A DNA stretch of 64,000 bases from Hyaloscypha bicolor E (taxonomy: Eukaryota > Ascomycota > Leotiomycetes > Helotiales > Hyaloscyphaceae), in contig NW_020194558.1 in NCBI RefSeq assembly GCF_002865645.1, positions 2,012,014 through 2,076,013 of the forward strand, in the 5' to 3' direction. The notes beneath the pieces are model-generated. The model had not been told where the DNA came from. It searched no databases and saw only the letters and a program-made list of their open reading frames with translations. Position 1 is the first letter of the stretch. Each line of letters starts with the position of its first letter. The position numbers were made by a program, and so were the translations under genes. Positions 1 through 64,000 of the stretch are shown here, in pieces.

Positions 1-1961
1 TATTACGACGCCACTACAAGGGTCTGAACGCCACACGCGATTTCAACACTCAAACTTTTCCTATACACAACCAAAAGCCTTTATTTAAACACTAAAATGA
101 TCCCTAAGAGGGGATCTATACATCAATCTATTTTTTGTGCTTTGGTGGTGCGTTGTGGTTGTAACATTAGGTGGTAAAATTGAGATCCCTGCAAGTGGCG
201 TCGTAATACTTATGGGCTGTACCTCCGTATACGACTCTGCTCATGATTGGGTCCCGGCCAACGACCATCCTCCAAATCCTGCACAAGGGTTCAAATACCC
301 GGTGCAGTACCCGACCCACCAACAGAACGAAGACGCGTCGAATGAAACTGGCTAGATTCTGATGGACCGGATTTTGGGAAAGCATTGAGACAATGACGTC
401 GAATCCAGCTCTCAAGCTCCGAGCTCTTGCTCCATCGGAAGTGTCCCGTGTCAGCGCGGTGTGAGAGTCGTGCGAACAGCCGCCAATACCCCTGTTCTTC
501 TCGATGTTAGTGACACGAAGACCTCTTTTTGCTGGTATTTCGCATTGATTAGTTCCTAGTTGACCGCTTCTTCACTCGGGAGCATACTAGCTGGGGGCTG
601 TAGAAGTCGGGGTTGTTTCGGTATGCTGCTCTTTCTTTCGTGTCTATGTTCAACTTGGGGCGAAATATCGCACCTCGCACATATCTCCAATCAAATTCTC
701 CTCTTCTCAGATGCTTTCCTATCTATCTCCGATATGCGCGTAAATCTGTTCGCGGTTTTCCTCTACTATGACAGAGAGGCGACGCTGCCCCAAAGCAGAC
801 GGTCGCCCCCATCGGATCTCAGCCCTGCTAGCGATGAGTTTGTTTGACTGTAGAATCCTCTGATTGGAGCTCTAAGAGAAGTCGGGCCGCAAAATCAGAT
901 CTGTGTTGAGGTGCGAGAAAGCAGTGGGAATGCCTACATTCTGAAGTCGACAGCCTCGTAGATAAACACGGCGAACTTATTTGATGAAGTCATGCCAATA
1001 AGAAAGGAAGGGTTTTGGAAGTAGACCAAAAGTAAGTAGTAGAACTACCGGTAAGTTGCAAGTGCATCTGTCTAATCTTTCCTCAAGCCAAGATCAGGGA
1101 TGCATGTGTACGATGGTATGCATACAGCAGCTACGGTATTTCCGAGAACTGCCACGTCCCTGTTCGAACACAGTCATATTGCATCTGCAGGTACCTGCAA
1201 TCCGGTTCCAACCCACAAAGCTCTGTTGCCCCACCGGAGAGCCACATCAGGTAGTCACAGGCGATATTGGAGGGCTCGTAAAATCTTCGGCCGATGCCGC
1301 TATCATTTTCTTGGACCTTGAGGATAGAGACCCGTGGTTGAAAGCATGGGGTGCGAGACGAGACCCCGCCATTGCACGATGTGATAGTCGACATCATCAA
1401 AGACGCTCTTCGCAAGTAAAATCTTGTTGTCGTAGAGTAATCGCTTTTCAAAGTTACACAGGGGAGAATGGATGCTCTAGAAACGGCTTTAAAATGGAGG
1501 AGCTGAGAAAAGAAGGTTTTGAGGCCTGTGCAGAACCTTCCCGGTTGCACAACGTTAGTAGTGCGGAGAGCCCGGTAGGTCTCGGATGCCAGGCCAGGGA
1601 TCAAAAGTTGAATCCAAAACAAGCTTCAAAGCATCCGCCCTTCTGCTGACTAGTCTTCGCTGACTGTACGAAGTCCTGACGAGACGAAACCTGCCGAACA
1701 GTGGCTCTGATTGGCTAGTACCGGAGCAGCGGAAACTATACAACAACTGCATTTGCCTCTAACACCCAACCCATTGTTCTCAAATCTCTTTCAACTTCCA
1801 CCTTTACTGCAAGCTCTCACTCGAGCTTTAGAGAAGCCGCTGCGACTAATAAATATTCTTGTGATTAACACAGCAATCTTGTCTCGGTCCACGGCGTAGC
1901 TTACACCGGGAAACTCAGCATTCTCTTGCGGCCAAGGCAATTGTCCAGACATCAATTTAGA
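1..1961. other. Intergenic, no gene seen
   Basis: Only short unrelated ORFs occur on both strands and none shows a recognisable domain, a conserved intron pattern or a signal peptide. The last few hundred bases are probably the promoter and 5' leader of the Zn2Cys6 gene that follows. Confidence 0.6.
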
Positions 1962-4029
1962 ATGGATGGCAGGTGTTCCAGCGGCACGGGATCTGACAGA
2001 TACTCGTCACACGAAAGTGAGGACATAATGTCTATGTTTTTCGACTTTGGATCAACAGGATCGACGCCATCGCACGACTCATCGAGTGGACAAAGTCAGA
2101 GCCAAGAGCTAGTTCAAAAAGGCGGCGTCAGAGTATCATTAGCGTGTGTACCAGTAAGTCCTCTTGACAAAGGTACCAAACGAAAGTCGACTGACCATTT
2201 ATCAGTGTCGAAGTCGTCATGTGAAATGTGGAGCGGAAACTCCCAGTTGCAGTAGATGTCTTCAAGACGACAAACCATGCTTCTATGCCAAATCTCGCAG
2301 AGGCATGAGAGATAAAAATGCTCCACAAAAACGAGCTTCGATGCGTGAGACTAGTAGAGAAAGTCCACGAAGTGGTCCTCCTTACGGTGGCGGCCATGGT
2401 GGCATCTACTCTAACGGAGGTTCTTCAACCGCTTCTTATTCCAGACCACCTTCTGATGGTTCTTTGAGCCCTACAAGCTCCATCTCGAGATTGAGCGGCA
2501 AAGGGTCAAGCACAGCACGTCTACTAGATTTATACTATAAGTAACGTACCCGCATCCCTTAAATGAATGGGGCTTTGCTAATTCCGATTAGTTTCTTCCA
2601 TAAAGCGCATCCATATCTCTTACCTCAGTACCATTTTCGCAACCGACTTCATTCTGACCCGGAGTCTCTGAAGCATCTTTTGCCAATCATGCAGTACATT
2701 GGGTCTTTGTATGCCTTGGAAGTCTCATCGGTAGAACTCTATGCTGCGGCTATGAGCCAGCTTGATGTCCCTAATTTGCCTCCGAATGGGTTCACAGTTC
2801 AGATGTTGCTCTTGACAGCTATTGCTGTTCATTGCGACGGAGAACTTGAACAAGGCCGTGCTATTCTAGATAGAGCCATATATCTCGCTCTTGACCTGCG
2901 AATGCAGTCCCGAGCATTCGCAACTATGGAGAGAGATCCCGTGCTTGCGGAATCATGGAGGAGGACGTTCTGGGGCCTGTATATCTCGGATGCATATTTT
3001 GCGGCTATGAGAAGGGCTCCCATGTTCACGTATGTTAACATATTCTTGGAACAATGGCGGGATACTAACCAGATGCACAGGTTACATTCCATCGAAGCAG
3101 ATGTCGAGATCCCGTGTGAAGAATGTGATTACGAGGGGATAATCCCCCGATCCAAAACGTTGGACGAATACGAATCTCGAGATTTTGAAGACGAGACGCC
3201 AGTCTTCTCTTCATATGCGTACCTCATCGACCTAGTCCGGATTTCGGGCTCCCTTCTTCCCTTGGACACGACGCCAAGAGAATACCTAGAATCTGCTGTA
3301 GCCAATGCAGATGCCATGCTCGTCAATTGGAAGCTCCACCTCCCAAAAGAAAAACAAAGCGTCGTCGACAAAAACGAAGAGATTGACGAAATACTCTTCC
3401 AAGCCCACAACTTCCTCCAAATACTTCTTGTCCACATCCACCGCCCCCTTTCCCGCCTCTACCATTCTCCAATCGAGAAGATCTCCCACTGCGCCCCACC
3501 ACCCCCAGACCACGACACCACAACCAACGAAGACAAATCCTACTGGCTACACACTAAAAAGACTCTTGAAGCTGCCGAAGCTGCGGTAAATCTGTACGCC
3601 CTCCCCTGCTCAATCATCAACCACACACCCCTTGGAATCTGCGGCATCGTGCTTTCAACCCTCGCCAACCTCTCCGCTTGCGCATACGTCCTCACCGGCT
3701 CAGAATGGTACAGAACACGAGATCGGATTCGGTTAGGACTCGGATGTTTGAAGACGTTCAGCGAGGTCTGGGAGGTTAGCAGACGGACGGAAAAGGAGAC
3801 GAAGCAGATTGCTAGGACTGTTTTTGCGATGCCTAGGCCCGGGATGGAGAGAGCGGGAATTTTTGGACCACCTGGTGGACTGAAGATTTGGGAGCCGGAA
3901 GTAAGGGTGCAGGATGTGACAGATCTGGCGGTGGATTGGATGGCGGGGATGGAGGAGGTGAGTTATGAGAGGCTGTTTAATGGCGTTGAGCAGGGGGTTT
4001 GGCATGGGATTGACGATGCAAGTGGGTGA
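1962..4029 (+). CDS. Zn2Cys6 fungal-type transcription factor
   Basis: A nuclear DNA-binding regulator of the fungal binuclear zinc-cluster class; target genes cannot be read from sequence. The model is four exons, 1962-2153, 2206-2540, 2592-3029 and 3081-4029, giving 637 residues; the three introns are 51-52 nt and the third has a TACTAAC branch site. The start is the ATG at 1962, because the longer reading frame upstream begins with a non-ATG codon. Splicing at 2153/2206 rebuilds the zinc cluster with cysteines near residues 62, 65, 72, 79, 82 and 89 in C-x2-C-x6-C-x6-C-x2-C-x6-C spacing. A low-complexity Ser/Gly linker follows, then an LDLYY-N-FFHKAHPYLLP segment created by the second splice, then the helical fungal-specific regulatory domain. 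Splice junctions are well supported by restored motifs; the biological role is unknown. Confidence 0.9.
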
Positions 4030-4635
4030 TAACGGCTCGTGTGGAAAATTTGTTTGATGTTTTGGGTTGGCGTTTTGTTGGGAATATAAAATTTGATATC
4101 CGGAGGCTTTGGGAATGGACTGGATTTGCTTTCTTTCCATAATTTGTTAGTTTTGTCAGGATTGAAGGAATATTTGGCACAGATAAAGCTTAAAAGCTTG
4201 GTTGTGATAAATCGTTCTCAAATGAAAAATTTAACACCTTTCAAAATTCTATGACAGACATAAGAGCTTCCGTGAATCTTGAAGGGGAGACGGGGAAGCA
4301 GATTCATATATTTGGATTTGCCTGCCACAATGCCAAGAAACTTCACATTGTTGATTACCACACTCGGAGACGGAGGTACTGCTAAGCTGCATTCAGCTAC
4401 CCACACTCCACTGATCATAGAACGAAGGAACATGACTGGCCGAAATCAGGAATGTAATCTGGAATTCCAAATATCCGGGTACCCCCAATACCCGTACACC
4501 CTCTTTAGGAAAACAGTCCAGAGTCGGTATACCAGCAGTTTGGCTTGATGCAAGGTACCAAGAATACCACTGGGCCACTTAACACCATTTCCTCCATTTA
4601 TTTGCTCCTCCACTCCTCTCCCTGAAATATTTACG
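4030..4635. other. Convergent intergenic spacer
   Basis: This lies between the 3' ends of the zinc-cluster regulator (+) and the oxidoreductase (-). I see no gene; it presumably holds both 3' UTRs. A small palindrome around two AAGCTT sites lies near 4187-4199. Confidence 0.6.
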
Positions 4636-5860
4636 TCAAGGAATAGGAAGCACAACCTTTCCCCTAACCCTGCCCTCCTCCATCTTCCTGACGGCTACTC
4701 TCCACCCCTCTCTCTCATCGAACAAACCCTGGATAGCCTCCTGCACAACAGCCTTCACTTCTCCTCTCTCCGCAAGCCTCACCACGGCCTCTAGGCAACT
4801 GGAATCGGTAACGAAAGAAACGCATGCGTAGCGTGGACCCCAGATATAGCCTTTTAGGTATCGGAGGACTTGGGTGGGGCTCCAGAGGTAGGTAATGGGC
4901 CCGCTGAGCCAACGGACATTGGTTTTGTCGCCGACGATGGTTATGTAAGTGCCTTTGGGGTGCAGGAGTTGCTCGTAGGATGAGAACAGCTCCTTTCCGC
5001 CGACGCAGTCGACTATTAGGTCATATTTTTGGTTGGATGAGATATTTGATGAGAGGGTTTGAGTGATGTCTTGGGTTGTGTAGTCGATCACTTCGTCCGC
5101 GCCGAGAGATTCGACGAATTCTGCATTTTTGGAGGAGCAGATGGCTGTTATGTGGCAGTTATAGGTTGCTTTTGCTACTGTTTGGGAATTAGAAAGACCT
5201 CAATATTATAGAGTTAGGGGCTAGCCAAAGTACTCAGAGAGCTGAGAGATCAAATTATGAGGGGCCATTGTCACGTGCAAGAGGGGAGGATGAAGACTTA
5301 CACTGGACAAGCCAAGTACCTGTACCACCTGAAGCTCCTCGGATAACTACTCTCCTCTGAGTATTTGATGCTGGAGGGAGCCATTCAAGACAAGCATACG
5401 CTGTAAGAGCTACCAGAGGAATCGATGCTGCCTCCTCGTGGGTGAAGAAACCGGGTTTCTTGGCAATTGGGTCCGTTGATGGGTCGACATTGATATACTC
5501 GCTGAAAGTGCTTTGACCGAACTAAGAGGCTTAGCAATCGTAAAATTCTTGCGGCATAAAACGAGAACACACAACGTGGAACAGTAAACCAAATATATCA
5601 TCGCCCTCGGCCCATCCTTTCACGCCCGAGCCAACCGATACTACAGTACCTGAGAAATCTTTCCCCATCCCCTTATCTCCTGCTACCACGGCAATTAATC
5701 CTGATCTCCATAGCTGGATATCACAAGGATTGATTGACGCAGCGTGAACCTTGACAAGGATCTCGTTCGTTGGGAGAGGAAGTACTTCCTTCTCCAAGAG
5801 CTCCAAGTCACCGCCAAGGCTGCTGAAACGAAGAGCCTTATTAATCATTGGCAGAACCAT
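4636..5860 (-). CDS. Zinc-independent MDR oxidoreductase (quinone oxidoreductase-like)
   Basis: A medium-chain dehydrogenase/reductase predicted to use NAD(P)H to reduce a quinone, enone or similar carbonyl; the substrate cannot be read. Three exons on the minus strand, 5860-5576, 5521-5302 and 5177-4636, give 348 residues, the usual size for the family. Introns are 54 and 124 nt; the second joins WLVQ to LAKATYN. The N-terminal GroES-like half contains ASINPCDIQLWRSG and KDFSGTVVSVGSG. The cofactor-binding fold has the glycine-rich GASGGTGTWLVQLAK segment, followed by SLGADEVIDYT, a family hallmark. I see no structural-zinc cysteine cluster, which argues against a classical alcohol dehydrogenase. 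The start at 5860 gives MVLPMINKALRF; an upstream in-frame ATG exists but adds a poorly conserved-looking leader. It is divergent from the importin gene with about 246 bp between start codons. Confidence 0.88.
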
Positions 5861-6106
5861 TTTGAATAGGAGGTAATAAGATTGAGAAGTCGAATGAGCT
5901 ACACTCAGCTTCGAATTGAAATAACTTGCCCCCATTGAATCTCGTATGTGGATAATATGTCCGGGGAGGAAACAAGGTTGAGACCCTTGTAAAAGAAGTG
6001 GGTCTGTCCACAGCCTCGCGTGTCTCGCATCAGATACTTTTTGACAACACCACAACCAAGAATATACAACCTCAACTTCATTCGCTCATTTGGGACACGC
6101 TCAGCC
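5861..6106. promoter_or_regulatory. Divergent promoter between oxidoreductase and importin genes
   Basis: The 246 bp between two ATGs on opposite strands must hold both 5' leaders and core promoters. I cannot identify a specific factor site with confidence. Confidence 0.5.
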
Positions 6107-9100
6107 ATGTCTTTTGCAATCGAAGTGCCCGGGGAGGCAGCTCCTCTCACGCCGCAGCAGGTCTATTTAGCCCTCCAGTCTGCCAGCTCTTCCCAACAGC
6201 TCAGCATCCAGACTGGCACGCAACAGCTTCAGACATGGGAGACACAGAGGGGATACTACCCTCTGTTGCAAGTATGCTGCCTTCCTAAGTCCCCAAAAAG
6301 TGAACGGAAGCTGACATATTCTTTACAGGCAGTCTACCTCGACAAGACCTTGCCCTCTGAAATCCGATACCTAGCCATTATCCAACTGAAAAATGGCATC
6401 GACAAATACTGGCGAAAAACTGCTACGAACGCTATCCAACCGGAAGAAAAGGCTCAGATGCGTTCACAATTACTGGATGGCGGAATAAGAGAGGTCGAAA
6501 CAAATCTTGCTCTGCAAAATGCCCTGGTCGTGGCCAAGGTTGTTCGCATTGACTATCCCTTGGATTGGCCCGACGTTCTGACGAGTTTGATCAAAATCCT
6601 GCGAACCGTCAACCATACAAATCAATTACAACTACGAAGGGGCATGTTAATCTTGCTGCAAGTAATCAAGGAATTGTCCACGGCGCGGTTACGCACTTCC
6701 CAGATCCGTCTACAATCTGTTGCACCTGAGATCGTCTTCCTACTGAATGAAATTTATACAGAGAAAGTTGCAACTTGGGTCGGGTTCTTCAATGGGAATG
6801 GAGATGATGAAGGAGGAGCTATGGACGCCATGGAAAATAGCTTGTTTGCTATCAAGATTCTTCGAAGGCTTCTAATTGCTGGCTATGAGTATCCCAATCA
6901 CTCAAAGGACGTTCAGCAGCTATGGGAACACTCTCAACATCAGTTTGGACAATTTCTGGACATGGTCTCACATGACCCCCCGGTATTGGTATCCCCCGCA
7001 AAGGACTTGGTGGAGAAACATCTAGTCCAGTTCTCAAAGCTACATGCTCAGATGGCTAACTCTCATCCTGCGGCGTTTGCGCTTTTACCCAGCTCCTTGG
7101 ATCTGGTGCGAGCATACTGGGGTCTAGTGGCCAAGTTTGGACAGTTATATGGATCTGAAAGCCAGGATTTCAGCTCCAAAACTCGAAGAGATGACACGGA
7201 CAAAGATGAGAGACCAGTTATGGAGAAGCTCTGCTTGAAGGGTCTGAATATCTTGCGAGCTTGCTTAAAGATGGTCTTCAGCCCAGTGCAGTCGTTCAAG
7301 TACAAGACGCCTGAAGTCAAAGTAGAACAACAAGAGGCTGTGGCGTTAGTCAAGACGCAGCTTCTCACTGATGAGCTCGTTGGTCAGGTGGCAAGCGTGA
7401 TCGTGACAAAGTTTTTCGTCTTCCGCCAAGTTGATCTAGAAGCTTGGGAAGAAGATGCAGACGAATGGGAGGTCAGAGAGGAAGGTGGTGGTGATACTTG
7501 GGAATTCGAAGTCAGACCATGCTCAGAAAAACTGTTCATGGACCTCGTCATAAACTTCAAGCATCTCTTGGTCCAGCCCCTGCTCTCGTTCTTCCAGTCT
7601 GTGGCAAGGACCAATGAAAGCACGGTGGTCACCAAGGATGCTGTCTACACTGCAATGGGTCTTTCGGCACCTGTTGTATTCCAAAGTTTCGATTTCGATT
7701 CGTTCCTCAGGTCAACTCTGGTCAACGACGTTCAGCAGACAGGTCCTGGATACAAGGTACTGCGTCGAAGAATCGCGATTCTTCTCGGTCAGTGGATTAC
7801 AATCAAAGTTTCTGAGGAGAACCGACCACTTGTGTACCAGATTTTCCAGCACCTGTTGGAGAGGGAAGATGAGACGAATGATCATGTGGTTCGTATCACC
7901 GCTGCGCGACAATTCAAAGCTGTTTGCGATGACTTCAGCTTTGACCCCGATGGGTTTCTTCCATATGCTCAAGATATCTTACATAAGCTTCTGCAGTTAA
8001 TGGAGGAGGTGACCACTGAAATCAGGATGCCGATTCTTGACACAATCAGAGCTATCGCTGTGCGCCTGGAGCATCGAATCTCTCAATTCGCCGACGAGAT
8101 TGTTTCGATACTACCATCCCTCTGGGAAAGCTCTGGCGAAGAGCATCTTATCAAGCAGGCTATTCTCACCCTCATGTCAACATTAGTGACAGCCATGAAG
8201 GAACAGGCTCAGAGGTACCACGCAATGATTCTACCCCTTATTCAGCGAGCCGTCGAGCCAGGTTCGGAGATGCAGGTTTACCTCATGGAAGAAGCACTAG
8301 ATCTGTGGTTGACCATCCTCACTCAGACGCCGTCCCCTGCCAGTCCTGAGGTGTTAACACTAGCCGAATGTACATTTCCTCTACTGGAAATCGGATCAGA
8401 CAACCTTCGAAATGTCCTGAATATAGTTGATTCCTATATTCTGCTTGCTCCAGAAGCTATGCTAGACAATGCTGTCCGACCAAGACTCTTCGCTTATATG
8501 ACAAATTTGCTTGGGGTTAGCAAGAGGGAGCTTGCTGGTCTGGTTACTGCAATTGTCGAGAACATGGTTCGGACAGCTGAGGCATTAGGAGGCTCGAACG
8601 GTGTTACACAGGTCGCTAAAGATCTCCATGAAAGCGGCTATACCGAAAAGATTTTCGAAGGTCTCCGAGATGCCTGGGAAGCACATCAAACAATTGGACC
8701 TGGTAGGAGATACCCTAAGCTTGACGATGTTGTCGAAACCGACTACTTTACCATCCTTGCACGCGTAGCACTCGCTGATCCATCGGTCTTCGTCACCGTC
8801 ATGTCATCTGTTGGAGATGTTACTGAAGTCTGGAGATGGCTCAGCACAGAATGGTTCCGCCATTTCGACAGCATGGCAAATATCGATCGCCAGAAGCTCT
8901 CGTGTCTGGCTCTCACTCGTCTTCTCGAATTATCACCACCTATGACACCCATTATTCTTGAGCGCTTGCAAGATTACTTTGCCATGTGGGCGTCTGTCAT
9001 CAGTGAGATGATTGGCGGCCGAGATGATGGTGGTGATAACCTCATTTGGCTTGCCAATGAAGGAAACGAATTCGAAGGCCCAGAAGACGTGCGGAGAAGA

Positions 9101-9307
9101 CTTCATGCTGGCCGTGACCCGGTCCATACCATCCATACGTTTAATTTCGTGAAGGAAATATTGGGACAGATGGTTATCATTTGTGGTGGAGAGGAAGCAT
9201 TTCAGAGAGATTGGGTGGTAAACGTGGATAAAGATGTCCTTGCTGGATTCCAGGACCTGGGGACGAAGAAAAACGACTCAGCGGCTTTTTGGCAGCCACA
9301 GGAGTGA
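6107..9307 (+). CDS. Importin-11/Kap120-type karyopherin beta
   Basis: A HEAT-repeat nuclear transport receptor expected to bind Ran-GTP through an N-terminal importin-beta domain and to carry cargo into the nucleus; yeast Kap120 acts in ribosome-subunit and protein transport. Two exons, 6107-6271 and 6329-9307, are split by a 57-nt intron (GTATGC donor, CTGAC branch, TTACAG acceptor) whose removal joins PLLQ to AVYLDKTLPSEIRYLA. The product is 1047 residues, against about 1030 for Kap120. The N-terminal segment with IRYLAIIQLKNGIDKYW is the usual importin-beta N-terminal motif, and LDWPDVL is typical of this subfamily. The start at 6107 (MSFAIEVPGEA) was chosen over the in-frame ATG at 6020, which adds 29 residues without family character. 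The rest is alpha-helical repeat with an acidic insert near EAWEEDADEWEVREEGG. Confidence 0.92.
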   Translation: MSFAIEVPGEAAPLTPQQVYLALQSASSSQQLSIQTGTQQLQTWETQRGYYPLLQVCCLPKSPKSERKLTYSLQAVYLDKTLPSEIRYLAIIQLKNGIDKYWRKTATNAIQPEEKAQMRSQLLDGGIREVETNLALQNALVVAKVVRIDYPLDWPDVLTSLIKILRTVNHTNQLQLRRGMLILLQVIKELSTARLRTSQIRLQSVAPEIVFLLNEIYTEKVATWVGFFNGNGDDEGGAMDAMENSLFAIKILRRLLIAGYEYPNHSKDVQQLWEHSQHQFGQFLDMVSHDPPVLVSPAKDLVEKHLVQFSKLHAQMANSHPAAFALLPSSLDLVRAYWGLVAKFGQLYGSESQDFSSKTRRDDTDKDERPVMEKLCLKGLNILRACLKMVFSPVQSFKYKTPEVKVEQQEAVALVKTQLLTDELVGQVASVIVTKFFVFRQVDLEAWEEDADEWEVREEGGGDTWEFEVRPCSEKLFMDLVINFKHLLVQPLLSFFQSVARTNESTVVTKDAVYTAMGLSAPVVFQSFDFDSFLRSTLVNDVQQTGPGYKVLRRRIAILLGQWITIKVSEENRPLVYQIFQHLLEREDETNDHVVRITAARQFKAVCDDFSFDPDGFLPYAQDILHKLLQLMEEVTTEIRMPILDTIRAIAVRLEHRISQFADEIVSILPSLWESSGEEHLIKQAILTLMSTLVTAMKEQAQRYHAMILPLIQRAVEPGSEMQVYLMEEALDLWLTILTQTPSPASPEVLTLAECTFPLLEIGSDNLRNVLNIVDSYILLAPEAMLDNAVRPRLFAYMTNLLGVSKRELAGLVTAIVENMVRTAEALGGSNGVTQVAKDLHESGYTEKIFEGLRDAWEAHQTIGPGRRYPKLDDVVETDYFTILARVALADPSVFVTVMSSVGDVTEVWRWLSTEWFRHFDSMANIDRQKLSCLALTRLLELSPPMTPIILERLQDYFAMWASVISEMIGGRDDGGDNLIWLANEGNEFEGPEDVRRRLHAGRDPVHTIHTFNFVKEILGQMVIICGGEEAFQRDWVVNVDKDVLAGFQDLGTKKNDSAAFWQPQE

Positions 9308-11286
9308 GGTTGATGGATATGGATAATGGTAGATGCGATAGATGATTACGATACCCTTACGAACATCACGATTCCCCCTATTTCACGAATCACTCCCCCT
9401 GGGCGCCATTGAACCCTCAGTGTCCCAAGTAGCGCATCCTTTCAAACGCACCTTGACTTTGAATTCTGGTTTCTCTTCTTCTCTGTCTTGGCAACGGTTC
9501 TACTTTCACCTCCCAAAACTGGAATCGGCAAAGTTGCCTGTATCTACGAGTTTCTACTGTATCATTGTTGAATAGAGACCTTCAAGCTCGCGAACTAAGC
9601 AAGAACGGACTGGCCGAGGCAGCCTTGGTCTGGGGTGGCGAGTTGCTCTTGGTTAATGTTTTACTCAATAGGCTCTGCTTTCTTCAAATCGACCATGGGA
9701 TGAGTGCTTATGTGCTCAGCAACAGACCCAGACGTTAACCTAGTCAGGTTCTTCCCTACGGAAGTCCAATTCGATGGCTGTCCTTGGATGGCGAAAGACG
9801 GGCTACCTTTTTATCAAAAATAAAACCAACATTGTCATCTGGGAAGTTTTGTTGTCAGCGCTTAGTTTCTTAAAGCTACAGTGCTCTTGGTCTGCTATTG
9901 TCAATTCATTTGAGGGTCAAGAATCTGCCCCGGATTCCTGTCAGCTACCACAACGTTCAGTCAATCCAGCCCCTTGATGATTATGACCCCGTCTAGATTC
10001 AGGGATCAAAGTCGCTTCCTTACGGGTGTAGAGTCGGTTCTGGAAGGTGTGAATTGGTGAGGATACCAGTCCTTGACGGTGGCCCATCCAATTGAATCAT
10101 CATGAATATGATCCAAGGAAGTGCATTGGCCGTCTCGACACATGGGATTCATTGCATGTGAATAACAGCGCATTTGCAAGCCGGGTGAATTTCAATGTTC
10201 TTGGTGATCCAGCCGAGCGACCGAACCACGATAGTGCTACTGGTTCAAGCCACGAGCAACCCCTTGTTTCTAGGTTACTTGTATGGCGGGGCTGGGCAAG
10301 AACGCATGACCATTGCACAAAGAAGAAGGTTGTTCAAATAAGGTACAGATAAGCCATCCTGGGCGCATGCATGACATTCACGACTGCCGAAGTTGAGGTG
10401 CCAATAAGTGCCACGATCCCCTAGCGGATTTTGAGGCTATCTCGTAGTGACCTACCAGATTTGTCTCCATGCCAGACTCAACAGCCGCGTAACTAGGACT
10501 GTTCGGCTTTTTGCAGTGTCTGGACACCTTCAATTCAAAACGAGTGATATTCCGCACGGGAATCTCTCCCCTTTAAGTTGATTGCAATTGTCCTCGCCGA
10601 TCTTTGCTTGATGTACTCCAATATCACCCGCCTGCCTATTCCAGGGGACCCTTGCGACTGTACCTCCTCGGGTTGAACTCCGGTTTCGACTGCTGCATCA
10701 TGTCACTTCATTCAATGTAACCTTTCAGGTGGAAGCTATCTCCAAAAATTTATTAGTCTTCCTTTACAACGCGAAGATTGACTGGCTTTAACACAAGTGT
10801 GAGAAGATGTCGTCCGAGAAATCCAATTTAACAAATCATGTCTGACCTACAACATTATTGATCTCCGTTATTAGAACTGGGCTCGGATTAATGGTTGGAC
10901 CGGGAATTGTTCAAAGGCATAGGTCATGTTGAGGTTGATGGCACCCGACTAAGCGTGCTTCTGCACCAAGTAGCGTTTATCTCTATCTCTGAAGATTCCA
11001 TACCAGGGTGAAGACAGATTATGGAGGTGCGGGATGCGAAGTGTGGTTATCTTGCTTCTTGCACTTATCCCCTGCTTCTGAATGGCATGCTGCTGGGCCC
11101 GCTATCAAGTGAACCAAGATTGGACAGAAACTGGTCATTCCCTTGGCCATGGCTGATCTTGTGGTGGGAACTTCCCAAATGTAAGAGGAACTGCCGATAT
11201 ATTGTGCAGATATCACCTCTTTCATCCTGTAGCAATTGTTTTTGTAAACAATCGATTTCCAATAGCTTCAATACTGCCACTCAAGG
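9308..11286. other. Long intergenic region upstream of ferric reductase
   Basis: Nearly 2 kb without a supported gene; ORFs are short and mutually exclusive. HGATAR-type sites, the consensus bound by fungal iron-responsive GATA repressors, occur at 10347-10353 (AGATAAG, plus), 10977-10982 and 11047-11052 (both AGATAA on the minus strand). Such sites arise about once per 340 bp by chance, so this is only suggestive. Confidence 0.5.
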
Positions 11287-13100
11287 ATGAGTGCTGCACA
11301 TAGTCTCCAAATGTCTCGAGCATCGATGAGAGCCAAGACGCAGAATGCAAATGAGAGGACTGCTGTCTACTTCGCAGCATCTATCGCCGGTCTCTGTGTT
11401 ATTCTTGCCGCTGCACACTTTATCGGTGGTTTGTTGATGAACTCCAACCCAAATGGCAGTGGAATGTTGGCAAGAAACCTCATCAAGAAAGCACGGTACT
11501 TTCATGTTCTTCATGTTTAGAACTATCTAATGGGATATCTAGGATTGTCCGAAGCGGACTTCTCCGCAAGGTGCCACTTTTTCCTAGTCTGGGCCATGCA
11601 CTTGTCTTTACAGCCTACATTACCATCAACATCACTCTGCTTCTTCAATATCTTGACCTCAGTGTACGCAGGAACTGGGCCACAAGAATGGGATGGTAAG
11701 ATGGTTTCGACTTTGCGTACCTTTCAGCTAACTCATATCATTGCAGGATCACGGCATGCAATATTGCTCTCATCACTTTCTTGGCTCTGAAAAATACCCC
11801 TCTGGCTTTCTTAACAGCATATTCCTACGAACGGTTGAATATCTTACATCAAGCCGCGGGCTACTGCACAGTCCTCTTCGCAATGCTCCATGCTGTTCTG
11901 TACATTACGACGAACACAAAACTAGGCTCACTCTCAGATTTGCTCGAGCCAGAGCAAATTATGGGCATTGTCGCTGGCTTCGCCATGCTGTTTATGTTGA
12001 CGACAGCGCTAACACTCAGACGCATTCGATATGAGGCTTTCTACATTGTCCATATCGTTATGTTTATGCTTGTTATCATCGCCGTTGGTATGCATCGGCC
12101 AGAATTTCAGATGAAGGCAATCTACATTATCATCTTCTCAGCTTGTATCTGGGGATCTGACAGGTTACTTCGAGGTCTCAGAATGGTCGTGCATGCTTTC
12201 GGGAATTGCGTACATGCCTACCCCCTCCCACAAGGTGGCATTCGCATTGTCATGAGACGTACACCATGGCGGTCAGTCCCTGGCACTCATATCTTTCTCT
12301 GGATCCCCAAGGTTCGAGCGATGGAGACTCACCCTTTCACTATCCTGTCAACAAGCTCTCTCGAAGTTGTCATCTCTTCGCAAGATGGATTTACGAGAGA
12401 CTTGTTCTCCCTTGCGTCTAAAAGGCCCGGTGATCTGCTTATAGCTTCTTGCGATGGCCCATATGGTACCCTTCCCGATTTCGCAAAGTTCAAACATGTT
12501 GTTCTTGTCGCTGGTGGTAGTGGGGCAACTTTCACTATTGGTGTCGCCCTCAATCTCATCCACAAGCTCCCTTCAAGCGGAGGGAAACCGTTGATTCATT
12601 TCATCTGGGTCATTCAGGACCACGGTAAGATCCCTAACAACTCATCCTAGACCACCCTAACAAATATTCTAGAAATGAAAAATTGGTTCGAGAAGGAGCT
12701 CGTTGAATTAAGCCTCTCTCCTCTGGTGAAGCTCACCATCTACGTAACACGAACCTTCAACGCGAGGACCCCAACAAGCGAGAGACAAATTCCCCATCAA
12801 GTAATGACTCAAGCATCAAACTTTGAAAAGTCTGGCGCTCATATCGCTGACCCAGAGAAATCTGCCCCAGGCAGTTGTTCCCCGACTGCTTCGGAATCGA
12901 CTCTGCCTGTCATGCTGGGCCGTCCGGATATCAGTGCTACCATTCGGACTATTGTGGATGCAATTGATGAACATGAGAGGACAATCGTCTCTGCTTGTGG
13001 CCCTGAAAGCCTCATGAAGGAAACTCGTGGAGTTGTTGGAGACCTTGTGGCGAATTCTGGAAGGAGTGTCACCTTGCACTGCGAGCAGTTTGGTTGGTAG
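11287..13100 (+). CDS. Ferric/cupric reductase transmembrane protein (FRE/NOX family)
   Basis: A membrane flavocytochrome that passes electrons from cytosolic NADPH through FAD and two hemes to extracellular Fe(III) or Cu(II), for reductive metal uptake. Four exons, 11287-11495, 11543-11695, 11747-12624 and 12673-13100, give 555 residues; introns are 47, 51 and 48 nt. The N-terminus carries a hydrophobic segment (YFAASIAGLCVILAAAHF). The heme-coordinating region includes LHQAAGYCTVLFAMLHAVLY and HIVMFMLVIIAVGMH, with paired histidines. HPFTIL is the FAD-binding HPFT-type motif, VAGGSGATFTIGVAL the NADPH-binding glycine loop, and ACGPESLMKE plus the terminal CEQFGW the usual C-terminal motif. 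There is no clear cleavable signal peptide. The splice into DHEMKNWFEKEL is well supported. Iron-dependent control is likely for the family but not shown here. Confidence 0.93.
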
Positions 13101-13283
13101 GTGCGACGTTGTGGTGACTTGAATTGGAGCTGAAGCTGTGCTTTGCTATGGTTTATGAAGCTCGTATTTTTGCAGTTTCGTACCTGGTGTTTTTGTTTTG
13201 TTTGAAGTCAAGGCCTATTTTGTGTTTTTATGGTATATTAAGTGGTCCCTTCAAGCAATATATGATGTCTTTGAGCTTGCAAG

Positions 13284-13717
13284 TCAGAATGCACTCCACA
13301 TTTCCTTTTGCCTCTTTGGAATCTCTCCGGAGAAGTCTCGACACTCAATCTCAAATTCCCACCTCAAGTTGAATAGTTCGGATACCGCCCTAACACTGCA
13401 ACTATTTATCAGCTTTTGTGTGTATGCCCAGTTAATGAACAAACCAAAGGCTAAAGGGGTCATTTCTTCATAGGTCATGGTCTTCGTCATTCCTTCGATG
13501 AACTCTCCATTGAATGCAGCGGAGAAGAACCGGGAGCAGTTGGTGAGGAAATCGACGTGGATGATGAAAGTCTTAGTGGAAAGAGCCTTGCCAACATGGA
13601 TCTTTACGATCTTCTCGTGAGGAATTCTGGTGAGTGTTAGCAACAGTTCAATGGAATAACAAAGCCAAGGAATGAACCTCACGCTGGGTCACTCGTTATC
13701 AGTAGCAGGTGCAACAT
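13284..13717 (-). pseudogene. Truncated BTB/POZ domain gene
   Basis: Two exons on the minus strand, 13717-13683 and 13626-13284, separated by a 56-nt intron, give 125 residues: MLHLLLITSDPA joined to IPHEKIVKIHVG, then VHVDFLTNCSRFF-like BTB sequence (here IIHVDFLTNCSRFFSAAF) and EEMTPLAFGLFINWAYTQKL. This is the N-terminal half of a BTB fold. After the QKL segment the sequence (SCSVRAVSELFN onward) stops resembling the family, and a stop follows about 40 residues later, where related fungal proteins run for roughly 100 more. I read it as a 3'-truncated copy, though a missed downstream intron is possible. It belongs to a different BTB subfamily from the 45-57 kb cluster, lacking the basic leader and the PWD tail. 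Confidence 0.6.
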
Positions 13718-14753
13718 TATCTGCAGGCGCGGTTGAGATTTCGCCTTATATTCAGTCCAGAAATAGCGGTTGAATAAGAGATTTCGAATCTCTGGATGGA
13801 AGCGCTTGCTGGAGAACTGTGTAGCCAGTGAGTGTGAGTATTGACATCAGTTTAATAGCTTACTAGTCGACAAAGAATCGGACCCCCCAGCAAGCTTGTA
13901 GACACTGCTTTGAATCAAATGCTGAGTTCGAAACAAACTCAAGAGTTTTATACCTCTTTTACAAATTGAAACACCTGGGCCTTTCAGATCCTGCCAACAT
14001 TCCAGGGCAAGAAACTTTCAACAAATTAGAATATGCTTTGAAACAGAAATCACTTACAGCTTTTGCGGTATCACCTGGACAGAGATCGTGATATGTAATA
14101 TATATAGATGAGAGCGCAGGGAAAAGGGGGAGGAAGACAGCCATAGGAAATGCTCAAGGTGGAGAAAAATTGATGTGGCGGTGGACACATTTGACAAGAG
14201 GCATGACTGCCCTGTATCGTAAGAAGCTCCAGTACTTCAAGTATTCTCAAATTGATTGACTGGTGGGGGCTCCTCCACCAGATACCGGAAAGTAGAACGT
14301 TCGGGATGACCGTTTCGATAGGTATAGGACCTATGGGACCCGAGGCACGAAACTCATCCTACTTGATAGATAGAACTACAAATTGCAAAGAGCCTCTTGT
14401 TTCCTTCTTCGGATTCTGTCTCGTGCTTTGTGAACAATGACACCCCCTTTTCTCCGTCTCCGGCTCCTTCTCGCAAATTCGGAACGGATTTTTCAAGACC
14501 CTTGACAACAGACCCCTCTCACTTGCGAGGATCTGTTAACAAGCAGACAAAGATTTGTTATTATTCCGGAATGTTCCTCAAGATTTCCATAACTTCCATC
14601 CTGTCAAGACATCCTCTCCGAATCTGACTCGCATCTATTCTGAGTTGACCCCCTCTTCCATCTACAGTCATCCGCGAAGACAAAAGGAATCACAAACACG
14701 CACATCAACACCCCAGGAACCAACTCCCACAACAACACAATCACAGGAAGCGT
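13718..14753. other. Intergenic, no gene seen
   Basis: Short ORFs only. A TA-rich tract near 14095-14105 could be a core promoter element for the minus-strand BTB relic or chance. Confidence 0.5.
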
Positions 14754-15028
14754 ATGGACTTTAACAGCAAAATGTGTGTTGAACAAGACGTATTTTGCGG
14801 CCGCTGCGGGGAGGCAATGACTACCATAGTCATGAGCGAGGAGCATCGTCCAAATGCAGGCCCAAATTCTTTCCGAAACTGCATCAAGTACGTTTTACTC
14901 TCACCGAAGTGGATCTCATATTGGAACTTCGAGTGAGTAAGGTCCGTATACCAGGCTTTTCAAATACTAAACGAAATAGCCACCACAGATATTGTGGTTC
15001 CAACGAGTTCGAAAAACGACCCTTCTAG
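14754..15028 (+). CDS. Possible small cysteine-rich (GRF-like zinc finger) protein
   Basis: A tentative two-exon gene. Exon 14754-14887 begins at an ATG and encodes a peptide with CGRCGEAM and, further on, RPNAGPNSFRNC. A 92-nt intron (GTACGT donor, ATACTAAAC branch site, ATAG acceptor) leads to exon 14980-15028 with YCGSNEFE and a stop, about 60 residues in total. An alternative in-frame acceptor nine bases later gives 57 residues. The Cys pairs with an intervening N-x-G-x-x-F-x-x-C recall GRF-type zinc fingers, but the usual GR-FY and trailing FF-x-W residues are absent, so it is either divergent or decayed. Good intron signals are the main support. Confidence 0.35.
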
Positions 15029-15939
15029 AGCGACCAGCAAAGGAGCAGAGAGGAGGGCTTGGATCGAGCAGCGTTTGGGAGATCAAGGCGATTACTCTAC
15101 ATCGCCGCCGAGATACCATGACAACTGTCCTGCTAGCAAAGGGGGTTCCGAATGTCGCTTGGACTAATCAAGACCGATCCTTCCATGGCATTAGTCCGGT
15201 TCATCAACGAAAATGATCCGAGTCTTTGTGAATACAGCGATGGTGTATCCGAAGCTGATATCTTGGCTGGTTGGAGGGGAATGGTGCGAGGATCAGTACG
15301 GGAGAACTTCGATGAGTGTAACCTGCTGACAAGGCTATCAGATTTTCTTTTGGCTTCTGATCAACTTCCAGGGACAGACAGAGGGTTGCTGGATCTGAAT
15401 ATTTTTGTACTTTTTCTTTTCTGGGTATTTCGCTGGCATTTCCCTTTGATCTGCATTCGAGCGGGAGGCAGTTGCATTTGGGAACGAGGGAAAGGTTGTG
15501 ACCCCACAAACTCTGCAAGCCTGGCCACATAGCTGTATCAATGCAGAAACTCGACCTCAGGCTTCATCTGAACATTTGAACTGATGATGCTGATTTGAAC
15601 AGTGATGATGTATCGAAGCACACGATGAAGATGAAGTGAAGCTTGATGTAATGGTCACGTGTGCAACAAAAGAAAGCTCTGGTGGCTGTTTTTCTCGGTG
15701 ACAGGGGGGTCTCATGCGGCCAGCTTTCAGCCAGATCGTGGGGTTTATAAGCTTCCAACTCTTCCCACTTCACTTCTCTTTCTCTACACGAATGTACAAT
15801 AGCTTCTTCCGTTGAGGGATATCGAGGGGATTCTGCTCGGACTTAGGAACCTCTCCCGAGGCTACGACCTTGTGTTTCTCAAGCTCACATGCCTTCCGGA
15901 AGATAGTTATCGGTGATGCCACTGCGATGGCGAGGATTG
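15029..15939. other. Intergenic, no gene confidently seen
   Basis: An ORF at 15152-15532 is open but has no recognisable domain. The last part is the presumed promoter of the EDEM gene. Confidence 0.45.
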
Positions 15940-18900
15940 ATGGGTATGTCCTGCAGCACTCATTCGACAGCAGCGTACCAGTCACGATGGCTTCTACTCG
16001 CCCTTACGACAATCTGGCTGGCTACCGCCAATGCCATGACGCAGGTCCGCATTGCAGAGTTGCGACAAGAAACGGTTGCAATGTTCTATCACGGCTTCGA
16101 TAATTACATGCGCGTCGCATTTCCGGAAGACGAGGCAAGTCGCCGCAGAGGGTGAAGCAGGACTTTACTGATAATTTCATAGCTGCGTCCTGTAACCTGT
16201 GTTCCCTTGACTCGAGACTCGCGCAACCCGCGGAATGTCGAACTCAATGATGTCCTCGGCAACTATTCTCTCACCTTGATTGATAGTCTTTCTACGCTCG
16301 CTATCCTCGCATCTGCTCCACTGGATACTGCTGCAACTGGGGCTAAAGCTCTTCAAGACTTTCAAAACGGGGTTGCTTCGTTGGTTCTACAATATGGGGA
16401 TGGGACCAGCGGACCTTCCGGGAAAGGATTACGAGGGCGGGGCTTTGACGTCGACAGCAAGGTCCAAGTGTTCGAAACCGTAATAAGAGGGGTGGGTGGA
16501 TTGCTGAGTGCGCATTTATTTGCCGCAGGGGAGTTGCCCATCACAGGATACACACCTCGCCGAGCAAAAGGTGCTACAAAGCACAAACTTCAGAAAGGTG
16601 AGATTCCGGGGATTGCATGGCCCAATGGATTTATATATAATGGACAACTATTACGACTTGCGTTGGATCTCGCTCAACGATTGCTCCCCGCATTCTATAC
16701 TGCAACTGGTATGCCGTATCCAAGGGTCAATCTGCGTCATGGAATCCCGTTCTACCAGAACTCTCCCTTGAACAAGGATCCGGACTCGGATGAAAACGTT
16801 CAAGAAGGTGCACCAGAAATCACGGAGACTTGCAGTGCTGGAGCCGGAAGTCTGGTCTTGGAATTTACGGTTTTGAGTCGACTTACGGATGACCCGAGAT
16901 TTGAACAACTAGCCAAACGAGCGTTTTGGGCAGTTTGGAATAGAAGAAGCTCTATTGGTCTTATTGGAGCTGGAGTTGATGCTGAAAATGGCGAGTGGAT
17001 CGGGCCGTATGCTGGGATTGGTGCAGGCACTGACAGTTTCTTTGAATATGCCTTGAAGACGCATATCTTACTCTCTGGACACGACCAACCAAACCTGACG
17101 GTGCCTTTCAAGGAGCCTCACCAATCATGGCTGGATCCGAATGCCATTTACACGCCCTTGACGGAAGAACAGAACTCTCCCGAAGCCTTCTTGGCAGCCT
17201 GGCAGCAAGCACATGCAGCTGTCAAGCGACATCTGTATAGCGGCATTCATCATCCACATTACGTTAATGTTCACTTGGCTACTGGATCACCGCAAGCTTA
17301 TTGGATCGACAGTCTTGGCGCATATTATCCTGGTTTGTTGACTTTAGCTGGAGAGGTGGAGGAAGCTATTGAGACAAATCTGCTGTATACAGCCCTATGG
17401 ACGAGATATTCAGCACTCCCAGAACGATGGTCTGTCCGGGACGGTCATGTTGAAGGAGGCCTTGGATGGTGGCCTGGACGACCAGAATTCATTGAGTCGA
17501 ATTACCATCTCTATCGAGCGACTCGAGATCCTTGGTATCTTCACGTGGGTGAGATGGTATTAGAAGACATCAAACGCAGATGCTGGACTCCTTGCGGTTG
17601 GTCAGGGCTTCAAGATGTTCGCACGGGCGAGATGAGCGATCGAATGGAAAGTTTCTTTCTGGGGGAGACAGCGAAATACTTGTACCTCTTACTGGACCCG
17701 GACCATCCGCTGAACTCACTCGACGCTGCGTATGTCTTCACCACCGAAGGACATCCTCTTATCATCCCTAAAGAAAAGACAAATCTAGTCATCAAGCGAA
17801 AGCGATCTGCTAGCAAAGAACTCCAACCTCATACTGGCGAGGAACCGCGAGACACTTGCCCAGTTCCTCCTCCACCAATTCCATTCACAATCTCTGCAAC
17901 CGCAGCTAGGCCTGATATATTCCATGCAGCAAGCTTGATAGGCCTGCATCTCATTCAAAATCATCACGTAATAGAAGCAGAACCGGCCAAATTGACGGGG
18001 AGGACGGCCAACACGAAATCTCAACCTGATATAGTCACAAATCATACCTACTATCCCTGGACACTGCCACAATCACTCATGCCAGTAAATGGGACCTGCG
18101 CCCGTCTTCCAATGAAACATACCTTTAGCATCGAATTTCCCGTCAGCACACCGTTACAGACTCCCCAGGGCGTTCAATCCAACTTTATCGTGTTCGGTCC
18201 ACAAGGGCTTGTTCGACTGAACGAAGGTATTCTTGTCAAAAGCCTATCCGGATTGAAGGTGGGCATGGTGTTTGAATCGCCGTCTCCGTTTAGAACACTT
18301 GATGGCCCGCTCATGGAGTCCTGGCGCGTCTGGAATATCGCCAACATGGCTCTGGGCCGAGACGAGCAAATCTTCATCCCCAGAGATGTGATCGGCGAAA
18401 TGACCGACCCTTCCTTTACTCGAGTTCGGGACTCCGTGATGTTTGACATTGTCCTTCAACTGGAGAGCCCCATCGGCACCAATTCAAGCGCTCCTGGCAG
18501 CGTTGAAGAATTCTACGACTCGTCCTCCGACTCTAAACAAGATATATTAGAGGACTCCAGTACTGACCTTGTCTTCGAGGAACAAATCAGCTCCGCTGGG
18601 CTCGCAGCCGAATACAGAACCATGCTCTCATCCCTCCTCCATCACGTAACATCCGCTCTCCGTGATCCAGCCGCAACGCTCCTCCCGCAACAACCCGAGA
18701 CACCACAGACCTACCCCTTCATCACCCTCCCCGCCATCGCCTCCACAGGTATGGGCGCCGCACCCATAATCGACGTCCCAGACGCCCCAGATCCAAGCCA
18801 ACCGAGGTCAGAAAGCCTCATATGGTCAAACATCTATTTCGCCGGTGACGGCTGCCGCACCAAACTCCCCGACGACGCAGCGAAGAAGCACGAAATAATA

Positions 18901-19257
18901 GTCATGCGACGTGGAGGCTGTACATTCTCGGAGAAGCTGTCTAATATTCCATCTTTCACGCCCACCACTCGATCGCTGAAACTGGTGATCCTCATCTCGG
19001 GCGTCACCGATGAGAATGATCAATGGCAAGAGGAAGGGTGGCCTGCGGGAAGTGGGTCTTCTTTGTTCAGGCCCTTATTGGATAAGGTGCAAGTCACCCC
19101 TAGCGGGCTAGTGCGACACCACCAGATTTGCATGGTGATGGTTGGAGGCGGAGATGAACTTGAGGAGCTGTTTCGAAAGACTAGGAGTATAGGGCTGAGG
19201 AGAAGATACCATATTGAGAGTCAGGGGCTGGTGGTGGGGAATATCATTGTGGTGTGA
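15940..19257 (+). CDS. EDEM/Mnl1-type GH47 alpha-1,2-mannosidase with PA domain
   Basis: An ER-lumen mannosidase-like protein that trims mannose from N-glycans of misfolded glycoproteins to mark them for ER-associated degradation. Exons 15940-16134 and 16183-19257 give 1089 residues. A signal-like hydrophobic stretch (WLLLALTTIWLATANA) precedes the GH47 domain, which starts with FYHGFDNYM and continues across the splice as FPEDE-LRPVTCVPLTRDSRNP. Family hallmarks include the catalytic-acid segment VFETVIR, ETCSAGAGSLVLEF, GAGTDSFFEYALK, DRMESFFLGETAKYLYLL and the closing TTEGHPL. A protease-associated domain follows near MRRGGCTFSEKL. The 48-nt intron has a GC-AG boundary (GAG then GCAAGT), needed to restore the conserved junction. 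The start is uncertain: in-frame ATGs at 15916, 15940 and 15946. No HDEL-type retrieval tail is present. Confidence 0.92.
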
Positions 19258-19663
19258 GATGGTGACAATAGCGAACGATTAGACGAGTATAAATGTGACA
19301 AAAGAGCATTTGGATGGGAGCATGCGTTATGGCGTTTGGGACGGGAGGGCACAGTTTGTTGTAGATACCATACTATCATAGGAAATACCATAGGGATTGG
19401 AAATATATAACTCACAAAGTGCTTCCGATTGAGAGATAATTGCGCGTTCGTAGTAGAGTGTAATGTAACCTCCAGAGTGAAGATCGTTCGTAAATTGCAT
19501 GCGAATCATCCACGCTCCAACCAAAGCAGGCCAAAGCCAATTCTTATAAACACCATTTCTCCTTTCCTATAAACCAGTTCCAATGCTCCCGCAATTCCGC
19601 ATCCAACCCCAGTCAAACCCGCTCGTATGTCGAGTTCCACATCCGTAGATGAACGAATGCAAA
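19258..19663. other. Convergent intergenic spacer
   Basis: This lies between the 3' ends of the EDEM gene (+) and a zinc-cluster gene (-); no gene seen. Confidence 0.6.
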
Positions 19664-22402
19664 TTACCACCAACTCCCCACCCCCCCAAGAGTTGGGCCA
19701 ACCCTATCAGGCTGGTTATCAACCTCCATCTGAAAGTCCTTTACAAGATCATCCCACCCCTCCCAATTCACATCTCCATCCAGGGCATTCATATCTAGAT
19801 CTAACAACGCATTGTTGTCCATAAGCCAAGGCGTTTGTTGAATTCCCTGCTGCTGCTGCTGCTGCTGCTGCTGTTGAAGCTGCAATTGGATCTGATCAGG
19901 GGCCAGCATACCCATGCCTACCACCTGTGGCTGCATCATGGAGGAATCATCCACGTACATACCAGTATTGGCATCAGGTGCTTCTGAAGAGGGGGCCTGG
20001 GCACCGGGATTACTGGGCCCTCGGTCCATAGTTGTGTTTGTAATGTGAGGCAGAAGGCGATCTTGGGCGATGGTTCTGTTGCAGCCTATAGAGGAATACG
20101 CTGTCGCTTCAGGACGCATGTACTTCTGATCGATTCCAAGGTCTAGCGTCGAGTTGCCATTTGTTGCTGCTGTGCGCATGTTCTCTTCGCGCTTGCGGCG
20201 GGCTTTGGCGAGCAGCTTGCGCATGGGTTGCCAGAGCATGCCAGACTTGGTGTGTGTTATCGCGCCGTCCCAAGTGCTGAAGACGACGTCGACGGCGCGC
20301 CATGCGCGCTCGACGATGGCGGAGTTGGGCCGTTGGCAGAGTTCACCGAGGATATAGGCTATGGCATGCCATTGTATATCTACCAACGAATTAGCAATGT
20401 ATTTCTTTAGGGAGGAGAGAGCTGGGAGCGAGTCGGGAGCGAGACGGAAGCATGAAACATCCTCTTGACCAGTGAGGTAAGGAGCTAGGGATATAGGACA
20501 AAGAAATAGTTTGGTTACATGTGTGGAAGAGCCAGCCCCATTGCTTTGTGCTTGCTTCTGATTCGAGGATACGGGAATATTCGATGATTTCAATAGACGC
20601 CATGAAGAGGCGGTCTTTGATATCTCGTGAGAGACTATTTGGTTTGCCGGGCTGTGTCAATGGGTGATAGATTATTAAAGACATCTTCGCAAGGATGAGT
20701 CGTGCAACCGTGGCCGCAACCCAGTATAACGGTCCAGCATCTTCGCAGTATCGGAGATAGGTTTTCTCTAAATGTCTGGCACAATCTCTGATCATCTCTT
20801 CCTTTTCTTCAAGCGATAATGGCTGCTTTCCTGCAATTTTCCATGGCGTCTCGCCTGGTGGGGTATAGGTCAACTTCCGAGTCAGGTTGCAAATCTCATA
20901 ACGAATCAAGCAGAAAGTCATCTCAGAGACTCCTTCTCGAGGAACAGGGGGTTCTGTGGCGTTGGGATCGAGGTCATTGTCGTTGATTGACAGTGGAAAT
21001 TTAGTATCGAAGGAGTAGTCAAGAATTGAAGGGTCTGAGCCATGATCCTCGGACGCTCGTGTGTCGAGTATACACAATTGCCAAAACAGACGTCGGCGCA
21101 TTTCAGTGTCGAACGGGGAAAGTCCAAATACAGATCCGTCCCTGTGAAGACCCAGAGACTGAGAAATCCTCAAAGTAAGCCCGGTCAATGACCAGACAAA
21201 GCGTGTATCGTCGTGTCTTCGAACGCAGACCAAGAATAACACGAGAGCTTGAACTGTGACGATTTCGTTTGTGTTCAAGAAGCTTGCTTTGGCCAAAGCT
21301 TGCTCGACCCCGAATCTATACCGCTTGAGAAGATGTTCTTTTTCAATCCCAAAGTTGGTTTGAACCTAAAAAGTGTCAACAGGAAGCTCCAACGCAGAAC
21401 CGCTTTAAAGCTTACCTCACTAGCATTCATAGATGTTATTGTAGCAAAATAAATTGCAAACATTAAAGCCTCGGTACTCCTGCTGAGACTATCCAGATTA
21501 TTTTGAACCTCTTTGATGACCTTGCTCATGGTCGGTGTGTGCAGTAATTTGACGAGCGGTTGAACATTTTCCAGAAATGTTTGCCAATAGAAGGGTATTT
21601 GCGAAGGCAATGGATGCAGAGGTTTTAGATCCACATCACTGCTGCTGTATCCCATGATGAAACTCTGGTGATTTGGCTCAGTGACCGCATCAGAAGGAGG
21701 AATGGGTGTGTCCGAGTCCGAATCGAATTCCTGATCATCCAGCATCTCACGAATCTCTTCGACCTCATCGTTTATCGATGCCCAGAATGGAGATGCCACA
21801 TAACGACTCTTCCCCTCCTCCAAAACTAACCGCCCGGCTCTATTGGGTTCATGCGCGCTGAAGGCTGTCTTCGGTGGGCCATCCCCAACTCTGAATGCTC
21901 TTGTGATCCAAGCTCGCCTGTTTCCACTTCCTTCGTCCATGCCAACAACTCGCACCGTGCCTTTGCCGCTTGTATCGGTCGATGGATCCCCATCTCTTTG
22001 TGAGGATGAGTTGTCGCTGGATGGGGAATGTTTGATGGCTTCGATTTCGACTTGTCCACTCAGCTCTTCCACCACGCCTTCCAGCCTCCGCAGCCTCTTC
22101 AATAGCTCAGCCTCGCGTTCGCTAACCACCTTACCACCAGTTCGAGGTCTTCGGGGAGCGCGACCTGGTGCTGGGAACACACATTGCTGGCCAGCTTTCG
22201 AGCAATTCGAGCAAGGAAATTGCTTGTCACACTTCACTTTGCGCCGCCTGCAAGTAACGCAGCTCCTTGCATTCAGGCCATGGGGAGCCGACGCCTTCCG
22301 CTCTATGGGACTCTGGTTTGGTGAAGAGTGTGCTGTGTCCGTCGAGGCTGAGGCTGGGGCTGCTGCTGCCTGCGGGGCAGGTGGCCTTTCTGTCGCGAAC
22401 AT
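19664..22402 (-). CDS. Zn2Cys6 transcription factor with polyglutamine tract
   Basis: A nuclear regulator of the fungal zinc-cluster class, target unknown. Three exons on the minus strand, 22402-21416, 21365-20519 and 20379-19664, give 849 residues. Zinc-cluster cysteines lie at residues 48, 51, 58, 64, 67 and 74 (ARSCVTCRRRKVKC then CSNC and QQC). A basic stretch and a short coiled coil (EAELLKRLRRLEGVVEEL) for dimerisation follow. The fungal-specific regulatory domain contains GLTLRISQSLGLHRDGS and DTEMRRRLFWQLCILD. The 50-nt intron joins NASE to VQTNFGIEKEHLLKRYRF; the 139-nt intron joins WLFHTY to IQWHAIAYILGELC, both typical of the domain. The C-terminal region carries about eleven glutamines encoded by a trinucleotide repeat. 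The 139-nt intron is longer than its neighbours and could hide a micro-exon. Confidence 0.9.
19847..19873 (+). repeat. (CTG)9 microsatellite encoding polyglutamine
   Basis: Nine perfect CTG units on the plus strand read as CAG on the coding strand of the zinc-cluster gene, giving most of its polyQ tract. Likely length-polymorphic. Confidence 0.95.
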
Positions 22403-23634
22403 TGTGCTTGATACCTCGTGGGTTCACTTCTCTGTCATGGAGATGCGTCTCGATTTGGTGGTGTTTGGGTAAGACCACAGGAAGAAGGGTAGGAGAACTT
22501 CTGCCTCCAGGCCTAAGATAACGAATTCGGCATTAAATTAAGCCTTGTTGGTGCTGGAGGCATTTATGTCTATGGAGCGGGTTTATCTACAAGGATATGC
22601 ACGTCTGGCGCCAACCGCCATCAACTTTCTTGGTTACTAATCAATGACCACCATCTGCCTCGCCCTCGCGTCGTAGTGGTTCTACATCCACTATCGCGGC
22701 TCACTTCCTATAAAATCAAGTCATTCCACGTCTTGATGATCTCCTGATCTCCAATTACCCCGACGCCCAGCCCTTCTCTTTCTTTGATGCTTCACCCAAA
22801 TCCAAAGCAGAACCGCAAAAACCGCATGGGCTTTTTTATCTCCGGCCCGTCGGTGATTTCAAATTGTGCAGGTAAGCAGCCGGGATCACAAGGCTTTGGA
22901 CCTGTCACAGAATGGCCCAGCCGTACCACCAGCAACCACTCAGAGTCACTCTTCACAAGGCTGCGTTCGAGTGAGTCATGGCCAAAAGAGGAGTCGTCGG
23001 TAAAAAAGGGGGTCGGGTATCGGGGGCCGAAAGAGAATAGGTAACATCAGGTGCAGGCTTCAAGCGAACCCCTGTATGTTGTAGCTACAAGTTTGTTGTG
23101 GCCAGCAGTAGAAAACTCGGATTATCGACTCCTGAGACTCGGAAATACCCTTTCTTGGAAGTAAACGCCCATCGAGCAAACTCTTCGAAGCTCAGATATC
23201 AGATTTAAAGTTCTCTTGTGCCAAGCGTTCCAATCCTTATATCCAATCAATGCACCTCGATCGCGTCCAAAAGAGAATCATGTGTGATTTCCATGCAGCC
23301 TCGTGGAACACCAACTGTGACCCCGCAGCATTGCGGCGCGGAGCATTGACACGCTGGACGAGGCTTCCAACCCCAACAATTCGACTTCATTCTTCTTTCC
23401 CTCCCTCACATTTGTTAGAACTGCTACCTTGAGGACACAAATATGATACCTCATTGCCGTCCCTGACTCAATCAAGAACATCGGCAGGGCTCTCCATAAC
23501 CAAGATAGCGCCTCAGCTGGGTGCCAGCGTCTCATTCAGAACCTCCAAGCTCTCCGGTTGACCTTTCAATGTGTGGAAGCTCTTGAGAACAATGGTGTAA
23601 ACCAGAGCTATCCCGGCTGCACTCGGATATCAAC
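22403..23634. other. Divergent intergenic region
   Basis: The region between the start codons of the zinc-cluster gene (-) and the kinase (+). It must contain both promoters. No further gene is supported. Confidence 0.55.
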
Positions 23635-25103
23635 ATGGAGATTGAGAAGATGAACTTGCCAACGGCGACCGGTGTTGAACACTTGATGTGAGTCCTAATT
23701 TGAATTACTCTTGTTTGTGATACTTTCTAAATTTAACAAGCAGAAGCTCAATATCTAGACTTGACACTCATCCTGAGAGCAGAGACAGCAACTCTTGCCC
23801 TGCAAAACAAGTCTGCCAAACTAAGATGGGGCACGAAATCTCCGTTTCATCGAAGACATCGCTGTCGTTCTTCTTGGACTTCAGCCAGTCGATTTCGGTA
23901 CAATTGACCGGGGACGTCTCATTTTGGCAAGTTGCTTCGGTAGCTTACCTCTTGCTATCCTGGAAGCGAAGATGGCTCGCAAAACGCAAAATACCCCTGA
24001 AACCACTGGACAACGATAAGTTGACACCTAAAGAGGAGGCACAGATGCTCGAAGTATTTGATGCCTATCCAACAGCTTACTCCTACCGCAAGTGCGCAAT
24101 AGCTGGCAAAGGCTCCTGCTCTAAGGTGTATCGAGCGATGAAAGTAAACGCCTCTCCTCCTCTCTTTCATCAGCGTGCGAATGAGTATTTTGCATTGAAG
24201 GAAATGGTATTTTCAGAATCGAAGCCGTACAACAGAAGGACACTCATTAAGGAGGTCAAAGTGATGAAGACGTTGAATCACGAAAATTGCATCAGATTCC
24301 ACGAAGCCGTCTGGGAGGCTGGATATTATAAAGCTTGGATTGTGATGGAATATGCTAATTGCGGGGACCTGACGGACTTGATTGACCGTGTTACGTTGAG
24401 AGAAGACCACATGGCCGCGTTCTGCAAGGAGGTGAGTGCCCCAGGGCCAATCTGTCTAGGAAGACGATTATACCACTTCAAAATAGATCATTAACAATAG
24501 CAGGTTGCTCAAGGACTCGAGTATCTCCACAGCAAGAACGTCGTGTATAGGGATGTGAAGAGTGATAACATCCTCCTCTTCAGTAACGGGGCTGTTAAAA
24601 TCGGTGGGTCTGCCCTCTTTCCACTCGGATATTTGAAACTAAGCTAACATTTCGCAGCTGATTTTGGATTCTGCCAGGAGGACAGAGAGGAGTTCAAGAC
24701 GATGATCGGCACACCATACTGGATGGCTCCTGAGGTTTGCAAAGGCCAAACCTACAACTTCAAAGTCGATGTCTGGGCTCTCGGGATCATGACCATGGAG
24801 ATGATGGAAGGCGAGCCCCCACTCTTGAGCGAAGAGCCGCTCGAAGCTCTGAAAATAATCGCAAGGCGAGGCACGCCAGCTCTCAAACAACCTGACAAGT
24901 GGAGTAAGGAGCTGAAGTCATTTCTGTCCTTTTGTCTGACTGACTCGGTGCCTTGTCGAGCATCCATGAAGGAAGTTTTGGACCACGATTTCTTAGAGAG
25001 AAGATGCTCGAGATTGGAGCTGAGCACCATCATTCTAGAAGGGAAAAGGGTCGCTGATCTCCGCCCAGTGGAAACCTTCGAAGGATTCGAGGAAGTACAC
25101 TGA
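23635..25103 (+). CDS. PAK/STE20-like protein kinase with N-terminal hydrophobic segment
   Basis: A serine/threonine kinase closest in appearance to p21-activated kinases. Four exons, 23635-23687, 23744-24431, 24504-24603 and 24658-25103, give 428 residues. The first small exon was added because splicing at 23687/23744 keeps an open frame into the kinase and the intron has good signals; without it the protein would start at 23826. A hydrophobic stretch at about residues 77-91 followed by [10 protein letters not shown] suggests a membrane anchor. The kinase domain has a GKGSCSKV glycine loop, ATP lysine 170 (FALK), catalytic loop YRDVKSDN with Asp264, DFG at 282-284, and a TPYWMAPE activation segment. 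The usual HRD histidine is tyrosine, as in AGC kinases, while SDN is PAK-like. No CRIB/PBD domain is encoded, so Rho-GTPase control is not evident. Confidence 0.85.
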
Positions 25104-26397
25104 ACTTCCACATGCTTTCATATATTGTACGAGGAACGGTCATTCAATGAAAAGTTAAAGACACACTCCGCTCACTTCAGGCTCAATCGCCCGCCCCCAT
25201 TCATCCGCAGTCGAGAAATAAATCCATATCTCATCTCACCCAGTCACGTCCCCGCCATCCATCCCCAGATTTCGGCTCGATGGGAAAGCACCCGAAACAG
25301 CCACGCCCGGCTCTCAAACCCGCCCACGGCTAAACACAAAGCTTGCCTCTCCTTCCCTAACATCTCCCACCAACCGCTCCCCCTCCTTTTAATTACCTTC
25401 TACACATCTCCAAATCATTTATCAAAAACGCCCAGTGATCTGACATTATTGTATCTTGGGACTTCATATCAGAAGTCCAATAAGCCGAGGATGAGTTAAA
25501 AGGTATTTCTCTTCCCGCTCCCTATTTTTGAACAGCATGTGTTTTGTTCCCTTTCCATTCTTGGTACTGTAGCACAGACCTTTCGAAACGACATTCGTTC
25601 CGTTCTGTTATTGTCGTGATGAAGAAAGGAAGATAAAGATCTTTCCTGTGAACTTCTGGTTAGATATGTTGTTTTTTCGGCAAGGATGTGAGGATGCTGC
25701 TTGGTTTGTCCCCCTCCCCCTCATGTTAATCGAGCAGGTATTTTCTCCGCTGGAACGCACCAAGTAAAACCGCGCAATTCCAACACGTGAGATTGGATCA
25801 CAAGTCATTGCTGAACTCACGTGCTAAGGGAAGAAGTTCTCAATACAAATGGTTGTCCCACCCCTCCAAAAAGTAGGTGTCTATTATCTCTGGCCTGGAC
25901 TATAAGATACGGAAAATACGGGCGTGTATCAGGAGGCTCTAGATGGGAGGAAGGGCGCGTGGTGGATTGCGCTAGGGTGGTGCTGTAGGTTACTTTTCCC
26001 GCCCTCTCTCCATCCACTTGCTTATGAGATTTTCTATCATCAGTAATCCAAACCTACCCTGGAGTGATGGCTTTCAAGCAAAAAAAATGGAAATACAGTC
26101 AATATCACCATGTCGAGAGACGCAACAGGTCCGAACTGGTCGTCGTCGATGAGCGTGGGCTCAAGCAAAGTCAAAGATTCGTTTCCGATTGCGTAAGAAT
26201 TTTAATCAGGTCTTGCCTGGCCAATGATCACGTGGCACTTGCAGGGATATGTAAGCAAAAGCTCTCCCTTGGTGCTTCTGGAGCTTTCGAGCCACTTAAA
26301 TCCGAGATGCGTCGACATCATCGCCTCCTCCAAAGGATAAAACCTCAGTCCGTGTCGACAACCATCATTGATTGATACCACCAAATATCGTCTCAAT
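25104..26397. other. Intergenic, no gene seen
   Basis: Pyrimidine-rich and short-ORF sequence between the kinase and the GHITM-like gene. The final 200 bp are the likely promoter of the latter. Confidence 0.55.
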
Positions 26398-27473
26398 ATG
26401 GCTTTTTCGATGCGCCAGCCGTTCAGGCTCACCTCTGCTCTGATGGGAGCTTCAAAGACAGCGTTCAGGTCCCCTGCGATCCGATCATTCCACAGCAAAC
26501 CCGCCACCAACTTCTTTACTTCACGGACCACCACACCCATTAACGCTCTCGCGAAAGCTCGCAATGCCTTCCGACAGTCAAGAAACTATCAGCAACCTGC
26601 TGCGGCAGCTCCAAGCGGTGGAAATTTGGTTCAAAAGCTTGTCGTTGGAGGGGCATTGTTGTAAGTCTTACGTCGATTCGGATTTGCTTGAGGAAGTAAC
26701 CGTACTAATTCGATTACAGTGGAGGAACCCTTGTCGCAATAAATCTAGTCTTCAACCGGGAAACTCGAGAAGATGGAGGAATGCCACCATATGAGCGGGC
26801 CTACCTGAACGACACTTTCATGCACACTGGTCTGGGAATTGGTATCATCGGACTTTCTGCTCGAACTATGTTTCAAAGCGGGTTCATGTATCGAATGATG
26901 GCGACAAACCCATGGATTGTAATGATCGGTGGTCTTGGATTGAGTATTGGTACAATGATGGCAACTAGAGCTACGAGCCTGGACAACTACGTTCAGAAAT
27001 ACGCTTTCTGGGGAGCTTTCAACGCCACCCAGGGCGCCCTCCTTGCGCCTCTCCTCTTCATGGCTCCTCCCGCCCTCATCGCACGCGCCGGTCTCTACAC
27101 GTTGGCAATGATGGGTTCCATCTCCTTTGTTGGGGCTACTGCTAAGCAAGAGAAATACCTTTACCTCGGCGGGCCTCTGCTTGCAGGAGTTGCACTCGTC
27201 GCTGTCTCTGGATTCGCTCCACTTGTCCTTCCCGCCACCGCTGTACGAACACTAGCTGTTACCGAGAATATCTGGCTTTGGGGAGGTTTGGCAGTCTTCG
27301 GAGGCTTCACTCTTTATGATGTCCAGAAGGTGCTCATGCATGCTCGGTTGGCTGAGCGAGGCATTATTCAGAAGGACGCAGTGAACGAGAGTATTAGCTT
27401 GGAGTTGGACTTCCTGAACATCTTCATCCGGATGGTTCAAATCTTGATGATGCAGCAAGGTCGGAGGAAGTAG
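26398..27473 (+). CDS. GHITM-like mitochondrial inner-membrane protein (BAX inhibitor-1 family)
   Basis: A multi-pass protein of the Bax-inhibitor-1/GHITM group, which in animals maintains cristae and handles Ca2+/H+ in the mitochondrial inner membrane. Exons 26398-26660 and 26720-27473 with a 59-nt intron give 338 residues. The N-terminus is rich in Arg, Ser, Ala and Thr with few acidic residues (MAFSMRQPFRLTSALM, RSFHSKPATNFFTSRT), a mitochondrial presequence. About seven to eight hydrophobic helices follow, including GLGIGIIGLSARTMF and WGGLAVFGGFTLYDVQKV, whose YDVQK is a family mark. The end is SLELDFLNIFIRMVQILMM, also conserved in the family. The start at 26398 was preferred to an upstream ATG in the same frame because it begins the presequence. 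Confidence 0.92.
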
Positions 27474-27762
27474 AGGAGTGGAATGAGAATTGTGAGAATG
27501 CATACATTTGGTAGTTCCGGAGCAATGGGGATGGGTCTGTTTTATTAAAGAAGACGTGGAAAGTCTCCTCTCTTTTGTAATGAGAAACCACGGTCAAGCA
27601 ATGACCTGAATTGCAAATATGAACATCGAAAGACCATCTTCTGGCCAAAATGTGACCCAAGAAAAACAAGGCTGCAATTAATTTCAATACCATTTACACT
27701 CTAAGTCATCTCATCATCACCATAATCATTTCCTCGCCGCCCTCACCACCCTCACGCCTCTT

Positions 27763-28443
27763 CTAATCTAGCGGTGGAAAACTCCTCAAAAAGTGACTTG
27801 GACATTCATACCCCCCCGGATTGTTATCCAAATACTTCTGATGATAATCCTCTGCATCCCACCACTCACCCGCCGGCAAGATCTCCGTAACAATCTTCCC
27901 CTTCCACCATTTCTCATTCGCCTTCTCCGTCACCTCCCTTGCAATTGTCTCTTGCTCCGCATTATGATAGAAGATCCCTGACCTATACTGTGATCCCGTA
28001 TCTGGGCCTTGGCGGTTGGACGTTGTGGGGTCGTGCATCTTGTAGAAGTATTCGAGGAGTTGGCGGTAGGTTACTTGTGCGGGGTCGAAGGTTACTTGGA
28101 GGGCTTCGGCATCTATTTCACATTAGCAATCAGTTCCCATATTTCTATTGATTTTTATGAATGGAAGGGGAACCATACGGCCAGTGCGTCCCGAGCACAC
28201 GGCGCGATAACTCGGACTATCAGTATTACCTCCAATATATCCTACTCTCGCATCATATAATCCCTTCCCATTGAACTCCTTGCGATACATGTGCTCGACG
28301 CCCCAGAAACATCCTGCGGCGATGGTAGCTTTCTGAGCGCCTTCTGGAGAGGCGATTGAGGATTCGGGGTTTAGACCGAGTCGGGTGGTGGTTGTGAAGG
28401 GGCGTGTGAGCCGGGAGATGAAGCTGGGCATTGTGAAGGCCAT
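27763..28443 (-). CDS. msrA: Peptide methionine-S-sulfoxide reductase MsrA
   Basis: Reduces the S epimer of methionine sulfoxide in proteins and free methionine, repairing oxidative damage with thioredoxin as electron donor. Exons 28443-28179 and 28112-27763 (minus), with a 66-nt intron that joins VCSGRTG to HAEALQVTFDPAQ, give 204 residues. The catalytic GCFWGVEH motif with its nucleophilic cysteine is present, as are GYIGGNTDSPSY and YHQKYL. The N-terminus MAFTMPSFISRLTRPFTTTTR is basic and hydroxylated, consistent with mitochondrial targeting. A longer in-frame start at 28578 would add a hydrophobic leader (LSLAILVFLMAF); alternative starts for dual targeting are possible. Confidence 0.93.
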
Positions 28444-30549
28444 GAGGAAGACGAGGATGGCGAGGGAGAGAGTGCGTAGTTTGAAGAATGGCAAGTTGAG
28501 TGGTTGATCCGTTGTGTTAGTGAGGTTGAAGAGTTGACTTGGAAGAAGCGTGCGATTTATAGCTTGATGAAGCAGCAATTGAAGCTTGTAGAGGGAAGAA
28601 GGCTGTGTTTGTAGCTCTCACATCTAGGTCGTCATGGAGGGTCCACCAGGTCTGACAAATGGGAGGACAGGGATGCTTCAGCCACAGTCGATGATTCCAA
28701 AGAGTGAGATTCCAACACAATATTCCAAATACTTGTTTTCATGCTCTGGAAACTTCCTTATCATGGATTTGGATGACGTTTCGAATTGATTCTGCCCACC
28801 TATTGTTGAAGAGTAATGAGCAGTGTCAAAAACATCTAAAACATAAGAAAGCAACGTCGGCGGAAGTGGCGAATTGCGGTTTATCACGTGATTTTCAACT
28901 TCTTCTCATGGCAACTTGGTATTCTGGGGGCGCAAGGTTTGCGAGGAATCACGGTATATCCCTGAGTTAATCTGTTAGCCTTGCTTGGCAATGGCAGTCT
29001 CATTTCATTCTTAAATTCTCTTTGATCCTCACCCCTTTCATACTCGCTTAATCATGCTTCCGAAAGGGGTCGAAGTAAACAAAGGCTCAGAGTGCTTTCA
29101 AAATTATTTACTTCAGCACAAGTATTTCAAATGTTTCTCCTCTAATTGCTCCTTAAAACTTGATATTACCTATGTACTATAATATACATGAATCTTTTCC
29201 AAGCGAACTGACCGTGCAAGTTCTCGCACAGGGCTGCTATTTCGTTCTCTTGTCTGGTTTCTTTTGTCTCATACTGGCTTGCATGCTCTCTCCAAAACCC
29301 CTTTTAACTTTATCTCACGTTCTCGAAAAGCAACTCAGATATTTCTACCTTATTTAAAAACTGGATTTAGTGCCCGGGTATGCAAGCGAGTCATTGTGTT
29401 TAGTGCGAAATGCACGTGGACTTTGCGTTCGGATCTTAGAACGACAGTCATTAGTCAGATACCTCGTGAAAGAAAGCAGTGTAAGTAATGCAATCTCTAT
29501 TAGTCATGTGCTCAGAGTTTTCCTTGCAATTATTGGAGGAAATCCGTTTTAAGGAACGATTCTCTGAATCCCCTTTTAAATAATTATTAGTTGAGCCGTC
29601 CTTTAGGCAACGATTAGCTAAAGCCTCCTTTAGGATTGGTTCGCCGACCCCTCTTTAAGGTAGTCATTGGCTGAACACTCAATGTTCCCACTATCACGGA
29701 ATTTTCCTGCGGAGGTTAGAAACTCGCCCATCAATGACACTCGAGGGGACATTCAATAATAAAGTCCCCTCTAGCAAACCTTTCTTTTCGAAATATATTA
29801 ATTTCCTCCAAAGCTCTGCAATTCAAAGTTGACCGTATTTCCATGTGACGCCAGTTAAGACCTATAATCATTCCTGCATTTCCATAGATTCTGTGAATCG
29901 GGGCAAGTTGGGGGAATAGACAAGTACTTGAGCCAGGAGTCGGGACAATACTGCGTATGGTCTCAAAGTAGCTCAGAACATAGAGCACAGTAACAAGTGA
30001 AGCACATCTACGTATGAGTAATCTAAGAAGTCCACCAGTTCAAAACACCAACAACAATAACGCGAGATTAAAGGTGAAGGTGGGATTGGTGACGTTGGAT
30101 GGCTAATTAGATAACACTCGAATGGTTCCCGCATTTACCCTCTTCTTCCATGTGGCACTGTTGACTTGGTGAGCCCCACCGTTCTTGTCTTCTCCGCTTG
30201 AGCCCCTTACTCTCACCTACAACTTATTTTCCTGAGGGGCTTCGAGCTTTCTGGGTAGTCGGAATCCAACTTTTCGATTCTTTTTAGTTTTTATTTCTTA
30301 ATCTGCGTTATTATTCGTGTCTCATGTGGTACGTTCTTACAGCAAGGTACCCCCACAGGGGAAGTTGAACATAACCCAACTAAATGATGGTGCCAGAAAC
30401 GATACATTCATAAAAGCTATTTGCTTTTGTTTAATAACAAAGGCTCGCACCAGACTGAAGGTGAACGCAATCGATCTCAATGTTCGTACCAGAATTGGTA
30501 CATTCATAAAGTGAAGTGCTCATGTACATGACAACAAAAGTTCAATCAG
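28444..30549. other. Gene-poor region
   Basis: About 2.1 kb without a supported gene, containing a degenerate 27-bp minisatellite at 29547-29680 and otherwise unremarkable, moderately AT-rich sequence. Confidence 0.55.
29547..29680 (+). repeat. Degenerate 27-bp minisatellite, about five units
   Basis: Five consecutive units of 25-28 bp, each starting TTTAAGG or TTTAGG, carrying an AACGATT-like core and a GCTGAA/GCTAAA-like block, and ending CCCC or CCTCC. Units diverge by roughly a third, so it is an old array. No coding potential. Confidence 0.75.
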
Positions 30550-31699
30550 ATGGAAGCTAAAGGCATCCCAACACACCCATTCGACACCAACACCTGCAAT
30601 AAATCAAATCTTAATTGCTCCTATTCGGCATCAACCACTTCAAACAATCAAGAATGGATACCCCCATTCCGTTTCCTCGATCAGCCTCGAGAGGTCCGAG
30701 ACATGGTCTACAACTCCTCTTTGTCATGCCCTCGGGAATCTCTCCAGACTGTCAGTCCCACGGCCGAACAACAGCGACTCATTAACGGTGGTGCCACTGA
30801 GCTACCTAACACTATCACCAACATCCCACAGTGAAGCAACATTCAGCACCGCATCCACCACCGCGCTGGAATCGTTGAGACTGTCAACATCCAAGATATT
30901 CTCACCAGAGTCTTCATCGAAATCAACCTCTAGTACACGAACAAGCAAATCCACGCCGAAGGCACCGAAATTCTTTATGGGCACAACAAATTTGTCTTCA
31001 ATAGCGCAATGGCCGAGCTCAAACAGATGAACATTGCGCCAAAGGAGAGCAGCAAGTAAAAGAGACCGACCCCCTCGACGACCCCTTGTGCAAGTTCTTC
31101 AACACCACAGGTCGCCGCAATGCCTCCCTAATCACCTCCATCAAATTAGAAGGGGAATTCAAGACAACAAGAAAGCCCACGCAACACGGGCCAACAATCG
31201 TGAAGTGCCTCAGCTTTGCCAAATCCTTCCTCACTACACGCACATTTCTCATCCGCAACGTCTGCACCAAGGTCCGAATGCTGCATGTGAACACCAATGA
31301 GTCCTCAGGCTACAGACAGTTTAGTAATCCCAAGTCCAAAACTAGTTTAACCTGACCCGATGGCCCCGCTCAGCAACGGAGGAAAGTCGGCCGAGGAGAG
31401 GGTAGCAGATAAGTGAAAAATGTCGTTAATGAGCTTCCTACCTTACAGCACTTGGAATTAGGAGACTTCTGTCCTACTTGGGATAAGAACGACAATTACT
31501 GGCTTCCCGATGTATGGGGAAAGGCTTTGCAATATGTTCAGATTATTGAGGAACATTATCACAGCGAGTGATGGAGGAAGACAAGACTGCAATGCCTAAT
31601 CTGAAGAAAAACAGCGGTGGAGGGGGTCACAGAAGTCGAAACGAAGGCGAAGGCTCTTCCAAGAAGAAGAACAAGCGTGGTGGAAGAGGAAAATTTTGA
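30550..31699 (+). pseudogene. Disrupted F-box-like (LPREVRDMVY-type) fungal gene
   Basis: Remains of a member of a large fungal family whose N-terminus carries an F-box-like FRFLDLPREVRDMVY motif; here it reads FRFLDQPREVRDMVYNSSL. The first frame, opening with an ATG at 30550, has in-frame stops TGA at 30832, TAG at 30931 and TAA at 31057, yet remains protein-like across them (IQHRIHHRAGIVETVNIQ, then YTNKQIHAEGTEILYGHNKF). Sequence then continues in another frame (DDPLCKFFNTTGRRNASLIT; FAKSFLTTRTFLIRNVCTK; VNELPTLQHLELGDFCPTW) and, after one more shift at about 31570, ends in a basic tail (KKKNKRGGRGKF) and TGA at 31697-31699. The first two stops can be explained by single C-to-T changes. 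No intact product is possible. Confidence 0.75.
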
Positions 31700-32187
31700 A
31701 CAAGGCGAGTCATGATAGTGCCGATTCCCAAGGCAGAGTTGCGCTGTTTACCACACTCATGGCCTTCTGGAGGGCCTTTCATTTTCATCGTTCGCGGAAG
31801 ATAGAGCTTGATTTTCGACGAAGTCTACACATATCCAGAGAGCGTTGATTAGGCTGGAGACTTCCAGCACAGTGCTTGAATTTCAAGAAATCAGTAGATA
31901 GACATTGCATAAACTTTAGATATATCGTTGGACACAATCCAGATTTCGAGGCTAGTTTGTAAAGTCTTTTGATTCGAAACAATAATACAGTACAGTCCTC
32001 CCACTATGAAATCTCTTGCCAGCCAAACGCCTAACAGAAGACGCCGAACTGAGACTCTGTAAAGGAGAAGAAAGATGTAAGAAAGTCATTATCATCATGC
32101 AGCGCTCCAATGCAATGCTCTCACAAGAACAATACACGAATTACGAATAATCATACACCCAATAGTAGCAACAGTCTCCAAGCATTA
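31700..32187. other. Intergenic spacer
   Basis: Spacer between the F-box-like relic and the 3' end of the kinesin gene; no gene seen. Confidence 0.6.
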
Positions 32188-35100
32188 TTAACGCCAACTG
32201 CCCTTGCCCATCAAACCAACAACACTCTCTCGTGCCTTGGGTGTACTGCCAATGGTTCCAGTAAGACGGATAGCTCCGCTCGACATGCTGCCACTGACCT
32301 GTCTGCCCTCGCCAATGGTGGTGCGACGATTGCTTTTCATGACAGGGGCGGTCCGAGGACTGAGAACGCTGGCTTGGAATGAAGTGTCTTTCTCGCTCTT
32401 GACCATTCTTCGAGCATGGCTAGCTGTAAAAAGATTGTTTTCATTTGGAGGAGATCCTGCCATCGTCGCTGCAGTTGGGCTTCTGGCACGTCGGTGGGTT
32501 CTGGTTGCGGAGTCATGTACGTTTGATGCTCGAGAAACAGACCCAGAGCGCTTCAAGGCCATGTTAATCCTGACGCTGTCTGACCGGTCAGCTTGCCAGC
32601 TGTTTTCACCTTCCGAAGAAGAATTGTTGCCGCTATCAGTGGGAGTAATGTCATTTGCCACGGCTTGCATAATTTGTAACGAGGACCGATTTCCCGCGTT
32701 GCTGGCATCGATGGTACGGAGAGGGGATTGATCAGTATCGGAGGAAGAGAGATTGGTAATTGTTGGTGGAGGCGGTGAACCCTCAGACCTCTTCGAGAGG
32801 AAGCCAGCCTGGAAGCGATTCACTTTGGGCTTGATATCGATCGACGGCTCTGGGGCGGCTGGAATTGGCGAAGACCCGATAGAGTCGTTGGAGACATCAC
32901 CAGCAAGGTAGGAAGGTAGCACTGGTAGCACGACGCTTTGCTCGACGGACGAAACTTCTGGTGTGGAAAGCTGCTTCTGAGGAGTTTTCTCGAATTCTGC
33001 CAAAGCTCCAGACTCGGTATCATCCCGCCACCTCACACTTCTCTTGGATGGAGATTTCTTCTTCGGCGTGAATGATATTCCTTTCTTGCCCACTACTGCC
33101 TTTCGTCGTCTTGGCGATGATTTCATTGGCGAAGCGAATACTTGAGGCGCTGCCGCTGCTAAAGATGGCATAACCGGAACTGGGTGAGATGCTGAGTCCG
33201 TGAAGTTTGGCTGCTTCTTTCGTTTTGGTGTCCCACGTTTCGTCGGAGGGAACGCGTCGACGATGTTCAGCGAGCCGTCCGGCTTGACAATTTGAGATGC
33301 TGCTGTAGAGCAAGTCTGAAGCAAGCGTGTGAGAACCTTCTTTGCGTGCTGGATCGCATCATGCTCGCTCATACTGAGAATGTCGTTGAGAGAAGAAATT
33401 ATGTCGAATTGGGCAGATAGCAGCACTTGCATAAGACCCGCATTGCCACCTTTCTCCTGCTCCATGACCTCTCGTAATGCTTCTCGGCCTGCATTGGCTT
33501 TCAACAGCTCTGCTTCCCTAGTTAAACTTGCAACCTCTAATCCATCCGCTGATCCGTCGACCTCGGTGAGTGAACGGATACTGTTCTGCAGCGCTGAGTC
33601 AATCGCGCGCTCCCAGTTAATCTTATCCAGTCTTTGATGGTAATGTTGTCTGCTGTTCTCAAGCTCCAGCAAAATTCCTTGAGCTGTCTTACGCATTGCT
33701 GTGAGACTGGGTGGCATGTCATCTTCATCTCGGGAATCGCAGATTCCGTCGAAGGCTGCGATCCATGCAGATAGAAGGGCGATCCGGCGTTCAATTTGCC
33801 GAAGCTTCTTCATGTTGTTGACCTTTTCTTGTCTCTCAGCAGCGGAATTCTCGAACGCTGCTCGAATCCGCGTAACTCCATCCCTTGCAATGCCATCTCG
33901 CTTTTCAGTCAGTTTCTTGAACTTGATGAATGCAACACCCTCTGCATCCTTTTGTTGAGCTTTGAGCTCATTGATCAAGGCCATCTGCTCATCAATCTTG
34001 ACTAAGAAGTCCTTGACGTGTCTATTGACGTTGTATACATTTCTAGTAACCTTGGTTTGAATGTTCTTCGCTCGATTCGCATATCGTAGAGTGTTTTGCG
34101 TCTCGTCGAAATGCGCACTCGAAGGACTAACACAGACAATCATTACTGTCTTGCAATTACCACCCAGAGAGAACTTGAGCAGTCGTGTGAGCTTGGAATT
34201 CCGGTAGGGTACGTGATTCTTCTTTCGGGGATCGCAGAGAGCATTGATGCAGCTGCCCAACGCGAGGAGAGACTTGTTAATATTCGCGCCTTCGAGAAGT
34301 CGCTCGCCTCTGTTCTTTGTCGCACTGGCACGTTCACTGCCTGCCAGATCAATAATGCTCAATGTGGCCATCGTATGAGGTTCGTTGACATCCGCATTTC
34401 GATCCTTTTGGGCGACGTTGATTTGAAGAACCGCGTGCGATCGTGAAGAGGTAGCATTTGCTTCTGTTGGTGAGATTGTGCGGTACTCGTTTCCTTTGAC
34501 GATCATGTCCATGACCTGCTGGACATCTTGAGGATGATGACTTGAGAGACCGGCCACTGACACCGCTTGGTTGGCATCCTCGCGGAGCATCAACCCTTGT
34601 TTGCTTCCTCCAGGTACGAGAAGGTCACGGATTGTTTCGTTGTAAATCTCAAGATACGACAGGGACACCTCCGTTTGCTTCTCGTCGCTTCGCTCTGCGA
34701 TTTTCTCGAACAACTCCTGCATGGTCAGGAAGATTATACCAGGTTGTTGAGCGGTTCCAGTGATGGTATGTGTCTTCCCACAGCCCGTGGCACCATATGC
34801 AAAAACAGTCGCATTGTACCCATCAAGCACGCTATCCAAGAGACCTCGTGTTGTGGCTTCGTATACCTCCGCTTGTGTTGTGTTTTCGTCGAACACCCGA
34901 TCGAAGCCGAACGTCTGGTCTTTGACTCTCTTGCCCATATTTGGTACTACTGATCGCGAGAATCGTTGGATTGGATTGTCTTCCGGGGGGTCAAAGATCC
35001 TGAGGTTGTCAGTTTGCGAAGACCAAGACGCCGCGAGGAAACATACAGGCATTTGTCGTCCAGGACCTTGATCACAGGTCGAATTCCCTTTTGCCCAAGC

Positions 35101-35341
35101 TTTGGTGTTGGAACACCAGCAAGGGAGCCATCACCGAGGAATAGTGTGCCATCATCGCATTTGGTTCTGTGTTGTCAGTGCATTGTTGTTGGTTAGGAGC
35201 GAGACGACCTACAATTGCGCGGCTTCTCGAATTGTGAAAGGTCGAACACGAACTGATGGCTGTTAGCTTCCGCAAACTCTGACTGAGAGCGCCCCTACCA
35301 GTGACCGAGATTGAAGATGCTCCTGCATCTGCGAGGGCCAT
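32188..35341 (-). CDS. Kinesin-8 motor protein (Kip3/Klp5/Klp6 family)
   Basis: A plus-end-directed microtubule motor with depolymerising activity, expected to control spindle length, chromosome congression and nuclear position. Four exons on the minus strand, 35341-35299, 35252-35213, 35166-35047 and 34999-32188, give 1004 residues; introns are only 46-47 nt. Splicing restores ISVTVRVRPFTIREAAQL, then TKCDDGTLFLGD, then CLIFDPPEDNP. The nucleotide pocket is GATGCGKT at about 137-144, a kinesin-8 variant of the P-loop; NATSSRSHAV is switch I and DLAGSERA switch II. The neck region (RAKNIQTKVTRNVYNVNRHV) is also kinesin-8 type. A coiled coil follows (KAQQKDAEGVAFIKFKKL), then a basic Ser/Pro-rich tail (PRRRKAVVGKKGISFTPKKK) likely to bind microtubules and be phosphorylated. 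Confidence 0.95.
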
Positions 35342-38276
35342 TGTGAATGATCCTCAAACTATGTTCATCCACCTCTTCAGCAAACGCGGCGCAAACAAAA
35401 CGTACGCGAGGACGTCGTAGCTCGTCGTGATATGTATCGAAGCAGAACTTTCGGATGGTATGATAGATACAAGAAGGAAGCAGAGAATGTGATGTCGTTG
35501 TGTCGTTGTCGCAGGTTGGCGTGAACAAGAAGTCGGTTTGCAATTACGATGTTGATGGTCCCTGAAGTTTTGTCGCGTTGCTATGGTGACCGGGACTAGC
35601 GTGGCCGTTTTCGGCAAGGATCAATTGATAGGCTCGGCGAACTCTAAACCGACCCCAATCTTAGCCTGCATTTTTCCCTCCCCCAGCCTTCCAACATCAA
35701 CAGCAATTTACAATTTTATAAAATTCCTTTTTACCGATGGAAAAGAGGGAGTGCTTGACTGAAGGCTCCTTAATCCACAAGCAATAGGTTACCGCGATAG
35801 GTGACCTATGGTGTTTCCCGCGCGAGCCATAATCCACTAGCAGCCAGGTTGAAGCATCGTTTTATGCGTGTTCTCGTCACCAAGTGGCTTTCTTCAAAAT
35901 TTTAATTGTCTAAGCCTTACTAGCTACCCATTGATGCTTTGAACCAACACTAGAGCTAATGTTTTAGCACTTGAAATTGCAGCATTGCCTCACAAGCTGG
36001 TTGGAGCTGGCAACCCGGCATCGACGTTCCAGCATTCAATACCTTGAAACATTGAGTCAATGTACAGTGGGAATCGCGATTAATTGGACCCTGCACGAGA
36101 TGGTTTTTTCTGGTCTTCGGTATCTCGAGGAAGACATCCGAACAACCTGACTCTTTCACTTGTCCAGAAGTCTCTGCAGGGCCAACAACGACCTCGAGGA
36201 ATTTTGTGATGGGCTCTAGTCCGAAACAGATTAGAAATTCCGAACTTAGTGGGAGTGTCAGGTGTTGGATCCTTTCAATCCGATTGAGATCTTCTATCCA
36301 ACAAACTCTTGAACTTTTCAACAACTTTCATCTATGTCATAATCACTATCCCATTACCTCGGAAAAATCGGATGAGTGGAGGGATTGTGCTTCCAAGGTT
36401 TCTTATTTTAGGCGTCATAGAATGGCTGGCTTTGATTGAGAAGGGAAGTCCACTAAATATTCAAGGTTCTCTGCTTCAGACAATAGAGAACCAGTCCCAT
36501 TCTTTGTCACCCATGGGTGCTCCTAGATTTCTGTTAGTATTTTTCCCTTGGAAAAAGAAAGTTCGAGATTCCTCGTACCCTTAGTTCTGGCATGCTCGAA
36601 GGTCGTTCGCCACCCACGGCACTGGCACCCGTCTCCGCAATCCCGCCCCGATTGGACAGCTCGCTGGTTTAGGCCAGTATCCTATTTCGATGTTTCTCCC
36701 TTTGATTCAAACGACCCTGAAAAAATCCCACCAGCGCAGCAAAGCCTGTCCCGACGACGGGAGCCCATTCGCCTACATCCCAGGGAAATTCTATCAGCGA
36801 TCTGGACCCATCAGAACAAAGGCAACGCCATTACCTACAGATACTAGACATAGGCTCATTTGGATACCTCACTTGAGCAGTGAAGAACTTACTCCCGCCG
36901 ACGATAAGAATAATGAGTGCCAAAGCGGCCCACACATGAAACTTAGAAAGAGCCCAGAGTCTTCTAATCATGACATAAACCATTTTTCGTGCCTTCAATG
37001 GTAGTGCCATACGTACCTTTGATCGACTCCTCAACCCGGTCTAGATTCCCTGGCGTGTCTCCCAATTGATTTCAATGACACAACCCCATCTTTTTATTAG
37101 CATCCAGGCAGCGACGAAAGAGCATGCAACTGCGGAGAGTGTGGGCATAGGAGTAGTGAGATAAATAGGGGTGGGAATTACGTAGACATTGTTGGCCGAG
37201 CCACGTCGTATAGGAGAGTACGGGCCTTCTTCGATAGAGCAAACAAGACCACGGAATTGTGCCGGTGATAGTCTAAATATTACTTGAGGGGCTACTATGC
37301 CTACCGAATATAGCTGAAGACTAGGGTATATGTTGGGTATGCGCTCTCGTGCACGTTCATTTGTGGAAGCGCATTCAACAGCACATTATATAGAAGAGCC
37401 GTCCGAGAAGATAGTGAGGCTATATGTGTTTTTTGTATCCTCTCAATGTGAGAACCTCGTCTGTCGACATGGCATTCATCAAATCGGCGTGTGTATAGGT
37501 AGGGTGGAGGCTCGAGGCTAAACACATAGGAATGGAATCCACTAGATGGAAAGGGTGTCGGTTACTGGCAAACCGCAAAATGCGCATGGTCAGTGAGTGT
37601 ATCCTAATCAGATACCGCTACATTATTTCCATGGATCTTGATTCATTGTTGACATTATGCTATCGAGCCCAAGGACGTTGGGTTGCCAAGGGGTCACGCC
37701 ATCCACCATGCATAGATATCCTATTGCAACGCACCGACCGTCCGAGAGGAACTGGGCAGATTATTGGATTATGTTTGGAGGGACTCGCAGCAGCAGGACA
37801 ACTGTCGTGATCAGCCACAATGCTCACTGCTAGTTTTTCTTTGAGTTCACTGTCATGATCAGAAATTACACGGACCAGCAGCGAGACAGATACTCTTGGC
37901 AAGATAAAGGATAAGAAATGTTCGAAGAAAGAAAGAGTGGAAAAGTTGGCTGGATGTAAATAGCTCACTAGAGCGATGAAAAATGTGCATCCGGCAGGCA
38001 GTCTCTTCACGTAGGTCAAAACAGGTTGGGCAGATTCTGATAATAACACGATATTACCTATCATACAACGGATCAAAGGTTCTTCTCCCTTCCGGTTGAG
38101 CTGCTGAAGTCGATACAATTGGTTCTACGCCATGAGCTCCGATATTCCGAAGAAGTATGCTAGGAGGCTTCCCTCCCAAGAAAATATAAACATAGACGCC
38201 ATCCATCCCTCATGTGGAACGCCAGAGCCAAAGCCAGTGAGAAACGCCTTTTTGAGACCCATAGAACGCCGGGTTA
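35342..38276. other. Long intergenic region, no supported gene
   Basis: About 2.9 kb. Short ORFs only. On the minus strand two hydrophobic stretches (LSAVACSFVAAWMLIKRW near 37080-37135 and FHVWAALALIILIVGG near 36885-36935) with a stop between them may be the residue of a membrane protein gene. I cannot assemble an intact one. Confidence 0.45.
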
Positions 38277-41200
38277 TCATGACCCTGCTTGTCCTTGTCC
38301 GATGTCGAAGACATTCAGAGGCCATATTCCACCCATTGGAACCGATGTGCCCAAATGACCATGATCCAGTTGGCCGACTCCCACACCTGTCTGAGCATCT
38401 CCTCCCTGCCCATTTGCTCCAGATGTTCCGTCAGCTAAGTCTCGGCTACCCAGTTGCATCAGTGCGTTGGCACTGTAGCAATCTTGAGCCTCAAGATTTC
38501 CTGCCATGGTGCTAGTCCATTGTTGCCAAGATTGACTGGTTGAGTTCACAGAATTTGGTTGAGTACGCCATTGTGCAGGGTTCTGGCTTGCGTGAACTTG
38601 GGAAGCTTGTGCGGCAAAGGCTGCCAGAAGAGGTGCCTCCACTGGGTCGCTACCAGGAGGATATGCAGTATAGGTATTCGGAGGTTGTGACGGCGTGTAT
38701 GCAACGGATGGGGCCGAATCGGGATATGTAGAGTACTGGGTGGCGGTAGGATACGGTGTGCTGTCATGTAGTGGGGCATCATCAGGAGACATGTATGATG
38801 ATGAGTTGTTCGTTCCATTTTTGGGAGGGCTGTTCGAGTAAGGGTAACCTTGGGCAGTCGTAGATGTGCTATAGGCAATTGTGGGAGTTGGTGCCGGTGC
38901 GGATGGCTTGGTGTCTTCAACGGTACCATTATTATTTGTAACGTAGGCAGTGGTTTTGCCAGTTAGGCTACGGCTTAAGTGGTTGAGTGTCCCATCAGTA
39001 ACGACTCGGACAGCCTCTCGAAGACGATTTCCGGATCCTAAAATTATTTAGAAAATTTTTGGGAGCACAATTTCTTTTACATACCTAGCAAAGACCCAAC
39101 ATCACTCATGATATCAAGCCAGATGTCCATCTCCTCTCTCAGAGCTGCCAAATCAGTAGCTGATGCCTCATTCCGCTTGTCCCACTGTGCGAAGAGAGTT
39201 GTAGTGATCGCACAGACATAGACAGCACTGTTGTACCACGTAGTATCAAGACTTCTGAACTTCTGCAGTTGACGTACTACGCCGAGCATTTGACGAGAAG
39301 ATTCCACGCAGATCCTCATGCTCTCGGCGTTGAAAGTCTCGTCGGTGGTGGCCGAGACTGATGGATGCCGAAGGAGGAGTCGGAATTCGAGCACCCACAT
39401 CTGAACGTAGAGAGCGAACACCCGGCCCTCTTGTTCATTCTCGCCCGCTTGGCCTCTGACGAGATCCGGTGGCAATCCCTCTCGCCAAGCCCGCAACTTT
39501 GCCTCCAATCTGTTGATCGTTGATATGTAATTCTCGGGGGAACGTCGAACGGCATAGATAGTGCTATACAGTTCCATAAAGAGGGGCAGGAAACGAAAAG
39601 CCTGCAGGCCTATGTTGTGGTCACACTTGCCCGGTCTAGATGTGTCTAATCCGTTCTCGGTGAGTAACTCATCATCAACGGGTTCTGGCATCTCGACATC
39701 GAAGTCTTCGATCCTGAATGCCATTGGTCTCCCGAGCTTGCCACTGAGAGTGACGTGAATGGCAAGGAGGGCCCAGAAAGTTCGTTTCCTCATCTCGATA
39801 TCCAGATGGTTTGGAACAGTATCCGAAGCCCATCTCCTTGCCGAACGATGTAGGCCCAATTCGATTGCTATCGACATGGTTGTTTGTGTTAAGATCCAGC
39901 TAGCACCAGGTTTGGGGAAATTTCGCAAATGGGAACAAATCAGGGTCAGAGCCTGGACATCCTGGAGTGTATGGCTGCAGGAGAGCTGATAGAACATGCC
40001 TAAAGAGTAATGGTAGTGCATGTTTGACGAATTGGTCAGACTTGCTTGTTGTGCTGCATCTTCCCAATTTCGGGCTGCGTATTGAAAGAACATGGTGGCA
40101 AATACCATATGAACAATCACCGTCTCAGCTGTGGTTGGCCTAAAAGAGGGATCATCATAGAATCGAGTCAACTATTCCAATCAGTATTTGTGGTGCATAT
40201 TGAGAGTTTGAAGCATACCAGTTTGAAGAAGGTTGGTCCATGGAGGAGAGGCAGATACGGGTTAATAACACGGAAATACCAGTCGGCATAGGTAAAACCA
40301 TCCTCTCTTGAAGGCAAATCGACCTTCTCAATTCTCGGATTGATGTTCAATGCGGACTGTAAAAAGGCCTGGTACGACTTGTTGTATAGCTGAGGGTGGA
40401 AAACTGAAGGGTCAGGCTCGTCCATATCCAAAGAGTCGAAATCAGCAATATCGATTTCCATCCCCAAGATGGACAGTGCAGTTCCTTTGATGGAGCTTAA
40501 GTTCGAATTACCAGGAGATACACCTAGGTAATTGTCTCCCGGGAACCCCGCACGAAAAGCTGGCAGAGCTCGAAACATGTTCGTTTCCTGCGATTGTGTG
40601 GCTATACCATTGCCATTGCTATTGGGCGGGGTGTAAGAAGGCGCTCCGGCGTTCCATGCAGGAGGTTGCGCAGTAGAAGTTTGATTGTAGTCGTAACTCG
40701 AAGCTGCACCATCATGATAATCATTTGAAGGCTTAATATCTGCACCTCCCTGTATCAATCGCTGCTCCAATTCGCGAATCCGGTGCTGCATGTCGCGGTT
40801 CTGTTGCTCCAAGCCCTCGACATAGCCTCGTGAGGTCGCGCGACCAGTGATTCTGTCGGTCGTACGACATTCTGTATTGTTCTGCAGACAGGGCGAGCAT
40901 CCTCCGGGAAGCCCATCGCATCTGATCTTTCGTACCTATATACATGGGATGAAAGATCAGCTCTTGTGCAATGCACGTGGGTGGTCGTAGTCGTGTCTGT
41001 CCACAGATCGAACTCACCTTGCACCGGTCGCACGCCTGGCCCGTCCTCGTCGAGGATTGCAACTTCTTCTTGACAGCATTCGAGAACTCCTCGGGGTGCT
41101 CAGCTTTAGCAACCTTTGCAGGAGTGCCGTTGGCCTCTCCAGGACTTGATCTCTTCTGAGGCATCTCGCATCCAACTCTCCCAAATGCGCCGGAAGAAGC

Positions 41201-41401
41201 CGTGGTGGTGTTGAAGGAAGAAGCCGTTCGATATTCAAGCCCTCGAATGTGAGTTTCTGGGAACTGGGAAGTTGGTCCGACAGCGCCCACGCCCAGGTCC
41301 TGGATGGGAGGTGTCGCATATAGCGCGAGAGGGTGGCTCTCCTCTTTGATGCGTGCTCGAGGATACTGCGACGAGAAATCGTGCCCGCCGTGAAAGGTCA
41401 T
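38277..41401 (-). CDS. Zn2Cys6 transcription factor with Q/P/S-rich C-terminus
   Basis: A zinc-cluster regulator with four exons on the minus strand, 41401-41018, 40935-40219, 40171-39085 and 39037-38277, giving 982 residues; introns are 82, 47, 47 and similar short size. The first splice completes the cluster: ACDRCK joins VRKIRCDGLPGGC, with cysteines at 124, 127, 134, 141, 144 and 151. The following RITGRATSRGYVEGLEQQNRDM is a linker leading into a short coiled coil. The fungal-specific domain contains YADWYFRVINPYLPLLHGPTFF (split by positions in exon 2) and the IALELGLHR-type segment IAIELGLHRSARR. The last exon encodes a disordered tail rich in Pro, Ser, Thr and Gln, probably transactivating. 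The long 5' flank (about 2 kb to the divergent Cgi121 gene) suggests complex regulation. I do not recognise the specific regulator. Confidence 0.9.
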
Positions 41402-43397
41402 CGCTGCTGCTTGGCCTCGGCACTAAGCCGCGTTGGGCCTAGGATTCTCGACTGCCGTTTGGCAGCGGCACTGAGGACCACGGGGGAAGGAGAAGCACGC
41501 CTCGTCTTGTATTCGTGACCGTCAAACGTTCAAATCGAAAAGGCACTTTCGTCTGCAGAATTCCGCCAGCGTTGGATATAGAGGAGAAGATGTATCTCCG
41601 GGCCCTGGAAAATCCACCTTTAGACAAGGGAAAATGATGTCTGCCAGGGTCCATCATGCTCATCCTGGATTCCTGGGGGTCTGGCCCGGCAGGCCTGCCC
41701 TCCCCAGCCAAGATCAAGGGGTCCGCCGTCGGCGACCATCTGCATGGGCGACGGGGTCGTCACCTTCCACGAATCCAATCCCCCACGGGATGCCCTGGCG
41801 CAGACTGCCCAGCACGAGTATTGTCGGAGGGTGCAAAGGTTCTTGGCACACGCGCAGCAGAGAGCCAATATCAAGAGAATCTTGGGCCTGATCCACACAT
41901 CTAGGCCCGCAGAGGCATCGGCCTTGTGACTGGACGTTGAGCCCAGGCAAGCGGGCATCCAAGATTCGTTGCGTCCCGCTTCTTCCTTCTCCACGGCGGG
42001 TGGGAGGGAGCATGAAATGATGAGACATCAGAGGCTCAAATGAGCTTAATGACGCTAGCGACCGACAGAGGGACAGTGGGACAGTGGGACAGTAGCACAG
42101 TACTAGCACAGTACTAGCACAGTAGCACAGTAGCCAGTACTGCAGCACAGTGCCCGCTTACTGCGTAAGGCTAAATGCTTTTCCAGATGCCCATGCCTCG
42201 ATTTACGTACTGTACTACTGTACTTTCCGCTGCGCAGGGCCGGCCGCGGGCCAATGTTCCGAACCTCAGGCCTCCAGTGGATCGCGGGGAATTCCCATGT
42301 TCTTGGCAGGCAATCCTTTCCAGACTCCGGTGTCCACCCTTTTCCACCTGTCCACCCCGCAACCAAGCAAGCTGCAGCTGACTGTCACGGTTGACTTCTG
42401 ATAGGAGTTTCCCACCCGGTGGCGTGCTCTTTGTCTGCGAGGGGCATCCAAGTTCCAACGAACGGCAGGGGCGGCTGGCTCTCAATGCGCTCTCCTGTCA
42501 AGCATTCTTGCACGCTTTTGCCTCGCCTCCCGAGGGCCAGGATTCGCAGATAATTAAGCTTCATCGCTGCACCGTCTCTCCCCTTTTCAATGGAGCGCGA
42601 CAGCCACAGACAGGCATTCCAAGCCAATTAAAGCTCGTGCTGTTGTCTCTCTGGTCTGTGCCAGCCTGGAAACCCCTCCATTTAAAAGGGTAGATACTGC
42701 AGGTTGGAGATTCGGCACTTGGGCACAGGGCACACTGCACATTGTACACTGCACACTACACACTATTTCGGCCTCACTCGTTTTGAGTTTCCCTCAACTC
42801 CCCCGCCCGTTTCACCCCAAGGCAGGGTAGCAGGGCAGCAGGGCAGCGGCGCAACAGCTGGTCGAAGCCTCGAAGGGCTTCATTCAATACTTCCTTTTGC
42901 CCTCGAAAGCCTCCAAGCCTCCAATCGCCCCAAAACAGAGGAAAACACGAGATCAGCTGTCAGGAACAGAGCTAAAAATACGAAACTCTGCAGCAAGCTG
43001 AAGTTGCTGAGCAGCTGTCAGTCGCCTCACCACCTCGCCACCTTGACTCCGTCCTCCCACCCACCGGGGCCACACCACTGGGAATCGTCGATCCCTTCCC
43101 GATTCCCAGCCGCACGCTCCCTCCTGTGGGAAGCTGCAAGCCTCCGGAGCTAGCGCAACGCATCCCCCGTCCAATCACATTCGCCTCACGCGGAGCCCAC
43201 AAGGCTGCGTCCCTGGCTGCGTCCCTCATATCATCTGCCAAGGCCCAGGAAGGTCTTTCTTCAACACCACAAGGCTGTGAATGAGACACTACTGTACAGT
43301 ACCTGTTCTTGTTCCTGTTCTGCAGCACGTTCCTTCATCACCCTGAATCAAACGTCTCCAAGTGTCCCCCCGCTTGGTCGCGGCCCTCACCGACTCC
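41402..43397. other. Divergent intergenic region with simple repeats
   Basis: GC-rich 2-kb region between the start codons of a zinc-cluster gene (-) and Cgi121 (+). It holds a GACAGTGG/AGCACAGT tandem repeat at 42071-42151 and CACT-rich sequence near 42720-42765. ORFs here are long by chance in GC-rich DNA but show no domain. Confidence 0.55.
42071..42151 (+). repeat. Short tandem repeat (GGGACAGT / AGTACTAGCAC / AGCACAGT units)
   Basis: Three GGGACAGT-type units are followed by alternating AGTAGCAC and AGTACTAGCAC units. It lies upstream of both flanking genes and is probably polymorphic. Confidence 0.8.
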
Positions 43398-44294
43398 ATG
43401 GCACTCCTCCAAACGGTTCGCCTCGAGCACCTCCCTTACAGCCATGAGATCCACATCGCGCTATATCGAGACATCACAAATGCCTCGTTCCTACAGCAGC
43501 AGCTCCTAGATGGGAATACGAACTTTGAGTATGCGCTCATTGATGCTGGCGTGGTAAGTATTGCCGCAGCCTTGCTTTTTCTTGCGCCTTTGACATCTAA
43601 AAGATTTTCCTTCTCCGGTTCCATCACGTGATATGGTTCAACGTCACTGATGCGTGGATAGGTTGTCTCAAAGATACACGCCCTAGCTGCCGCTTATCGG
43701 GCGGTCAGCGATCTTTTAGAGAATAGATTGCGGAGTCGAAATGTCCATTCCGAAATTGTGTTCTCCCTGTCTCCGAATAATAATGTATGTTCACCGCTTC
43801 GGAGTCGCTTCCCGATTCCTTCCAACTCCCTCGCTCACACACTTGGCTTCTCCTGCGGGGATAGCTTCTCTGTCTTGATCCTTCTGTGTCTTGATCCTCG
43901 TATCCTTCAACTCACTCCAACCCAGATAGCAGAATCCTTCCGCCGCTTCGGCATAACAACTAGCACCACCTCCCTCCTAATCATCAAAGTCTCCACGCCA
44001 TCCTCGCCAGCCTCCGCCTCGGAAGTCCAAGCCCACCTCACATCCTCCATCGAAGGAGAACAAGTCCCATTCGAGGACTCTGTATTAGCTGAAATGACAG
44101 ATGTGCCACGTGTAAAGAAGATTTACAAGTTGAATAGTGGTGGTGGAGGCGGAGGTGCCAAGAGAAATGGGCAGGTTAATGGGGGGATCGAGGGGCTGAG
44201 TGTCAATGGGGTGGGGATGAGGAATGGGGATGAGAGGAAGGAGTTGGAGAATCTGGTTTTGGGCGCTATGGCGTTGAGAGGGGTTACGAACTAA
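43398..44294 (+). CDS. CGI121: EKC/KEOPS complex subunit Cgi121
   Basis: Subunit of the KEOPS complex that, with Kae1, Bud32, Pcc1 and Gon7, makes t6A37 on tRNAs reading ANN codons; Cgi121 binds tRNA 3' ends and is also linked to telomere maintenance. Exons 43398-43553, 43662-43784 and 43926-44294, with introns of 108 and 141 nt, give 215 residues. Family features are MALLQTVRLEHLPYSHEIHI, FLQQQLLDGN, the SKIHALAAAYRA helix, SEIVFSLSPNNN joined to IAESFRRFGI across the second intron, and an acidic segment VLAEMTDV near the C-terminus. A glycine run plus low-complexity insert (LNSGGGGGGAKRNG) sits before the last helix. All junctions restore conserved sequence. Confidence 0.94.
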
Positions 44295-45232
44295 TGCAAC
44301 GGATGATGAAGGAATGATCACGAACACGGGGACACGAGGTGACGTGTGAAAGACTTAGCTCGTTACTAAGCTACCAACCTGAGCTGCTGTAAGTGCCCGA
44401 CTCTGCAATATGCTGAAAAAGAGAAAGAACGAGAAAGAGGCAGTCCACCGAAGCCAATGGGAAACCCCTCCTCCAAACGCCAGTCGGCGTGCATAATACC
44501 GACCCAGCGCAATGTACCGATCTCCCTCCGGAGAGTTGAAATCCATGCTGCTACTTCCCAATGCTCATTCGCAATGTTGGCGCCATCAAGATGGACGAGA
44601 AAGGAAAGCTGAAGAGAAGAGAAAGGGAAAAAAGTTGAGTTCGCAAATTGTTGTGAAATCGAGAAGCGAGCCCCGAGTGAGCAGATTGCCAAGAATAGCA
44701 AAGCCAAACGGAGCCTCTGCTGTTTAACCCAATGTTCTGCGCAACCCGAAATGATTGACAAGGGAAGTCTGAAGGGGAACTATTTGCTGGGGGGGTGTTT
44801 TTTTTTTTTTTGTGAAATTGAAAGGAGGCTCGAGTGAGCGCAAGGGGGTGCAGAGGGTTGGTCAAGTGCCTCTTCGTCACTTGCTGCTCGGTGAACTGCC
44901 CTCCTCAGGCCAAGGCCCTAGGCAAAGCGAGACGAATAAGAAAGAAATTCGAGGAGGAAGGAGTCCTGGAGTTGACTGCTGCGCAAGTGGAAAGAAGCCG
45001 AGTAGACAAGTGGAAAGAAGTCGAGTAAACGGCAAGTGCTGAAACGTGTCTTCATTGTCCCATGCGCATGAGAACATTGATGCTTCAGCCAGGATGCGAA
45101 TGCAATATTCGATAGCTGCAGGAACTTTGATCCTCCAACCGCGCGTGCAAACTGGATCGCTTCTAGTTTCCAGTCAGGGACAGAAATTATAGGACTCATT
45201 ATATAGCTTACTGTTGGGTAATTGGCAAGAGA
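44295..45232. other. Intergenic, no gene seen
   Basis: Contains a T run at about 44798-44811. ORFs are short. This region bounds the BTB cluster. Confidence 0.55.
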
Positions 45233-46303
45233 TCACCAGTCCATTTGAGTCTGGTCCCAAGGAAGATCCTCGTCACGAATTTCGAGTCCGAGGAAGTAGC
45301 AGCTGCGTCTGTACAAATTGTTTGCATTGATGAGGCTTAGTCGATCCTCCATCAACGGCTCAAAGCTCGACTTGATCAAGGGTTGGAAAAATGAGATGTT
45401 GGCCTTGAGCAATTCGCGGTAGTAGCATGGCATGCAAACTTGATCGCCCCCTGGGTGGATGTCATCCCAGATAAAACAGACTTTCTTAGCTGCATTAAAC
45501 TCCACAGAGCCAAGCGCAATTTTAGTGCTGTCCGTATAGTTGCCATAACCCATCGCGCTAACGATGCGTGCCTGTGCTTCATATACACTAAGGCATAGCT
45601 CGTTTCTCGCATGAATGGCAACGCTCTCAAGCTGGGGATCTTCGAGTTGGTTGAACTTAGGGGCTCCCCAGGGACCAAGGCACAAGAGAAGGCAGTCTTT
45701 GAAAAGCTCGGGGTGTCTCAATTCCTTAGCTGCAATCAGTAGCTCTACTGCCCTGTTCTGCATGTTGGACAGAAAATCTGGGCTTCGCATGATCGCGTTA
45801 AGGAGTGATCTCGAAAGAACCGGAAGGGCAGTGTAGAATCGAGCCATCGCCGTCAATAAGATCAGCTCGTCGGGGCCCCGAAGTACGAAGGGCAAGCTGT
45901 ACATTGCGCAAATGAGCTTATAGAACGTAAGGGCTTGGATCTTGGAGTTGCCTTTGAAGTGTTTGACGTTGATGTCTCCAGCCTGTCCTTTGGCGTTACT
46001 TTTAGTCTTATCTCAAGAGGAACTGAACGCTACCTTCTCGTTATTGCTTACAAGCTGCCAATCTCCTCCTGCATCGACCACTTTTGTAGTCCAGTCATAC
46101 TTGAAAGCGGTACCGGCGACAGCAGTCGCGCTGCCCGGAGCATCGAGATAGGAAAAGAAGTAATGGGAATAGAGCTTCAGGATGCTCGAGTGAACGTGGA
46201 ACGATGTGCCGAAGACATTGAGACGAACGTCAGAAACGATACCTCGTGCTTTGAAGATGATCGGGCTTTGAGGAAGCTCGTCCGCCTTGTTGGTTGTTGC
46301 CAT
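45233..46303 (-). CDS. BTB/POZ domain protein, cluster copy A
   Basis: Member of a tandem fungal BTB family; BTB domains mediate dimerisation and often Cullin-3 recruitment, but this family's function is unknown. Exons 46303-46034 and 45940-45233 (minus), with a 93-nt intron after NNEK, give 325 residues. The BTB core reads SDVRLNVFGTSFHVHSSILK then YFFSYLD. The second exon begins IQALTFYKLICAMYS and includes the shared RHPELFKDCLLLCLGPW block. The protein ends RDEDLPWDQTQMDW, the tail shared with copies B and F. The intron position equals that of the other cluster genes. An alternative acceptor nine bases upstream is out of frame. Confidence 0.85.
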
Positions 46304-46954
46304 CGTGGAGAGCGACCGGAAGTGGACTCTTCAGGTCGCGATGTTCACCAGACCCTTCTCTGCGAGGTTGACCGATTTTCGTTGGTACAATGCAGAGTTG
46401 TCCTTGCTGTGGTTGGAGGAAAGATATGTGAACGGGGGGTCACAGATAGAGTGGGAAATTTAGTTGGTTCCAGTTGAGTGAGCGAGACCTTGCCAATGAC
46501 GCTAGTAATAGGACCAGAGTGAATTTTCTGCGTCCACAAAGATCACAAAGTCTAGCTTCACTTTGAAAAAGGATCATTTAATTGCATAGGTGAATATCTC
46601 AAAGACAGATTACACATATAGCTCGAACAGTGCGGCAACTACTTGTTTCGTTTATGGGAATCTATTGTGTGATTCTGAAAATGCTTTTCTGTCTACTATT
46701 TTCTCCCCTTATTGTTTCCATGATTATTGAAAGAATCTCCAAGTGGATTCTCTCAATGTTCCAATGGCATTTCGAAGATTCCCCGGTCAAGTCGTCTCAA
46801 AATACCAGCAGCAATACGAAGATTCGCCCAATTCATCCCTCAGATTCTCAATGCCGCCCGAAGATTTTCCACTCGATCCTCTCAATGTTCCAATATCACC
46901 ACGAGGAGATTACCAGAGGCAAGCTTCTCAATGTTCCAATATGCTCCCGAACAA
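46304..46954. other. Spacer between BTB copies A and B, with a repeated motif
   Basis: No gene is supported. The motif TCTCAATG, three times extended as TCTCAATGTTCCAAT, recurs at 46751, 46846, 46880 and 46926, the last two in units about 46 bp apart. This makes several plus-strand ORFs appear open. Confidence 0.5.
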
Positions 46955-46970
46955 TTACCAGTCATGCTCT
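46751..46970 (+). repeat. Degenerate TCTCAATGTTCCAAT repeat
   Basis: Four starts at 46751, 46846, 46880 and 46926; the last two units share the motif plus a following ATATNNYCNCGA and GAGATTACCAG/CAATTACCAG block. It runs up to and slightly into the 3' end of BTB copy B. Confidence 0.65.
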
Positions 46971-48147
46971 TCGGGGTCCCATGGCAGGTCCTCATCCTCA
47001 ATTTTTGCACAAAGAAAGCAGTCTTTCTCGTCTCCTTCGCCAGCCACTCTTCCGGCCTGGTCAAGAACAAGATTGTTCCGAAGCAGGTCGGAGAGATACA
47101 ATGGATCTATCGAGACATCGTATGGCAAGTCATCATTGTAGACTATGTTTTGGAAGAACTTTGGCAAACTCAAAGCCGGTCGATCGGATAGATACAGGTC
47201 ACATGCGTCCCAATGCTCCTCTTTCTGTGGGTCAATGACTCCCTTGCCAAAGCTCTCCAACCATTCGGTGCATCCAGCGGCAAGAAAGCCATCCATAATT
47301 TTGCTGGTAGATCTTGAAACCATTGTGGCTATTTCACCATAAACGCATCTGGCAACTTGTCGAAGTCTGGGATTGAGAAGCTCTCCATCCTCCTTGAAAG
47401 CCGGAAACCTCCAGTCAGCGACAACCCAGACGAGAGCCTCTCTGAAAAGGACTTTGTGGCGCAGCTTAGCGGCAGCTTTGAAAACGACACAGGGGTTTGT
47501 ATTTATCTGTTTTATAAACTCCTGGCTGTCGAGGAGGGCGTTTGAGAGTGTGTGAGAGACAATTGGTAGCATCCGGTAATAGTCCGCCATATCAGTCAAG
47601 TCCGTGAGTTTGAGGATGGAATCGATGCTGTATGGCCTAAGATAGACGCTGGACAGAAGTTTCTCGAACATTTCCGCCTAGGTTTTCTTATTGCCAGTAA
47701 AGATCTCAAGATCGAGAGGCTCATTCTGCGACTTTCTTTTAGACAATTGAATGCGAAGCGCAAGATATCTGAACATACCTTCGGATTGTCCGCGACGAGA
47801 TGCCATTTGTCCTTCTCACCTTCGTCAACCTTCGTGACCCACTTGTATTTCATTTCACCATAAACCATAGACTCTCTTGTAGCAGAGGCCTCAGGCGGGG
47901 TAGTATCAGAAGTTGAACCACTTCCGGAATCAGCATTGGCGGTGATATTGGTCGAAGCTGAGGTAACCTTATCGGCCGAATCAAGAAACGTGCGAAAGAA
48001 TGCAGAATGAAGCTTCAGCAGGGTTGAGTTGACGTGAAACTCAACGTCGAAGACCTTCAGGGAGACATCTGGCTTGAGACCGGGTGATTGGAAGACTATG
48101 AGAGACTTTGAGTTGTTGACCTTCTGCTTCTTGGCCGGCGGTGCCAT
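46955..48147 (-). CDS. BTB/POZ domain protein, cluster copy B
   Basis: Exons 48147-47779 and 47677-46955 (minus), with a 101-nt intron after DNPK, give 363 residues, the longest copy. A basic leader (MAPPAKKQKVNNSK) could act as a nuclear localisation signal. The BTB core is PDVSLKVFDVEFHVNSTLLK followed by SAFFRTFLDSADK. A Ser/Thr-rich insert (residues about 65-95) is unique to this copy. The second exon starts AEMFEKLLSSVYLRPYSI, contains DMADYYRMLPIVSHTL and RHKVLFREALVWVVADW, where the usual LGPW is altered, and ends EDEDLPWDPEEHDW. Function unknown; the order and structure show that it arose by duplication with A, E and F. Confidence 0.87.
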
Positions 48148-48545
48148 CTTTGGTCAGAGGGAAGATTGAAGTCAATGTATTGAGCTTCTGGGAACAATGT
48201 GACTGGTTAATGTACCGTTGTTGGTGGGTTGATCCAGTTCGCTGGAGAGGAGGTTGTTTAAAGTTGAGGAGTGGTGGCGGCGGGAAGACGAGGCCAAGAC
48301 CGGTATTAAATACTCCAGATTTTGGAAGCAGAATCTTGAGTGAATTGAATGCGCCAGAATGGCAATCTCAAAAGTGAGGCGATATTGTCTCAATATTCGA
48401 AAGGTTTTGGTGCATCTAGAGGGAAGCTTGCTTCAATATGCGAAGTACAGGTAGTTTGGGTACAATTCTACAGTAGGATGTCTACACAGCTCGTCCGCCA
48501 ACCCAGTGGAGTTTTTTTCAATATCCAATTTCGTGCCTCGTATTT

Positions 48546-49155
48546 TCACCAGCCAATCTCATTGACATCTCACGGAATATCCTCATCGTCGACATGTGCG
48601 CAAAGGAACCGATCTTCTAAATGACCTTTCCCTGGTCGAGAGCCACCTGGTAGACGTACGAGAGCGGAATAATCCTCCTCCAACTCGTATCCATGGAAAA
48701 ATCCACGGTCCTGACAACTAGCTAAAAGCCCAGCGAGCGGATCAAGCTTTGAATTTGGTGGCGCTCTGTCCAATGTAGGCAACAGACAGAGGTAAGACGC
48801 AGTAGTAATCAGCCAGTCACGTCGTTTTCTCCAATTCTTCCCAATCGTAGATCTCGTAGGGCGGGACGTAAAATGCTTTATGGACTGAAACGGAATGTGC
48901 TTGCGAGTGGCGGTGCCTTTATTTGTGTCTGCTTCAGTCCGTATGCTTTTCCTTACTGTTCCGAAACCTCAGAGTATAATGAGATTGAAGGCCTTCATTC
49001 TGGTTGCATTCGCCTTATCAGGGGAATCTTAAAACTTCCTGAAGAATGTTGAATAGAGCTTCAGAAGAGTTGAATGAACATCCAGCTTGTTTGAAGACCA
49101 TTGAAACTTTGGGTTTGGAGGCTTCCTGACTCTTCGCGGGTGTTGGTGTTGCCAC
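48546..49155 (-). pseudogene. BTB/POZ relic, cluster copy C
   Basis: Decayed copy of the same family. The expected start is GTG at 49155. The leader TPTPAKSQEASKPKVSMVFK is followed, after loss of the DVSLKVFDVEF block and a frame change, by VHSTLLKLYSTFFRKF, then an in-frame TAA and DSPDK, matching copy B. Further on FYVPPYEIYDWEELEKTT, a TGA and LADYYCVLPLSVAYIG match the start of exon 2. About 100 residues including the LGPW block are missing. The 3' end reads FLCAHVDDEDIP, TGA at 48570, DVNEIGW and TGA at 48546, so the family's PWD tryptophan codon has become a stop while the true stop survives. Multiple independent lesions exclude a functional product. Confidence 0.85.
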
Positions 49156-49481
49156 CTTGGAAGTGTTCCCTGACGAATCTGAAGATCAAAGGTGTTGTAT
49201 GTGCGGTGATAGAAGGGCTATCACCAGCGCAGCAATGTTGAAGATCTGGATGATGGAATGGTTGCGAAGAAAAGAGAAAGTGGAGTTGAAGTTGTGGTTA
49301 ATGGAGTCACCAGCTGCTGGGTACTCACGCGGCGAGAACAAGGAACGACAAGAGGAGTGGATTTCATTGAAAGTGAGCCGGTATTATTAAATTAAGCAAG
49401 CTTGATTTATCAACAAGAACTCGTTCCGTGCACGTGTTGTCACAATCTCATACTTGCTTTGTTGGAAGTTCCGCTTCTGCA
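49156..49481. other. Spacer between BTB relic C and amine oxidase
   Basis: No gene seen; presumably the amine oxidase 3' UTR. Confidence 0.55.
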
Positions 49482-51372
49482 TCAACCAATTTTGTACCAT
49501 CCCATATCAACTTCATCAACCAAACCCCAGGTGTCAACCAGCTCCTGCAACTTACCTGCCAAGCCTTCCACAGCAAGAACTTCAGCCACAGCCCTATATG
49601 CAGAATTCAACGCACCTATAATCCACCCATGGCCAGAACTCAGGGCTTCCCCAGCAAAGTGGACTTTCCCAAAATACGCAGGCTGCAGCAGCGCCGGCAT
49701 GACAGTTGAGAACTGAGCAGGGGCAAACGAAGCAAATGCTCCAATGCTGAATTCATGTCCGTACCAATTCCATACGTGGTAGTCGACGAACTGATCAAGA
49801 AGGAACTGGTGGGTGACGTTGTTGAGTCGTGCAAGGTCTCGAATTGTGGTGGAGACGACGTGGGGAATGCTGGTAAAGTCTCCATAGAATGCTCCAAGAC
49901 GTGCTGAGTCTTGACCCCAGGTATAGGATGCTATCATGGCACCTGCTGCGTTTGTGGTATTGACGCCGTAGCTAGGGTAGACGGCACGGCGGAGGGGCAA
50001 ATCGGTGAAGGATTGTCCCCCTTTGAATTTGCCCGGAAGATTTTCCCACCTCGATACCCAGTCAACATAGAACGGGAATTGGGAAACTAGTTTGTACTTT
50101 ACCATCGGGTCTTGAATGTCATTCCAATCTTTCCAGCTGGATCATACCTCAATTGTCGAATTGCTGACTTCTTTGCGTAATCGAGATTCAATCCTGTCAT
50201 ATCCATTGTTTGGACTACTCCAAGTGGAGGAGTGTTGATGACATGCGCGTAGCTTCTTTCTTCTGTCTCATCGATGACAGCAGTCACCGAGCCATTAGCC
50301 CCTGGCTTTAGCCCTGTGACACGCTTGGAAGTCACCACCGAGTTCTTGAGGATCTTAACCATCCCATTGATGATACGATCCATGCCGCCTTCAACAGCTT
50401 GCCAGCTGTTTAGAGGCGTTTCGTCAAAGATCCAGGCCTCAAGTGTTGCTTGTGACAGTGATCCGCAATCGTAATGCTCTGTCGCATCGTCAATTGTCTC
50501 CAACCAGTCGATGTCTTGGGATGTATATCCTTGCTTGAGTAAAAATGCACGGACAGAAAGCTGGTCGTATTCCATCAACTTGTCGAATCCCGTGTCGAAG
50601 TCCTTGACCAAAGCTGTCAACAAGTCTTTTAACGCATCATCCAGAACCGTACCAGGAGACATTGCAGAAAACTTCGGATCGGAGATCGTACCCCCTTCTG
50701 ATATCGAAACACCGAAGGTATTGGCAGAAGGAGTTACTTGGTTGTATACCAGTTTGTCATTGTAAAGCCGAAAAGTGTCGTTGGCTTGGAAGTAATATGG
50801 AATCAGTTTTACTTTGTCTGTTGATGATTTGACTTTGGCGTTGATATAGGAAACGAGTGAGCTGTTCTGAGTACCAATTATTCGGTCCATCCATGCCATT
50901 CCTGGGAAACGCATGGCTCCCACGTCCTGGGTAGAATTGTGAGTATTTCACCTCCCGAATTTTGAACTAAGCTTACGTAGTAGTTGTAGTAGTCTGACTG
51001 TCCTGGCTTGGATTTCAACCATCTTGCCTCATCGAATCGATGCGTGTATATTCTCCCCCCAATGCGAGTATTGGCTTCAAGAATTTCGTAATCAATACCC
51101 AAGCTTTCCAACAGTATTGCAGAATAGAGACCAGCAGCGCCGGCACCAATGATGCCCACCTTAAGTGGCACTTTACTGGGACTAGCCGCCGAGAAGTTTC
51201 CATAATCAGCAGAGTTGTGCAAGATCTTTTGTAGGAAAGAATCACGGGTATTTCCAGCAGTGGGGTGAGACCTGGGATGGTTCCTAGATTGTTCGAGGAT
51301 TGAAGAAGCGTCTAGACAGATAATGAGTGAGGTGAAGGCCCACAAGGTTGGAAAGAGTTTGATCAAAATCAT
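49482..51372 (-). CDS. Secreted FAD-dependent amine oxidase (L-amino-acid oxidase-like)
   Basis: A flavin oxidase that would deaminate an amine or amino acid, releasing ammonia and hydrogen peroxide; substrate not determinable. Exons 51372-50977, 50926-50103 and 50049-49482 (minus), with introns of 50 and 53 nt, give 595 residues. The N-terminus is a signal peptide (MILIKLFPTLWAFTSLIICL). The FAD-binding beta-alpha-beta fold has GAGAAG at 76-81 and EANTRIGGRIYT. The second splice joins KTRW to WENLPGKFKGG and then SFTDLPLRRAVYPSYG. The C-terminal FAD contact is VHFAGEALSSGHGWIIGAL. It sits inside the BTB cluster but shows no relation to it. Confidence in the family is high and in substrate low. 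Confidence 0.92.
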
Positions 51373-51646
51373 CTTGAAAGTTGATACTATAGAGTAAGAA
51401 GCAGATGGTGAGTCTCAGAAGTTGGATCATGATGGAATTTTATTATACCTCGACCTTGTGTGAGCGAAGGTAGACGTTCAAGTGTTCTGTCGATCTTGGT
51501 TGTACCGCCCTTACTTGTGTCTTTTGTTAAAATTGCATGTGTCCCCTCGTGCAGCCCTTTTCAAGGCTCTACCCGCTGCAATGTAAGGCGCCGTGACACC
51601 AACGGGGTCACGAGTGGAGAGAAACGCACAGTTGTATATTTTAGGT
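51373..51646. other. Promoter side of amine oxidase
   Basis: Under 300 bp; no gene seen. It ends at the inverted-repeat element patch. Confidence 0.5.
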
Positions 51647-51720
51647 GTCTCAGCGGACAAAAGGTTAAACTATCCTTTCGTCTGGCGAGACATAGTCCAC
51701 GCTAGCAAGGGGCCCTGGCA
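51647..51720. mobile_element. MITE fragment: right end abutting a left end
   Basis: 51647-51668 resembles the right terminal repeat of the MITE at 51946-52073 (GTCTCAGCGGAC core). 51671-51720 matches the left end of that MITE at 46 of 50 positions. The two ends face each other and form an imperfect hairpin (18-bp arms, 14 matches), as expected of abutting or rearranged copies. Confidence 0.65.
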
Positions 51721-51750
51721 CAGGGCGAAAATGCAACGAATAACTACTCT

Positions 51751-51866
51751 CTCCCCCCCTAATTAAATGTAACAGTGGGTCCAAGTGCAGGGGTTTTTTG
51801 GTATGGCAACTGGACCGTGCCAGGCTGGATTTGGGGACCCACTATTACATTTATTTAGGGGGGGAG
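51751..51866. mobile_element. Second inverted-repeat element (32-bp arms)
   Basis: Arms 51751-51782 and 51835-51866 are inverted copies identical at 30 of 32 positions and start CTCCCCCCC / end GGGGGGGAG, around a 52-bp spacer. No coding capacity. A small non-autonomous element or a stable hairpin; I see no clear target-site duplication. Confidence 0.65.
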
Positions 51867-51945
51867 CGTAGCCTTGAAGCCGAGAAACTCTATGTTGTTC
51901 AGGGAATGCCTTACCCACCTTGCCAATCCTTGGAGGAACCCACGG

Positions 51946-52073
51946 TATCCCCTCGTCTGGCGAGACATAGTCCACGCTAGCAAGGGGTCCTGGCTCAGAC
52001 TGGAAAGTCGTAGCTTTGGTTACTGTATCCCTTCGTCCGCTAATGTGGCAATGTCTCAGCGGACGAAGGGATA
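51946..52073. mobile_element. 128-bp MITE with TA termini
   Basis: The ends are inverted copies (17 of 21 matches) starting TATCCC and ending GGGATA, which fits a TA target duplication of the Tc1/mariner/pogo class. Its right side holds a perfect 16-bp inverted repeat at 52026-52041 and 52058-52073. Directly next to it the BTB-like coding sequence of copy D breaks off. No transposase is encoded, so it would be mobilised in trans. Confidence 0.75.
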
Positions 52074-52692
52074 GCGAAAAGCTCTTCCGCATAATTTTAA
52101 TATGCAGGCAGCAACAGCGCTGTTGCCTTGCAACAATGTGTCACTCAGACTCTCGAACAGTATTGGAAGGGCTATGTAGTAATCAGTGAATGTAGTCGCA
52201 AGAATCAAGTCGCTGCCGCCGTCGAGTTCGTATGGCTTCAAGTGTATTGCATAAATTAGAAACTCGAATGCCGCTTGTTCAACACCGGGGCTTTGTTCGG
52301 CCGTAGAGAAGTCAGATGGCTCCGGGCGCACGAAGTTAGTCGATGCCACCTATTTGTGCATTGCTCAATTCACTCTGATAGCGGTAGGTATCTACATACT
52401 TGAGGGGTGTCTGGGGCTGCAATCAAGTGCCGGCTTTGTCCTCGTTCACTTTCGTAACCCACTCGTATCGAAATCCTCGAGATGGCTTTGCTCCAGAAAT
52501 CTCGGATGAGATTCTCTTATCTGGTGAGCCGAGGAAAGCCCTAATAAAGGTTGAGTGCAGTTTGAGAAGCACCGAATGAGCGTGGCACTCCTAATTAAAG
52601 ACGTTGAGGCAAATATCTGGCTTCAGTCCAGGCCATTTGAAAACAATTGGTGGTTTGGTGTCAGAAATCACAGGAGCTGGAATATCCGACAT
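52074..52692 (-). pseudogene. BTB/POZ relic, cluster copy D, ending at a MITE
   Basis: Starts with an ATG at 52692 (MSDIPAPVISDTKPPIVFKW) and continues KPDICLNVFN, then an in-frame TAG, ECHAHSVLLKLHSTFIRAFL and GFRYEWVTKVNEDKAGT, then TGA where copies A, B and F have the conserved tryptophan. A donor-like site after QTPLK matches the family's intron position. The second part reads FEFLIYAIHLKPYELDGG and DYYIALPILFESLSDTLL. It stops abruptly at 52074, where the MITE begins, and the remaining half with the LGPW block and the PWD tail is absent on the other side. Two stops plus truncation make it non-functional. Confidence 0.85.
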
Positions 52693-54012
52693 TGCCAATG
52701 TTTAGTGATGATGTTGGGGCAATATGAGAGTCCGGCTACGCCGGATATCCCAGGTTGAGATGGAAGAACGTGGAGTAGTAATTTTCAATGTAAAGCCGAG
52801 TGGAGGCTTTTGTAGTGAGAGTGGGAAGTGTTCTCACGGGAAAGACCCTAGGTTTGCAGGCAGACGGACACGTGCAGCAGATGGAACCCAAACTGAAAGT
52901 CTGGAAAGATTACATGGGACTTCTCTTAAATAAACTGGAAATGTGGTGCTACGTGCTTCTCTTTCCGCAGCTAGTCTCATTCTGGGGGTTCAAAATGCTT
53001 CTTTCAATGCACCATCAAGGAATAATAGAATCATATCACCGGCCCGCCTCAAAGAAGCACAAAAGCACGGGCGGGAAGTTTCTATAATTCTGTCCTTCTC
53101 CAAATGCTGCAGATGTGATAATTGATATTGAGCCTCGTGCTGTGTCACGCCTTGTGGTGTTCTAGCTTAACGTGATGGTAACGAGAGGCAGCCGCAGCCT
53201 CCTGGGTGACAACGACCTTCATGTTCAGCGTCACCCCTTCACATAAATAATTCCTGTTCTGCTGCCAAGATTTCATATGTTTTCTCGCGTACTCTAGCAT
53301 TCTCTAGATGTGTCCTTGTTTGAATGTCTCTGATTGAGCTCTTGAGTAAGACAATGCCAGACTTTGCTTGAAGTGCTTTCATTTAGGAGTTCTTCTTCTA
53401 TGAACTAGGTAATCACTAGAGCCTTAATCAACTTAAACAGCTATGCTTTAACATGTACACCAAGACGCTCGAGGGTGAGCGAGATGTCAGCATTTGTTTA
53501 CTTTTGAGATGGTCGGTCACGTGCTCGCTAAATGAAAAGGGGTTGTATCCAGGCATCGAATCTGCAGACTGTCTGAAGATGAGAAAGTCTTAGTCAGAAT
53601 TTGTGGTGATAGTCAAATTGAAGCCACAAAAATTTAGCAAAAAACTTGGGGAATCCATAATTTTGAAAGAGAATTTCTGTATTATTGATCCTAGCTTCGA
53701 GAACGTTGTAGCAACAGCTCCCGCTCAGCTCGAGTCAAAAGCAGAGGAGTGCGTCGCTCAACTCTGCTTCAGCGCTTAACTGGAAAATCGAGAGAAAAAA
53801 CCACTATGCACAACCCGAGCAGATCAAAAGATGTCCCGCCAAGGTAAAAACCCTCTTGCCAACCCACATTTAATGGAAAAGAAAAACTCGGATGTACCGT
53901 TCAAAAAGAAATTGCATCAAGTTGGCAATTGATAGCCTCCAATGGTTTATTTCCCATCAATACGCTTTTAGATGAAGATACAACAAGCACGGAAGAACTC
54001 ACCCTAGATGTG
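52693..54012. other. Intergenic, no gene seen
   Basis: 1.3 kb between BTB relic D and BTB copy E. A few open stretches on the plus strand have no domain. Confidence 0.5.
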
Positions 54013-55256
54013 TCACTCGTATTGGGCAGGGCCCCAAGGAAGATCAGAATCATCAAAATCAAGACCTGGCAAAAGTCAGAGATCAAGATTTATTTAATTG
54101 TTCGAAGGTGTTCACGTAAAATAGATGCGGTTGCGGTAGATCGTGGAGAGACTTCTGCCTCGAAAAAGATTTTAAAGTAAGAAAATGACTTACAGAGGAA
54201 GTAATCCTTGAACTGTCCAACTCCTGCCAATACGTTTGATGCCATCCTGAGATCGCTGGTAAGCAAAGGAGCAACCGCTTCTCGAATAGCGGTGGTCCAA
54301 TCGCGAGATTGTGAACCAACTTCCGAACACCTCCGATAGTAAATTGGTAGAAGGAGGACGTCATGCCAACATCCGTCCTTGCTAAGCTGTCGAATGCCCC
54401 GGCAGCTGTAGGCCACATCTGCAAGAACCCTAGCGGGATCTTGATAGGATTGCTTCGCCTCCTTTGTCTGCCCAGTCGGCTGGTACTTGATATTTACCAA
54501 CAGCAGCTCTGGTTGGACTTTGGCAACCTTGGCACAGATCCTAGCGTGTGCCGCAGCAGCAGTCTTCCGCAGTTCTGGGTCTGAGAGCTTCAAAAACGCT
54601 GGTTCTGACCACGGGCCAAGGCAAAGAAGGAGGCTATCTTTGAAGAGGAGATCATTCCGCAGTGTCTTGGCAGACGTCAGAACTGAGCAAGGGTCATTCA
54701 TAATGGTGGTGTAGAAATTGGGGGTTTTGAATGTAGCTGCACAAACGGTTGGAGAGACCACAGGACGAACTTGGTAGTAACGTGCCATATCCGTCATAGT
54801 AACCAGTTCATCGGCATTCTCGAGCTGATATGCTCGTCCATGGATTGCACAGAGGAGTTTCTGAAAGCACAACTCCTCGTGGTCTTTGCTCCCCTTGAAT
54901 TCGGAAAGAGTAATGGTGCGGAACTATCAGTTCCAGTTAAGCATTGTGCTGAACAATAATCGAGCAATATTCTTGTCACATACTTGGTGGTCAGAAGAAA
55001 GCTCCCATGCTCCATCATCGTCGATTCTCGTGAACCATTCACTTGCGAAACCAGGCTGGGTTGACTTTGGGAGTTTGCCGCCAGCAGGGTCGAGGAAGGT
55101 TCGAAAGAAGCCAGAGCGGAGCTTCAAGACCATAGAGGTGACGTGGAATTCTTGACCAAACACCTCGAAGTAAATATCAGGCTTCATGCTGGCACTCTTG
55201 AAGGTGATAGGCTTCTTGGGATTAATCTTCTGCTTCTTTGCTAGTGGCGGATCCAT
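54013..55256 (-). CDS. BTB/POZ domain protein, cluster copy E
   Basis: Three exons, 55256-54984, 54893-54194 and 54065-54013 (minus), give 341 residues. The leader MDPPLAKKQKINPKKP is basic and NLS-like. BTB core: KPDIYFEVFGQEFHVTSMVL and GFFRTFLDPAGGK. The first intron (90 nt) is at the family position, after SDHQ. Exon 2 begins GSKDHEELCFQKLLCAIHG and includes MTDMARYYQVRPVVS and the LLFKDSLLLCLGPW block. A second intron of 128 nt, absent from the other copies, was placed because it replaces an unrelated C-terminal extension by FLCLDFDDSDLPWGPAQYE and a stop, the family tail with its last DW lost. Without that intron the protein would end in an unrelated 36-residue extension. Confidence 0.83.
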
Positions 55257-56328
55257 CTTGGCTGCAGGAATTAAGAAGCAGGGGGAGTTGAAGTATGCCG
55301 ATGCAGGTTGACTGAAGTGGAAGAGGGAAGACGAAGGATGGGGCCTAATTCTGGAGTTTGGGGCTCTGAGATGTGGAAAGCCAAAGGCGAAGGTACTGTG
55401 CTTGACAGCTCCTTGGCCAGGTAGCACTGTTGTCGTGTACTGGGATTTCGAAAGTATGAGAAGCTGTAATTTAAGGTAGGGAAGGGGTGTAGGTGGTCAA
55501 CTCGTCTTGCAGATAAATCTTCAAAGTTGAGGATTATCCGAATCTGTAGAGAGAGGCAGGTTAGTCAATGTACAGAAGTAGGTTGGAGATTGAGGAAGTG
55601 CAGTGAAGGTGTCGGAGACGTCGAGGTAGAAAAACAGGGAAGAGGCTAAAGGGTTAACCATGGGAGGGAGAAAATAGTTGGCAGTGCCTACAGCTTCCCT
55701 AACGAGCAGGTGGATGAAAGTCAATCTCTAGATGTGAACTTGAAGGTGATCTGGCCAGAACGCTTTGGCAAGGGACGGTAAGAGAAGCCAAAATGCGGGC
55801 TATCATGTAAAGGTAAAGAGAGCCGAGTTTAAGGTGGAACTGAAAAGTAATGCAGAATGAACTCCAGGATAGGGAGTTGCTGCGAACCTCAAGAGCAAAT
55901 TGGGAGAAAAAACCTGCCGAAAATGCGGGTGGCTAGTGGGCTTGAAGTTACAACGGAGGAGCGGAAGAGCTCAGTAGACCTTCGTTTCAAGAAACTTCTT
56001 CGCATTTTTGATCGCGTTCCCGGTATTACCCTGATGCCGAAGTCCTATCCCATAGACCCATGTCCGGAGCGCCATCTGCTCCTTTTTAAAATCAATGAAA
56101 ATGTCCTGTGCTGAGGCACAGATACCCGTGTTCAATATGCAAATAAACCAGGCCTCGTCCCCCCAAATACCGAATTCTTGAACCATATGTGTCAGATCTC
56201 GAGAGCTCGGTTCTAGCCCAATCGTCGAGAAACCACTTGAAACCCAGTATTTATGGAATCAATAGCTGTTCGGGCTACCTCATTAAAAGTTAGTAGAGCT
56301 GAATCGAACTTAATTCCAGTTACGTACT
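55257..56328. other. Spacer between BTB copies E and F with an orphan ORF
   Basis: On the minus strand 56186-55971 is open and protein-like (MVQEFGIWGDEAWFICILNT, then WVYGIGLRHQGNTGNAIKNA) and the frame extends upstream to about 56240 (GLEPSSRDLTH). I do not recognise it and see no matching exons, so it may be a gene fragment. Confidence 0.4.
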
Positions 56329-57398
56329 TTACCAATCAATTTGAGAGTCATCCCAGGGATAGGAATTGACTTGGTAAGATAGAAAAAAGTCCCTGAACTC
56401 GCCTTGTCCGGAACTATTCTTACTCTTATCCAGAACCAGGTTCTTTTTGAGAAGAGGGCCCAAAAGCTTTTTGACAGCTGCCGCGCCCTTTTCGCTCTTG
56501 TAGTCATGGTCGTGGCATAAACGGTAGTACCGAGGCAGAAGTACCTTATGCTTATCGTCGAATGCTTGATCGGCTAGATCCACCATAGTCCTTCCCGTGT
56601 CCTTAAAACAGTCGTCTGCGTCAGCGAAAATGTCAACCATGCCTTGTTGAACCTCAAGAAGTTTGGCACACATTTTGATATGCGCGCCTTCTGCCATTGC
56701 AAACAACTTGAGTTCTTTTAGCTCCTCAAGCCGCTTGTACTCAGGATTCTTCCAGGGACCGAGGCAATGAATAAAACTGTCTTTGAAGAGCTGCTTGTGT
56801 CGCAGCTTACAAGCGGCAACGAGGGTGAGGCAAGGACTTTGTCCAATGCTTGGGACGAGTTTAGGGCTGTTGACCAAGGGACCCCATAGGGAGTGCGATA
56901 CGATGGGTAGACAGCAGTAGTATTCAGCGTGTTTTGTCATGACCTGAAGATCATAAACATGGCCAATATCATAAGGCCGGCTAAATACAGCGCAAAGGAG
57001 CTTCCGAAAAGTCTCTTGCTGTTTAGAAGGAGAGCCTGTGAATTTGGAGGTGCCGGCATCACGAAACTTGGAAGCCCGAGTCAGCATTTGTTAGAAGGAA
57101 GAATGTGCCACTTTACCTTTGTGTCATTACTGAGAGACCAGCAATTGGTATCACTTTCATCAATGCAAGTGTACCACTCATATTGATATATCTCTGAAGA
57201 ACCTGGAACTTTTCCGCCAGAAGGTTCGAGGAATTTCCGAAAGAAGGCGGAGTTGATCTTGAGTAAGCCTGAGGAAACGAGGAAATCTTGATCGAAAACG
57301 CGGAGACGAACATCAGGTTGTGTTCCAGGTGAGGTGAAGATAAGTGGCTTCTTGGGCTCGTTGTCGGTCTTCACCTTCTTTGTTGCCGGTTGATTCAT
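56329..57398 (-). CDS. BTB/POZ domain protein, cluster copy F
   Basis: Exons 57398-57117 and 57066-56329 (minus), separated by a 50-nt intron after NDTK with a CTGAC branch site, give 339 residues. The leader MNQPATKKVKTDNEPKKP is basic. BTB core: QPDVRLRVFDQDFLVSSGLL then SAFFRKFLEPSGGK. Exon 2 starts FRDAGTSKFTGSPSKQQETF and contains KLLCAVFSRPYDIGHVYDL, HAEYYCCLPIVSHSL and the RHKQLFKDSFIHCLGPW block. The tail is FFLSYQVNSYPWDDSQIDW, keeping PWD and DW while the preceding acidic residues differ. Lys-rich segment LLGPLLKKNLVLDKSKN precedes it. Function unknown. Confidence 0.87.
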
Positions 57399-58096
57399 CT
57401 TGGCAGATGGAGAGCTTATCGAGTTCAGAGGTGTAAGAGCGTAAGGAGGGAGTTGAGTTGTCGCCTCACGGCCAAGGCTGTACCGGTTTCCTTGCGTATA
57501 ACGTGCGAAGGTGAGGAGAAAAACTGGTATTGGTAGTCTTGAAAGATCCAGGCGGCAAAATTAGCAAAGCCAAAGTGAACGAGGTTATCCAGAACGGCTA
57601 ATGACGAGTGATAGTCTTGTATTGGAATGAATGCGAATGAGAAGCAAATACGTTGATGTGTAGAGGTGGGGTTGGGCGGAGTAGATGAGATGGTGATGTT
57701 GAGGTCGAAGTTGGTACACGAGGAAGGGTAACAGAGGGCAGCGGAAAAAGAAGCTGAAGAACGAAGACACCAGCTAGCGATGGAGTGAATTCAATGCCCC
57801 TCAGATGAAAGGTTGAGAGCGATCAAACCCAGTGTTCCTAGGAATCGGAGTGGTGGTGGTTGTTGTGTGGCAAGCAAGCAAACTGTGAGGTAATTGAATA
57901 CTCAGGGAAAGCTCAAGTGAAAGCGGAAAGAACGCAAGCAAGGGCAACGTCAGCCAGGAGGCTTGGAGGGATGGTGTGAATTGCTCCATGTATCTACCAA
58001 CCATAAAACGCCTTTGTATATAAGATGCTTGAAATACCGGTAGTCCCCCAAAGCCAACCCCAATCATCATCCAACCATGCATTCATGTGTTACTCA
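57399..58096. other. Intergenic, no gene seen
   Basis: Promoter side of BTB copy F and 3' side of the GH76 gene; short ORFs only. Confidence 0.55.
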
Positions 58097-59839
58097 TCAT
58101 CGGGTATCTACAATCTCCCACAGTGCTCTCAAAACACTGATCCCCCCGCCTTGGGTTTCAACTGTCCGACCTCTTCCTCTATCATTCAAATCCATAATTC
58201 CAATTCTGGCCGAGTTCTCGTTTATGTCATCACTTCCGTCGTGGATATCTCGCTGATATCGTGGCTTATTCTTCCATTGCTGTGGCACGCCATGGTTCCG
58301 GTAGTCAACTGCTTCAGCAGGCAAGTCGACATCAACGTCTGGCACTGCGCTCGTGTGTGGTGGAGCACCCCACCACATCCCGAATCGGCCTTCTGTATCA
58401 ATGGTAGTCAGAGCTGCCTTCGCATTGTGCTTAATCCAAGGTCCATAGCGGGCACATTGCTCATCGTGCCACTTCCGTACTTCCTCAATGCTACCAGGCT
58501 CCCCGGTATCGACATCCTTCCCAACAAACACTCCATCGAGAATAAGGTGGTCTGGCAATCGAGCACAGAAGACGGTTAAATGATGGAAGAAAATGCCTTT
58601 GAAGGTCTGTGAATCTTGGGAGCAGTAGCCTGGAGCATCGCATGCCTCCTCAAGAATACCAGAACGGCCGAGCCCATGCCATTTACCCAACTTTCTCCCT
58701 GGCCAGTCCGGTTCATCGAGTTTGTCGAACGAGTTTCCACGCTTCAGATCCCAACCAGTGGCGGCAATCACATCCGAGACTAGCTTATGGCCGTCTTCTA
58801 GATACGATCGCACCCCTGTGGCTTCGTAGAGTCCACGTTGGCCAGAGAGAAGGACGCCTTGATTGTACGTGTACACCATCTCGTTGCGAGCATCACAGCG
58901 AGTATTTCCTGTGCGATTTTTATCGAGTCGTTCGCGTTGCCACCCAGAAATATGATATCCATCAACGAAAAGTCCCTTTGCATCTGTCATGTTGCTGTCG
59001 AGGAGCCATCTGTATGCCTCAATGGCAGCCACAAGATATTGAGGATCACGAGCTCGGCCAGGGCGATCCACCGGATCGAAATTGGGCGAAGAGAATCCGA
59101 ACGGAGAGCTGTTGTTGTCGCCTGGGAAATATAGATACATCGATATGGAGGCCGCAATGAAGAGCTCGTTGGTAATGGCGTTCTTGTAGGGCACAAGATA
59201 TGGAGACCAGATCATGCCCCCATTGCAAAGCTCAGTATCCCAACCTTGAGATGCCATTTCCCAGAATATCCTAGACCGATGTGCAAACGCTGGAATCCAT
59301 CCCTCGCCATACCAAGACCCCGCTTTCTCTGCCTCGGCATAATGGCCCTTAGAATGAAGTTGAATAAACTTTATGCTTTCCAACCAGCCCAGCACCACCC
59401 ATAACATATCATCGTATGCTTCTTGACGCAGAGCGAAAGCATCCTGTCCGAAGTATGAGGCTGATAACTGCGAGAAGTATTTGTTGACTATGTTCTCTGC
59501 GTTTTTCTCGGAGGGAAGATTCGGAAAGGACGCCGAGATGGTAGATAGGGCAGCAGATAGATACGTGCCAATTACAGCAGATGTCCAATCGATTGATGTT
59601 GGCCAAATCCCCTGCCAGATTGCAAAATAATCTCCTTGCAGAACGTCCAGCGCATCTAGCAGTGCGGGGAGGGTAGCAGAATCGGGTTTGCTTGGCAGAG
59701 GATTCTGCTCGCTGTCGAAGAGCGGTTTCTGAGTTCCCCCTCGCTCAAGAACATGCCCAGAAGTGCCAATGGCAAAGAGTACTCCGCATATCCAAAGCAG
59801 GAGGAAGCCAATCCGAGGATGTCGAGTCGTGGCAAACAT
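58097..59839 (-). CDS. Glycoside hydrolase family 76 (endo-alpha-1,6-mannanase-like)
   Basis: A secreted or cell-wall enzyme of the GH76 group, which cleaves alpha-1,6-mannan backbones and in fungal Dcw1/Dfg5 relatives helps to attach GPI proteins to the wall. A single exon of 580 codons. Signal peptide: GFLLLWICGVLFAIGTSG. The family's adjacent catalytic aspartates are at residues 143-144 (EAYDDMLWVVLGWLE). GWDTELCNGGMIWSPY, YKNAITNELFI and MVYTYNQGVLLSGQRGLYEA are further GH76 segments. No clear GPI-anchor signal ends the protein, unlike Dcw1, so it is probably soluble. The gene is intronless, unlike most genes here. Confidence 0.92.
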   Translation of the reverse strand: MFATTRHPRIGFLLLWICGVLFAIGTSGHVLERGGTQKPLFDSEQNPLPSKPDSATLPALLDALDVLQGDYFAIWQGIWPTSIDWTSAVIGTYLSAALSTISASFPNLPSEKNAENIVNKYFSQLSASYFGQDAFALRQEAYDDMLWVVLGWLESIKFIQLHSKGHYAEAEKAGSWYGEGWIPAFAHRSRIFWEMASQGWDTELCNGGMIWSPYLVPYKNAITNELFIAASISMYLYFPGDNNSSPFGFSSPNFDPVDRPGRARDPQYLVAAIEAYRWLLDSNMTDAKGLFVDGYHISGWQRERLDKNRTGNTRCDARNEMVYTYNQGVLLSGQRGLYEATGVRSYLEDGHKLVSDVIAATGWDLKRGNSFDKLDEPDWPGRKLGKWHGLGRSGILEEACDAPGYCSQDSQTFKGIFFHHLTVFCARLPDHLILDGVFVGKDVDTGEPGSIEEVRKWHDEQCARYGPWIKHNAKAALTTIDTEGRFGMWWGAPPHTSAVPDVDVDLPAEAVDYRNHGVPQQWKNKPRYQRDIHDGSDDINENSARIGIMDLNDRGRGRTVETQGGGISVLRALWEIVDTR

Positions 59840-60202
59840 CTTGGAGGTGGACCCAAAAGAAAGGAAACGAACACGCGCCGATCAAGGAGGAAAACGTGAA
59901 GACATCTATATTCTTGCCATAAAGAATAGCGTGCAGAAGTGTCACCAGATCATAACGTTCAGGGACGGTTGAGGATGAAGAGGGCGGAGATGTTGTCCGC
60001 GTGGTTGACGTTTGTGACCCTTGGCATCTAGTTAGGGTTTAGTGGCTAAGTGATGGGCGGGACGGGGTGGTCTTGTGGCCAGCAACGGCTTTACAGTGTT
60101 CTAGATAGAACGCCCTTGGATTCGTTCCTTTACCGAATCGCTTAACAGAAACGTGTTAGCACACCAACACAGCTCGGAACTGTGAAAAGGGCTCAAAAAT
60201 GC
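59840..60202. other. Spacer between GH76 and tRNA genes
   Basis: No gene seen; probable GH76 promoter next to the coding start. Confidence 0.55.
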
Positions 60203-60211
60203 AAAAAAAAA
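60203..60211 (-). terminator. RNA polymerase III terminator of tRNA-Leu
   Basis: A run of nine T on the minus strand begins four bases after the tRNA discriminator base, the normal Pol III stop signal. Its presence argues that the tRNA gene is, or recently was, transcribed by Pol III. Confidence 0.85.
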
Positions 60212-60233
60212 TGCTGATGACGATGGGATTCGA

Positions 60234-60281
60234 CTAAAGTTTGTTAGAAAACAACTTTGAATTCAAATCAATTAAACTCAC
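60234..60281 (-). other. Spliceosomal-type intron inside the tRNA T loop
   Basis: 48 nt: donor GTGAGT, branch site TTCTAAC ending 13 nt before the acceptor-end AG, acceptor TTTAG. This is indistinguishable from the 46-57 nt introns of protein genes in this window. It separates T54 from T55 of the tRNA; removing it restores the TTCGAAT loop and the B box. Confidence 0.83.
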
Positions 60282-60304
60282 ACCCATGCTCTTTCGAACC
60301 AGTA

Positions 60305-60322
60305 TATTAGATTTCAGTTGTG
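60305..60322 (-). other. Canonical tRNA intron after position 37
   Basis: 18 nt inserted one base 3' of the anticodon. It contains CTGAA able to pair with TTCAG of the anticodon loop, the pairing expected in substrates of the tRNA-splicing endonuclease. Confidence 0.82.
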
Positions 60323-60334
60323 CCTGAAACTGGC

Positions 60335-60397
60335 CTGCAGAAAAGAGAGTTGTGAGTAATTATTTTCAAAGTTGGTGGCTTTCCTGGTTGCACATAC
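60335..60397 (-). other. Spliceosomal-type intron after the tRNA D stem
   Basis: 63 nt: donor GTATGT, a candidate branch site TTACTCAC, a pyrimidine tract and acceptor CTGCAG. It lies between tRNA positions 25 and 26. Removing it places G26 directly after the D stem. Confidence 0.8.
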
Positions 60398-60450
60398 GCC
60401 ATAACCGCTCGGCCACGTCACCTTTTTTAGCAATTGTCAAAAAAATGCCT

Positions 60451-60460
60451 TATTTTAATA
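60451..60460 (-). promoter_or_regulatory. TATA-like element upstream of tRNA-Leu
   Basis: TATTAAAATA on the minus strand, 29-38 bp before the tRNA 5' end, the distance at which TFIIIB is positioned in fungi that use upstream TATA elements. AT-rich surroundings make chance occurrence possible. Confidence 0.45.
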
Positions 60461-60707
60461 CATATCACTATTTCAAAATCTTCGCTCAAATAGGCTTAGT
60501 GTCCGCGTGAAAATGGGTCATAGGGAAGCTGATTGGCTATTGAGATGGTTTACCTTATGCTCAGCTGGGCTAGGAACTTCAAATTCTGAACATTTGTTAA
60601 ATTCTAATAAACACCAAGTATCGTATTCTAGTAACGGTCCAGTTAAGATTTCCTGCATATTTCTTGCATTAAGCCAGACCCCTGAGCGAATTAACGGATT
60701 GGCCCTT

Positions 60708-60765
60708 CTCTTTGTCTACCTTCCCTTTGTCTACCTGCTCTTTGTCTACCTTCTTTGTTCACCTT
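60708..60765 (+). repeat. 15-bp tandem repeat (CTCTTTGTCTACCTT type), about four units
   Basis: Units at 60708, 60723, 60738 and a shortened one at 60753 differ at one or two positions. Confidence 0.85.
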
Positions 60766-61117
60766 AGGTTTGTTTCTTTTTGCGACTCGAAATCTCAAAC
60801 AGAATCTACTCGAGTTCCTCAATGCTCGCTTTTTCTATTCACAATTACTAAAGTTCTCAATTCACATCTAAACAACGCCTTCCATAATCCCTTTCCCCGT
60901 GGTTGGAAGATGATTTACAAGAACACTTGGCATTAAACATAAGATGTACAATGTCCGTCCTCTAGACTCGGTCAAGATTTGTCCGGCTCCCACCGTTTTC
61001 TATTTTCTACATTATTCCTCAATTTTCTGGGTTATTGAACAAAACCCTCTGGATGACTCGGCCCATCTCCCCTTAGTGACATTACCCAGGTGCTTTGGCC
61101 CTTTTGCAAACCACTCT

Positions 61118-62200
61118 TTAAAGTCCTGCACGAACCTCATCCCTCTCCTCCTTTGTTATCTGTGATACCAGCAATGCCGTTAAGCCCAGTATATGTTTCC
61201 GGACCTCGGACCTTTCCCACTTCGTAGCAGCCGTCAACATAATAGTTACCAGCTCTCCACTGTCTCCAGTAGCATCAATTTGAATATTTATTAGCTTCAG
61301 GAGACCATATTCCTTTGCCGGATATGGACTGTGGATTTCGGGTTCAGTTGGATCCGAAAAAGCATATATAATTCGCTCCTTCTGGATTCCATCTGAGTAG
61401 AATATGTCACCATTGACAATAAGTTCGCCGCCAAAGGAGAGCGGAAACCGGGAGAGTTCCGTGAACCACATCGCAGAAATCGAAATGAAGTTTTCGCGTT
61501 ACATGGCGAAGACATTCTCCTTCTTCCGCGGTTTTTTGGAAGAGCTTTAAATATCTTGTCAATATACACCGTTGATCTGCACGTTCTCCACGTTCTCCTG
61601 GTTGTATCATCGCAAAGTCGTACATTGCAGAGGCACACGCGTTCCAATCCTCTCGGACCAGCACTGAAATGCTCTTTAGATGCTTCTATGACCCGATAAC
61701 CTTGAAGGCTGGGTTTAGCCCTTTTACGCTTACTTGGTCCCGTGGCAATCAAAGAAGCCAATCTCGAATTGGATTAAGTTGATGCTGTGACAAATTTGGC
61801 TACTTGTATATAGATGGTCTCGGCCGGACCAGGGGCGAAGTGTGAGTCTAGATAGAGAGTATTTTTTCCCCACAGGAGGTCCTTGCAATCCTCGTAAAAC
61901 ATCTTGCAGGTTCGTAGAATGAATAGAGAGACGACTTCGTGCTTATCCAACTCCTCAGTGAAGATTTTGTGGCATCATGATCGGTCCAAAGGCTAGTGAA
62001 AGTTGACGAGGCGAGGGTTATAAGGCATGAGGGAGAGGTAAAGACATAATGGAATATTATCAAACGAAGTTCCTTCGGGAGGTCGAAGTTGCTGGTCACG
62101 GTGATATGTGAAGCTGAAAACGTGTGTCGAATTGGACATTGAAGATGAAAGTATAAAAACTGTGTGATATACCCTGAACCTGAGTGTGTCAATTGTGTGG
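61118..62200 (-). pseudogene. Frameshifted F-box-like (LPKELRLIIFHYVF) gene relic
   Basis: A second relic of the fungal F-box-like family. The first frame gives FDLPKELRLIIFHYVFTSP and TDHDATK. A one-base shift at about 61964-61968 is needed to continue into IFTEELDKHEVVSLFILRTC and KMFYEDCKDLLWGKNTLYL, the family's second block. That frame meets TAA at 61774, then continues open with KRAKPSLQGYRVIEASKEHF. A final frame change leads to FGGELIVNGDIFYSDGIQKE and a helical C-terminus ending EERDEVRAGL. Introns could explain one of these changes, but the shift in the A-run has no splice signals, so I favour a pseudogene. Confidence 0.65.
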
Positions 62201-62767
62201 TGTTTCGGCTTCCAATCGGTCCCATGACCGGGAGCTGCATGTCCCTCAGTGCAACTTGATTGGGACCCGGGTCAAATTTGGCCCTCATATTGGATGTAAT
62301 GGGGGTACAAAATCTCTAAGATAATCCAGATGGCATAAGCTGCCCCGACAAAACACAGCAACTTGTGGTATGATTGAATAGCATTGAGGGGGAGAATGAG
62401 CATTGAGCCGCCTTGAAGCTCAAACTTCCATACAGTCTTCCACAAGACGAAGAGCTAGGGAATAGCCATCTCCAATAGCATCGCGAGTAGAACAAATGAT
62501 CATGCACGCACCTCAGATCTGCAGTTTATACGTATCAGTGATACCTTAGTGAAGGGGCACGCTTGGTGAAATCGAGTGTCATTTTGATATTGAGGCTCTA
62601 CAAAATTATTAGTACGAGATCCAAGTATCTTCGGGCAGTGTACGCACTATTGATGCCAAATCCCACACGCCGACATGTCTCTATAATGGACACATCGGCC
62701 AAATCAACCACAGCGCTTTTTGTCCAGCCGTGCGTCATGGAAAAATCGCCCCCACACCCAATGCCTT
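62201..62767. other. Intergenic spacer
   Basis: No gene seen between the F-box-like relic and the 3' end of the Y14 gene. Confidence 0.5.
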
Positions 62768-63306
62768 TCAGTCACCGCCTTCGCCTCTAGCAATAGGACT
62801 ACGGCTCCGGCTTCTTGCTCTTCCTTTCGCAGGTGGACGTCCTCCCTTCCCCTTTGGCGGCGGTCTGACGAATGCGAAGTCTACCTCAATAGTCTGATCC
62901 AACAACTTGGTATTATGCGCCCCATCAATCGCAGCTCGAGCCTCGTCCAATGTTGGGTATTCAATGAGTGCATAGCCCTAGGAAGTATGATTGATTAGCT
63001 TTCGCCCGTCCCAGATTCGAGGCGTGACAGTAGATGCTGCAGCCCTATGCAACGTACCTTGACATAACCCGTCCTGCGATCCAGATTCAAATGCAGATTC
63101 TTGATCTCTCCGAAGTCCGCAAACTTGTCATTCAAATCCTCTTCGCTGGCCTCCTCGTGAACGTTCGTGACGATGATGATCCAGCCTTCGATAGAGCGGA
63201 CGGCGGTCGCATTGGAGTGGGTGGTCATAGAGAGGTTCTTCGTGTCTTGTTTGTAGTCGGCTTCGGGAGAGAGGGGAGGGTCGACCTCCATTTCGGTGTC
63301 TGCCAT
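62768..63306 (-). CDS. Exon junction complex RNA-binding protein Y14 (RBM8A orthologue)
   Basis: Core exon-junction-complex subunit that pairs with Mago and is deposited on spliced mRNA with eIF4A3. Exons 63306-63058 and 62977-62768 (minus), with an 80-nt intron that joins RTGYVK to [18 protein letters not shown], give 152 residues, close to the usual size. The single RRM begins [20 protein letters not shown] and has the RNP1-like KGYALIEY, in which aromatic contacts are partly replaced, as is typical of Y14 since its RRM binds Mago rather than [21 protein letters not shown] is the signature. The C-terminus is Arg/Ser-rich ([18 protein letters not shown]). Its presence shows that the organism keeps an exon junction complex. 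Confidence 0.95.
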
Positions 63307-64000
63307 GATGACGGGTTTGATTGAAGGGTGAGGACGATGGTGGTGTTGGTGGTGGAAGGCGCGACGTTGGACTCCCTGTCACTTGATCTTTCTCACGGCT
63401 TTCTTTTCGCGAGGTCCGTCCCAAGGCTCTCGACCTCAACCTCACCACATCAGCCTTGTCACCTAAATTGATAGCAAGTTTCGATCAGGAGATGCTATCA
63501 TGTTATCATTTGGATTGATACATGTGAAATCTTCTACTCTTTCTCTTATTCTCTGATCAGCAAGTGCCTGAGAGTTTATCTGCTTCAATCATGGATTTTG
63601 CGATGCAAGTTTCCGTTGTATGTGCTTATTTTGGTCCGACTATCGACTTCTTTAAGTCACGTTATCGACGTATTGTTGTTACTGCTTTTGATTTCTTATT
63701 GTTGAGGACAGATCCGCCATGGGATAGGGTGGGACGTCAAACGATGGACTTTATCCAGGAGTATTCTGTGAGTTGCACTGTTGAGCTTCAGTGTCTTTGA
63801 CACCTACAAGGAGCCAATTATTGAAATTGGCGGCATCAATGGCATTAAGTCAGTCATTTTTTTTGGCCCACTATTTCGTTTCTAACTATTTTGTCGACTC
63901 ACTCTGAATCAGATTTATGTCCCTCAAAACCTCCAAAGAAATTCATATTCAAATGTTCAATAATGGTCCATCCTTTATTTTTCTTGGTCATTCTTCCGTC
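63307..64000. other. Right edge, no gene confidently seen
   Basis: Contains the Y14 promoter. A plus-strand ORF at 63564-63800 (MPESLSASIMDFAMQVSVVC) has no recognisable domain and might be the start of a gene running off the window. Confidence 0.4.

Follow-up and report, generated by a model that had tools for sequence, protein, structure and literature searches.

Can a nuclear tRNA gene carry introns of the kind that interrupt messenger RNA, and if one such gene exists, does it stand alone? The question is raised by the minus strand of the window, the 64,000-nucleotide stretch of Hyaloscypha bicolor E DNA analysed here, in which an earlier note had recognized a tRNA-Leu(CAG) gene with two spliceosomal-type introns in addition to a canonical tRNA intron. 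The anatomy of this gene, its splice signals and the recurrence of such introns in at least eleven further tRNA genes of this genome are firm. We consider it very likely that the window holds a working tRNA-Leu(CAG) gene with two mRNA-type introns and one canonical intron, whose transcript would be matured by two splicing machines.

Anatomy of the window gene

All coordinates given in the earlier note proved exact. Removal of the three introns leaves a 79-nt tRNA-Leu(CAG) with no stem mismatches and a net score of 24.3 in a splice-aware cloverleaf finder written for this analysis, which seeks GT-AG introns with a loose branch motif within about 45 nt. The four stems, class II variable arm (11 nt), TTCGAAT T loop and discriminator A that had been described for the spliced form are all present, and the minimum-energy fold of the mature RNA contains every arm of the cloverleaf; the 97-nt form that retains the 18-nt intron has a minimum-energy fold that differs around the anticodon. 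The same scorer gives no cloverleaf for the unspliced genomic sequence, and the gene is the sole match of at least 19 on both strands of the window. Two nulls exclude a chance cloverleaf as its source: the highest score among 175 cloverleaves from 8 Mb of first-order Markov sequence was 18.4, short of 19, and reversed real sequence (0.67 strand-Mb) yielded 12 cloverleaves with a top score of 17.1.

Table 1. Features of the tRNA-Leu(CAG) locus, in window positions.
Feature	Position	Strand	Description
tRNA-Leu(CAG) gene	60422-60215	minus	2 spliceosomal-type introns and 1 canonical tRNA intron
Upstream element TATGTATTAAAATAAG	60449..60464	minus	AAATAAG begins 33 nt 5' of the tRNA; probable external Pol III promoter element
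Exon 1	60398..60422	minus	Acceptor 5' half, positions 8-9, D arm; A box intact
Spliceosomal-type intron 1	60335..60397	minus	63 nt, GTATGT..CTCAC..CTGCAG, at 25/26
Exon 2a	60323..60334	minus	Position 26, anticodon stem 5' half, loop; anticodon CAG = 60326-60324
Canonical tRNA intron	60305..60322	minus	18 nt at 37/38; CTGAA pairs with anticodon-loop TTCAG
Exon 2b	60282..60304	minus	Position 38, anticodon stem 3' half, class II variable arm, T stem 5' half, T54
Spliceosomal-type intron 2	60234..60281	minus	48 nt, GTGAGT..CTAAC..TTTAG, at 54/55; branch A 10 nt before end; B box interrupted
Exon 3	60215..60233	minus	Remaining T arm, acceptor 3' half, discriminator A
T9 run, Pol III-type terminator	60203..60211	minus	Begins 4 nt 3' of the tRNA

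The 18-nt intron is the only one in the gene that has both the position and the anticodon-intron pairing of a canonical tRNA intron. The outer two had been credited with the signals and lengths of mRNA introns. This holds for the 48-nt intron, for which GT-AG is the single best boundary pair by cloverleaf alone. It holds less well for the 63-nt intron, the longest of the 17 described below, whose branch candidate CTCAC lies 18 nt from the 3' end and for which GT-AG ties with TA-GG one base further. The mRNA introns of two genes in the window, positioned by visual inspection of tblastn alignments to homologous proteins, measure 46, 46, 47 and 59 nt, and their branch A precedes the 3' end by 8-11 nt. 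No weight was given to the 11 candidates (47-112 nt) that a cruder script for joining ORFs produced. The best reading remains two spliceosomal-type introns and a canonical one, as the earlier note had it; this reading is supported, with the splicing itself deduced from sequence. The A box is contiguous and the B box is split at 54/55, and the gene in this respect departs from the definition of a tRNA gene by contiguous internal boxes. Exon 2b (60304-60282) also holds GGTTCGAAAGA, a partial B-box-like motif that might substitute for the split box.

The earlier note had held that standard tRNA finders could overlook the gene, and they do: ARAGORN reports nothing, and Rfam gives no tRNA at its gathering cut-off, nor at E<=10 over 59900-60800, where two weak, unrelated matches appear. 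On the spliced sequence ARAGORN does find a tRNA, yet it reads the anticodon loop out of register and names the gene SeC(tca), with an intron of 20 nt.

Split tRNA genes elsewhere in the genome

No comparable nuclear tRNA gene was known to the earlier note, but the gene does not stand alone. The assembly (82 Mb, 76 contigs) was surveyed through loci drawn from a tRNA covariance model (best 63 of 3058 candidates scored), D-arm patterns and small fetched regions, with multiple loci of one gene counted once. Including the window gene, twelve split genes were resolved, with 17 introns in all, one of them doubtful. After splicing, nine of the twelve have no stem mismatch, and Thr, Met and Lys have one each. 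The Arg(TCG) gene, which has a GC-AG intron, was resolved by eye and then scored.

Table 2. The twelve split tRNA genes and the positions of their spliceosomal-type introns.
Gene	Introns
Leu CAG (window gene)	25/26, 54/55
Leu CAA	6/7, 60/61
Arg TCT	7/8
Arg TCG (L052, minus strand)	7/8 and 10/11; 3-nt exon TGG between GC-AG and GT-AG introns
Glu CTC	6/7
Thr AGT	53/54
Ala AGC	51/52
Met CAT	6/7 and 2 nt 5' of T stem
Ile AAT	6/7, 27/28
Second Ile AAT	6/7
Cys GCA	30/31
Lys CTT (L110)	8/9

Seven genes were resolved without such an intron: Ala TGC, Lys CTT, Gly GCC (two), Val TAC and Asp GTC (two). The resulting proportion of 12 split among 19 resolved genes is a biased fraction, because most loci were detected through intact parts, as matches to the tRNA model or as intact D-arm patterns. 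Several candidates were left out of the twelve. In the Phe-like loci L034, L054 and L072, with 1 mismatch, the finder picked GT..AG inside an apparent long canonical intron; L067 has 2 mismatches, as has L087, which lacks a GT-AG intron; and L109 (321 bp) is a decayed Glu-like copy. The T loop of L109 contains a GTAAGG..CTAATAG stretch, and the locus is perhaps a dead split gene.

The survey also met other tRNA-like sequences. L026-L031, L035-L037, L039 and L042-L045 belong to an AT-rich, RIP-like tRNA-like repeat of many copies (Rfam tRNA, 33-45 bits), which lies mostly near contig ends and resembles a subtelomeric or SINE-like element. Seven loci (L092, L093, L100, L103, L107, L067 and L004) have D and T arms and a long insert around the anticodon in which no GT-AG ends were seen; several of them have a CACAGAAAC-like motif, and L004, L103, L092, L100 and L067 exceed the Rfam tRNA cut-off. 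L061 (Rfam 38.5 bits) is a tRNA-like sequence, possibly foreign or pseudogenic, whose anticodon loop is of an unusual AGA type.

The earlier note had also asked for other tRNA-Leu(CAG) copies to be counted. No further near-identical copy is present among the matches listed by whole-region and joined-exon searches of the genome, and of 16 matches to the D arm (<=2 mismatches) only Leu CAA, besides the window gene, resolves as a tRNA. The window gene, with exons no longer than 25 nt, was itself absent from the joined-exon matches, so a second split Leu(CAG) could escape that search; an unbroken copy should have appeared.

The split genes are not always invisible to standard tools, since Rfam reaches its gathering cut-off in genomic form for seven of the eleven others, although four of these match the model only in part. 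It fails at that cut-off to detect the genomic sequences of the window gene, Leu CAA, Met, one Ile (L076) and Cys. ARAGORN detects a tRNA in three of the twelve genomic forms, with the correct anticodon in Arg TCT and Met, and in all twelve spliced forms, with the correct anticodon in nine; besides the SeC(tca) call for Leu CAG, it names Met as Leu(aag) and leaves Lys unnamed. Arg(TCT) is recognized unspliced by both programs (57.1 bits in Rfam) because the final intron bases replace the acceptor strand: as read from the sequence, the stem formed in this way contains two mismatches and two wobble pairs, whereas splicing leaves one wobble pair and no mismatch. For tRNAscan-SE 2.0, the available text describes a search for non-canonical introns in archaeal tRNAs and does not contain the word spliceosome (PMC8450103).

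Splice signals, flanking elements and conservation

The ends of the 17 introns are GT-AG in 16 and GC-AG in one, with the proviso that the finder sought GT-AG, so that other inserts fall outside the set. CTAAY with its branch A 10-12 nt from the 3' end occurs in 16 of the 17, where the finder had demanded a looser motif within about 45 nt, and lengths range from 48 to 63 nt (median 51). In a blind boundary test, all shifts of start and end up to 12 nt were scored for each intron by the cloverleaf alone. No shift was better in 16 of the 17 introns; one to four boundary pairs tie for best, and the tied sets include GT-AG in 15 introns and GC-AG in one. The chance of this result is roughly 10^-29 to 10^-30 from locus dinucleotide frequencies, a figure that takes the introns as independent and applies to a set found by seeking GT-AG. 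The remaining intron, Met intron 2, has 9 better and 18 equal boundary pairs, and can alternatively be read as part of a 74-nt canonical intron, the top choice of the finder and also that of ARAGORN on the genomic form. It is doubtful because the cloverleaf leaves its ends unfixed and this canonical reading exists.

In their ends, branch-site distance and length, the inserts agree with U2-type spliceosomal introns, and their excision as lariats would be expected. A group I or group II self-splicing intron was rejected, with no Rfam match of this kind in 59900-60800 (E<=10) or at the 12 loci (gathering cut-off); 48-63 nt is also too short for the catalytic core of either group. A common mobile origin was rejected as well, since pairwise BLAST among the 17 introns gives matches of 8-15 nt only (best E 0.006).

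A pair of Ile(AAT) genes, one on contig 55 and the other on contig 76, allows the introns to be compared with their host. The mature sequences are identical (74/74). In the intron that both carry at 6/7, 36 of 57 aligned columns agree, where shuffled introns give a mean of 32.4 and a maximum of 38. This intron has diverged to near randomness except for its splice signals, the parts kept being GTAAGTTC and ATTCTAACA. Alignment of the 100 nt upstream of each gene gives 59 matching columns out of 113. At 27/28, where one gene is filled and the other empty, the comparison gives GTATGT..AATAG exactly. The two Lys(CTT) genes form a similar pair, L110 having an intron at 8/9 that L003 lacks, though they also differ elsewhere.

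Flanking elements are shared by split and unsplit genes. RRATAAG, a motif derived from this same gene set, lies within 80 nt upstream of 17 of the 19 resolved genes (10/12 split, 7/7 unsplit; 53 nt examined for L110), against about 3% of random 80-nt windows of the same loci. A run of at least six T lies within 80 nt downstream of all 12 split genes and 5/7 unsplit genes, against about 4% of random windows; the longest T run inside the split genes is 5. Introns fall inside the B box, positions 52-62 of the tRNA (PMC3978253), in three genes (Leu CAG, Leu CAA and Thr) and inside the A box (8-19) in two (Arg TCG and Lys). With internal boxes interrupted in this way, the upstream element likely carries initiation. 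Neither element serves to list genes genome-wide: the upstream pattern gives 682 matches against 222 in a reversed control, and is too common, with many matches repeating the same letters, while the B-box pattern gives 138 against 119 and is too noisy. The near-background B-box count agrees with a scarcity of contiguous T arms in the genome.

Among the Pol III RNAs surveyed (tRNA, U6 and 5S), the split state was observed in tRNA genes only. All four U6 matches among the best candidates scored are contiguous over the whole model, one of them diverged, and all 17 matches to 5S rRNA among the best candidates scored cover the whole model, 16 of them above the cut-off. Two U6-like matches, one diverged, lie about 400 bp apart on one contig (L079 and L080).

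Alternative readings, precedents and meaning

In the mechanism that we propose for the window gene, Pol III would begin at the upstream AAATAAG/TATA-like element, since the B box is split, and would terminate at the T9 run. The spliceosome would cut out the 63- and 48-nt GT-AG introns; the tRNA body could then fold, and the Sen endonuclease and tRNA ligase would take out the 18-nt intron. The order of these steps, transcription by Pol III, spliceosomal excision and the function of the product are all inferred from the DNA sequence.

The inserts might instead be excised by the tRNA splicing endonuclease, like the ectopic bulge-helix-bulge (BHB) introns of red algae, nucleomorphs and archaea, with GT..AG incidental. 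Endonuclease-processed ectopic tRNA introns are known in Cyanidioschyzon and nucleomorphs (PMC4090602, PMC3978253), and many introns of the Guillardia nucleomorph lack a defined BHB motif (PMC3978253, in the part available). The present introns do not bear out such an origin. By a simple pairing rule, BHB-like junctions occur at none of the 17, against 237 of 4800 random placements; GT/GC-AG ends in all 16 introns whose boundaries the cloverleaf defines, together with CTAAY at a fixed distance, would be unexpected under endonuclease processing; and the Ile intron has retained its splice signals while the remainder diverged. We regard excision by Sen as highly improbable, and only a little more credence is due to the reading of the window gene as a pseudogene with two insertions, with an unbroken tRNA-Leu(CAG) serving elsewhere. 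That tRNA copies do decay in this genome is seen in L109. Yet the window gene has intact stems, T loop, discriminator, upstream element and terminator, eleven other genes are in the same condition, and no unbroken Leu(CAG) is among the matches listed by the joined-exon and D-arm (<=2 mismatches) searches.

A further reading makes the inserts 5'-UTR introns of the ORF at 59839-58097, lying within a dead tRNA relic. This ORF, presumably GH76-like as judged from its sequence, is on the same strand, about 380 bp downstream of the tRNA. However, removing both introns restores the cloverleaf exactly, the T9 run separates the tRNA from the ORF, and eleven tRNA genes elsewhere share this anatomy, which leaves this reading next to no probability. 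For two other ORFs, the closest matches with a named organism are in Lachnellula, at 93% identity to L. suecica for a Bax-inhibitor-like ORF and 84% identity to L. hyalina for a kinesin ORF, with higher-ranking matches existing for both; they suggest a position near Lachnaceae within the Helotiales.

Taken across the genome, a broader reading is that spliceosomal introns have spread into a large share of the tRNA genes, into acceptor, D, anticodon, variable and T regions, that the spliceosome has become essential for tRNA, and that Pol III relies on an upstream promoter. We hold this to be likely, if somewhat less assured than the reading of the window gene itself.

No report of a spliceosomal intron in a nuclear tRNA gene was among those listed by the literature searches, which lay outside subscription journals and preprints. 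The nearest precedent is provided by the spliceosomal introns in the rDNA of ascomycetes and lichens, which are likewise short mRNA-type introns in a structural RNA gene that Pol II does not transcribe (Bhattacharya et al. 2000, cited in PMC8527467). In yeast, one such lichen intron was removed from Pol I rRNA (PMC8527467). There the host is rRNA, whereas here the hosts are many tRNAs of 72-79 nt, predicted Pol III transcripts in which one exon measures 3 nt. Fungal U6 snRNA genes carry mRNA-type introns, i.e., spliceosomal introns in a Pol III gene, and form a second precedent. U6 is a single gene whose product resides in the spliceosome; in the present genome, tRNA genes are split instead.

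In the number and placement of their introns, the split genes resemble those of Cyanidioschyzon merolae, nucleomorphs and Crenarchaeota, in which a tRNA gene may also have several introns at D, anticodon, variable and T positions, and permuted algal tRNA genes have upstream TATA-like or AT-rich stretches comparable to the upstream element found here (both from the available parts of PMC4090602 and PMC3978253). In contrast, the introns of those algae, nucleomorphs and Crenarchaeota are described there as of the endonuclease type, with BHB-type junctions or very short inserts (PMC4090602, PMC3978253); the introns of H. bicolor E have GT-AG ends, CTAAY and no BHB. The 18-nt intron of the window gene belongs with the canonical eukaryotic tRNA introns at 37/38, whereas the 63- and 48-nt introns, at 25/26 and 54/55 with spliceosomal signals, do not. 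None of the kinds of tRNA gene that we found described uses the spliceosome, and the split genes could represent a further kind; alternatively, one may see in them a familiar kind of intron whose host is new.

Within the Helotiales, a survey gives tRNAscan counts of 50-52 for three species of a mycorrhiza group with a mean of 82; two other groups average 135 and 169 (PMC11678538). We conjecture that such low counts may reflect hidden split genes.

If the split genes are functional, Pol III transcripts can gain spliceosomal introns in large numbers, and the genome offers a natural setting in which to test how Pol III initiates when the B box is interrupted. It would also expose a blind spot in tRNA annotation, as standard eukaryotic annotation would overlook many such genes. 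Under the same condition, tRNA production in Hyaloscypha bicolor E requires the spliceosome for a task that textbooks assign to other enzymes, two unrelated machines splice one transcript, and the capacity for mRNA splicing is linked to the supply of tRNA.
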